A stretch of DNA of 37,258 bases from Patescibacteria group bacterium (lineage in GTDB: Bacteria > Patescibacteriota > Minisyncoccia > UBA6257 > GWB1-50-10), in contig JAMCYI010000014.1 of the NCBI GenBank assembly GCA_023474215.1, positions 1 to 37,258 on the forward strand. The letters run 5' to 3'. Below are positions 1-37,258 of this stretch, in pieces (the first letter of the stretch is position 1; each line of letters starts with the position of its first letter). Below the pieces are notes generated by a model, which saw only the letters and a list, made by a program, of their open reading frames with translations, did no database searches and was not told the origin of the DNA. The position numbers and the translations under genes were made by a program.

Positions 1-106
1 ATTTTCTCTAGCTCAAGCGGAGATGAAGAATGGAAATTGGAATTTTAGTAACTTACACATTAGAGAGAAAGAAGTAGGTAGTAGGCAGATAAATCTTTTA
101 TAAGGT

Positions 107-112
107 TATAAT
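107..112 (+). promoter_or_regulatory. TATAAT -10-like site at the window start
   Basis: A perfect TATAAT lies 8 nt before an ATG at 121 that opens an 18-codon reading frame ending at 177, overlapping the start of the next small membrane-protein frame. The short frame could be a leader peptide or chance. The rest of positions 1-167 is AT-rich with nothing else recognisable. Confidence 0.35.
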
Positions 113-167
113 AGTTAAAGATGAAAATTATTAAATATCACGAATCATATAGCGAGCAGATAATAAT

Positions 168-350
168 ATGCCAGTAGTACATGTTCCGCCTGATCTTGGA
201 TGGAAAATTTTGGAATCAAGTGTTGTATGGCTTTGGTTTATGGTAAAAACTTTCTGGTGGCTTTTCATCTTGATTATTCTTTCATATCTCATCCCGGTGT
301 TTATTGATAGAATGAAGAGAAAACACAAAAAGGAGAGGGTGATAAAATAA
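168..350 (+). CDS. small single-pass membrane protein, hypothetical
   Basis: A 60-residue frame that I do not recognise. It has one strongly hydrophobic stretch at about residues 17-47, interrupted only by a single lysine, and a basic C-terminal tail rich in Lys and Arg, as expected for a small inner-membrane protein with a cytoplasmic tail. It lacks a clear Shine-Dalgarno site. Its stop codon overlaps the -10 hexamer of the next gene, so the two genes need not be co-transcribed. A real gene is plausible because the frame is hydrophobic with a positive tail, but there is no family evidence. Confidence 0.45.
   Translation: MPVVHVPPDLGWKILESSVVWLWFMVKTFWWLFILIILSYLIPVFIDRMKRKHKKERVIK
340..348 (+). 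promoter_or_regulatory. extended -10, leaderless promoter
   Basis: TGATAAAAT ends 7 nt before the ATG at 356. Transcription starting 6-7 nt downstream of the hexamer would begin at the start codon. Confidence 0.55.
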
Positions 351-355
351 AGGAT

Positions 356-703
356 ATGGAAACGCTCATTCGAAAATATGTGGCGGGATGGCTCAAGGGC
401 GATGCGGACGCGATAGTTGCATTGCTCGCCGACAATTGCACGATCATCGAATCGCACGGGCCGACATACCGCGGCGTGGAAGAAGTGAGGCGGTGGGTGA
501 GTAAGTGGAATAAACAAGGGAGCCGGGTGGACAAATGGGACGTCGTTTCATTCCATGAAATGCCACCGGAGGGAGCGGTCTTCGAATGGCATTTTGAATG
601 TACGGTGGAGGGCGAGAAACATATTCTCGACGGCATAAGCACTGTTCAGTTCAAGAGTGGAAGGATTGATTATATGAGGGAATATCGGTCGGTTAAAAGA
701 TAA
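356..703 (+). CDS. NTF2-like / SnoaL-like domain protein
   Basis: A 115-residue protein with the usual length and pattern of the NTF2-like superfamily. An N-terminal helix (METLIRKYVAGWLKGDADAI) is followed by a strand reading LLADNCTIIES, a helix with VRRWVSKW, and antiparallel strands ending in Tyr/Arg-rich sequence. Such cone-shaped folds bind small hydrophobic ligands or act as polyketide-cyclase-like or isomerase enzymes; nothing here identifies a substrate. The start is supported by an extended -10 seven nucleotides upstream and by the absence of a Shine-Dalgarno site. A hairpin about 80 nt downstream (784-815) could end the transcript. The fold is fairly clear; the function is not. Confidence 0.75.
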   Translation: METLIRKYVAGWLKGDADAIVALLADNCTIIESHGPTYRGVEEVRRWVSKWNKQGSRVDKWDVVSFHEMPPEGAVFEWHFECTVEGEKHILDGISTVQFKSGRIDYMREYRSVKR

Positions 704-783
704 TCATATCCAAAAACCGAAATCGAAAAATTTCTTTTAAAGGCGCGTTGAGTAATTAATTATAGCCTTGCATCTTAGAAAAC

Positions 784-815
784 CTCCGCCGCTCCTAATA
801 TAAGGAGCGGCGAGG
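784..815. repeat. palindromic repeat copy 1, terminator-like
   Basis: The stem CCGCTCCT (789-796) pairs with AGGAGCGG (803-810) and extends imperfectly outward. A closely related palindrome recurs at 3820-3847 with almost the same stem and an AT loop. T-rich sequence follows on the + strand, so it may terminate the upstream transcript. Confidence 0.65.
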
Positions 816-826
816 ATTTATTTCCA

Positions 827-835
827 TGGTAAAAT
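827..835 (+). promoter_or_regulatory. extended -10, leaderless promoter
   Basis: TGGTAAAAT ends 6 nt before the ATG at 842. The GGAGG between the two is only 1 nt from the start codon, too close to act as a normal ribosome binding site. Confidence 0.6.
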
Positions 836-841
836 GGAGGT

Positions 842-1408
842 ATGGCGTACGTATTTATTACTGGAATTCCTGCTGCGGGAAAGAGTTTTATTGCAGAGAA
901 AATCGCAAAAGAACATGGCATAATGCACGTCGATGTGGATTCATTTCGTGTGGAAATGGAGAAGGACCCGAAGTTGGAATTGTGGGTGAATTATTTCTGG
1001 AACAAGGATGAAGCGAAATATTTTGAAAAATCATGCGAAGAGCGATGGAAAGATATCGTAGATCAATCGGAAGCATTCTGGCCCTTTTTCTCGAATAGAA
1101 TGAGAGAGATTATGCAGTCGAATTCTTCCGCCATTTTTGAGGGCGTCAATCTCTTGCCGCATATCGTGAGCCGTGATTTCCAATTCCCGGGCGTTGTCCT
1201 TCTGGGAGAATCGTTTGAAACGATATTCGGACGGAATAAGCAAGATCCGCGATGGGGCAAGACGGAAGATTTGCAAAAGAAAGAAGCGGAAAGCTTTTTC
1301 TTTTGCGAGGGAGAGCAATATAAAAAAGAGGGCGAACAGTATGGATGGAAAGCATTCAGCGATCCCAGCGAGGCGGAGCGGAAGTTACTGAAAATTATGG
1401 GGTTATGA
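842..1408 (+). CDS. P-loop kinase-like ATPase
   Basis: A 188-residue protein with an N-terminal Walker A motif (GIPAAGKSF, residues 8-16), followed after about 20 residues by HVDVDSFR, the typical position of the second acidic strand in small-molecule kinases of the AAA_33/shikimate-kinase-like group. Ser/Arg-rich helices follow and the C-terminus has no further motif I know. Phosphorylation of a small substrate is the family expectation; the substrate cannot be read. The first ATG is set by an extended -10 exactly 6 nt upstream. The stop codon overlaps the ATG of a short remnant frame at 1405 (ATGA), suggesting an old two-gene unit. Confidence 0.75.
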   Translation: MAYVFITGIPAAGKSFIAEKIAKEHGIMHVDVDSFRVEMEKDPKLELWVNYFWNKDEAKYFEKSCEERWKDIVDQSEAFWPFFSNRMREIMQSNSSAIFEGVNLLPHIVSRDFQFPGVVLLGESFETIFGRNKQDPRWGKTEDLQKKEAESFFFCEGEQYKKEGEQYGWKAFSDPSEAERKLLKIMGL

Positions 1409-1591
1409 ATAAAGAAGAATTAACAAAATTCTTATTCAAGGCGCGGACGAAGACGTACGCGGGAGGCGGAGGATACTGAATTTTCAATTTGCAATTTTTA
1501 ATTTTCAATGAAATAATGACTAATGATTCTGAAGAACAGCGAGGAAGCCTATCGCTTCTTCTACGCCGGCGGGATTGTGGCTGGGGTTTAA
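1405..1591 (+). pseudogene. DUF5680-like remnant with internal deletion
   Basis: A 24-codon frame at 1405-1479 begins MNKEELTKFLFKARTKTYAG and ends GGGY before a TGA, which resembles the start of DUF5680 proteins. About 40 nt later, after AT-rich filler made of repeated ATTTTCAAT-type words, a second short frame (1523-1591) reads EEAYRFFYAGGIV, resembling the end of the same family, where a Tyr, two Gly and an Ile close the domain. The simplest reading is a gene whose middle was lost and replaced by low-complexity sequence. The family match is from memory and weak for the C-terminal piece. Confidence 0.4.
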
Positions 1592-1669
1592 GGGATAGGG
1601 TGTAGGATATAAGACTGAGATAAGTAGAGATATATAGATATAGAGAAATCTGTGGATAACCATCAGGAA

Positions 1670-1678
1670 TGGTAGAAT
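1670..1678 (+). promoter_or_regulatory. extended -10 upstream of rsgA
   Basis: TGGTAGAAT abuts the ATG at 1679 and lies 9 nt before the in-frame ATG at 1688. Because transcription starts downstream of the hexamer, the ATG at 1688 is the more credible start. An exact DnaA-box-like word, TGTGGATAA, lies at 1651-1659. Confidence 0.5.
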
Positions 1679-1687
1679 ATGAATGTT

Positions 1688-2788
1688 ATGAGAGAGGAAT
1701 TTACGATCGATGATATAGGGTATGGCCCGTTTTTTGAGGCCGGTAGACGCCAGCTTGGCCTGGACGGCTTTCCGGTCGCCCGGGTCGTTTCCGAGTCCAG
1801 AGGCGTGTATCGGGTAAAAAATGCCGCGGGGGAATATATGGCCAGGGTAACCGGCAAACAAATGTTCGCCGCCTTATCCCGCGAGGACTATCCGGCGGTC
1901 GGGGATTGGGTCGCGATCGAAGACCTCGGCCAGGATCAGGCCGTCATCCGCGGGATTCTGCCAAGGCGGACGGTGATCAAGAGAATATCCGGGGATAAGA
2001 ACCGGGCAGGAAAAAAGAGCGAGGTCCAGGTCATCGCCGCCAATATAGACGCCGCTTTGGTGGTGGAGTCGGTGGACCGGGACTATAACCTGAACCGCTT
2101 CGAAAGATATTTCGCCATCGCGCGGGATGGCGGGGTGCGACCAACCATCGTTTTGAACAAGACCGATCTCCTTTCGGATGAGGAATTGAAAGAAAAGATC
2201 TCCGAATTGACGAGCAGATTCCCCGGTGTCGGCATAGTCCCGACCAGCACTGTGAGCGATGCAGGGTTGGACGCACTCCGCCGATACATCGTGAAAGGCA
2301 AGACCTACGGCTTCCTCGGTTCCTCCGGAGTGGGGAAATCATCGCTCATCAATGAGCTTATCGGCGGAAGTGTGATAAAGACCGGGGATATCAGCTCTTC
2401 TTCCGGCCGGGGGAAGCATATTACCACCATGAGGCAGATGTATTTTCTGAAGAGCGGAGGCATTGTTATTGACAATCCCGGCATGCGGGAAGTGGGCATG
2501 GCCGAGTCGGTCCGGGGAGTGGATGCTATTTTCGACGAGATAAAGGCCTTGGCTAAAAATTGCCGGTATGACGACTGCGCGCATAACCGCGAACCCGGCT
2601 GCGCGGTCGTCCGGGCCGTTCGATCCGGGGCATTGGACGAGGAGAAATATTTGAATTACCTCAACCTGAAAAAAGAATCCGAATACGCCGACATGGACGA
2701 TTTTGAAAAAAGAGAAAAGGACCGACAGTTCGGGAAGTTCATCAAAAGAGCCAAGAAAGAACTCAAAAATATCGGCCGCAAAAATTAA
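1688..2788 (+). CDS. rsgA: ribosome small-subunit GTPase RsgA (YjeQ)
   Basis: A 366-residue circularly permuted GTPase of normal family length that matures the 30S ribosomal subunit. The order of motifs shows the permutation: an N-terminal OB-fold region (about residues 35-100), the G4 motif NKTD at 157-160, then G1 GSSGVGKS at 211-218, the G2 region with Ser-rich SSSSGRGKHITT, and G3 DNPG at 262-265. The C-terminal zinc site is complete: Cys292, Cys297, His299 and Cys305. A longer start at 1679 overlaps the promoter hexamer, so I use the ATG at 1688. The tail is Lys-rich, typical of rRNA contact. Confidence 0.95.
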   Translation: MREEFTIDDIGYGPFFEAGRRQLGLDGFPVARVVSESRGVYRVKNAAGEYMARVTGKQMFAALSREDYPAVGDWVAIEDLGQDQAVIRGILPRRTVIKRISGDKNRAGKKSEVQVIAANIDAALVVESVDRDYNLNRFERYFAIARDGGVRPTIVLNKTDLLSDEELKEKISELTSRFPGVGIVPTSTVSDAGLDALRRYIVKGKTYGFLGSSGVGKSSLINELIGGSVIKTGDISSSSGRGKHITTMRQMYFLKSGGIVIDNPGMREVGMAESVRGVDAIFDEIKALAKNCRYDDCAHNREPGCAVVRAVRSGALDEEKYLNYLNLKKESEYADMDDFEKREKDRQFGKFIKRAKKELKNIGRKN

Positions 2789-2807
2789 CGGCGGGTTTTG
2801 GTCGGGG

Positions 2808-2816
2808 TGGTAGAAT
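2808..2816 (+). promoter_or_regulatory. extended -10, leaderless promoter
   Basis: TGGTAGAAT ends 6 nt before the GTG at 2823 and supports GTG as the start codon. Confidence 0.6.
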
Positions 2817-2822
2817 AGAAAT

Positions 2823-3263
2823 GTGGAGCACGTGGCGATCATGCGGAAATCGTGGGGATTGACTCAAAAAATCCTCGACGGCCGGAAGAAAATCGAATCG
2901 CGATGGTATTCCGCGAAACGCGAGCCCTGGAACAGCGTGAAAGAGGGAGAGGTAATCTATTTCAAAGATTCCGGCGAGCCAGTGACATTGAAAGCGGAGG
3001 TCAAAAAAGTAATACAGTTTGCCGACCTCACGCCGAATCGGGTAAGAAAAATCCTGGATGAGTATGGAGACGACGACGGATTGGAAAAAGAAAAGATCCC
3101 CGAATTTTTCGAGAGGTTCAAGGACAAGCAATACTGCATCCTGATATTCCTGAAAAATCCGCGGGCGATAGAGCCGTTCGCGATCAACAAGGCGGGGTTC
3201 GGAGCGATGGCTGCATGGATCACGGTGGACGATATTTCAAGCATTAAGAGAAAATCCCGCTAA
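2823..3263 (+). CDS. ASCH/PUA-like domain protein
   Basis: A 146-residue protein with the ASCH-type PUA-like pattern: a start reading VAIMRKSWGL, then ILDGRKKIESRWY, where Lys/Glu/Arg residues line the predicted nucleic-acid pocket, followed by GEVIYFKDSGEPV and a strand reading AEVKKV. Such domains bind RNA or modified nucleotides and some cleave or edit acylated bases; nothing fixes the activity here. The GTG start is set by an extended -10 exactly 6 nt upstream; no Shine-Dalgarno site is present. The gene follows rsgA by 34 nt but has its own promoter. Confidence 0.75.
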   Translation: MEHVAIMRKSWGLTQKILDGRKKIESRWYSAKREPWNSVKEGEVIYFKDSGEPVTLKAEVKKVIQFADLTPNRVRKILDEYGDDDGLEKEKIPEFFERFKDKQYCILIFLKNPRAIEPFAINKAGFGAMAAWITVDDISSIKRKSR

Positions 3264-3265
3264 AT

Positions 3266-3317
3266 TTTGGCCCCCGCTCTCCTTCAAAAAATGAAGGCCT
3301 CCGGGGGAAGGCCAAAT
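3266..3317. repeat. compound intergenic hairpin
   Basis: TTGGCC at the left pairs with GGCCAA at the right, with C-run/G-run pairing and an inner CCTTC/GAAGG hairpin inside. No clear T-run follows, so it is not a textbook terminator. It is followed by AAATCTGGGGATA, a word that recurs near other promoters here. Confidence 0.45.
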
Positions 3318-3338
3318 CTGGGGATAGCCAACGAACGG

Positions 3339-3347
3339 TGCTAAAAT
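3339..3347 (+). promoter_or_regulatory. extended -10, leaderless promoter
   Basis: TGCTAAAAT ends exactly 6 nt before the ATG at 3354. Confidence 0.6.
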
Positions 3348-3353
3348 GGAAGA

Positions 3354-3788
3354 ATGACAAGTAAAAAGGATTTTGAGGTGTGCGTGCGAGGTATTCTTAC
3401 CAGCAGGGGAAAAATCCTCGTGGCTCGCAACAAAGCCAAGGGATATTACTTTTTTCCCGGCGGGCACGTCGAGTTCGGCGAGAAGCTGAAAGAGACGCTT
3501 AGCAGAGAGCTGAAGGAAGAATTGGGAATACGGCCGAAGGACTCGAAGTTCATCGGCGTCGTGGACAATGTTTTCAAGGATGAGGGCCTTCACCATGAAG
3601 TCGATTTTGTTTTCGAAGTGAAAACCGGCGGGATTCGGGCGGAGAGCAAGGAGAATCACATCGATTTCAAGTTCTTCACCCCCAGCGAATTTTCAAAGGC
3701 GAGCGTGTATCCGCTGGCCCTCAAGAAAGCGATCGTGAAGTGGATGAAAGACGGAAAAGTTTTTCAGGTGAGCCAATATTATAAATGA
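3354..3788 (+). CDS. Nudix hydrolase
   Basis: A 144-residue Nudix hydrolase, a family that cleaves nucleoside diphosphates linked to other groups using Mg2+ or Mn2+. The Nudix box is complete at residues 37-59: it begins GGHVEFGEKLKET and ends RELKEELGI, so all metal-binding glutamates are present. The N-terminal strands (CVRGILTSRGKILVARN) match the family, and the C-terminal half has the usual FFTPSEF strand-helix. The substrate cannot be read. The start has an extended -10 6 nt upstream. A bidirectional palindrome at 3820-3847 separates it from the convergent kinase gene. Confidence 0.9.
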   Translation: MTSKKDFEVCVRGILTSRGKILVARNKAKGYYFFPGGHVEFGEKLKETLSRELKEELGIRPKDSKFIGVVDNVFKDEGLHHEVDFVFEVKTGGIRAESKENHIDFKFFTPSEFSKASVYPLALKKAIVKWMKDGKVFQVSQYYK

Positions 3789-3819
3789 CGGATAAAGAGA
3801 AACTGGCGGACTCATATAA

Positions 3820-3847
3820 CCACCGCTCCTTATATTAAGAGCGGTGG
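3820..3847. repeat. palindromic repeat copy 2 between convergent genes
   Basis: CCACCGCTCCTT pairs with the right arm ending GAGCGGTGG (3836-3847), with one mismatch. The central sequence is nearly the same as the palindrome at 784-815. It sits between two convergent genes, where a bidirectional terminator would be expected. Confidence 0.65.
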
Positions 3848-3850
3848 AGA

Positions 3851-4330
3851 TTACGAAAGTGATTTAAGTATCAGGTTAGCGGTTTCTTCCGGTGTTTGGT
3901 TCGTATTGTCTATGATTTCTCCAAAATCAGGTTTGTTGATTCCGGTGCTGTAGTGGTGTTTCACCCGCTCTTTTTCCCAATCATTCAATTCTCTCTTGCC
4001 TCGGTTGGCTGCGGCCGTTTCTAAGGCGGGCGACAGGGTGAAGAATCGGCAATCTTCGAAATCCCGACCAAGCTCTCCTTTAAGAAAATCGAAATTCTTT
4101 TGTGACAGGGGGTATGGGACGATAACGCTAAAACCAGCCTGCTTGAAATTACGGATGAGCGACACGGCATTTTTTAAATTGATCGGGATGGCTTCTTCGA
4201 GCGGCACCTGAGGGATCATGTCGCGCAGGGAATCGATTTCCAGAACAACCGTGTTTTTGATCTTTTGAGAAAGCAGTTTGGCCACCGTGCTTTTGCCGGC
4301 ATTGATCGATCCGTTGATGAATATGACCAT
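3851..4330 (-). CDS. P-loop kinase-like ATPase
   Basis: A 159-residue protein with Walker A GSINAGKST close to the N-terminus (MVIFINGSINAGKSTVAKLL) and an acidic strand VVLEIDSLRDMI about 20 residues later, the arrangement of chloramphenicol-phosphotransferase-like and other small-molecule kinases. A later RGKRELNDWEKERV segment resembles the lid region with arginines that contact phosphate. The substrate is unknown. A longer frame reaches 4348, but a TATAAT on the minus strand (4337-4342) lies exactly 6 nt before the ATG at 4330, so I take that as the start. The gene is convergent with the Nudix gene and is unrelated in detail to the kinase at 842. Confidence 0.75.
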   Translation of the reverse strand: MVIFINGSINAGKSTVAKLLSQKIKNTVVLEIDSLRDMIPQVPLEEAIPINLKNAVSLIRNFKQAGFSVIVPYPLSQKNFDFLKGELGRDFEDCRFFTLSPALETAAANRGKRELNDWEKERVKHHYSTGINKPDFGEIIDNTNQTPEETANLILKSLS

Positions 4331-4336
4331 GGAGAT

Positions 4337-4342
4337 ATTATA
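4337..4342 (-). promoter_or_regulatory. perfect -10, leaderless promoter
   Basis: On the minus strand TATAAT is followed by 6 nt (ATCTCC) and then the ATG at 4330. Confidence 0.6.
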
Positions 4343-4401
4343 TATCAAAATTTCCGCCCTCCGGGGGGCGGATAAATCTGTTGATAACTCGGATGGGAAG
4401 A

Positions 4402-4426
4402 CAATATTTGTATATTGTGGTATAGT
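4402..4426 (+). promoter_or_regulatory. promoter with adjoining inverted repeat
   Basis: CAATAT (4402-4407) and ATATTG (4412-4417) form a perfect 6-4-6 inverted repeat immediately upstream of an extended -10, TGGTATAGT (4418-4426). This is where a repressor or activator would bind. The transcript would have a leader of about 90 nt with a hairpin built from GGCGA/TCGCC and AGG/CCT at about 4453-4475. Confidence 0.45.
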
Positions 4427-4522
4427 AAAGATGAGCTCGTTTCAATCGAGCCGGCGAAAAGGGTGCACCTTCGCCACCTGTAATCAACAGAAGTTAAACA
4501 ATTCAATACTTGGAGAAAAGTC

Positions 4523-4735
4523 ATGTCCAAGGATGAGAAGATCGAAGTCGATCGCGACCATGGTTCAGAATTTCTGGACTTTGGCGCTGCACTGATGACT
4601 GGCGGACTCAGTATGCTCGTCACCGGTGGACTTCCTAATCACTATGAGGCGACTGTTACCGACAAGGACGGAAACGAACATGTCGGTCACGGAACCTCAA
4701 AGGATGATGCGGTCCGCGACGCCCGCAAGCATTAA
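4523..4735 (+). CDS. small hypothetical protein with a structured leader
   Basis: A 70-residue protein I do not recognise. It starts with an acidic, charged segment, then a Gly/Met-rich hydrophobic turn (ALMTGGLSMLVTGGL), then a strand-turn-strand reading YEATVTDKDGNEHVGHGTS and a C-terminal helix with Lys/Asp/Arg. The second half looks like a compact beta-beta-alpha unit. The start has a Shine-Dalgarno site (GGAGAA, 7 nt upstream), unlike most genes in the window, and the transcript carries a leader of about 90 nt with a hairpin. The 3' region also folds. This combination suggests post-transcriptional control, but no function can be assigned. Confidence 0.65.
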   Translation: MSKDEKIEVDRDHGSEFLDFGAALMTGGLSMLVTGGLPNHYEATVTDKDGNEHVGHGTSKDDAVRDARKH

Positions 4736-4765
4736 GATAAGCGTCGCATCCTGACATATCCGGAA

Positions 4766-4802
4766 CATCGGGAGAAGAACGCATCTGCGGTTCTTGCCGA
4801 TG
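4766..4802 (+). other. long intergenic hairpin downstream of the small protein gene
   Basis: CATCGG (4766-4771) pairs with CCGATG (4797-4802), and AAGAACGC (4775-4782) with GCGGTTCTT (4787-4795, one bulged G). No T-run follows, so it is not itself a terminator; it could be an mRNA-stability element or part of a small RNA. It lies in the 302-nt gap 4736-5037, which otherwise holds only the terminator and promoter listed next. Confidence 0.5.
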
Positions 4803-4890
4803 CATTGTGAGTGTTTCGGCTTGCGCTGTGCACGGCGGAAGCTGGGTTTCGAAAACATAGGCAGCAGTTTCATGCTGTCGTTTCTCTCGG

Positions 4891-4925
4891 GGGTGGGTTT
4901 GCTGAAGCGACCCGCCCTTTTTTAT
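4891..4925 (+). terminator. Rho-independent terminator
   Basis: GGGTGGGTT (4891-4899) pairs with GACCCGCCC (4909-4917), including two G-U pairs, followed by a run of T's. It would end the transcript of the small gene at 4523. Confidence 0.85.
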
Positions 4926-4960
4926 TTCCGAAAAGATTTTTCATTCGCGAAATAAACATC

Positions 4961-5008
4961 TTTACATGGTCTGATTTTTGTGTTAGAAAAAGTGAAGTAA
5001 ATCTAACA
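4961..5008 (+). promoter_or_regulatory. promoter with overlapping inverted repeat
   Basis: TTTACA (4961-4966), 17 nt, then TAGAAA (4984-4989) make a plausible -35/-10 pair. TGTTAGA (4981-4987) and TCTAACA (5002-5008) form a perfect 7-14-7 inverted repeat covering the -10 and probable start site, an operator-like placement. Confidence 0.45.
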
Positions 5009-5037
5009 TTCTTAAACTAGCTAGAAGGAGACTTCCT

Positions 5038-6111
5038 ATGGCTCTGAAAATCGAAAGACCCCTCCGACAAGGGGATGGGGTAGCGCTCGTTAATCCGGCC
5101 GGCGTTTTGCCTGAACGATTTAAGAATCAGTATCTCTATGTAAAGGCGTATCTGCGGGAACTTGGTTTCGTGGTGAAGGATTTTGTCGTGGAAGATGGAT
5201 GGGAATATGCCGAGAAACGCGCCGAAGCTTTTTTGCGGGCGTTTTCCGACCCGGATATGAGGATCGTACTGCCGTTGTGCGGCGGTACTCGCGTATACGA
5301 CATCCTCCCGCTTCTGGATTATTCGGCATTGGCCCGTACGCGTAAAGCCTTTTGTGGTTCCAGTGAGCTTTCCGCGTTGACGACGGTAATTGGGGAGAGA
5401 TCAAACATGGTCACTTTCTTTGGCCCGCATCTTAATTTCATCAATCCGAAGGCATCGAAACTCGAAAACCGTTTCACGGTACGCAGTTTCTGGAATATGC
5501 TCCAGTGGGATTGGCACGGGAAAAATGGGTTGAACATCAACGAGATGTACAACTTTTTCTCGGCTCCCCGAGATGGAACATTGCCCGTTACTGTCCACAA
5601 CATCTACCGTGATCCGCGACTCATTGCCGACAGTCGATATTGCGACAATCGGTATGAGCCTGTCTATGCGGACCGTGACGTGACCGGCGAACTCGTGATG
5701 TGTTCTCTCGAGATCCTTACCAGGCTTGCGGAAGCGGGATTTCAGCCGAAAATCAGTCGCAAGATCCTTATGATCGATGCGTTGGATATGCCCTTCAGTG
5801 ACGTCTTGAATTCTTTGAGACAGATCAGCGGGGCTTATAATCTGGAAGATGCTGCGGCGATAGCGTTTTCATCTGTCGTCGAAAGAACTGACCGAAAAGT
5901 CAGATTCTATCCCGAACTGATGGACCCAACGGCAATTCGTCGTTTCCTCGGGGAATTAGCTGATCTTGTGGGAGGATCGGTGCCATTGTTTTATGGCTTT
6001 CCTCTCGGGCACTGCTCCTATAAGCTCACTTTACCGACGGGGATACCGACGACGATCGTTGCAGAAACCGGCGACCTCCTTTTGCGAGAGCTACCGTATG
6101 AAAAACAATAG
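5038..6111 (+). CDS. LD-carboxypeptidase family (peptidase S66) protein
   Basis: A 357-residue S66 serine peptidase-like protein. The family removes terminal D-Ala from muropeptide tetrapeptides (LdcA) or cleaves microcin C-type conjugates (MccF). Nucleophile Ser109 lies in GSSE, the place of the usual GYSD, and the C-terminal His325 in GFPLGH followed by LPTG. The catalytic acid position, usually Glu, appears to be Asp247 (ILMID), a conservative change. The N-terminal segment GDGVALVNPAG matches the family. The start has a strong Shine-Dalgarno site (AAGGAGA, 7 nt upstream). It is followed by a bidirectional terminator. A second, more canonical S66 gene lies at 11731-12729. Which substrate this copy uses is unclear. 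Confidence 0.85.
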   Translation: MALKIERPLRQGDGVALVNPAGVLPERFKNQYLYVKAYLRELGFVVKDFVVEDGWEYAEKRAEAFLRAFSDPDMRIVLPLCGGTRVYDILPLLDYSALARTRKAFCGSSELSALTTVIGERSNMVTFFGPHLNFINPKASKLENRFTVRSFWNMLQWDWHGKNGLNINEMYNFFSAPRDGTLPVTVHNIYRDPRLIADSRYCDNRYEPVYADRDVTGELVMCSLEILTRLAEAGFQPKISRKILMIDALDMPFSDVLNSLRQISGAYNLEDAAAIAFSSVVERTDRKVRFYPELMDPTAIRRFLGELADLVGGSVPLFYGFPLGHCSYKLTLPTGIPTTIVAETGDLLLRELPYEKQ

Positions 6112-6156
6112 AGGCGAGTAGGGTTTGATTACACCTACCCGCCTCTTTATGTTTTT
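6110..6156. terminator. bidirectional terminator between convergent genes
   Basis: A 13-position stem (6110-6122 with 6134-6146, one mismatch) is flanked by T-rich sequence on the + strand and by A-rich sequence (T-rich on the minus strand) on the other side, so it can end transcription from both neighbouring genes. Confidence 0.85.
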
Positions 6157-6919
6157 AGAGAAGTTGGTCAATGATCTGACCTTCTTCTTCGGTTACTCCG
6201 TATTTTTGGTTCAGGGTGCTCGATTGCAGACGGATTGCCAACGCAGGATCTTTGCTCATTCGTCTCGCGAAGCTTACCAAGCTGCGTCTCGTCGTGGTTT
6301 TATACTCCTGCAACTTTGTATAAACAACATTGCGAAAGAATATAACGAGATCTTTCTCGTCGGCGTGCAGCGATTCGAATTTCGCCTTATCAAGTTCATA
6401 GGCAAGCTCTTCTCTGAGGGTGAGCATGAGCTTCAGGTAGGTCAGGGATGCCTTCTTAACCTCGCAACTTTTCGCCTGTTTGACGAACTGAGACAATGTC
6501 CGGTAAACAGCTTTCCGTTGGAAAATTTTGCAGCCGAACGATATGGTGACATCGTCATGTTGAATAAGAGAATGGGTTTTGATGAAGTGATTCATCTCCG
6601 TTTGGAGAAGAGTGAAAAATTCATCAGCCACTTTTCTTGTTCTTGCTGCTCCCAAGGCAAATATTTCTTCGCCGGACGGGATCATGCAAAATGACGGTAT
6701 TGCTTCCTTGTGCGTTCTGACAAACTGATGCATGAATGCCCCGATGAGCCGGTTGTATGTATCAACCAGATTTTCGGCTAGCGGTCTTCCATTGTGCGAT
6801 ACGAAAACCCCAAGATTATCCAAATCGCCCGTGATGCCGAACAATATGAGATTGGGATCCGTCAAATAGAATTCCGCTACTCCGAGAATCTTCCTGCTCC
6901 AGATGCGTTGTGCTTTCAT
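6155..6919 (-). CDS. GGDEF/palm-fold nucleotidyl-cyclase-like protein
   Basis: A 254-residue protein whose first 100 residues resemble the GGDEF/Cas10 palm fold. Asp32 and Asp34 in GDLDNLG are in the position of the first metal-binding motif, and SGEEIFALG at 82-90 matches the GGEEF motif of diguanylate cyclases with the first Gly changed to Ser. The spacing of about 50 residues between motifs fits the fold. The rest (about 100-254) is charged and helical with no motif I know. It might make or bind a cyclic nucleotide, or be a degenerate sensor. It starts with a real Shine-Dalgarno site (GGAGG, 6 nt before ATG) and a TTGACA/CATTAT promoter. The palm assignment is from motif reading only. Confidence 0.6.
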   Translation of the reverse strand: MKAQRIWSRKILGVAEFYLTDPNLILFGITGDLDNLGVFVSHNGRPLAENLVDTYNRLIGAFMHQFVRTHKEAIPSFCMIPSGEEIFALGAARTRKVADEFFTLLQTEMNHFIKTHSLIQHDDVTISFGCKIFQRKAVYRTLSQFVKQAKSCEVKKASLTYLKLMLTLREELAYELDKAKFESLHADEKDLVIFFRNVVYTKLQEYKTTTRRSLVSFARRMSKDPALAIRLQSSTLNQKYGVTEEEGQIIDQLL

Positions 6920-6967
6920 AAAACCTCCAGTTTTAATTTGGAAAACAGCAAATCTCTATTGGTTTAT

Positions 6968-6996
6968 ATAATGAAATATTAAACGATATTTGTCAA
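6968..6996 (-). promoter_or_regulatory. sigma-70-type promoter for the palm-fold gene
   Basis: On the minus strand a perfect TTGACA (6991-6996) is followed by 17 nt and CATTAT (6968-6973). This gives a leader of about 40 nt carrying GGAGG before the ATG at 6919, a different layout from the leaderless genes. Confidence 0.6.
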
Positions 6997-7021
6997 TCAT
7001 CGCATATCGAGGCCCGAGGGA

Positions 7022-7030
7022 TGGTAAAAT
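7022..7030 (+). promoter_or_regulatory. extended -10, leaderless promoter
   Basis: TGGTAAAAT ends 7 nt before the ATG at 7038, which it selects over an in-frame upstream ATG at 6990. Confidence 0.6.
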
Positions 7031-7037
7031 AGAGGGA

Positions 7038-7616
7038 ATGGATAAGGCGGAGCAATTGATCGAAGTTTTGAAGATGAACCGGAGTATCCAGCTCGTTTTG
7101 GAACGCACGGAAAAACTCGGAATACCGAACTGGTACCTCGGCTCCGGGAGCATCGCACAGACGGTGTGGAATGTAGAGCACGGGTTCGATCCGGAACACG
7201 GCATCCGGGATTACGACCTCTTGTATTACGACGCAGGTGATCTGTCGTACGAAGCGGAGGACGTCGTCATCCAGAAGGGGAAAGAACTTTTCAAGGACAT
7301 TGCGATACCGGTCGAGATCAGGAATGAGGCGCGGGTGCATTTGTGGTTCGAAGAGCATTTCGGATACCCGATCGCTCCGTATGCATCCATGGAGGATGCC
7401 ATCGGGACGTTTCCGACAACGGCGACGTCGGTCGGGATAACGAAGAAACTAGATGGAACGATCGAGGTGTATGCGCCGTTCGGCCTGGACGATATTTTCG
7501 ACATGGTCGTGCGGCCGAACAAAATACAATCGACCGAAAAAAGATACCGGGACAAGGTGGGCGGATGGGCCGGGGTCTGGCCCAAGCTCAGGGTTGTCCC
7601 GTGGGACGAGGGATAA
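7038..7616 (+). CDS. nucleotidyltransferase-like protein (COG3575 type)
   Basis: A 192-residue protein with the DNA-polymerase-beta-type nucleotidyltransferase signature: GSGS at residues 35-38 on the first helix and the acidic pair Asp58 and Asp60 in RDYDLLYYD, followed by a third-strand region with VEIRNEARVHLW. Later sequence (APYASMEDAIGTFPTTATSVGI and the VYAPFGLDD strand) matches the COG3575/DUF925 group, whose substrates are unknown. It may transfer a nucleotide to a small molecule or RNA. The start at 7038 is fixed by the promoter spacing; an upstream ATG at 6990 would precede the probable transcription start. Confidence 0.8.
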   Translation: MDKAEQLIEVLKMNRSIQLVLERTEKLGIPNWYLGSGSIAQTVWNVEHGFDPEHGIRDYDLLYYDAGDLSYEAEDVVIQKGKELFKDIAIPVEIRNEARVHLWFEEHFGYPIAPYASMEDAIGTFPTTATSVGITKKLDGTIEVYAPFGLDDIFDMVVRPNKIQSTEKRYRDKVGGWAGVWPKLRVVPWDEG

Positions 7617-7625
7617 TGAAATTAG

Positions 7626-7634
7626 TGGTAGGAT
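7626..7634 (+). promoter_or_regulatory. extended -10, leaderless promoter
   Basis: TGGTAGGAT ends 6 nt before the GTG at 7641. Confidence 0.55.
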
Positions 7635-7640
7635 AGAGGT

Positions 7641-8015
7641 GTGGAAAATTTTGACGTGAAATCGAAAAGCCCGGAGAAAGATGCCATGACGCTCGATGAA
7701 CGCATGGATGCTCTCAGTGGAATGATTCTGAAAACCAATGAGCGGTTGGAAGCGATGGGTAAGGATATTATTGACCGGCTGAACCGCCTCCTGAAAGATT
7801 GGGAGGTGAGAAAAGCAGCCGGTGATGCCGGTGCCATCGATGAGTTCATGAAAACCCTCGACGAAACGGAAGAGGACGTTAAAGAATTTGAGGCCTTCCG
7901 GGACGCCCAGGAGGAAGGCAAGAAAACGCTGGAGGGTTTGCTGGAAGAATTGAAAAAGAAGCAGGAGGAAATGAGACAAACTATCCTCTCGGTCGGGAAG
8001 GAGAGGGAAAATTAA
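7641..8015 (+). CDS. coiled-coil hypothetical protein
   Basis: A 124-residue protein made almost entirely of charged, Glu/Lys/Asp-rich heptad-like sequence, with likely coiled-coil segments over residues 20-60 and 80-120. It has no membrane segment, signal peptide or motif I recognise. The GTG start is supported by an extended -10 exactly 6 nt upstream. It lies 24 nt after the nucleotidyltransferase gene but has its own promoter. It converges with the ABC-F gene, with about 30 nt between the two stops and no evident terminator. It may be a structural partner or a small cytoplasmic scaffold; nothing more can be said. Confidence 0.6.
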   Translation: MENFDVKSKSPEKDAMTLDERMDALSGMILKTNERLEAMGKDIIDRLNRLLKDWEVRKAAGDAGAIDEFMKTLDETEEDVKEFEAFRDAQEEGKKTLEGLLEELKKKQEEMRQTILSVGKEREN

Positions 8016-8045
8016 AGAGCCGTACCGGGGGCATCCCTTTCTGTG

Positions 8046-9497
8046 TTATAAGGCGGAGAGGTCGAGGGTCTGGTCGATCCTGATCTTTTTCACGAAATCG
8101 GGGACGTGGGAGACGAGGATCATCGCTCCCTCGTAGCGATCGAGGGCTTCCGCGATCACGGGGATGTGGCGGAAGTTGATGTGGTTCGTCGGCTCGTCGA
8201 GGATCAAAAGCCCCGGTTCTTCAAGCGTGATCTTCGCGAACGCGACGAGGCCTTTCTGGCCTTCGGAGAGGGAACCGACTTTGAGTTTCATGATATCGCT
8301 GTCCAAGAGGAATCCGGCGGCGCGGGATCGGATCTCTTCTTCCGTCTTGCCGCGGCTCGCGTCCGAGAGTGTCTGGTGGACGGTCTTTTCGAAGTCCAGC
8401 GTGGAGAAATCCTGGCGGTAGTAGCTCACGCGGACGCCGGGGGCGATATGTTCTCCCTTCACGTGGCCCACGGCGAGCGAGTTCAAAAGCGTCGTCTTTC
8501 CGATGCCGTTCGGCCCCGCAAGGAGCAGGCGTTCTTTCTTTTTCAATACGATATTCACTTTTTTCGCGACCGCCTTGTGATCCTTCACGACCGAGACGGA
8601 TTTGAGTTCGAGGATTGGGGTCGGGAGATCTATCTCGCAGGGGATGCCGAATTTCCTGATGGTCTTGTCTTCTTGACGGAGTTCCACGATTTCTTCGGAA
8701 AGTTCTTCGATCTTCTCATTCATCTTCTTCGCGACGTCGCGCATGTGGCCGCCCTTCTGGGCGAAGAAGTTCGCCTGGTTCTTCCGGTTCTCGATATCCT
8801 TCAAGAGCCGCGCGTTCTTCATCCGTTCGCGTTCCAGGCGCGCCTCGATGTCTTTCACGACGTCGAAGTAGTCGCCGGTGTATTGCTCAACCTTGTGGGT
8901 GAAGACGTCGAGGTAAAGCACGCCGTGGGTGAATGAGTTCAGGAAATCGGCATCGTGCGAAATGACGATGCAGGTCTTTGTATAATCGATGAGGAATTGC
9001 GTCAGATGGGCGATGCCGGCCTTGTCGAGATTGTTCGTCGGCTCGTCGAGCAAAAGAATATCCGGGCTCTGAATCAGGGCTTGGGCGAGGAGGAGGCGTG
9101 CCTGCTGGCCGCCGGAGAAGGTCTTGAGCTCCCGATCCTGCGGGGCTGAGAGATGGACCACGTCCAAGATCTTGTCGATGCGCGGCTCGATGTCGTAGAC
9201 CTTCTTCGGAAAGACGCTCTCGAAGAATTCCCGGATCGTCATATTCATCTGGTCTCTCGGGATGACCTGCCTCGCGGTCGCGATGGAAAGGCCGTTGCCG
9301 ATACTGACCATTCCGTCTTCTGGCGTGAGGTCGCCGGTTATGAGCTCGAAGATGGTCGACTTGCCGGCGCCATTCTGGCCCATGAGAGTCACCTTCGATC
9401 CTCGCCGCACGGAGAAATCAACCTCATGCAGGATGACGTTCCGGCCATATTCGAAAGAGACCTTATTGAACCGCAGGATGACATCGTTTGACAACAT
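8046..9497 (-). CDS. ABC-F family ATPase (ribosome-associated)
   Basis: A 483-residue protein with two ABC ATPase domains and no membrane segments, the layout of ABC-F proteins that bind the ribosomal E site. Domain 1 has Walker A GQNGAGKST (40-48), signature FSGGQQ (127-132) and Walker B LLLDEPTNNLD; domain 2 has GPNGIGKTT (328-336), signature LSEGQ (410-414) and LLILDEPTNHINF. The charged helical linker between them (about 210-285) matches the P-site tRNA-interaction arm. Which subfamily (EttA, Uup, YbiT or resistance type) it belongs to is not clear. Upstream in-frame ATGs exist, but TACTAT 7 nt before 9497 and the family N-terminus favour this start. Confidence 0.9.
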   Translation of the reverse strand: MLSNDVILRFNKVSFEYGRNVILHEVDFSVRRGSKVTLMGQNGAGKSTIFELITGDLTPEDGMVSIGNGLSIATARQVIPRDQMNMTIREFFESVFPKKVYDIEPRIDKILDVVHLSAPQDRELKTFSGGQQARLLLAQALIQSPDILLLDEPTNNLDKAGIAHLTQFLIDYTKTCIVISHDADFLNSFTHGVLYLDVFTHKVEQYTGDYFDVVKDIEARLERERMKNARLLKDIENRKNQANFFAQKGGHMRDVAKKMNEKIEELSEEIVELRQEDKTIRKFGIPCEIDLPTPILELKSVSVVKDHKAVAKKVNIVLKKKERLLLAGPNGIGKTTLLNSLAVGHVKGEHIAPGVRVSYYRQDFSTLDFEKTVHQTLSDASRGKTEEEIRSRAAGFLLDSDIMKLKVGSLSEGQKGLVAFAKITLEEPGLLILDEPTNHINFRHIPVIAEALDRYEGAMILVSHVPDFVKKIRIDQTLDLSAL

Positions 9498-9504
9498 GTT
9501 CCTT

Positions 9505-9510
9505 ATAGTA
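9505..9510 (-). promoter_or_regulatory. -10 element, probably leaderless
   Basis: On the minus strand TACTAT is followed by 7 nt and the ATG at 9497. Confidence 0.45.
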
Positions 9511-9622
9511 CCCCAGACAGAGGAGAAATAAAAAGAGGTGTTCAATTTTCAATACATCAATGATTAATAAAGAAGATCGTATGCCATTTTGTTGTATGAT
9601 TATGTATATCAATATTTTGGTT

Positions 9623-9633
9623 CCCCCGGGGGA
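9623..9633. repeat. GC palindrome in the ABC-F/TspO intergenic region
   Basis: CCCCCGGGGG sits in the spacer between divergent genes. GC palindromes of this kind recur in several intergenic regions here (for example near 4355-4370). The surrounding spacer from 9546 to 9666 shows no gene. Confidence 0.3.
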
Positions 9634-9666
9634 TGCGGACGCGATGCTCGGGAGGTAAATCCATTA

Positions 9667-9675
9667 TGGTAAAAT
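9667..9675 (+). promoter_or_regulatory. extended -10, leaderless promoter
   Basis: TGGTAAAAT ends 7 nt before the ATG at 9683; an ATG at 9674 overlaps the hexamer and cannot be a start. Confidence 0.6.
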
Positions 9676-9682
9676 GAATGAC

Positions 9683-10165
9683 ATGGAGAAGGGGAAGGAC
9701 ATCATTAGATTTATCGTAAGTGTCGGGGTTTGTGAGCTCGCGGGAGTCCTGGGTGCCCTCTACACGACGCCAAACATCGGGACGTGGTATGCATTCCTCG
9801 CAAAGCCTGCCCTCACGCCGCCTGCATGGGTCTTCGGTCCCGTGTGGACGATTTTATACCTTTTGATGGGCATTGCGCTCTTTCTTATCTGGAAAAAGGG
9901 GAAAGGGACGGCGGAAAGAAAAGAGGCGATCGGCATCTTTGCGATCCAGATCGTTTTGAACGTTCTTTGGTCCGTCATTTTCTTCGGATCGCATTCGCCG
10001 TTCCCCGGATTCATCGCGATCGTTTCGCTCTGGCTTGCGATCATCGCGACGATCGCAGCTTTTGCAAAGATCTCGCGCGGAGCGGGATGGATCCTCGTGC
10101 CGTATCTTCTATGGGTGACATTTGCGGTATATCTCAACCTTTCGGTCTGGCTTCTCAATCTCTAA
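9683..10165 (+). CDS. tspO: TspO/MBR family membrane protein
   Basis: A 160-residue five-helix membrane protein of the TspO/translocator family, which binds porphyrins and hydrophobic ligands in the membrane. Hallmarks are KPALTPPAWVFGPVWTILY in the first loop and second helix, LNVLWSVIFF in helix 3, the Gly- and Trp-containing helix 4, and PYLLWVTFAVYLNLSVW near the C-terminus; length matches the family. Whether it degrades or transports a tetrapyrrole here is unknown, and CPR cells usually lack haem synthesis, so a scavenged ligand or light/redox role is possible. The start at 9683 follows from the promoter position. Confidence 0.92.
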   Translation: MEKGKDIIRFIVSVGVCELAGVLGALYTTPNIGTWYAFLAKPALTPPAWVFGPVWTILYLLMGIALFLIWKKGKGTAERKEAIGIFAIQIVLNVLWSVIFFGSHSPFPGFIAIVSLWLAIIATIAAFAKISRGAGWILVPYLLWVTFAVYLNLSVWLLNL

Positions 10166-10180
10166 ATTTCCGCTTTAGAG

Positions 10181-10186
10181 TATAAT
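10181..10186 (+). promoter_or_regulatory. perfect -10, leaderless promoter
   Basis: TATAAT ends 6 nt before the ATG at 10193. Confidence 0.6.
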
Positions 10187-10192
10187 GAAAAA

Positions 10193-11069
10193 ATGCGGAG
10201 GGGGTTCACGCTTATCGAGCTCTTGATTGTGGTCGCTCTTTTGAGCGTCTTGGCGACCGCCGTCATTTTGATCATCAATCCCGCCGAACTCCTTGCTCAA
10301 GGAAGGGATGCCTTGAGGATCTCGGATCTTGCGACCTTGAATTCAACCCTGGCCCTCTTTCAGGCAGATCATTGGCAAAGATCCATCGGGGCGGTATGAA
10401 GTCGGCTCCGATCTTTCGCTCGTCTCCAAAAGCGAGGGATTGGTTGCGTGGTGGCCATTCGACGGCACCATGCTCGACAAAAGCGGGAATAGCATCAACT
10501 TCAGCCAATCAGGCAGCCCCGCATGGGCTTCCGGGCCGAGCTGCCAAGTCGGCAGCTGCATTTCTTTTACAACGAGTGATTCTCTCTCCGCTAACTCGCC
10601 GCGGTTCAATTTCGGGACCGGCGATTTCACCATCATGGCATGGGTCAAGCCGACGCGGCGGACCGACGGTTTGGGGTTTGATTTCTTCGGCAATTATCCT
10701 CACGGCGGACAGTACGGCGATTTAGATATTATCAACAGCGATTATTCTTACAACGTCGGATTGAGCCATCTTCCGTATCCGAGCGGTACCTCCGTCTTTT
10801 GCGCCATCGATTATTCTTCGTATTTCGACAGCTGGCACTATCTGACATTCTCGAGAACGGGGAACGCGCTTTCATATTACGTCGACGGTTCTTTGAAAAA
10901 GATGTGCAATGCCTCGACGTTCAACGTCCAGTTGAATCTCAGTGGTTCATACAACTATTTCGTGAACACGAGCTGGAGGAACGGGACGAATGTCGTGGAT
11001 GACTTGAGGGTGTATGCGAGGGGAATGAGTTCCGCCGAGGTTCGAGCGATGTATCAAGCGGAGAAATAG
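10193..11069 (+). pseudogene. frameshifted type IV pilin-like protein with LamG domain
   Basis: The first frame (10193-10399) begins MRRGFTLIELLIVVALL, a textbook prepilin cleavage/methylation signal (cut before Phe, with the fifth-residue Glu), and goes on to DALRISDLATLNSTLALFQAD. It then runs out of frame and stops. A second frame from about 10374 continues with GKDPSGRYEVGSDLSLVSKS and a LamG/concanavalin-like domain from VAWWPFDG to the C-terminus at 11069. Removing one T near 10373 joins the two perfectly, giving about 291 residues. This is either a recent frameshift or a sequencing indel. The intact protein would be exported through a type IV pilus system and display a carbohydrate-binding-like domain. 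Confidence 0.8.
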
Positions 11070-11104
11070 GTTGACGAGATGCGCGGAGGATGCCGCGGCG
11101 GGAG

Positions 11105-11605
11105 CTACATGGCCTGGGAAAGGGCCGAGGCAAGCGATTGCTGGAACGCCTGGCTTGTTTGCGTCGCGCCGGAAACGATGTTCACGTTGGAACTTTGAGC
11201 TTGGATCGCTTCTTGGGTCAAGTACGGCATCGCTTGGCTGTTCACATACTGCGAGTACGACCGGTCGCTCGGATATTGGAGGAATTGAACGTCGGTAATC
11301 TTTCCGCCGCTTATGGTCGCTTGAACCTGCACATTGCCGAAGAAAGCGTTTGCAACGCTCCCGGTGTACGTGCCGTCTTTGTACGTTCCCATTCCCATGT
11401 GCATTTGGGACGTCGGCATCGGAGATTGGGCGGGTGTTGGCGCGGTCGCCGAAGAAGCGGGATTTTTCTTCCGCGAAAGGGGAGCAGTCGCGGAAGATTC
11501 CGGGGTTGTGGCGGCAACTTGCTGGTTTGCCGGCGAAGAACGCGATAAAAGAACGTATATCCCGAAGATGAGAAAGAGGGAAACGGTGAGTAAGATTTTC
11601 TTCAT
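11105..11605 (-). CDS. membrane-anchored FMN-binding domain protein
   Basis: A 166-residue protein with an N-terminal signal anchor (residues 1-20), a long low-complexity Ala/Ser/Pro/Thr linker to about residue 70, then a FMN_bind domain of about 95 residues. GTYKDGTYTG opens the domain, TISGGKITDVQFLQYP is its core, and VSGATQTSQAF at 144-154 contains the SGAT motif whose Thr148 is the expected covalent phosphoester-FMN attachment site. This domain serves as an extracytoplasmic electron carrier, as in RnfG/NqrC and extracellular electron-transfer proteins. An FMN transferase (ApbE) is not in this window. TATAAT lies 14 nt upstream of the ATG, leaving a leader of only a few nucleotides. Confidence 0.88.
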   Translation of the reverse strand: MKKILLTVSLFLIFGIYVLLSRSSPANQQVAATTPESSATAPLSRKKNPASSATAPTPAQSPMPTSQMHMGMGTYKDGTYTGSVANAFFGNVQVQATISGGKITDVQFLQYPSDRSYSQYVNSQAMPYLTQEAIQAQSSNVNIVSGATQTSQAFQQSLASALSQAM

Positions 11606-11619
11606 AGTGGAGTCTAGTG

Positions 11620-11625
11620 ATTATA
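11620..11625 (-). promoter_or_regulatory. perfect -10 for the FMN-binding gene
   Basis: On the minus strand TATAAT is 14 nt before the ATG at 11605, implying a leader of about 7 nt. Confidence 0.5.
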
Positions 11626-11730
11626 CTACGTTTTCCGGGCCTTCTTGTTACAGATATACTGATTAAATACCGATAAACTGCGGGGAAGTGAAAAATCCAG
11701 CGAAGTCCTATATACTTGTGGGGCCATTAC

Positions 11731-12729
11731 TTAAAAAACGGCTGATTCAAGCAGTTGCAGTTCCTTCTTTTTCGTATCAAAAGACGCTTCGATGCCGAGC
11801 GGCAGGGTAAGCATCGGATCCGTATGGCCGAAATCCATGTTCATGATAATAGGGAAGCGATAGCCCTCGGTCGCACGTAGGATCGTCTCTTTTACCGCCT
11901 CATCGCTTGCACCCGAAACGTCGAACATGCGGCCGACGAGCATACCCTTGATCTCTTCGAACAGGCCCAGTTCCCGTACGTGCCAAAGGTATCGATCCAT
12001 TTCGTCTATCGAAGAATCGGTTTCTTCCCAGAAAAAGATGCGGTTTTGGAAGGAGGGGAAATATTCCGTACCGACGAGCACGTCAAGCGAACCAAGATGG
12101 CCGCCGATGAGCTTTCCCTTGGCAGAACCTTCTTTGATCGCTTCCCATGTTCCGGGTTTCATCGCGCGCGCCCGCGTATCGAGATTTTTTCCCCAATCGA
12201 GGAATTCGTCGGTCCAATCCGGTGAAGGGGCGAACGTTACTGGCGCCGCCGCATCCATGAGAACGCTCCGGAAAGACCGCTCCGTGTAAGATAAGATCTT
12301 CGGTATTTCTCCGAACTGCGTCATGACCATCGGTCCCGAAAACGTGACCATATCCGTTTTTGCATGGATCGCTGCCGTCAGCACGGAAATGTCGCTGTAC
12401 CCCATTATGATCTTGGGGTGAGATTTGATTAATTCGAAGTCCATGAAAGGGAGAAGCTGGTTGGCATTGAAGCCGCCGATCGCGCAGATGATCGCCTTTA
12501 CATCGGGTCGGCGGAACATCTCGTGCAGGTCGGCCACCCGTTCGGCGATGGTTCCAGCCGTATGGCCGTCTCGAGAGAGAGCATGATCGCTTATTACTGT
12601 CCGAAAACCGAGAACTTCAATGCCGGCTACTCCTTGTTTGAAGCGGCGCTCGAAGATATTCGGCAAGGGCGAAGATGGGGCGATTATTCCGATCGTATCG
12701 CCGGGCATGAGTCGTGGCACTTTGATCAT
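11731..12729 (-). CDS. LD-carboxypeptidase (peptidase S66)
   Basis: A 332-residue S66 serine peptidase with the canonical triad: Ser112 in GYSD, Glu235 in FFWEET and His302 in DFGHTDPMLTLPLG. The family trims the terminal D-Ala of cytoplasmic murein tetrapeptides during peptidoglycan recycling (LdcA) or inactivates peptidyl-nucleotide antibiotics (MccF); the sequence does not decide between these. MPGDTIGIIAPSSP is the typical N-terminus. An upstream in-frame ATG at 12735 lies 2 nt from the probable -10 (TATCAT, 12738-12743), so I choose 12729. It follows the HD hydrolase gene on the same strand but is separated by a terminator hairpin. The gene at 5038 is a divergent paralogue. Confidence 0.9.
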   Translation of the reverse strand: MIKVPRLMPGDTIGIIAPSSPLPNIFERRFKQGVAGIEVLGFRTVISDHALSRDGHTAGTIAERVADLHEMFRRPDVKAIICAIGGFNANQLLPFMDFELIKSHPKIIMGYSDISVLTAAIHAKTDMVTFSGPMVMTQFGEIPKILSYTERSFRSVLMDAAAPVTFAPSPDWTDEFLDWGKNLDTRARAMKPGTWEAIKEGSAKGKLIGGHLGSLDVLVGTEYFPSFQNRIFFWEETDSSIDEMDRYLWHVRELGLFEEIKGMLVGRMFDVSGASDEAVKETILRATEGYRFPIIMNMDFGHTDPMLTLPLGIEASFDTKKKELQLLESAVF

Positions 12730-12777
12730 TTGCATTCATGATAGAACAAAGGGCCGATTATTCAAACCTTCCTCCGC

Positions 12778-12816
12778 CAAAAACAGGATCTGCTACGCTT
12801 GGCGGCGTAGCAGATA
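12778..12816 (-). terminator. Rho-independent terminator of the HD hydrolase gene
   Basis: ATCTGCTACGC (12789-12799) and GCGTAGCAGAT (12806-12816) form a perfect 11-bp stem with a 6-nt loop. On the minus strand, CCTG and then a T-run follow. Confidence 0.75.
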
Positions 12817-12833
12817 TAAAGATGGACATTCCA

Positions 12834-13418
12834 TCAACTTTTCTCCAGGGCGCTTAAGATCTTTTCGATCTCGTCCCCGTAGTTAACATGAAGGTCCTTT
12901 GCAATAGGAAGGATGAATTGCCTGGTCTCCGTGATGTACCGGTTGCGCCGCTCGTCGTCCCAAATCTCGCAGGTTTCCAGATTATTGAGCCGATCGGCGC
13001 ATTTTACCGTTCTCACCATGGCGGGAGCCTTGGCGAGCTCGCCGTAGTATTCTTCGATGATCTTCTTATGCCGATTGATGGTCTGGCCCGTGACCGGATC
13101 GAAGACCGGCATGTAGCGGGAAAGCGTTTCGAGCGATCTCCAGATCTCCGGACCGAAGAGGTCGACGAGAACGCTCCACGGAGTGTTGGTATCTTCGACG
13201 ACATCATGGAGGAGACCGGTGACGATATGATCCGTTTCTCCGAAGCCGTGTTTGACCAAAGAAACCGCAACTGCTCGCGGATGCTCGAAATATCTGTCCC
13301 CGTTATCTCTCTTAAAAGGCCGATGGGCGTTTTTAGCCAACCAGTATGCCAATTGTATCCTTCCCAGTTCAACGGTAGGTCTATCGGACACGAGTCCGAA
13401 AAATTCAGTTCTGTTCAT
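12834..13418 (-). CDS. HD-domain (p)ppGpp hydrolase-like protein
   Basis: A 194-residue stand-alone HD phosphohydrolase of the RelA/SpoT-hydrolase (MESH1-like) type. The metal site is complete: His46 (YFEHP), His71-Asp72 in LLHD, the adjacent ED pair at 75-76 in VVEDT, and Asp142 in KCADRLNNLE. No synthetase or TGS domain follows, so it could only degrade alarmone or a related nucleotide. In this family that acts as a stringent-response off switch; a synthetase is not visible in the window. It has a Shine-Dalgarno site (GAAGGG) 8 nt upstream of the ATG and is divergent from the membrane-protein gene at 13533. Confidence 0.85.
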   Translation of the reverse strand: MNRTEFFGLVSDRPTVELGRIQLAYWLAKNAHRPFKRDNGDRYFEHPRAVAVSLVKHGFGETDHIVTGLLHDVVEDTNTPWSVLVDLFGPEIWRSLETLSRYMPVFDPVTGQTINRHKKIIEEYYGELAKAPAMVRTVKCADRLNNLETCEIWDDERRNRYITETRQFILPIAKDLHVNYGDEIEKILSALEKS

Positions 13419-13491
13419 GGCGAATCCCTTCTAAAAATTTATCTTGTTCTCGAAATACCGTACTATCAACGGACAATGTTGTCAATTTTGA

Positions 13492-13497
13492 TATAAT
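13492..13497 (+). promoter_or_regulatory. perfect -10 for the 13533 gene
   Basis: TATAAT lies 35 nt before the ATG at 13533, giving a leader of about 29 nt with a GGGGGAA ribosome binding site. This gene is not leaderless. Confidence 0.5.
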
Positions 13498-13532
13498 GAA
13501 TCCATTCAAGGTCGAAAAAGAGGGGGAAACAT

Positions 13533-14030
13533 ATGGAAAACGTATTCGAGGGACAGCGCATGGAGCTCGAGGAAAGGAAGAGCCGCTGGCTCAAGTGGTT
13601 CATCGTAAATATCCTCGTGCTTTTCATTCTCGCGATCCTCATTTTCTTCGGGCCGATGGCCTCCGCCGGTTTCGGCAAGGCAACATGGCTCGAGTTCGCC
13701 GTGGCATTGCCCTTGGTCTATTCCGCGATCTTCTTTCATGCACAATATTCGCGGGCGCGCGAGTATGCCGAGGAGTATGCGTGGAAATCGCTTGTCGCGC
13801 GGTCGATGGGCGGATATCTCGAACTTTTGAAGAAAGAGGTGAATCACGCAAAGGCGGAAGAGCAAAAGAAATACCTCGACTTCATGGTTGACGCGATCGG
13901 CATCCTTTATGCATCGCCGCGAGAGGCGATCTCGAAGCACCCGCTGAATGATGAGGAAGACGTGAAGGTTGGCGTGGTGGAGAAGCTCGGGGAGGTATTC
14001 AAGAAATTCATACCGGGGAACATCAGTTAG
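13533..14030 (+). CDS. two-helix membrane protein, hypothetical
   Basis: A 165-residue protein I do not recognise. After a charged N-terminus there are two hydrophobic helices (about residues 21-45 and 52-70), then a long cytoplasmic amphipathic region rich in Glu/Lys/Arg with helical spacing. The layout suggests a membrane-anchored helical protein, perhaps a regulator or scaffold. The start is supported by a GGGGGAA ribosome binding site about 7 nt upstream and a TATAAT 35 nt upstream. It stands alone, divergent from the HD hydrolase, and about 70 nt separates it from the next gene. Confidence 0.6.
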   Translation: MENVFEGQRMELEERKSRWLKWFIVNILVLFILAILIFFGPMASAGFGKATWLEFAVALPLVYSAIFFHAQYSRAREYAEEYAWKSLVARSMGGYLELLKKEVNHAKAEEQKKYLDFMVDAIGILYASPREAISKHPLNDEEDVKVGVVEKLGEVFKKFIPGNIS

Positions 14031-14066
14031 GAAGAACAGAATACTCTTTCGTTCGCAGGTTCTCAA

Positions 14067-14075
14067 TGGTAAGAT
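14067..14075 (+). promoter_or_regulatory. extended -10 for the 14102 gene
   Basis: TGGTAAGAT is followed by a leader of about 20 nt with AAAGGAGAAG, so this gene uses a Shine-Dalgarno start at 14102 rather than an ATG at 14066 that overlaps the hexamer. Confidence 0.5.
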
Positions 14076-14101
14076 GGGGGCAGTTCAAAAGGAGAAGTAA
14101 T

Positions 14102-14752
14102 ATGAAAGTGATCGATAAGAAATCGGATGGCGTTTTTTTGTTGCAACCGGAAAATGATTGGGAAGGGATCAACAACCTCGAGGTATTCATGAAAGCGGGG
14201 GTCGGCGGAGAACTCCTCTACGGCGGCCGATCGAACGAAAAAGGAGGCATCTTCTTTTCCATAAGGCTGAAAACGGAAGACAAACACATCATCGTTGCAG
14301 GAACCGCATTCGAAGACAAGCGGAACATCGCGAAGATCCGGAGCCTTTGCTTCCACGGGACGCTTTTGAAAGGGATGATCCTTCATGGATTCACTTCCGG
14401 GGAGTACGGCATCGGCTTGGCTCTTACGGCGGTGTACTGCGTGAATTGCGGAAGACCCATGAACGAGAGGGTCGGATGGAAAATATGCCGCGCCTGCGCC
14501 GACGAAATTTGCCCTCACGAACGGTATGAACCGAGGGTCATCAGTGATGACGAAGGGATATTCCTCTGCAAGATCTGCACGAAATGCGGCTTGCTCGATC
14601 CCTTGGATTTTCTTCGTACCCGGTCTCTCAGCGAGGAAGAGAGGATAAAAGAAATCCAGGAAGTTAATCCTACCGCGACCTTCACGCCGATCGGGATGGA
14701 TCCCCGAAGATTACCGCTCGCCATAAGAACGGCGTTGCGGAGCAACAACTGA
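14102..14752 (+). CDS. zinc-ribbon hypothetical protein
   Basis: A 216-residue protein. The first 120 residues are an alpha/beta region without a motif I know; then come two zinc-ribbon-like knuckles, CVNCGRPM and CRACADEIC, and a third pair CKICTKCG near residues 158-165. The cysteine pairs would make one or two zinc sites. The start at 14102 is fixed by a strong AAGGAGA ribosome binding site 7 nt upstream; an in-frame ATG at 14066 overlaps the promoter hexamer. A good terminator follows 18 nt after the stop. Function unknown; nucleic-acid or protein binding is the general expectation for such ribbons. Confidence 0.6.
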   Translation: MKVIDKKSDGVFLLQPENDWEGINNLEVFMKAGVGGELLYGGRSNEKGGIFFSIRLKTEDKHIIVAGTAFEDKRNIAKIRSLCFHGTLLKGMILHGFTSGEYGIGLALTAVYCVNCGRPMNERVGWKICRACADEICPHERYEPRVISDDEGIFLCKICTKCGLLDPLDFLRTRSLSEEERIKEIQEVNPTATFTPIGMDPRRLPLAIRTALRSNN

Positions 14753-14770
14753 AACGCAAAAAAAACCAAA

Positions 14771-14800
14771 AGCCCGGATAACCACAGCCGGGCTTTCTCT
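14771..14800 (+). terminator. Rho-independent terminator
   Basis: AGCCCGG (14771-14777) pairs with CCGGGCT (14788-14794), followed by T-rich sequence. The next gene's -10 starts only a few nucleotides later. Confidence 0.85.
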
Positions 14801-14803
14801 TTG

Positions 14804-14812
14804 TGATAAAAT
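14804..14812 (+). promoter_or_regulatory. extended -10, leaderless promoter
   Basis: TGATAAAAT ends 7 nt before the ATG at 14820; an ATG at 14811 overlaps the hexamer. Confidence 0.6.
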
Positions 14813-14819
14813 GGAAGAA

Positions 14820-15260
14820 ATGCAGACGGAAAGCTACACCTCGTACGGAACAGTCCCGTTTTTCAAAAAAGGCGGCGAGACCCTGTTTTTGCTTGTGCGA
14901 CATGCCGACGGACACTGGGGATTCCCGAAGGGTCATCAGGATGCGGAAGAAACGCCGCTCGAAACGGCGCGGCGGGAATTTTTCGAAGAGACGGGCATCA
15001 AGGATGCCGACATTTGGGAGAATGTCCGGTTCGAGGAGCATTACCGATACGAAGACGGCGGCACGGCCTTCGATAAAACCGTCGTTTATTTTCTTGCCGA
15101 AGTGCGGCATGAGGACAGCCGAACACCCGTCGATTTTGTAAAAGAAATCCCGGAGATCCGCTGGGTCACGTTCGATGACGGCATGAAAACGCTGACATTC
15201 GAGGAAGCGAAAGAAATATTGAAACAAGCACATGAAACTCTTCGTGAAGGTCAAGCCTAA
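14820..15260 (+). CDS. Nudix hydrolase (Ap4A-hydrolase-like)
   Basis: A 146-residue Nudix hydrolase with a full Nudix box at residues 38-60: it begins GHQDAEETPLETAR and ends REFFEETGI. The preceding GHWGFPKGH is the typical pattern of the bis(5'-nucleosyl)-tetraphosphatase subgroup, which removes Ap4A and related dinucleotides; that subgroup call is inferred. The start at 14820 follows from the promoter position. Its last 29 nt overlap the start of the DUF167 gene, so both are probably translated from one mRNA with the HIT and DUF488 genes behind them. Confidence 0.92.
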   Translation: MQTESYTSYGTVPFFKKGGETLFLLVRHADGHWGFPKGHQDAEETPLETARREFFEETGIKDADIWENVRFEEHYRYEDGGTAFDKTVVYFLAEVRHEDSRTPVDFVKEIPEIRWVTFDDGMKTLTFEEAKEILKQAHETLREGQA

Positions 15261-15450
15261 GGCGAAAAAAGAAAAGGTGGAGCGGATCGACGGCGAACAC
15301 TTTGTCGTCGCCGTTGCAGCGCCTGCGGAAAAGGGCTTGGCAAACGATGCCGTCATTGCGGCGCTCGCGGAGCATTTCAACGTTCCAAAATCGAGGATCG
15401 CGATCGTGTCGGGCCGGACATCGCGGGAAAAAGTTATCGAAATAGATTAA
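15232..15450 (+). CDS. DUF167 (YggU) family protein
   Basis: A 72-residue protein of the YggU/DUF167 family, a small alpha/beta fold of unknown biochemical role. The match covers the whole length: VKPKAKKEKVERI, then VVAVAAPAEKGLANDAVIAALAE, then the conserved SGRTSREKVIEI ending, which is nearly invariant in the family. It overlaps the Nudix gene by 29 nt and precedes the HIT gene by 10 nt, so translation is probably coupled within a four-gene operon. Confidence 0.9.
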   Translation: MKLFVKVKPKAKKEKVERIDGEHFVVAVAAPAEKGLANDAVIAALAEHFNVPKSRIAIVSGRTSREKVIEID

Positions 15451-15460
15451 ACTCAAAAAG

Positions 15461-15907
15461 ATGAAAAAGATCCTCTATACCAGTTTTTTGAAAGAAGAAA
15501 AGGGGAAAGGATGCCCCTTTTGCGCGCCGCATCGGCGGAACGAGATCATCGCGGAAAATAAATACGCGTATCTGACGTACGCCTTGGCGCCCTATTCGCC
15601 GTACCATCTTTTGGCGGTTCCGAAGCGGCATGTGGAATACATCAGAGATCTGACGGCGAAAGAACGCGACGCGATCGAAGATCTCGTCGAGGATGCCGAC
15701 ACAATACTGAGGCGGAAAAATATCGGAAATTACTTCGTCATCGTGCGGAACGGGAAACGCTCTCACAAGAGCGTCCTGCATCTCCATTACAACGTCATTC
15801 CGAGCCATCGCGAACGGGATTTCAACGTCCTCCTTGAGCATCGGCGGATCCTCTCCGATCGGGAGATCGACAAGTTGCTCAAAGAAACGAGAAGGATACT
15901 CAAATGA
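15461..15907 (+). CDS. HIT-domain hydrolase
   Basis: A 148-residue HIT-fold protein, a family of nucleoside-phosphoramidases and diadenosine-polyphosphate hydrolases. A CPFC cysteine pair (18 and 21) near the start is typical of the zinc-containing group. LLAVPKRH matches the family strand. The signature triad is altered: His107 and the nucleophile His109 are present in HLHYN, but the third histidine position is Asn111. Enzyme activity may therefore be weakened or changed. It overlaps the DUF488 gene by 4 nt (ATGA), and the Nudix partner upstream also acts on dinucleotides, so a shared role in Ap4A clearance is a reasonable inference. Confidence 0.88.
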   Translation: MKKILYTSFLKEEKGKGCPFCAPHRRNEIIAENKYAYLTYALAPYSPYHLLAVPKRHVEYIRDLTAKERDAIEDLVEDADTILRRKNIGNYFVIVRNGKRSHKSVLHLHYNVIPSHRERDFNVLLEHRRILSDREIDKLLKETRRILK

Positions 15908-16419
15908 AGAAGCTCTATACCATCGGACATTCGACGAGGACGGCCGACTATTTTATTTCGATATTGAAGGCTCACGGCGTTGAGGAACTCATCGACGTTC
16001 GGACGATACCGAAATCGCGCCACAACCCGCAATTCGGGAGAGAGAATTTACGAAATTCTCTGAGGGGTCGGGGTATAGGGTATAGATGGTTAGGGAAGGA
16101 ATTGGGCGGGCTCCGGCGGACGAAAAAAGATTCGGAAAACACCGGCTGGCAAAACCTCTCGTTTCGCGGGTTCGCCGATTACATGCAAACGCCCGAATTC
16201 GAAGCGGGCCTGAAGAAACTTCAGAGTGTCGCCGCAAAGAAAGCGACGGCCATTATGTGCGCCGAAGCGGTGCCGTGGCGGTGCCATCGGTCGCTCATCG
16301 CCGACGCGATGACGAAAAAAGGCTGGAAGGTGTACCACATTTCGAGCCGGAAAACGGCGCGCCTCCACACACTCACGCCGTTCTTGAAGATCGTGAAAGG
16401 AAGATTGCTGTATCCATAA
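15904..16419 (+). CDS. DUF488 family protein
   Basis: A 171-residue DUF488 protein. KLYTIGHSTRTADYFISIL opens the family pattern, IDVRTIPKSRHNPQF forms the conserved Arg/Asn loop, and IMCAEAVPWRCHRSLIADA is the cysteine-histidine motif near the C-terminus. The family's activity is unproven; the motifs suggest a nucleotide- or metal-linked enzyme. The 4-nt overlap with the HIT gene and the run of co-directional genes indicate one operon. The next frame begins 3 nt after its stop. Confidence 0.92.
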   Translation: MKKLYTIGHSTRTADYFISILKAHGVEELIDVRTIPKSRHNPQFGRENLRNSLRGRGIGYRWLGKELGGLRRTKKDSENTGWQNLSFRGFADYMQTPEFEAGLKKLQSVAAKKATAIMCAEAVPWRCHRSLIADAMTKKGWKVYHISSRKTARLHTLTPFLKIVKGRLLYP

Positions 16420-16422
16420 GTC

Positions 16423-17598
16423 ATGCCGAAACCATGTCCGGACTGCGGGCCCGTCCCCGTCATTCATTGGGTCGAAAAAATGTCGGTCATCGTCGATTGG
16501 ATACTTTCGCCCATCGCGAGATTTTCGGCGTGGGCCTCGCGGCCTTTCCGCCCATTTTCGCGGACGCTCATGAAAAGGGGATTTTGGGTCTCGTTCTTGA
16601 ACTTTCTCACCGCCATCCGTCTTATGACGGTGACCGAAAGACTCGATGAAAAGGATAATTTGAGAACGCAAGCGCTTTGGGAATCGGCCGACAAACTCGG
16701 CATCCGGGTCAAGGAGTTCCGACTTTTCGGCACGCCGGGGAACCCGTTCTTTACGGCTGAATATAAAGGAAGAAAGATCGCTTTCGAGGGATTGCCGCGG
16801 ATCCCGGGGTTTTCCGACAATGCGATCGAGTGGATGGATGACAAAAAGGCCATGAAGAAAAAATTCACAGCCGAGGGGATACCCGTCGCGCGGGGAGCGG
16901 GATGCTTCAGGTTCAGGAAAGCGCTCAAGGTTTTCCGGGAGATCGATGACACGGTCATCGTGAAACCGAGCATCGGATCGCGAAGCCGGCACACGTTTAC
17001 CGGCATCGATTCGGAAGAAGAGCTCGCAAAAGCTTTTCGGAGCGCGAAACAGCTTTCGCCGTGGGTGGTCGTCGAAGAAGAACTTGCGGGATTCGTGTAC
17101 CGCGGAACGGTCGTCGGCGGCAAACTCGCCGGCGTCGTGAGCCGCGAGCCGGCATCCGTCACGGGCGACGGAGCGAGAACCGTGCGCGAACTCATCGCGA
17201 TCGAGAATGAGAATCCGCTGCGGCACGGGCCCATTTACCATGAAATTCACGCGGATGACGAGAGATTGGAAGATACGGTGCCCGGAAAAGGCGAGCGGGT
17301 CGTCGTGAACCGCAAGGTGAGCAGATCGGTCGGAGCAGCCGTCCGGGACGTGACGGACGCAACGCATCCGGAAACCGCGGAGCTTCTCGAGCGCATCGGC
17401 CGCATGCTCGACGCTTCCGTCGTCGGCATCGATTTCATCATCGGCGACATCGAACGATCGTGGAAAGAACAAAAAAAGTGCGGGGTGATCGAGTGCAACA
17501 GCCTGCCTTTCATCGACCTGCATCACTATCCCCTCGAGGGAAAGCCGCGCGACGTCGGCGGCATGATCTGGAAAAGAAGTGATATAATGAACGCATGA
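16423..17598 (+). CDS. ATP-grasp ligase, cyanophycin-synthetase-like
   Basis: A 391-residue ATP-grasp enzyme. The first 15 residues carry a small CPDCG knuckle. The ATP-grasp core runs from about residue 110: DNAIEWMDDKKAMKKKF (ATP-contact helix), VIVKPSIGSRSRHTFTGI (phosphate-clasp loop), WVVVEEELAGFVYRG (adenine strand) and the metal-binding VIECNSLPFIDLHHYP near the C-terminus. The last motif resembles the ATP-grasp half of cyanophycin synthetase and GshAB, enzymes that join an amino acid to a carboxyl group. The Mur-ligase half of cyanophycin synthetase is absent, so the substrate is open. The 4-nt overlap with the next gene hides that gene's own -10 hexamer inside this frame. Confidence 0.85.
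   Translation: MPKPCPDCGPVPVIHWVEKMSVIVDWILSPIARFSAWASRPFRPFSRTLMKRGFWVSFLNFLTAIRLMTVTERLDEKDNLRTQALWESADKLGIRVKEFRLFGTPGNPFFTAEYKGRKIAFEGLPRIPGFSDNAIEWMDDKKAMKKKFTAEGIPVARGAGCFRFRKALKVFREIDDTVIVKPSIGSRSRHTFTGIDSEEELAKAFRSAKQLSPWVVVEEELAGFVYRGTVVGGKLAGVVSREPASVTGDGARTVRELIAIENENPLRHGPIYHEIHADDERLEDTVPGKGERVVVNRKVSRSVGAAVRDVTDATHPETAELLERIGRMLDASVVGIDFIIGDIERSWKEQKKCGVIECNSLPFIDLHHYPLEGKPRDVGGMIWKRSDIMNA
17580..17588 (+). promoter_or_regulatory. extended -10 inside the upstream coding sequence
   Basis: TGATATAAT, an ideal extended -10, lies in the last codons of the ATP-grasp gene, 6 nt before the ATG at 17595. The next gene can be transcribed alone as a leaderless mRNA. Confidence 0.6.
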
Positions 17599-18089
17599 GA
17601 AAATACATTTACATTTTGATCGTCATCGTCGCGGCGATCGTTCTGTGGGAGATCTTCGGCATCAAGAAGCCGGCGGTTGCTCCCACCATTGCGACGAATA
17701 CGACGACGACGGAAGGAGCGACCGGTACGCCGCCCTCGGTGCAGTCGGGCTATTTCAGCCAGCTTACGACGTCGAGCCTTGGAACGTATTTGACGGATAA
17801 AAACGGAATGACGCTTTACACGTTTGCGAACGACAAGCCGGACGTTTCGAATTGTACCGGAACGTGCCTCGAAAAATGGCCTCCGTACGGGCCGGGGATA
17901 AGCGCCACCGGAACCGCCCCCGTCAATTTGCCGATGCTTCCGGCGAACGTCGGCGTCATCAAGGGAAACAACGGCATGATGCAGTTCACGTGGAAGGGGA
18001 TGCCGCTCTATTATTATTTCCAAGACAAGAAACCGGGAGACACGTTCGGAGAGGGCATCTTCGACGCGTGGTACGTTGTAAACTTATAG
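17595..18089 (+). CDS. secreted repeat lipoprotein_15-type protein
   Basis: A 164-residue protein with an N-terminal signal anchor (residues 3-23), a Thr/Ala/Pro linker, and a C-terminal domain of about 100 residues that matches the secreted repeat of unknown function (PF03640): YLTDKNGMTLYTFANDKP, then a cysteine pair in CTGTCLEKWPPY, then QFTWKGMPLYYYFQDKKPGD. The two cysteines could form a disulfide outside the membrane. Related proteins are common in cell envelopes; their role is unknown. A leaderless promoter sits in the end of the previous gene. Confidence 0.9.
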   Translation: MRKYIYILIVIVAAIVLWEIFGIKKPAVAPTIATNTTTTEGATGTPPSVQSGYFSQLTTSSLGTYLTDKNGMTLYTFANDKPDVSNCTGTCLEKWPPYGPGISATGTAPVNLPMLPANVGVIKGNNGMMQFTWKGMPLYYYFQDKKPGDTFGEGIFDAWYVVNL

Positions 18090-18093
18090 CGTC

Positions 18094-18900
18094 ATGAAAG
18101 CATTGAACGTTTTGAAGGCTTCCGGAGAAGTAGAGCCTTTTTCGGAGGAAAAGCTGCAGCAATCACTCACGCGGGCGGGAGCGGACAATACGCTTTCGCG
18201 GTGGATCACTGAAAAAGTGCGGGAAAAGATAAAAGATCGGACGGCGACGTCCGAAATCCACGACCGCGCGTTCGGTTTGCTTCAAAAACAAAAAGGACCG
18301 CTCGCGGCGCGATATCGCCTGAAGCAGGCCATTATGGAACTCGGCCCCACGGGGCACCCGTTTGAAAAACTCACGGCGTGGATTTTGCGGGCGGAAGGGT
18401 ACGAAGCGGAAACGAATCTCATGATCCGGGGAACGTGCGTGACGCATGAAGTCGACGTCGTCGCCAAGAAAGAAGGGAGGCAGATCATGGTGGAGGCGAA
18501 GTATCACAATGAACGGGGCATCAAAAGCGACGTGAAAGTTGCGATGTACGTCCACGCGAGATTTCAAGATATCAAAGGGGTTGATCGGTGGGACGAAGCG
18601 TGGCTTATTACGAATACGAAACTCACGAGCGAAGCGCGGGAGTACGCGCGATGCGTGGGGCTTACGGCGATCGCGTGGAATTACCCCGGCGAGCGGAGCT
18701 TGCAAAATCTCATCGAACGATCGCATCTCCATCCCTTGACCGTACTCCTTTCGCTTGATTCATGGGCGAAGCGAACGCTCCTCGATAAGGGATTGGTACT
18801 GTGCAAAGAGCTGAATGAAGGGGTTTTGACATCGGTCGGCTTGAAAGAAAAAAAGGCGCGCACCGTCATGGAAGAAGTGAGCGTCATCATGTCGATATGA
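18094..18900 (+). CDS. ATP-cone domain fused to an Mrr-like nuclease domain
   Basis: A 268-residue two-domain protein. Residues 1-88 form an ATP-cone (FSEEKLQQSLTRAGA, then HDRAFGLLQKQKGPLAARYRLKQA), the nucleotide-sensing module best known from ribonucleotide reductases and NrdR. Residues 90-215 form a PD-(D/E)xK fold like Mrr_cat restriction nucleases, with Asp121 and Glu134-x-Lys136 (VEAKY) as catalytic residues. The last 50 residues are helical. The expectation is an ATP/dATP-controlled endonuclease, for defence or DNA repair; the architecture recurs in other bacteria. Its stop overlaps the start of the HAD gene by 4 nt, so they are translationally coupled. Confidence 0.85.
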   Translation: MKALNVLKASGEVEPFSEEKLQQSLTRAGADNTLSRWITEKVREKIKDRTATSEIHDRAFGLLQKQKGPLAARYRLKQAIMELGPTGHPFEKLTAWILRAEGYEAETNLMIRGTCVTHEVDVVAKKEGRQIMVEAKYHNERGIKSDVKVAMYVHARFQDIKGVDRWDEAWLITNTKLTSEAREYARCVGLTAIAWNYPGERSLQNLIERSHLHPLTVLLSLDSWAKRTLLDKGLVLCKELNEGVLTSVGLKEKKARTVMEEVSVIMSI

Positions 18901-19664
18901 AGCCGGATCTCGTCGTTTTCGATCTCGATGGGACGCTCACGGAAACGAAAACGCCTCTTGCACCGGATATGTCCGATGCGTTGGCTGATCTTTTGAAGGA
19001 GAAAAAGGTGGCAATTATTGGCGGCGGGAGTTGGAAGCAATTTAAGAAGCAATTTGTTTCGCGACTTCGGTGCTCCCGGAAACTTTTACCGAACCTTTTT
19101 CTCTTCCCGACGACAGCAACATCCTTTTACCGCTATCGCGGAGGGTGGAAAAAAGTGTATGCCAAGGAATTGCCGAAAAAAGAACGGCGGAAGATCGAAA
19201 AGGCGTTCGAAGAAGTATTGAAGGAGATCCACTACGTTCCTCCGGAGAAAGTCTACGGCAAGGTGATCGAGGACCGAAAAAGCCAAGTAACCTTCTCGGC
19301 GCTCGGCCAAGACATCGTCGCTCGGCTCGGCGAAAAAGGAGTTCGCTTGAAAGAAGCATGGACCAAAAAGAACGGGCCGCTGAAGCTTACGATCACGAAA
19401 TTGATGCAAAAGCGCTTGCCGAACCTCGAGGTGCATGCAGCCGGCTTTACGTCGATCGATGTAACGGAGAAGGGGATCGACAAGGCGTACGGCATCCGGC
19501 AAATCGAGCGGCATCTCCATATCCCCGTGAAGAAAATGATCTTCATCGGCGATGCCATTTTCCCGGGCGGAAACGACTATGCCGTCACGAAGACGGGCGT
19601 GAAGACCGTGAAGGTTTCAGGACCGAAGGAAACGAAGAGGATTATCAAAAAAATACCGTCTTAA
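18897..19664 (+). CDS. HAD-superfamily phosphatase, phosphomannomutase-like
   Basis: A 255-residue HAD-IIB hydrolase. Motif I is DLDGTLT with nucleophile Asp9 and acid/base Asp11, motif II is IIGGGSW, motif III a lysine in the KLT region, and motif IV is GDAIFPGGNDYAV, which is characteristic of the eukaryotic-type phosphomannomutase group (PMM) and of mannosyl-3-phosphoglycerate phosphatases. The cap domain (about 85-190) fits subclass IIB. Most likely it acts on a sugar phosphate; whether it is a mutase or a phosphatase is open. It overlaps the nuclease gene by 4 nt. Confidence 0.9.
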   Translation: MKPDLVVFDLDGTLTETKTPLAPDMSDALADLLKEKKVAIIGGGSWKQFKKQFVSRLRCSRKLLPNLFLFPTTATSFYRYRGGWKKVYAKELPKKERRKIEKAFEEVLKEIHYVPPEKVYGKVIEDRKSQVTFSALGQDIVARLGEKGVRLKEAWTKKNGPLKLTITKLMQKRLPNLEVHAAGFTSIDVTEKGIDKAYGIRQIERHLHIPVKKMIFIGDAIFPGGNDYAVTKTGVKTVKVSGPKETKRIIKKIPS

Positions 19665-19680
19665 CTTTTTACCCGCCTCG

Positions 19681-19689
19681 TGGTACCAT
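19681..19689 (+). promoter_or_regulatory. extended -10 for the 19699 gene
   Basis: TGGTACCAT ends 9 nt before the ATG at 19699, leaving at most a leader of a few nucleotides. Confidence 0.45.
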
Positions 19690-19698
19690 TTCTCTGTT

Positions 19699-20061
19699 AT
19701 GAGATTTGCGATCGGCATGGGGCTCATTCTCTTGGTGCTTGGAACAGCAACCATCGGCTATATGCTCATGGATCACGGCATGAGCGCCGATCATGCTCGG
19801 TGCGTCACTGCCGACATAACCGGCAGCGGATCGTGCTTCCAGGGGAACGTTTTACCCGATTCGGTCGTCACTGCTTTTGCCGTTTCGTTTCTGCTCTTGG
19901 TTTTGGGAACTTTTGCGATCGGGGAAAATTCCTCACCGGAACGGAGGGCGGCGGAAAGATTTGTCGAGTACCGGAAAGAAATCGGCAATTTTTTCAATTC
20001 CGCGCGATTGAATCTCATCGCGTATTTGGCCTTTCACGAATTGAGTCCGTCTTTTGCCTAA
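19699..20061 (+). CDS. two-helix membrane protein with a His/Cys loop
   Basis: A 120-residue protein with two membrane segments (about residues 3-22 and 55-75). The loop between them holds His/Cys residues (DHGMSADHARC and a Cys before FQGNV) that could bind a soft metal. I do not know an assigned function; similar small proteins with such a loop occur in CPR genomes from memory. Its position directly before a redoxin/CcdA/CsoR/copper-ATPase run suggests a part in metal or redox homeostasis, which is inference. A Rho-independent terminator follows at 20113-20139, so it forms its own transcript. Confidence 0.6.
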   Translation: MRFAIGMGLILLVLGTATIGYMLMDHGMSADHARCVTADITGSGSCFQGNVLPDSVVTAFAVSFLLLVLGTFAIGENSSPERRAAERFVEYRKEIGNFFNSARLNLIAYLAFHELSPSFA

Positions 20062-20112
20062 AACTCTGAAAGAGAAACTTTAGTCGAAGTTTTCTCCTTC
20101 GGAGTTTTCCCC

Positions 20113-20139
20113 AACCTCATGAATGAGGTTTTTTGTTTT
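20113..20139 (+). terminator. Rho-independent terminator
   Basis: AACCTCAT (20113-20120) pairs with ATGAGGTT (20123-20130), followed by a T-run. A second small hairpin, CTCCTTCGGAG, precedes it. Confidence 0.85.
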
Positions 20140-20147
20140 ACTCGAAT

Positions 20148-20753
20148 ATGCAAAAGAAAAATATATACATCTTAGCGGTCGTGGTCGTCGTTGTCGGCGT
20201 GTTCCTGGTATTCGCGGCGTTCAAACCGCCGGCCGGCGCCGAGCCAAGCCGAACTGCATCAATATCCGGCGGCCAGATCTTGAGCGCGGACATCGGCAAA
20301 CAGGCTCCCGCCTTTTCGCTCCAAGACATCGATGGCAAAACCGTCAGCTTGAGCGGTTATCTCGGGAAGAAGAATGTCGTCCTTTTCTTCACCGAAGGGG
20401 CCATGTGCTACCCGGCCTGCTGGAACCAAATGGCCGCATTTGCAAGCGATGCCAGATTCAACTCATCCACGACGCAAGCGTTTTCGGTCGTCGTCGATAC
20501 GCCGGAGGAATGGCGGCAAATCATAAGCCAGACGCCGGAGATGAAAGGGGCGAGCATCCTCTTCGATACATCGCGCGCGGTCTCGGGGAAATACAACGTC
20601 TTGAATCTTCCGTCGTCGATGCACCCCGGAGCATTTCCCGGCCACACCTACTTTGTGGTCGACAAGTCCGGCATTATCCGATACGCTCTGGACGACCCGA
20701 TGATGGGCCTGAGGAACGATGCGATCTGGAATGCCGTGCAAAATATCAACTGA
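20148..20753 (+). CDS. membrane-anchored redoxin (AhpC/TSA-like)
   Basis: A 201-residue protein with an N-terminal membrane anchor (residues 5-25) and a thioredoxin-fold domain from about residue 45: GKQAPAFSLQDIDGKTVSLSGYLGKKNVVLFF is the usual redoxin strand pattern. The catalytic region reads TEGAMCYPACWNQM, a CxxxC arrangement, in place of the usual CxxC or peroxiredoxin TxxC motif. FDTSRAVSGKYNV, HPGAFPGHTYFVVDKSGIIRY and the final helix complete the fold. Probably a thiol-disulfide enzyme outside the membrane. The CcdA-like gene begins 1 nt after its stop and would supply electrons. The ATG at 20148 is the first after the terminator. Confidence 0.85.
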   Translation: MQKKNIYILAVVVVVVGVFLVFAAFKPPAGAEPSRTASISGGQILSADIGKQAPAFSLQDIDGKTVSLSGYLGKKNVVLFFTEGAMCYPACWNQMAAFASDARFNSSTTQAFSVVVDTPEEWRQIISQTPEMKGASILFDTSRAVSGKYNVLNLPSSMHPGAFPGHTYFVVDKSGIIRYALDDPMMGLRNDAIWNAVQNIN

Positions 20754-20754
20754 C

Positions 20755-21519
20755 ATGATCACCCTCATCATTACATCGCTCGTTGCGGCTTTTGTTGCGG
20801 GCATTGCCGCACTCTTCGCGCCTTGCTGCATTACCGTGCTTCTTCCGACGTACCTCGCTTCCATCTTCCGCCAAAGGCGAACTGTGGTCGCGATGACAGC
20901 CGTCTTTTTCATGGGCCTCTTGGCCGTCTTTCTGCCTTTGGGTCTCGGCATTGCCGCCTTCGGCACCTTTCTGACGAGCATCCATAACCCTCTGTACTAC
21001 GCCGGCTCGATCTTCCTCGTGCTTTTGGGAATTTCGCTGCTTCTTGGGAAACACTTCTCGCTGCCGTTCCACATACGGCAAAGGAACGGCGGAAAAGTGA
21101 CCGGCGCCGGATCGGTGTTCGTCCTCGGCATATTTTCCGGTTTTGCGACGCTCTGTTGCGCGCCGGTTCTCGCGGGGGTTCTCGCCCTTTCCGTTTTGCC
21201 GGGTTCGGTCTTTTGGGGAACGATGTACGCCGTGCTCTACGTTCTGGGGATGGTCGTACCGCTTTTCGTCCTTGCATACCTCACGGATAAAACGGGTGTA
21301 GCGGAAAAACTGAATTTCTTTCAGAAAAGAATGACCTATCACATCTTCGGATGGAAGATCGACATTACTGTTGCAGATCTCATTGCCGGCATTGCTTACC
21401 TCGTGATGGGTGTTCTCATCTTCCTCCTCACGGCTACGAATAATCTTGCGATGGGCGGCGGGGCGTACCAAACGAACGTGAATTTGTTCATGAATAAGGT
21501 CTTACATCTCATACGATAA
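20755..21519 (+). CDS. CcdA-type thiol-disulfide electron transporter
   Basis: A 254-residue membrane protein with about six helices that carries electrons across the membrane. Cysteines in LFAPCCITVLLPTY (helix 1) and TLCCAPVLAGVLALSV (helix 4) match the two membrane-embedded redox cysteines of CcdA/DsbD; each pair is CC here, followed by Pro or Ala-Pro as expected. It starts 1 nt after the redoxin stop, so the two form a unit that reduces exported thiols. The next gene follows after 2 nt. Confidence 0.88.
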   Translation: MITLIITSLVAAFVAGIAALFAPCCITVLLPTYLASIFRQRRTVVAMTAVFFMGLLAVFLPLGLGIAAFGTFLTSIHNPLYYAGSIFLVLLGISLLLGKHFSLPFHIRQRNGGKVTGAGSVFVLGIFSGFATLCCAPVLAGVLALSVLPGSVFWGTMYAVLYVLGMVVPLFVLAYLTDKTGVAEKLNFFQKRMTYHIFGWKIDITVADLIAGIAYLVMGVLIFLLTATNNLAMGGGAYQTNVNLFMNKVLHLIR

Positions 21520-21521
21520 CC

Positions 21522-22403
21522 ATGGAAAACAAGAATAAAGAAAAGAAGGATTGGACGCTCCCCATTTCGATCGCCGTTGCCATCATCATCGTTCTTGTTG
21601 TGATCGTCTATCGCGCCGGCGAACGCAGTTCGCTACAAGCGGCAGTCGGGCAGTTCGGGGAAGCGACAAGCACCAATGGAACGATTCTTCCGGTAATCTG
21701 GGGAAGCTTGGGGGCAGAAATGGTGCAAGCCGGCGTTATTGATCCAAAGGAGTTCGAGGCCGTTTATGCCGGGAACGGCGGGCTTGATGCGTACGAGCAC
21801 AATCTCCTCTACGGGGAACATAACGGCCAACTCACGATAAATGGCAAGAACGCCGGCGTGATTTTGAACCTCCTTTGGGCTCTCGGACTCTCGACTAAAA
21901 ATCCGGTACTGGAGAACGGACCCATAGCCGACCCTCGGTACGGCGGTGCCGGCGGCTTTGCTTCGACGGGAGGATGGACGATCGCGGTGGGAGACGCTAT
22001 GGATCATTTCGACAAGCATCCGTTCATATCGCTTACGCGCGATGAACAGGCGCTCGTCGAACGCGTTGCCCAAAACATCTACCGCCCCTGCTGCGACAAT
22101 TCCACGTACTTCCCGGATTGCAACCACGGCATGGCGATGCTCGGATTCCTCGAACTCATGGCTTCTGGAGGAGCAAGCGAGAGCGAGATGTATGACAACG
22201 CGCTCGTTTTGAACCAGTATTGGTTCCCGGATACGTATGCGAATATCGCGAGATACTTTGAAGGGATCGGCGAGCATTATGCCGACATCGATCCCAAAGT
22301 CATTCTCGGCAAAGAATATTCCAGCGTTTCGGGATATAACTTCGTTCTGTCGCAGATCAAGCCGACCAACAATTCGTCAAGCGGCAGCTGCAGCGTGCAG
22401 TGA
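21522..22403 (+). CDS. membrane-anchored Cys/His protein of unknown function
   Basis: A 293-residue protein with an N-terminal anchor (residues 13-30). The extracytoplasmic part has a distinctive cysteine-histidine stretch, NIYRPCCDNSTYFPDCNHGM (about residues 184-203), which could bind a metal or haem, or receive electrons; similar proteins are known to me only as conserved hypotheticals. The C-terminus has a further cysteine near the end (SGSCSVQ). It is the third gene of the redoxin-CcdA unit, with a 2-nt gap, and may be the thiol substrate of that pair; that is inference. Confidence 0.65.
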   Translation: MENKNKEKKDWTLPISIAVAIIIVLVVIVYRAGERSSLQAAVGQFGEATSTNGTILPVIWGSLGAEMVQAGVIDPKEFEAVYAGNGGLDAYEHNLLYGEHNGQLTINGKNAGVILNLLWALGLSTKNPVLENGPIADPRYGGAGGFASTGGWTIAVGDAMDHFDKHPFISLTRDEQALVERVAQNIYRPCCDNSTYFPDCNHGMAMLGFLELMASGGASESEMYDNALVLNQYWFPDTYANIARYFEGIGEHYADIDPKVILGKEYSSVSGYNFVLSQIKPTNNSSSGSCSVQ

Positions 22404-22438
22404 GAGTAACTTAGGTTATACACAAGGGGGGTATTGAT

Positions 22439-22462
22439 TATAATACCCCCCGGGGGTATCAT
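22439..22462 (+). promoter_or_regulatory. CsoR-type operator overlapping the csoR promoter
   Basis: ATACCCCCCGGGGGTAT (22443-22459) is a near-perfect palindrome of the CsoR/RcnR operator type (G/C tract flanked by AT). Its right end is shared with TATCAT (22457-22462), which lies exactly 6 nt before the ATG at 22469. Bound repressor would cover the -10. A GGGGGGTAT half-site lies upstream at 22426-22434. Confidence 0.8.
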
Positions 22463-22468
22463 AGAAGC

Positions 22469-22738
22469 ATGAAGCAGGAGATCAAGAAAAAAGCGCTCCG
22501 TCGTTTGAGGATCATTAAGGGACAATTGAACGGCCTTGAAAAGATGATTGAGGATGAAAAGTACTGCATCGACATCATCACGCAGTCGTCTGCCGTGAAG
22601 CAGGCGCTCTCCGGCATCGAAGATATTATTTTGGAAAATCATCTCGCGACCCACGCGAAGGAACAACTGAAAACAGGACAACGGGACAAGTTGGCCGCCG
22701 AAATCTTAAAGGTCTATAAATTATCCAAGAAAATATGA
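22469..22738 (+). CDS. CsoR/RcnR-family metal-sensing repressor
   Basis: An 89-residue all-helical repressor of the DUF156 family that releases DNA on binding a metal or reactive small molecule. Expected segments are present: ALRRLRIIKGQLNGLEKMIE and YCIDIITQSSAVKQAL. The sensor residues are Cys33, His58 and His62. Classical copper-sensing CsoR has Cys-His-Cys; the His in the third place resembles RcnR, although RcnR's N-terminal His is absent. The operator lies over its own -10, indicating autorepression, and the downstream copper-ATPase gene favours Cu(I) or a related soft metal. The leaderless promoter sets the ATG. Confidence 0.92.
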   Translation: MKQEIKKKALRRLRIIKGQLNGLEKMIEDEKYCIDIITQSSAVKQALSGIEDIILENHLATHAKEQLKTGQRDKLAAEILKVYKLSKKI

Positions 22739-22875
22739 CAACCGAGAAAGAAACGCCGGTGTACACCTGCCCGATGCATCCTGAAGTGAAGGAAAACAAG
22801 CCGGGGAGATGCCCGAAATGCGGCATGAACCTCGTGGAGGAAAAGTCGGAGAGCGGGCGTCATCATTGCTGTTAG
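22735..22875 (+). CDS. heavy-metal-binding domain peptide (HMBD)
   Basis: A 46-residue protein read directly from the sequence, starting in a 4-nt overlap with csoR (ATGA). It contains YTCPMHPEVKENKPGRCPKC with GM following, the HMBD pattern seen at the N-termini of CopB/CopA-type ATPases and of metal efflux proteins, and ends with HHCC, giving further soft-metal ligands. It is likely a small copper-binding chaperone or buffer. The same module is present at the N-terminus of the P1B ATPase encoded at 23719, so the peptide and ATPase could share a metal. Operon position after the repressor agrees. Confidence 0.88.
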   Translation: MTTEKETPVYTCPMHPEVKENKPGRCPKCGMNLVEEKSESGRHHCC

Positions 22876-22878
22876 CGT

Positions 22879-23571
22879 ATGCGGTATATCTGGCTCATTT
22901 GGAGTTTGCTGCTTATCGCGATCTGGTTGGTTATCTATTCATCCCTCCGCTCGAAATCGAGCAGAAAGGAAATGCTCTTAGTAAGTCTTTGGACGTCCGC
23001 CCTCGGACTCACCGAGCCGCTCTTCGTTCCGGCTTACTGGTCGCCGCCGTCGATTTTCAACTTGGCGGCAAGAACCGGATTCGACGTCGAGAGTTTGATT
23101 TTTTCTTTCGGGATAGGGGGCATTGCGGTCGTGCTCTATGAACTTTTATTCAAGGTAAAGCACGCACCGATATCCGGAATGGAGCATCGGGCTTCCCGCC
23201 ATCGCTTCCATCTCTTAGCTATCCTTTCGGCGCCGATCATTCTCGTGGTGCTCTTGCTTGCGACCCACCTGAACCCGATTGACTCGTCGATCATTGCTAT
23301 GGTGGGAGGCGGCTTGGCCACTTGGTATTGCCGGCCTGACCTGAAGACGAAGATGATCGCAAGCGCGTTTTTATTTCTTCTCCTTTACTTTATTTACTTC
23401 CTGACCCTCATTGCCGCCGCGCCGGGCTACGTGGAAGCGGTTTGGAACTTGAAAGCAATAAGCGGAATTCTTGTCTTCGGCATTCCGGTCGAAGAACTGT
23501 TGTTCGCTTGGAGCTTCGGTTTCATTTGGTCGAGCATTTACGAACATTTGACATGGAAAAAGCTAAAATGA
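22879..23571 (+). CDS. lycopene-cyclase-domain membrane protein
   Basis: A 230-residue polytopic protein with about seven hydrophobic segments. It resembles fused CrtYc-CrtYd lycopene cyclase: LTEPLFVPAYWSPPSIFNL is the conserved first-repeat region and GILVFGIPVEELLFAW is the second, containing the PVEE motif of the active site. Such enzymes cyclise carotenoid ends. The window has no phytoene synthase or desaturase, and the gene is wedged between the HMBD peptide and a zinc-ribbon peptide in a copper operon, so its role may be different. A frame start 3 nt after the HMBD stop and an overlap with the next gene place it in the operon. Confidence 0.75.
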   Translation: MRYIWLIWSLLLIAIWLVIYSSLRSKSSRKEMLLVSLWTSALGLTEPLFVPAYWSPPSIFNLAARTGFDVESLIFSFGIGGIAVVLYELLFKVKHAPISGMEHRASRHRFHLLAILSAPIILVVLLLATHLNPIDSSIIAMVGGGLATWYCRPDLKTKMIASAFLFLLLYFIYFLTLIAAAPGYVEAVWNLKAISGILVFGIPVEELLFAWSFGFIWSSIYEHLTWKKLK

Positions 23572-23735
23572 AATCAGGCAATCCGCCGTATCAGTGCCCG
23601 GAGTGCGGATTACATTATAAAGAGAAGGAATGGGCGGAAAAATGCGAAGAATGGTGCAGCGAACATCAATCCTGCAACTTAGATATCATTCAATATGCGG
23701 TCGAAAACGACGATTCAAATGAAAAACGATCATAA
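23568..23735 (+). CDS. small zinc-ribbon-like Cys-rich protein
   Basis: A 55-residue protein overlapping the previous stop by 4 nt (ATGA). YQCPECGLHYKEKEWAEKC opens with a CPEC knuckle, and EEWCSEHQSCNLDIIQYAV follows with Cys residues and a Trp, an arrangement I know only from conserved hypothetical proteins near metal-transport genes. The five cysteines and two histidines suit one zinc or copper site. Its 3' end overlaps the start of the ATPase gene, so translation of all of these is probably coupled. Confidence 0.65.
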   Translation: MKSGNPPYQCPECGLHYKEKEWAEKCEEWCSEHQSCNLDIIQYAVENDDSNEKRS

Positions 23736-25827
23736 TACAGAGGTAAAAAAGACGTACACCTGTCCGATGGATCCGGACGTTATTTTGGACCATCCGGGAG
23801 AATGCCCCAAGTGCGGCATGGATCTCGTGCCGATGGACACGGGCGAGGAGGCATACGGCCACGAAGCGCACCGCGGCAAGGGGGCGGAACGGGATTTCAG
23901 ACGGAGATTCTTTGTTACGCTTCCCTTCGTGCTTCTCGTTATGGCATTGTCATCGAACATCCAGCAATGGCTGGGATTTCACATCGCTTTCTCCGGTGAA
24001 GGGTTTGCCGTATTTCTCATAGGAACATTCGTCTACTTTTACGGCGGCCTTCCGTTTTTCAGGGCGGCGAAGGGCGAACTCTCGCACAAGAATCCGGCCA
24101 TGATGACACTCGTGGCGTTCGCCATCACTGTGGCGTTCGCGTTTTCCATAGCGGCCACGTTCTTGTTCCCCGGCAATTCGCTGTACTGGGAAATGGCGAC
24201 CCTGATTTCCGTGTTCCTCTTGGGGCACTGGCTCGAGATGCGGGCGGTCCGAGGCGCGACCGGCGCTCTTTCGGAACTCGCCAAGCTTATTCCTCCATCC
24301 GCACACGTAATCAAGGACGGGAACATTGCCGATGTCCAAACAAGCGAGCTTGCAATCGGCGACAAGGTACTCGTGAAACCCGGAGAAAAAATCCCAATTG
24401 ACGGAACGGTGGCGGATGGCATGAGTTCCGTGAACGAGTCGATGATCACCGGAGAATCGCTGCCGATTCCGAAGAAAACGGGTGATGCGGTTATCGGCGG
24501 TTCTCTCAATCAGGACGGGTCGCTCATCGTAAAGGTCTCGAAAACGGGAGCTGATACGGCGATTGCCCAGATCATGGAGCTCGTACGCGGAGCGCAGGCC
24601 TCGAAGCCGAACGTCCAACACTTGGCCGACCAGGCGGCCATGGTCCTCTTTTATGTGGCGGTCGGTGCCGGTTTCGCTTCCTTTATATTTTGGTTCTTCA
24701 TTTTGCCCCAGGGAGCGATCTTCGCCGCCACGGTCGCGGTAGCTGCCGTGGTCGTCGCCTGCCCGCACGCACTGGGGCTTGCAATTCCCACCGTCACATC
24801 CATCACGTCGACCCTCGGAGCAAAGAACGGCATCCTTATCAAGGATATGAAGGGGTTGGAGATAGCAAGGAAGCTCGATTATGTCGTCTTTGATAAAACC
24901 GGGACGCTCACCAAAGGCGAGTTCGGGGTAACGGCGGTAGTGCCGAATGGCAAACTTCAGATGACAAGCGATGAAATATTACGACTCGCGGCGGCGGTCG
25001 ATTCGCACTCGCAGCACTCAGTGGGGAAGGGCATCGTGAATGAGACAAAGCATCGCGGCATATCCATTCCCGACGTGAGCGGTTTCGAGTCATTCCCCGG
25101 CAGGGGAGCATCCGCCGAGGCGGAAAATAAGCGAATCGCCGTCGGCAATCGGAGGCTGATGGAAGAACTGAAGGTTTCAATGGAAAAAGATCCGGCGACG
25201 GGCGGAACAATCGGTACGACGGTATACGTTGCTGTGGATGGCAAGCTCGCCGGTAAGATTGTCCTCTCGGATATCGTGAGAGAAGAATCCAAGGAGACCG
25301 TGCATAAGCTTCATAGTATGGGCATCAAAACAGCCATGCTCACCGGTGACACCGAAGACATCGCCGAGGTGGTTGGCAAAGAATTAGGCATTGATGCCGT
25401 ATTCGCTCACGTCTTGCCCGAAGACAAAGTCAATAAAGTCAAGCATCTCCAAGATGAAGGTCATGTCGTCGCCATGGTTGGCGACGGCGTGAATGACGCG
25501 GCGGCACTCACGCAATCACATGTGGGAATTGCCATCGGAGCCGGCACGGACGTGGCAGTCGAGTCGGCTGAGATCGTTCTCATGAAGAGCGACCCCTTAG
25601 ACGTGGTCAAAGCTATTTCCCTGAGTCGCAAAACGAACAACAAGATGGTTCAAAATCTGGCGTGGGCGACCGGCTACAACGTGTTCGCCATTCCCATTGC
25701 CGCAGGCGTACTTTATCCGTCGCTCCATATTCTCCTTCGGCCGGAATGGGCGGCGCTCCTCATGAGCGCTTCCTCGGTCATCGTGGTCATGAATGCACTC
25801 CTTTTGCGTAAGCAAAAGATCGACTGA
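23719..25827 (+). CDS. P1B-type heavy-metal ATPase with CPH motif (CopB-like)
   Basis: A 702-residue metal-transport ATPase. The N-terminus has an HMBD (YTCPMDPDV, then CPKCGMDLVPM) in place of the usual CxxC domain. TGES is at 244-247, the metal-site motif is Cys348-Pro349-His350 in the sixth helix, the phosphorylated Asp is Asp392 in DKTGT, and GDGVND is at 588-593. CPH marks the P1B-3/CopB group (copper or silver efflux). The nucleotide-binding SEHPL-type motif reads SQHSV, so the Pro after His433 is Ser434, an uncommon change. The start at 23719 is the Met just before the HMBD; an upstream Met lies in the overlap. Confidence 0.95.
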   Translation: MKNDHNTEVKKTYTCPMDPDVILDHPGECPKCGMDLVPMDTGEEAYGHEAHRGKGAERDFRRRFFVTLPFVLLVMALSSNIQQWLGFHIAFSGEGFAVFLIGTFVYFYGGLPFFRAAKGELSHKNPAMMTLVAFAITVAFAFSIAATFLFPGNSLYWEMATLISVFLLGHWLEMRAVRGATGALSELAKLIPPSAHVIKDGNIADVQTSELAIGDKVLVKPGEKIPIDGTVADGMSSVNESMITGESLPIPKKTGDAVIGGSLNQDGSLIVKVSKTGADTAIAQIMELVRGAQASKPNVQHLADQAAMVLFYVAVGAGFASFIFWFFILPQGAIFAATVAVAAVVVACPHALGLAIPTVTSITSTLGAKNGILIKDMKGLEIARKLDYVVFDKTGTLTKGEFGVTAVVPNGKLQMTSDEILRLAAAVDSHSQHSVGKGIVNETKHRGISIPDVSGFESFPGRGASAEAENKRIAVGNRRLMEELKVSMEKDPATGGTIGTTVYVAVDGKLAGKIVLSDIVREESKETVHKLHSMGIKTAMLTGDTEDIAEVVGKELGIDAVFAHVLPEDKVNKVKHLQDEGHVVAMVGDGVNDAAALTQSHVGIAIGAGTDVAVESAEIVLMKSDPLDVVKAISLSRKTNNKMVQNLAWATGYNVFAIPIAAGVLYPSLHILLRPEWAALLMSASSVIVVMNALLLRKQKID

Positions 25828-25832
25828 AGGAG

Positions 25833-25841
25833 TGGTAGAAA
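25833..25841 (+). promoter_or_regulatory. extended -10-like site after the ATPase gene
   Basis: TGGTAGAAA lies 29 nt before the ATG at 25871 and could start transcription of the small downstream gene. A CTTTTGC/GCAAAAG hairpin occurs at 25801-25818 inside the ATPase end. Confidence 0.4.
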
Positions 25842-25870
25842 AGGTCGCAGTAATCAATAAAGAATAAAAT

Positions 25871-26068
25871 ATGAAAACAATTTGGAAAGTGCTCGCGTGG
25901 ATCTTTGCCGTGTGCGGCATCGTTGCGTATCTCTCCGCTTGGGGTAATCTGTGGTTCGGGTGGAACATGTGGGGCGTCGCGCCGCAATATCTCTTCGATG
26001 ATGCCGTCGCTACCGGTGTTTTTGCCTTATTCTTCCTAGTTTGGGGGAAAGTAGGTGTTGAAAAGTAA
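25871..26068 (+). CDS. small two-helix membrane protein
   Basis: A 65-residue protein with two hydrophobic segments (about 5-25 and 43-60) rich in Trp and Gly, connected by a short loop with WFGWNMWGVAPQ. Nothing identifies a family. It follows the copper-ATPase gene in the same direction with a possible promoter of its own; by position it may belong to the metal island. The ATG directly follows a TAAAAT, which would be too close for a leaderless start, so a leader from the site at 25833 is more likely. Confidence 0.55.
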   Translation: MKTIWKVLAWIFAVCGIVAYLSAWGNLWFGWNMWGVAPQYLFDDAVATGVFALFFLVWGKVGVEK

Positions 26069-26074
26069 AGGTTG

Positions 26075-26080
26075 TACAAT
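26075..26080 (+). promoter_or_regulatory. -10-like site for the SHOCT gene
   Basis: TACAAT ends 12 nt before the ATG at 26093, leaving a leader of about 5 nt. Confidence 0.4.
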
Positions 26081-26092
26081 AAATAAAAAAGA

Positions 26093-26797
26093 ATGAAGAA
26101 ATCAATTGTATCGTTCGGCGTATCGCTTGCAGTATTTTTTACGGCGTTCTTCGCTTTGCACGTGGCGAATGCACAGATGATGGGAGAATACGGATGGACA
26201 TATCCGTGGACATCATCGTCCTCGGAGCAACAGACGTCGGCAAGCGACACTGAGGCGATTGCGGCCGGCCAGGCATTGTACCAACAATTGCAGTCGGGCC
26301 AGGTACAATGCAATGCTCTAACGCAGAATGATTTCGAAAATTTAGGCGAGTACTTTATGCAGCAGGTTACGGGCGCTGGGCATCCTGCCATGGACGCCAT
26401 GATATCAAACATGATGGGAGAAGAAGGCAATACGGCGATTCACATCGCTTGGGGTGAGCGTTATTCGGGATGCAATGGGAACGAAAGCGGAGCGCGGTCG
26501 ACTCCGTATAACAACAAAAACTTAACTATGATGGGTTACTACAACGGTTACAGCGGATACAATCCGATGATGAGCGGATGGGGATTCGGTTTCGGCTGGG
26601 TCTTCCAAATGATCTTCGGCATTTTGATCGCCGTCGCGATCATCGTCCTCATCGTTTGGATCGTAAAAAGCGCCCGATACGGGCATCGCGGCATGCGGTA
26701 CGGAGGAAGCGCGCTCGACATTTTGAACGAGCGGTATGCGAAAGGAGAGATCGATAAGAAGGAGTATGAAGAGAAGAAAAAAGACCTGTCGGCATAG
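26093..26797 (+). CDS. exported Met/Gly-rich protein with SHOCT domain
   Basis: A 234-residue protein with a signal peptide (residues 1-28, ending in ANA), a soluble region of about 130 residues with the segment GHPAMDAMISNMM and AIHIAWGERYSGC, a Met/Tyr/Gly-rich linker, a transmembrane helix (about 175-200) and a C-terminal SHOCT motif (ALDILNERYAKGEIDKKEYE). SHOCT is a short oligomerisation or membrane-proximal module. The Met-rich exported part is compatible with copper binding. The neighbours fit that reading, but the function is not known. Confidence 0.8.
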   Translation: MKKSIVSFGVSLAVFFTAFFALHVANAQMMGEYGWTYPWTSSSSEQQTSASDTEAIAAGQALYQQLQSGQVQCNALTQNDFENLGEYFMQQVTGAGHPAMDAMISNMMGEEGNTAIHIAWGERYSGCNGNESGARSTPYNNKNLTMMGYYNGYSGYNPMMSGWGFGFGWVFQMIFGILIAVAIIVLIVWIVKSARYGHRGMRYGGSALDILNERYAKGEIDKKEYEEKKKDLSA

Positions 26798-26806
26798 AAG
26801 GGTTAT

Positions 26807-27259
26807 ATGTTCATGAATACTTTACAAAAGAAAGCATTTTTCATCCTCCGAGTGCTCTTGGGGTGGGTGTTCCTCTACGCGGGGCTTGCGAAACTCTTCA
26901 CGCCCAACTGGTCCGCGATTGGCCTTCTCAATGCGGCAAAAACGTTTCCGGGGTTTTATGCATGGCTTGGAGCGCCGGGGCTTTTGCCGATCGTGAATTT
27001 CTTGAATGCGTGGGGATTGACGCTTCTCGGCGTTTCACTCATCCTCGGACTTTTCGTGCGATGGAGTACGATTCCGGGGGTGGTTTTGATGTTTCTCTAT
27101 TATTTTGCCGACAATGCATTTCCGTCGGTTCCGAACGGATTTATCGTCGACGAGCACGTGATCTACATTGCGGCGCTTTTGCTCCTCTTCGCGTTCAATG
27201 CGGGGAGGGTGTGGGGGCTGGATGGAGTGTTGTGTAGAGGGAATAAAGTTAAGGAATAA
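26807..27259 (+). CDS. DoxX-family membrane protein
   Basis: A 150-residue four-helix membrane protein of the DoxX/TQO-subunit family: FILRVLLGWVFLYAGLAKL in helix 1 is the typical start, with PGFYAWLGAPGLLPIV and LTLLGVSLILGLFVRWSTI as helix 2-3 markers. Members associate with thiosulfate:quinone oxidoreductase or with redox complexes under oxidative stress. GAAGGG 4 nt before the first ATG at 26807 acts as a ribosome binding site; an in-frame ATG at 26813 is an alternative. It closes the metal/redox island and is followed by a large intergenic hairpin. Confidence 0.9.
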   Translation: MFMNTLQKKAFFILRVLLGWVFLYAGLAKLFTPNWSAIGLLNAAKTFPGFYAWLGAPGLLPIVNFLNAWGLTLLGVSLILGLFVRWSTIPGVVLMFLYYFADNAFPSVPNGFIVDEHVIYIAALLLLFAFNAGRVWGLDGVLCRGNKVKE

Positions 27260-27266
27260 AAGTTTA

Positions 27267-27336
27267 CCACCCACCCCTTGGCTCAGGCTGTCTCCGGGGC
27301 GACGCCCAAGTCTTAGCCTTCGCAAGGGGCGGGTGG
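27267..27336. repeat. large multi-hairpin intergenic structure
   Basis: CCACCCACCCCTT (27267-27279) pairs with AAGGGGCGGGTGG (27324-27336), with one A-C mismatch on the + strand that becomes G-U on the minus strand. Inside, GGGCGACGCCC-type and GGCT/AGCC pairs are possible. It sits between the convergent doxX and SIMPL genes, next to their terminators. Confidence 0.55.
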
Positions 27337-27344
27337 CTCGCTTT

Positions 27345-27374
27345 TAAATAAAAAGCCCTCGGATTTCCGAGGGC
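27345..27374 (-). terminator. Rho-independent terminator of the SIMPL gene
   Basis: GCCCTCGG (27355-27362) and CCGAGGGC (27367-27374) form a perfect 8-bp stem with a 4-nt loop. On the minus strand a T-run follows. A second hairpin, AACATCCT/AGGATGTT (27376-27396), lies alongside. Confidence 0.8.
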
Positions 27375-27402
27375 CAACATCCTCCAAAAGGATGTTTATT
27401 GT

Positions 27403-28179
27403 TTATTTCAAGGTGAATGTCGTGTGGACCAAATACGTGATGAGCTTGTCAGCGGTCGTCGTGTCGTACGCGCCGTAGTCGGAGATCTGGGTCGAGTTCA
27501 CCGGCGTGATTTGCGTGACGCCGATGCTCGAGGAGCGGAGATTCCCGACGGAAGCTCCGACGCCTTCAGTGATCGCTTCAGCTCTTGTCTTCGCGTCCGC
27601 GAGAGCTTTTTGGAGCATCTCTTGGCGGATCGAATCGAGTGCTGAGTTCGTGATGTAATATTCGGGGGCTTGGCTCGAAAAGACGATGCCTTTGCCGATC
27701 AAATACTGCGGCGCGTCCTGCGCGAGCTTCGTGATCTCGTCGACGTTGCCCGATTCGACGAGCAAGCTTTGCGTCAAGCTGTAGCCGATAAGCGTTCCGC
27801 CGGCGCCGTAATATTTTCCGCTCATGATGCCGTTTTGCGTTTGGTACATCGGATCGACTTCAAGCGGATTCACAGTGATCGATGACGTTGCGATGCCGTT
27901 CGATGCGAAGTAAGCGAGGATGTCTTGGAGTTGATTCTGCATGTCAGCGGATCCTTTCTGCAGATCGGCGGTCGCTGCGCCGGTTTGGTCGGAAAAACTG
28001 CTCCGCCATTTCGCGTCGTCGGATTTTATTTCCTTCGTTGCGACGCCCGTGATGGTGATCACGGCATTGTCGTATGTCTTTACGTAGTAAATGACATACC
28101 CGACGATGATCGATACGACGACGAGGCTTACCCCCATGATGATCCCAAACGGGACCAATGATTTCTTATTTTCGTTCAT
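27403..28179 (-). CDS. SIMPL-domain (DUF541) membrane-anchored protein
   Basis: A 258-residue protein: an N-terminal membrane anchor (about residues 8-28), then a SIMPL domain. The markers are ITITGVATKEIKSDDAKW, LQDILAYFASNGIATSSIT, the tyrosine strand IGYSLTQSLLVES, QEMLQKALADAKTRAEAI and a C-terminal VHTTFTLK strand. SIMPL proteins sit in the periplasm or outside the membrane and have been tied to oxidative stress; their mechanism is unknown. The start at 28179 is fixed by TGCTATAAT ending exactly 6 nt upstream. Longer upstream codons run into repeat element A, whose outer arm lies 2 nt beyond the promoter. Confidence 0.88.
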   Translation of the reverse strand: MNENKKSLVPFGIIMGVSLVVVSIIVGYVIYYVKTYDNAVITITGVATKEIKSDDAKWRSSFSDQTGAATADLQKGSADMQNQLQDILAYFASNGIATSSITVNPLEVDPMYQTQNGIMSGKYYGAGGTLIGYSLTQSLLVESGNVDEITKLAQDAPQYLIGKGIVFSSQAPEYYITNSALDSIRQEMLQKALADAKTRAEAITEGVGASVGNLRSSSIGVTQITPVNSTQISDYGAYDTTTADKLITYLVHTTFTLK

Positions 28180-28185
28180 GCGCTC

Positions 28186-28194
28186 ATTATAGCA
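28186..28194 (-). promoter_or_regulatory. extended -10, leaderless promoter next to repeat element A
   Basis: On the minus strand TGCTATAAT is followed by 6 nt and the ATG at 28179. The -35 region of this promoter would fall inside the arm of repeat element A. Confidence 0.65.
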
Positions 28195-28195
28195 C

Positions 28196-28341
28196 AAGGA
28201 GATTCTGGTTTTTTTCTCAAACACGCTATGCCGAGTCCCAGCGAGACTCGGTCGCTCGCTCTCAGCCTCGCTCTCTCGCTTCGCTCGAACCATGCCCCCT
28301 CGGCCTCCGAGACGGTTTGATTCAAAAACCAGAATCTCCTT
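28196..28341. repeat. foldback repeat element, copy A
   Basis: An 18-bp perfect terminal inverted repeat (28196-28213 and 28324-28341) surrounds a core with a closing TCAAAC/GTTTGA stem (28217-28222/28315-28320), a CCGAGTC/GACTCGG hairpin with CCAGC in the loop, and a CTCGG-CCT-CCGAG hairpin (28299-28311). The core is a diverged relative of copies B and C. Confidence 0.8.
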
Positions 28342-28372
28342 GCAGAATCTTGCCGTTGAACGGTGGTTGATT

Positions 28373-28378
28373 TACTAT
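28373..28378 (+). promoter_or_regulatory. -10 element for alaS
   Basis: TACTAT ends 7 nt before the ATG at 28386 and 4 nt before the ATG at 28383. Confidence 0.45.
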
Positions 28379-28385
28379 TGGAATG

Positions 28386-30185
28386 ATGACATCGAACGAG
28401 ATCAGGGACAAATTTTTGCAGTTCTTCAAGGAGCGGAATCATACCGTCGTACCTTCTTCTTCGCTCATTCCGGACGATCCGTCGGTCCTCCTGACCACGG
28501 CCGGCATGCAGCAATTCAAGCCGTATTATTCGGAACTGGATCCCATAACGACGATCCACCCTTCCATCAAGAAACCGGTCGGCAAGAATGCCGCATCGAT
28601 CCAAAAATCGTTCCGGACCTCCGATATCGACGAGGTGGGGGACGAATCGCATCTCACCTTCTTCGAAATGCTCGGCAATTTCAGTTTCGGCGGCTACTTC
28701 AAAGAAGAGGCCATCAAGTACGGTTACGATTTCATTGCCGGCAAGGATTGGATGGGTCTCGATATCGAGTACGTGACGATCTTCGATCCGGACAAAGTTC
28801 CGCTCGACGATTGGCGGAAAGGCGTGCCGTTCGACGAGGAATCGTACCATATTTGGAAAAAGATCGGCTTGCCGGAAGAAAAGATCCGCCGCGACGGTGT
28901 GGACGTCTTTTGGGGGCCGACGGGAAATGAAGGACCGTGCGGACCGACGACCGAGATCTACGTCAAAAATGCCGAAGGCAAAGCGGTCGAGATTTGGAAC
29001 ATCGTCTTCAATGAATTCTACCGCGACAAAAATATGCATCTTACGCCGCTCAGAACGCCCGGCGTCGATACCGGCATGGGGCTCGAGCGTTTGGCGATGG
29101 TTTCCGAGAGCGTCGGGAGCATTTTCGAGACGGACCTTTTCGTTCCGCTCATCCAGGTCTTGGAACTGAACGACCGGTCGGGTCGCTTGAACCAGCGGAC
29201 AAAACGGATCATGGCAGATCACGCACGGGGGATATCGTTTTTGATCGCCGACGGGGTACGGCCTTCGAACAAGGAAACCGGGTATGTTTTGCGGCGGCTC
29301 TTGAGGCGCTTCGTCGTCAATGAATATTTGAACGAAGGAACGAACCCATATTTTGAAAAACTGCTCCACGTCATCATTGAAAATTACGGGAAGTTTTATG
29401 GGGAACTCGATTACGATCTCATCGACACCGTTTTCAACGAAGAAAAGACGAAATTCATGGCTACCATCGAAAAAGGCCTTCGGGAACTGAAAGCCGTGGA
29501 GAAGCTCGATGCGAAGGCGGCCTTCAAGCTTTTCGAAAGCTTCGGGTTGCCGTACGAGGTCGTGAAGGAACTGGGCGGCGGAAAAGCGGAAGCGCTCACA
29601 CGGGAAGATTTCGAGAAGGAATTCGACAAGCACCGCGAAATATCGCGGGCGGGCGTCGAAAAGAAATTCGGAGGGCATGGATTGATCCTCGACACGGGAG
29701 AACTGAAGGCCGGGAACGAAGAAGAATTGAAGAAAGTATTGCGCCTCCACACGGCGACGCATTTGATGCAGCAAGCGCTCCGCGAGGTTTTGGGGCAGGG
29801 CGTCCACCAGATGGGATCCGATATCACGCCGGAGCGGACGCGCTTCGACTTCTCGTTCGATCGGAAGTTGACGCCGGAGGAGATCAAGCAGGTGGAAGAT
29901 AAAGTGAATGCGATCGTAAAAGCGGATTATGAGGTTCGATTTCAAGAAATGGCGCGGAGCGAAGCGGAAAAAACGGGAGCGCTCCACTTTTTCAAAGCGA
30001 AATATCCGGATCAGGTGAAAGTGTATTACGTGACGCCGAAAGGTAAAGGAATTCCCGAGGCGTGGAGCAAGGAGTTTTGCGGAGGGCCGCATGTGACCCA
30101 CACGGGAGAGATCGGAACGTTTAGGATCGCGAAAGAAGAAGGGATTGCGCAAGGTGTCCGAAGAATTCGCGCCATCGTTGAATAA
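28386..30185 (+). CDS. alaS: alanyl-tRNA synthetase lacking the C-terminal domain
   Basis: A 599-residue class II synthetase that charges tRNA-Ala. The catalytic core (motif 1-3, for example LLTTAGMQQFKPYY and FFEMLGNFSFGGYFKEEAI) is complete, followed by the tRNA-recognition region and an editing domain with HTATH (His455, His459) and the Cys565-x3-His569 zinc site in CGGPH. The protein then ends, 16 residues after HTGEIGT. Bacterial AlaRS normally has another 150-250 residues (DHHA1/C-Ala domain) for tRNA elbow binding and cooperation with editing; here that part is absent, as in other reduced CPR genomes. The second of two adjacent ATGs fits the 7-nt spacing from TACTAT. Confidence 0.95.
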   Translation: MTSNEIRDKFLQFFKERNHTVVPSSSLIPDDPSVLLTTAGMQQFKPYYSELDPITTIHPSIKKPVGKNAASIQKSFRTSDIDEVGDESHLTFFEMLGNFSFGGYFKEEAIKYGYDFIAGKDWMGLDIEYVTIFDPDKVPLDDWRKGVPFDEESYHIWKKIGLPEEKIRRDGVDVFWGPTGNEGPCGPTTEIYVKNAEGKAVEIWNIVFNEFYRDKNMHLTPLRTPGVDTGMGLERLAMVSESVGSIFETDLFVPLIQVLELNDRSGRLNQRTKRIMADHARGISFLIADGVRPSNKETGYVLRRLLRRFVVNEYLNEGTNPYFEKLLHVIIENYGKFYGELDYDLIDTVFNEEKTKFMATIEKGLRELKAVEKLDAKAAFKLFESFGLPYEVVKELGGGKAEALTREDFEKEFDKHREISRAGVEKKFGGHGLILDTGELKAGNEEELKKVLRLHTATHLMQQALREVLGQGVHQMGSDITPERTRFDFSFDRKLTPEEIKQVEDKVNAIVKADYEVRFQEMARSEAEKTGALHFFKAKYPDQVKVYYVTPKGKGIPEAWSKEFCGGPHVTHTGEIGTFRIAKEEGIAQGVRRIRAIVE

Positions 30186-30190
30186 TTTTT

Positions 30191-30332
30191 GGAGGATAAC
30201 TTTTCCTCGCAAACACGCGTCAGTCCGTCCCAGCCGACGGACTGCGCTCGTTCTCGACCTCGCTCTTCCGCCTCCAGCGGAAACCATGCCCGCTCGGTCT
30301 CCGAAACGGTTTGCTCAAAAAAGTTATCCTCC
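30191..30332. repeat. foldback repeat element, copy B
   Basis: Arms GGAGGATAACTTTT (30191-30204) and AAAAGTTATCCTCC (30319-30332) form a perfect 14-bp inverted repeat around a 114-nt core that is identical to copy C. Inner pairs: GCAAAC/GTTTGC, CAGTCCGTC/GACGGACTG, TTCCGC/GCGGAA and TCGG-TCT-CCGA. It lies directly after alaS. Confidence 0.85.
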
Positions 30333-30374
30333 TTCCTTTTGCGCCGATGAGTATCCGGAGTTATCTGTTGGTTG

Positions 30375-30380
30375 TATACT
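30375..30380 (+). promoter_or_regulatory. -10 element, leaderless promoter
   Basis: TATACT, preceded by TTG, ends 6 nt before the ATG at 30387. Confidence 0.6.
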
Positions 30381-30386
30381 GAAGGT

Positions 30387-31481
30387 ATGCGGGGGAAAGG
30401 CGAGCGATATTTGGTGATCGAAGAAGTGAAAGGCGGTTTCCGTGCGACCGTCGCCAAAACCACTCCGCCGGAAAAAGAAATACGGATCGTAAAGACCTTC
30501 GAAGTGAAAGAGATCGCGAAACTGAAGAAGCTTTTCTATTTTACGTTCGACAAAATAGTCCTGGCGCTCGACCGCGAAACGGCAGCGACGGTGCAGGACT
30601 CATGTGCCGTTCAAACATCGTCGCGGACGGAGATCATAACCGAAGCGGAGCTCGAAAACCTCGTGTTCAAAGGATTGTGGGAATTTTTAAACAAGTACCG
30701 GAGCTGGGCTTCCAAAAAACTCAACGTTTCCGACGTAAGCTTGATTTTGAACGACGTGCAGGTGCGGGGGGTGAAATTGGACGGACACAAGCTTTTCAAT
30801 CCGGTCGGGTTCAAGGGGGGGTCGATCGAATTCACGCTGAAAGGAACCTTCATTACAAGGCAGCTCATGAGCGATCTTGCGGGCTTGGGGAGGACGGGAA
30901 AGCTTTCGATCATCGAACGGAATGCAGCCCTTGCGTCTTTCCTGGAGGGCGATCGCGATGTTTTGGTCTCCATCGGCGAGGAGCGGACAGCCACCTTTTT
31001 GAAGGACGGCGAGCGGCAAATCTCCGGTGAGGAGATCGCTTGGGGGGTAAGAAAACTGAAGGAAAAAGTTTCCGAGGAATTCAGCGTCGATTATGAAACG
31101 GCGGGGAAGCTCATTGGCATATATGCCGCGGGCCTTACATCCGTTCCGATCGGCCGACGGTTCAAAAAGATCATCACTGACGGCTTCAACGATCTTTTGC
31201 GGCTCCTCGGGTCGAAGCGGAAGAATTTTACGTTCTATTTCGAGTCGTTCGTCCTTCCGTCGGAGATCCTCCAAAAGGATGTTCGGGCGGACCTTTGCCG
31301 ATTTGACGAAGAGCTTTCGCGGCGGAACTTGCGGATCACGGCGGGAAGAAAAGCGAAGTTCGATTTATTCCAAAATCAAGGGACGGCAATCCTCCTTACG
31401 TATTCGTACGTCGACGAACGATACGATCTTTTGAACATTATGCTTCGGCGGCGTGCGGGATGGCTCGTCTCGCATTTTTGA
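30387..31481 (+). CDS. PilM/FtsA-like actin-fold protein
   Basis: A 364-residue protein that looks like a divergent PilM/FtsA family member. The RNase-H-like halves are visible as VLVSIGEERTATFLKDGERQ (phosphate-2-type strand pair) and the following EEIAWGVRKLKEKVSEEFSVDYETA, a sequence much like the helix after the SHS2/1C insertion in PilM. The C-terminal part (RRRAGWLVSHF) is unusual. PilM docks to pilus-assembly proteins PilN/O. The next gene encodes a large membrane-anchored baseplate-like protein, and this pair recurs in CPR genomes by my recollection; together they may form part of a cell-surface machine. Start set by the 6-nt spacing. I am moderately sure of the fold. Confidence 0.6.
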   Translation: MRGKGERYLVIEEVKGGFRATVAKTTPPEKEIRIVKTFEVKEIAKLKKLFYFTFDKIVLALDRETAATVQDSCAVQTSSRTEIITEAELENLVFKGLWEFLNKYRSWASKKLNVSDVSLILNDVQVRGVKLDGHKLFNPVGFKGGSIEFTLKGTFITRQLMSDLAGLGRTGKLSIIERNAALASFLEGDRDVLVSIGEERTATFLKDGERQISGEEIAWGVRKLKEKVSEEFSVDYETAGKLIGIYAAGLTSVPIGRRFKKIITDGFNDLLRLLGSKRKNFTFYFESFVLPSEILQKDVRADLCRFDEELSRRNLRITAGRKAKFDLFQNQGTAILLTYSYVDERYDLLNIMLRRRAGWLVSHF

Positions 31482-31508
31482 TTTTCGCTTTTTCTCCCCG
31501 CAAGGGCG

Positions 31509-31517
31509 TGATACAAT
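31509..31517 (+). promoter_or_regulatory. extended -10 for the baseplate-like gene
   Basis: TGATACAAT overlaps an in-frame ATG at 31516, so the ATG at 31537 (19 nt downstream) is the likely start with a leader of about 13 nt. Confidence 0.5.
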
Positions 31518-31536
31518 GAATAGGAAACAAAGGCGT

Positions 31537-33177
31537 ATGAAAGTTGAAAACAAGATCTTTTTGGATAAAGAAAACGACGTTGACTTTGCCACGGACCGGT
31601 TGCTTTCCACGACTGCGACGAAGGTCGTCTTGAACATTCCAAAGAATTCGGTCCTCGGGATTTCGGTCCATAATTTTCAAATGCTGAAGCGGGAAGCAGA
31701 CACCGCGGGAAAAGAGATCATTATTGAATCCATCGATGAACACGTTCTCGAACTTGCGGGGCTCGTCGGTATGACGGCCCTGAATCCCGTTTTCAAAACG
31801 AAGGAGCGGATCGTCACCGACATTCTTCCCCAAAGGAGCGGGAAAAACGGATCGAAGAAGGCGCGGAGCGCCGTTGTCGACGAAGAAATAACCGAGTTCT
31901 CGAGCGAAGAAACGGAAAAAGAAGAGCCGGAAGAAGATGATGATGAAGCCGAGGAAGCGAAAGATACCGGAGAAGAAGAATATGTGCCGCCGCCCGGGGG
32001 AAGGGAAAAGCGGCGCCGGCGAGAAAGGGGGAAGGGAAGAGGAAAGATATTCCTGTGGGGAGGGATCTTGATTGCGGGTCTTGTCGGAGCCTTTCTTATC
32101 ATTACCTATGTCATTCCGCATGTGACTATCCAGGTTTCCATCAAGAAAACGACGGCTGACTTTTCAAATACGGTAGTCATTTCAACCGCTGTTGCTTCAT
32201 CTTCTCTTTCGGGATCCACGGTAACGCTTCCGGGGCAGATCATTTCCGCGGCAAGCAATCTCAGTTTTCATTTTGCAAGCGGGACGGAAGAATACGTCCA
32301 AACGAAAGCGACGGGAACGCTCGTCGTTTACAACGCATATGGTTCGGCGTCGCAGGTTTTGGTCGCAACGACAAGATTCGTTTCTCCGGAAGGGAAACTT
32401 TTCAGATCGACCGAGCGGGTGACCGTTCCGGGCTCAAAGATCGCGAACGGGACGACCACTCCCGGCTCCACGAAAGTCCCAGTTGTCGCAGATCAACCGG
32501 GTTCGGATTACAACGTCGGGCCGTCGGATGGGTGGACCATTCCGGGATTTCAGGGTACGGCGCGCTATGACAAATTCTACGCTGCGGCACTCCAACCCAT
32601 GAGCGGGGGATTTGTCGGCACGACGACCGTTCCGACGAAAGACGATCTAGCGGCTGCGGAAAATCAAGCGACGCAAAAACTTGAAGATGCCTTGACGAGC
32701 CAGTTATCCCTCCTCAATTCAGATAACCTGACGATCTTGCCGCAGTCGACCGCTTTTCAGATCTCATCCATGAATGCGACGCCAAGCAAAGACGGAAGCG
32801 GTTTCGATGTGTACGTGGTTGGGAGCGCAAAACAAATGGCGTTCGACGCAACGATGTTCCAAAATGTCATCCTTGGTTCGTTGTCCAGCGAAGCGAGCGG
32901 AACCATGAAGGTCGACGAGTTCAATCCCTCTTATTCGACGACGACGCCTGATTTTACGAAAGGCACGATGTCTTTTACGGCGACCGGAACCATCACATAC
33001 GAGCCGAATATCGATTTTAATAAAGTAAAATCGGAAATAGTGGGAATGACTTCCGACAAGCTGAAAGCGACCATTTTCGCGTTGCCGGGCCTTAAAGAGG
33101 CGAACGTTTCATTCTGGCCGTTCTGGGTTTCGACCGTCCCCACAAATCAAGCGAATATCAACTTGGAGGTACAGTAA
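31537..33177 (+). CDS. membrane-anchored baseplate-J-like protein
   Basis: A 546-residue protein. Residues 1-80 form an alpha/beta domain (KVVLNIPKNSVLGISVHNFQ), then an acidic Glu-rich stretch (about 105-145), a basic RRRRERGKGRGK patch, a membrane helix (170-190) and a large extracytoplasmic region with beta-rich Ser/Thr sequence that resembles the baseplate J/gp47 domain of CPR proteins. It probably anchors or spans the envelope as part of a surface machine with the PilM-like protein. The ATG at 31537 is chosen because the ATG at 31516 overlaps the promoter hexamer. Confidence 0.75.
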   Translation: MKVENKIFLDKENDVDFATDRLLSTTATKVVLNIPKNSVLGISVHNFQMLKREADTAGKEIIIESIDEHVLELAGLVGMTALNPVFKTKERIVTDILPQRSGKNGSKKARSAVVDEEITEFSSEETEKEEPEEDDDEAEEAKDTGEEEYVPPPGGREKRRRRERGKGRGKIFLWGGILIAGLVGAFLIITYVIPHVTIQVSIKKTTADFSNTVVISTAVASSSLSGSTVTLPGQIISAASNLSFHFASGTEEYVQTKATGTLVVYNAYGSASQVLVATTRFVSPEGKLFRSTERVTVPGSKIANGTTTPGSTKVPVVADQPGSDYNVGPSDGWTIPGFQGTARYDKFYAAALQPMSGGFVGTTTVPTKDDLAAAENQATQKLEDALTSQLSLLNSDNLTILPQSTAFQISSMNATPSKDGSGFDVYVVGSAKQMAFDATMFQNVILGSLSSEASGTMKVDEFNPSYSTTTPDFTKGTMSFTATGTITYEPNIDFNKVKSEIVGMTSDKLKATIFALPGLKEANVSFWPFWVSTVPTNQANINLEVQ

Positions 33178-33180
33178 ATA

Positions 33181-33325
33181 AGAGAAGTGGTTTCTCCTCG
33201 CAAACACGCGTCAGTCCGTCCCAGCCGACGGACTGCGCTCGTTCTCGACCTCGCTCTTCCGCCTCCAGCGGAAACCATGCCCGCTCGGTCTCCGAAACGG
33301 TTTGCTCAAAGAAATCAACTTCTCT
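33181..33325. repeat. foldback repeat element, copy C
   Basis: Arms 33181-33195 and 33310-33325 pair with one bulged A and one G-U pair. The 114-nt core (33196-33309) is identical to that of copy B while the arms are unrelated. A CCTTTTTT tract follows on the + strand. It lies 3 nt after the baseplate-like gene. Confidence 0.85.
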
Positions 33326-33350
33326 TCACCTTTTTTATTGTCTATTGAAT

Positions 33351-33494
33351 GGGACCGGCATGCTGTCCGAGCGGCAGCTCTCGGAGGCGAGCAAGCTTGG
33401 TTCCCTGAAAGGGATTGCGAGCCGAGAGCGCAGGGCGGCGCTTGCCGCCGGAGCAAGCGAACGCCCGGTGCCGAGAGGATGGCGTGCCGGTTCC
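33351..33494. repeat. foldback repeat element, copy D, inverted
   Basis: An 18-nt left arm (33351-33368) pairs completely with 33477-33494, using 14 Watson-Crick and 4 G-U pairs. The inner sequence matches the opposite strand of copies A-C (TCTCGGAGGC and TGGTTC blocks) and has CTCG-GAGG-CGAG, CCCT-GAA-AGGG and GGCGGC-GCTT-GCCGCC hairpins. With copy C and the infA promoter it fills the 33178-33546 gap. Confidence 0.75.
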
Positions 33495-33506
33495 GTTCCC
33501 GAATCC

Positions 33507-33535
33507 TTGACTTGCGGAAAGGTTTTTTCTATTAT
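33507..33535 (+). promoter_or_regulatory. strong sigma-70-type promoter of the infA/ribosomal operon
   Basis: TTGACT (33507-33512), exactly 17 nt, then TATTAT (33530-33535). Transcription starting about 7 nt downstream leaves only about 5 nt before the infA ATG at 33547. It is the best complete -35/-10 promoter in the window. Confidence 0.8.
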
Positions 33536-33546
33536 AGAAGTACTTG

Positions 33547-33774
33547 ATGAAAACCGGAGAGAAGCTTTTGCAAGTCCACGGGATCGTGGTAGAAGCGCTC
33601 CCGGGGTTGCTTTTTAGGGTCAAGTCTCAGTCTTCGAACGGCGAGAAAGAAATCCTCGCCCATTTAGCGGGGAGATTGAAATTGAACCGAATCAAAGTGA
33701 TCCCTGGAGATAAAGTCATCATGGAGATGACGAACGAGAACGATACCCGGGGAAGAATTGTAAGAAGACTTTAA
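33547..33774 (+). CDS. infA: translation initiation factor IF-1
   Basis: A 75-residue OB-fold protein of normal IF-1 length; IF-1 blocks the A site of the 30S subunit during initiation. VHGIVVEALPGLLFRVK and LAHLAGRLKLNRIKVIPGDKV are the expected strands, and the terminal GRIVRRL matches the family end. It opens the ribosomal protein/rpoA operon. The strongest promoter of the window sits immediately upstream, leaving an almost leaderless mRNA with no Shine-Dalgarno site. An in-frame TTG at 33544 is a less likely start. Confidence 0.95.
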   Translation: MKTGEKLLQVHGIVVEALPGLLFRVKSQSSNGEKEILAHLAGRLKLNRIKVIPGDKVIMEMTNENDTRGRIVRRL

Positions 33775-33788
33775 TATAAGAGAAATCA

Positions 33789-33905
33789 ATGAAGGTACGG
33801 GCATCCGTAAAAAAGATTTGTGCAAGCTGCAAGACCGTAAAGCGAAACGGTCGGTTATACGTCATTTGTCCGAAAAACCCGAAGCATAAACAACGGCAGG
33901 GATAA
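33789..33905 (+). CDS. rpmJ: 50S ribosomal protein L36 (bL36)
   Basis: A 38-residue protein read directly from the sequence: [10 protein letters not shown], then the zinc site Cys11, Cys14, Cys27 and His33, and the final KHKQRQG. All four zinc ligands are present, so this is the zinc-bound form. It is a small basic protein that stabilises the 23S rRNA core. It lies between infA and rpsM, 14 nt after infA and 2 nt before rpsM, in the standard order. Confidence 0.96.
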
Positions 33906-33907
33906 TT

Positions 33908-34291
33908 ATGAGAGTCGCAGGAGTCAACATACCCGACAATAAGAAGATTCAGTACGCACTGGCGTACCTTTACGGCGTGGGCCCGACGCTTGCCGTTAAG
34001 ATCCTTTCATCGACGAAAGTGAATGCCGACAAGCGGGCGAAGGATCTTACTCCGGAAGAAGTGAACAAGATCCAATCATTCATCGAAAAGAATTTCAAAA
34101 TCGAAGGCGAGCTCCGGCAAGCGGTTCGCCAGAACATTTCGCGCCTCAAGGACATTAAAGCGTACCGCGGCATCCGCCACCTGAGGAAGCTTCCGGTGAG
34201 GGGCCAGCGGACCAAAACCAATTCGAGAACGGTTCGCGGAAACGTCAGGAAGACCGCCGGCAGCGGTAAGCGGAAGGTTGAACTGAAATAA
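33908..34291 (+). CDS. rpsM: 30S ribosomal protein S13
   Basis: A 127-residue S13 of normal length, which contacts tRNA and 50S in the head of the small subunit. MRVAGVNIPDNKKIQYALAY and YGVGPTLAVKIL are the conserved N-terminal helix-turn, and the C-terminal tail is RGQRTKTNSRTVRGN followed by Lys/Arg residues. It follows rpmJ by 2 nt. Confidence 0.96.
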   Translation: MRVAGVNIPDNKKIQYALAYLYGVGPTLAVKILSSTKVNADKRAKDLTPEEVNKIQSFIEKNFKIEGELRQAVRQNISRLKDIKAYRGIRHLRKLPVRGQRTKTNSRTVRGNVRKTAGSGKRKVELK

Positions 34292-34295
34292 AACC

Positions 34296-34748
34296 ATGGG
34301 AAAGAAAAAAGTCATACAAAAATCGAAGGAAGAGGTCATCAAGGAGAACGAATCCGTCGAGCACGCGGTTTCAAAGCAAACGGGATCGTCCGGGCGCCAA
34401 AAATTCTCCGAAGGAAAGATCTTCATCCAATCCACGTACAACAACACGATCATTTCGGTCACCGACCAAAAGGGGAACGTCATTGCTTGGATGTCCGCGG
34501 GATCGCTCGGATTCTCCGGCCCAAAGAAAGCGACGCCGTTCGCCGCTTCGAAAGTCGCGGAAGCGATCGCCCAGAAGGTTGAAAAAACGGGGCCATCGAC
34601 GGTCGAGATCTACCTTCGCGGAGTCGGTTCCGGCAGGGATTCTGCCGTCCGATCGTTCGCCGCAAAGGGTTTCAACATCACCGCCATTAAAGACGTCACC
34701 CCCATTCCCCATAACGGTCCCAAACCGCCGAAGGTAAGAAGGGTTTAA
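34296..34748 (+). CDS. rpsK: 30S ribosomal protein S11
   Basis: A 150-residue S11, longer than the usual 125-130 residues because of a Lys/Glu-rich N-terminal extension of about 30 residues. The family core is clear: IFIQSTYNNTIISVTDQKGN, the SAGSLGFSGPKKATPFAA segment, and the C-terminal DVTPIPHNGPKPPKVRRV. S11 binds 16S rRNA near the platform and mRNA exit. It follows rpsM by 4 nt. Confidence 0.96.
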   Translation: MGKKKVIQKSKEEVIKENESVEHAVSKQTGSSGRQKFSEGKIFIQSTYNNTIISVTDQKGNVIAWMSAGSLGFSGPKKATPFAASKVAEAIAQKVEKTGPSTVEIYLRGVGSGRDSAVRSFAAKGFNITAIKDVTPIPHNGPKPPKVRRV

Positions 34749-34753
34749 AAAAA

Positions 34754-35356
34754 ATGAAACCGGTCAAAGAAAAAAAAGAACGAGCACTCGGCATCAAGCT
34801 CTTTTTGAAAGCCGAGCGCTGTAATTCACCCAAGTGCGCAACGATCAGAAAGCCGTACGGGCCGGGCATGCACGGACAAAAAAGAAAGCGGATGCCTTCC
34901 GATTTCGCGCGGCAATTGAAGGAAAAACAAAAAGTGCAGCTTCTTTATGGATTGAACAATCGGCAGGTCATGAATCTCTTCAGGAAAAGCTCGCCTGCGG
35001 AGATCTTTTCGGTCTTGGAGCGGAGACTCGATCGCGTCGTGTACTACCTCGGATTCGCCGCCTCGCCTCGCGTCGGCAGGCAGATGGTTTCCCACGGACA
35101 CATTACGGTGAACGGGAAGCGCGTGACAATTCCTTCATATCGTGTTAAAGTTCACGACGTCATTTCGATACGCCCTGAATCAAAGAGCGGCAAGCTTTTC
35201 GAAGGGCTCGACGAACGACTGAAACAGCGGGAAGTTCCTTCGTGGTTGAAATTCACGACCGAGAATCTTTCCGGCGAATGCATTGCTGAACCTGATTTGG
35301 GAGGGGCACAAGTGCCTTTTGACATAAGTTTGGTCGGTGAATTTTATTCAAGATAA
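34754..35356 (+). CDS. rpsD: 30S ribosomal protein S4
   Basis: A 200-residue S4 with the conserved S4 RNA-binding domain (RLDRVVYYLGFAASPRVGRQ, then SHGHITVNGKRVTIPSY) and the N-terminal basic helices. The N-terminal metal site appears reduced: only Cys23 and Cys28 (in CNSPKC) are present with a nearby His. S4 nucleates 30S assembly. It follows rpsK by 5 nt. Confidence 0.96.
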   Translation: MKPVKEKKERALGIKLFLKAERCNSPKCATIRKPYGPGMHGQKRKRMPSDFARQLKEKQKVQLLYGLNNRQVMNLFRKSSPAEIFSVLERRLDRVVYYLGFAASPRVGRQMVSHGHITVNGKRVTIPSYRVKVHDVISIRPESKSGKLFEGLDERLKQREVPSWLKFTTENLSGECIAEPDLGGAQVPFDISLVGEFYSR

Positions 35357-35361
35357 AATAA

Positions 35362-36102
35362 ATGAAATATTCTCATTTGAGCGAAACGGTATCCATTAAA
35401 ACCGTTTCAGAAAAAGAAAACGTCGGTACGTTCTATGTCGAGGGGTTGTACAGCGGTTTTGGGATGACGCTCGGAAACGCTTTGCGGCGGGTCCTCCTGT
35501 CGTCGTTGCCGGGTGCCGCCATCACGCAGTTTAAGGCAAAGGGCGTCGATCATGAATTTTCGACGCTGCCCGGCATGGTAGAAGACGTCGTTGAGCTTTC
35601 TTTGAATCTGAAAAAGGTCAGATTTTATTTTACGGCCGACGAGCCGCAAACGCTCACGATCCGCTCGAAGGGGGAAGGGGAAGTTACGGCGGGTGACATC
35701 GAGGGGAATGCATTCGTAAAAGTTTTGAACAAAGATTTGCATTTGGCGACGCTGACCAAAAAAGGTGCCGATTTCGACGCCGAAATCGTCGTCGAAAAAG
35801 GCCTTGGGTACGTTGTCGCTGAATCCCGCAAAATGGAGCGGTTGTCGGTCGGAACGATCGTCATCGATTCCATCTTTTCGCCCGTCATGAAGGTTTCGTT
35901 CGAGGTTGAAAATATGCGCGTTGGCGACCGGACCGATTTCAATCGCTTGAAAATGGAAATTGAAACCGACGGATCCATCAGCCCGTCCGAAGCGATCCAC
36001 AAGGCAGCAAACGTTTTGAAAGACCACTTCGAGAAGGTTGCCGAAGTTGAAGTTCATGCAGCTGAGGTTCCGGAAGAAAAACCCGCGAAAAAGAAGAAAT
36101 AA
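35362..36102 (+). CDS. rpoA: RNA polymerase alpha subunit without C-terminal domain
   Basis: A 246-residue alpha subunit. The N-terminal domain that dimerises and binds beta and beta-prime is complete: GFGMTLGNALRRVLLSSLPG, EDVVELSLNLKKV, and the final helix SEAIHKAANVLKDHF. E. coli alpha is 329 residues, with a CTD from about 249. Here the protein ends after a short Glu/Lys linker at the point where the CTD would begin, with rplQ starting at once. No frameshift or second frame is seen, so the loss is genuine. The CTD normally binds UP elements and activators, which bears on the promoter pattern of this genome. Confidence 0.96.
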   Translation: MKYSHLSETVSIKTVSEKENVGTFYVEGLYSGFGMTLGNALRRVLLSSLPGAAITQFKAKGVDHEFSTLPGMVEDVVELSLNLKKVRFYFTADEPQTLTIRSKGEGEVTAGDIEGNAFVKVLNKDLHLATLTKKGADFDAEIVVEKGLGYVVAESRKMERLSVGTIVIDSIFSPVMKVSFEVENMRVGDRTDFNRLKMEIETDGSISPSEAIHKAANVLKDHFEKVAEVEVHAAEVPEEKPAKKKK

Positions 36103-36452
36103 TGAGGCATTTGCACAAAGGCAGAAAATTCGGTTTAAAAACGGGAAGGAGAAAGTCGTTTCTCAAAATTCTCGCCAGCAACTTGATCAGCCATGAACAC
36201 ATCGTGACGACCGAAGCGCGGGCAAAAGAAATAAAATCGATCGTGGAACGATATGTCACGTACGGCAAACGGCAAAATCTCGCCGGTATGAAGCTTTTGT
36301 TGAAATACTTGCCAAAGAAATCGGCATACAAGGTATATCACGAACTTGCGCCGCGCTATAAAGACCGGAAAGGGGGATATGTAAGGATTTTGAAACTTGC
36401 TGCGCCGAGAAGGAACGACGGTTCGAAAATGGCGAAAATAGAATTCGTATAA
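36102..36452 (+). CDS. rplQ: 50S ribosomal protein L17
   Basis: A 116-residue L17 of normal length. MRHLHKGRKFGLKTGRRKS is the family N-terminus, followed by LASNLISHEHIVTTEARAKE and the C-terminal AAPRRNDGSKMAKIEFV. Its ATG overlaps the last base of the rpoA stop (TAATG), so translation is probably coupled. L17 sits near the polypeptide exit tunnel. Confidence 0.96.
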   Translation: MRHLHKGRKFGLKTGRRKSFLKILASNLISHEHIVTTEARAKEIKSIVERYVTYGKRQNLAGMKLLLKYLPKKSAYKVYHELAPRYKDRKGGYVRILKLAAPRRNDGSKMAKIEFV

Positions 36453-36456
36453 ATCC

Positions 36457-36801
36457 ATGAAGGAACACGTTATCGATGCAAAAAACAAGAAGTTGGGGAG
36501 GCTCGCCTCGGAGATCGCAATGATCCTTCAGGGGAAGCTCGATCCGCACTATAACCCCCGCTTGGAAGGGGAAGACAAGGTGATCGTAAAGAACGTGACG
36601 GGCATCGTCCTTTCGGGGAGAAAGCCGACCACGAAGATTTACTACCGGCACACCGGTCCTTTGGGTCACTTGAAAGAGGACAAATTCGAGGATGTTTTCA
36701 AAAAGAAACCGGCATGGGTTTTGCGGCATGCCGTGCGATTGATGCTTCCCAAGAACAAATTGGCCGCCAAAAGGTTGAAGAGACTGGTCGTCGAACAATA
36801 A
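36457..36801 (+). CDS. rplM: 50S ribosomal protein L13, shortened
   Basis: A 114-residue L13, about 25-30 residues shorter than E. coli L13 (142). The core is present: VIDAKNKKLGRLASEIAMIL, KVIVKNVTGIVLSGRKPT, then KIYYRHTGPLGHLKEDKF and the final VRLMLPKNKLAAKRLKRL. The C-terminal extension is missing, in line with trimmed ribosomal proteins in CPR genomes. It follows rplQ by 4 nt. Confidence 0.95.
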   Translation: MKEHVIDAKNKKLGRLASEIAMILQGKLDPHYNPRLEGEDKVIVKNVTGIVLSGRKPTTKIYYRHTGPLGHLKEDKFEDVFKKKPAWVLRHAVRLMLPKNKLAAKRLKRLVVEQ

Positions 36802-36802
36802 T

Positions 36803-37225
36803 ATGCCGCCGAAGAAAACGAAAGAAAAATACATCGAAGCGATCGGACGGAGGAAAACGGCCGTTGCTCGCGTTCGGATCCCCGCGAAGAAAAGCCAAAA
36901 AGAAACCGAAGTTGAAATAACGGTGAATGAAAAAGCGATAGAAAAATATTTCCCGTTGAAAAAGAATCAAGAGACGGCGAAAGCGCCGTTCAAAGCACTG
37001 ACCCTCAAGGGATATACGGGTGAAGTGAAAGTTGTAGGCGGAGGCGTGAATGCGCAGGCGGAAGCGATCCGCTTGGGATTTGCCCGGGCGCTTCTTACCA
37101 TGAATCCGGATTGGAGATCGACGTTGAAGGCGCTTGGATTTTTGAAGCGTGATCCGAGAATGGTGGAACGAAAGAAATACGGTTTACGCAAAGCCCGCAG
37201 ACCCCAGCAGTGGAGGAAGCGTTAG
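36803..37225 (+). CDS. rpsI: 30S ribosomal protein S9
   Basis: A 140-residue S9 with a Lys-rich N-terminal segment (PPKKTKEKY), then EAIGRRKTAVARVRI as the family start, VVGGGVNAQAEAIRLGFARAL in the middle and the terminal GLRKARRPQQWRKR tail that reaches the P-site tRNA. Its start is 1 nt after the rplM stop. The last 33 nt of the window hold nothing recognisable. Confidence 0.96.
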   Translation: MPPKKTKEKYIEAIGRRKTAVARVRIPAKKSQKETEVEITVNEKAIEKYFPLKKNQETAKAPFKALTLKGYTGEVKVVGGGVNAQAEAIRLGFARALLTMNPDWRSTLKALGFLKRDPRMVERKKYGLRKARRPQQWRKR

Positions 37226-37258
37226 CTTCCGGAACTGTTGGGAAGAAGGGGCGATGGG

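Follow-up and report, generated by a model that had tools for sequence, protein, structure and literature searches.

Background

Among the bacterial repeats that come closest to the elements described here, REPs are 20-40 nt long and conserved in sequence, and MITEs carry terminal inverted repeats that are conserved within a family, together with direct target duplications. Bacterial transposition is known to yield either direct target duplications or none, and no mobile element is known to make its stem by copying neighbouring DNA backwards. The Rickettsia palindromic elements (RPE) have no known mobiliser and are not known to carry site-specific inverted arms. These elements of about 150 bp are palindromic and dispersed, and occur as in-frame insertions in protein genes (PMC10969869).

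The present analysis concerns four foldback elements, named A to D, in a stretch of 37,258 nucleotides from a Patescibacteria group bacterium (contig JAMCYI010000014.1, hereafter the window), which we interpret, with a probability of about 0.62 and on the basis of sequence comparison, as non-autonomous foldback mobile elements of Patescibacteria inserting with an inverted target duplication. Like MITEs, they are short, non-coding, dispersed, foldback and non-autonomous, but their terminal repeats vary in every copy and appear to derive from the target, with no direct duplication. With the REP/BIME repeats and RAYT they share the character of intergenic hairpin repeats without a gene of their own, as well as the presence of Y1 genes in many relatives, but the element is far longer and does not flank the Y1 genes of these genomes. 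RPE, compared by description only, are alike in size, palindromic form, dispersal and in-frame insertion, while the phylum differs. Finally, perfect inverted copies or stems are known to arise in a single event by template switching (PMC8794818), and the hairpin-creating mutations of this kind likewise duplicate a neighbouring sequence in perfect inverted form, but have no tie to the insertion of a dispersed mobile core.

Results and discussion

Foldback elements in the window

All four foldback elements proposed by the sequence-only reading were recovered, with their ends refined; they were scored with a covariance model built from 35 copies (R1). Element A (28195-28342, minus strand) lies upstream of alaS and consists of a core (28214-28323) between perfect 19-bp arms (28195-28213 and 28324-28342), with a score of 127.6 bits; element B (30191-30332, minus strand) lies just downstream of alaS with 14-bp arms (30191-30204 and 30319-30332) and scores 133.6 bits; element C (33181-33325, minus strand) has arms at 33181-33195 and 33310-33325 with one mismatch and scores 125.3 bits. 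The core of B (30205-30318, minus strand), as judged from the consensus and the per-pair counts, contains the closing stem GCAAAC/GTTTGC, a stem with a conserved CGGA internal loop, an apical hairpin, and the P4 hairpin with a conserved GCTGGG loop. A, B and C form one family, and since the cores of B and C are 98% identical, these two copies count almost once as evidence of covariation. Element D (33347-33498, plus strand) belongs to subfamily F2, with 22-bp arms if G-U pairs are counted (33347-33368 and 33477-33498); it matches R1 with 52.5 bits (E 3e-11, the E-values of the model being rough) and shares with A-C the CGGA internal loop and a bulge containing GGTT, and is a structural cousin of them in the opposite orientation. 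In its orthologue in L046 (genome G005) the arms have decayed. A separate 80-nt repeat is found at 27266-27345 of the window, with a core of about 45 nt (CTTGGCTCAGGCTGTCTCCGGGGCGACGCCCAAGTCTTAGCC) and about 20 copies in the genus, without outer arms.

The folded structure claimed for the four elements stands, as dinucleotide shuffles fold far worse than A-D (z from -3.9 to -7.4; on either strand, 0 of 200 shuffles as good). Moreover, 203 kb of this genome hold 15 pairs of perfectly matched arms that are at least 15 nt long and 40-350 nt apart, against none in five shuffles.

The family and its core fold

A covariance model and the search of further genomes, suggested in that reading as a check, brought out many homologues: R1 finds 26 copies in the 704-kb genome of the window and 23 in the closest relative; within the order it has matches in 46 of 99 genomes, and in a sample of 287 from the whole phylum 25 have matches, while BLAST with B as the query finds 18 places in its own genome. 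The related records are metagenome-assembled genomes (MAGs) of Patescibacteria/Parcubacteria; all genomes compared are in fact MAGs, that of the window being 92.7% complete. In distant copies the core motifs CG[GC]AG..., GAGCGGGCAYGGTT, GAGCGAG and CGCTGGGG are retained, and the copies from the phylum sample likewise have long arms unique to their sites. No Rfam family was matched at gathering or relaxed thresholds, in agreement with the earlier statement that no named family has this layout; plasmids, phages and E. coli genomes gave no match to the element, and a literature search on such repeats in CPR genomes found nothing relevant. One pattern match in a viral contig was rejected as a chance match inside a phage gene. 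Altogether, A-D probably belong to a large family of small mobile elements across the phylum Patescibacteria, as judged from these matches.

The core of about 110 nt shows strong covariation. In the 35 diverged copies, 86.8% of the cells are paired as compared with 64.1% after shuffling, 40 of the 43 core pairs show double changes, and the cells with double changes number 357 versus 106 in shuffled data, with none of 500 shuffles as high; sliding of the pairing partners abolishes the signal. The covariation first seen between the four copies is thus borne out for the core helices but not for the outer stems, whose sequences are unrelated between copies.

Such a core might be taken for a functional structured RNA, namely a regulator, a processing site or a terminator with stems selected for the host, considering that its helices covary strongly, its loops are conserved over the 35 copies and the core itself is conserved phylum-wide. 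However, the occupancy of sites differs even between genomes 96% identical, where other element types are found at the same site; the site of C holds other element types in the relatives L044 and L046; a genome may hold up to 26 copies; the copies lie in either orientation, and two that interrupt genes in frame do so in opposite senses; and resident copies decay on one side, as described below. A host function is therefore quite unlikely.

Site-specific arms and empty sites

Nearly every copy has a 10-29 bp outer stem that is unique to its site. The arms are complementary within a copy (55 of 60 copies score at least 9, against 33 of 1176 swapped arm pairs), while between copies they are different in every case, with a mean 12-nt identity of 0.35. 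An origin of the arms from assembly chimeras was rejected as unlikely, because orthologous copies in separate MAGs have the same arms.

The empty sites reveal which arm was there first. For element A, the relative L047 is empty and holds only the right arm, and two more genomes carry at this site an unrelated element whose right arm is the same and has been copied to give the left arm. For element B, the relative L046 is empty and holds only the left arm, with a match of about 9 of 14 nt. Two further insertions, in parB and nifS, are in frame and in opposite senses, and their empty homologues contain the upstream arm only; at a fifth site (C3), the empty relative agrees over the outer part, about half, of the left arm. 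Single-arm empty sites thus number five, which are the only informative ones, and the empty sequences come from other species at 70-90% identity rather than from strains, so that some arm matches are partial. Of the four best sites (A, B, parB and nifS), two have the ancestral arm on one side of the core and two on the other, and none has a direct target-site duplication, an inverted copy of one flank being present instead. Since the empty relatives hold one arm only, the second arm is most simply an inverted duplicate of the flanking target DNA. At a sixth site (G000:C7:16775) the case is ambiguous, as the empty site in G005 has only the outer 5 nt or so of the arm.

The same sites bear on the view that the elements insert into hairpins already present, for instance transcription terminators, the outer stem being the old hairpin. 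Though this would account for unique complementary arms and for the many positions at gene ends, no palindrome is found in any of the five empty sites, and the arms are often AT-rich, the 5' arm being T-rich at its inner end, unlike terminators; we regard this view as very improbable.

Change in resident and nested copies

Comparing orthologue with orthologue, the arm pairs show 8 one-sided changes that still pair, 8 broken pairs and 1 double change, and the parB copy of G004 has lost one arm by deletion. In the core, no double change is seen between orthologues, against hundreds of pairwise ones between paralogues, although the comparison of both arms and core rests on small numbers. The pairing of the outer stem, formerly read as a sign of selection on a folded RNA, is not supported in that sense: the stem appears to arise paired at insertion, as an inverted target duplication that then decays one-sidedly, and not to be kept paired by selection. 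As the core covaries between mobile lineages and not in residents, the pattern points to selection for the movement of a folded intermediate, and the core fold is apparently maintained by selection for mobility and relaxed in resident copies. The earlier suggestion of selection for the fold may thus hold for copies able to move, but not for resident copies, which decay.

It may also be supposed that the core inserts without arms and that hairpin-triggered template switching in replication later lengthens quasi-palindromes to either side and makes them perfect. This process makes perfect stems in one event (PMC8794818), and it could use a template on either flank and produce arms of variable length, as seen here (10-29 bp). 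Nevertheless it seems unlikely, as orthologous arms decay without lengthening or correction (1 double change versus 16 one-sided or broken) and the arms of nearly all copies have a similar length and start from the same core boundary.

Nested copies give a further view of insertion. Elements of type F2 are found inside the apical hairpin of F1 in L145 (17156-17437), L152 (1707-1982), L022, L159, L161 and L190. The composite F1(F2) copy in L152 and L022 has the same inner arms, GGGAAAGACCGGAAAGG, and different outer arms at the two sites; therefore insertion renews only the ends. In five copies with F2 nested in F1, the occupied apical hairpin of F1 does not match the inner arms, nor does any other F1 hairpin seen. 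These five copies, together with G000:C7:16775, speak against inverted target duplication, their arms being missing from the matching empty sequence.

Other foldback types were met in these genomes. The types F2 and F3 have site-unique arms too, whereas F5 (L145:11441-11605, 165 nt, directly upstream of the tmRNA gene, with more copies in L161, L188 and L253) has family-conserved arms and so resembles an ordinary MITE, in contrast to the family of A-D. A structured foldback family with a long internal helix, F4 (L152:3511-3655 and L045:7716-7955), occupies site A in two relatives, and in G005 a foldback insertion with 21-nt arms (L171:18887-19016) interrupts a region that is continuous in G000 and G004.

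Mode of insertion and candidate enzymes

Dispersal, presence or absence at one site among close relatives and, at five sites, an inverted duplication of the target are seen directly in the sequences. To produce them, the element might travel in single-stranded, folded form, and its closing stem would join or bridge, that is cap, one target end; this end would then be copied back on itself by fold-back or template-switch synthesis, with either flank as the template, and the product would rejoin the opposite flank, so that the final order would be either L - rc(R) - core - R or L - core - rc(L) - R. The fold would be selected in copies able to move, and resident copies would decay. That the family consists phylum-wide of such structure-borne elements with a new insertion chemistry, in which a folded strand caps the target end and fold-back copying leaves a 10-29 bp inverted duplication, is a tentative proposal to which we give somewhat less than an even chance.

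As regards the enzyme, target-primed reverse transcription with a fixed polarity was disfavoured, considering that the ancestral arm is on either side of the core and that no reverse transcriptase was found by an RVT_1 search in five of the six genus members (G000, G001, G002, G004 and G005). Elsewhere in the same order, about 200 bp separate an element copy (L298:3034-3166, G047:C42) and a gene for a reverse transcriptase.

Another candidate is the Y1 (TnpA-REP-like) transposase, by which the elements would be moved as REP/RAYT-type palindromes, just as the REPs of enterobacteria and pseudomonads are. Y1 genes of about 250 aa are present in all five other genus members, including the close relative G004, and they are commoner in genomes with at least 4 copies (10 of 15, versus 26 of the remaining 83; p 0.017 by Fisher's test, which ignores relatedness). 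However, no Y1_Tnp was found in the genome of the window, which has the most copies (its MAG being 92.7% complete, as noted); G008, G067, G086 and G097 hold 4-9 copies without a Y1 match; 16 neighbourhoods of Y1 genes contain no convincing element, the best R1 match being marginal (E 0.45, with rough E-values); and REPs, with their 20-40 nt, are not known to have site-specific arms. Mobilisation of this type is thus unlikely.

Conclusions

The elements A-D carry a warning for comparative RNA analysis, namely that stems which are complementary and yet variable can form without selection, and may thus mimic the covariation of an RNA. Moreover, if insertion with inverted target duplication is true, inverted target copies without an evident enzyme across a phylum of reduced bacteria would suggest an unrecognised mobility mechanism.
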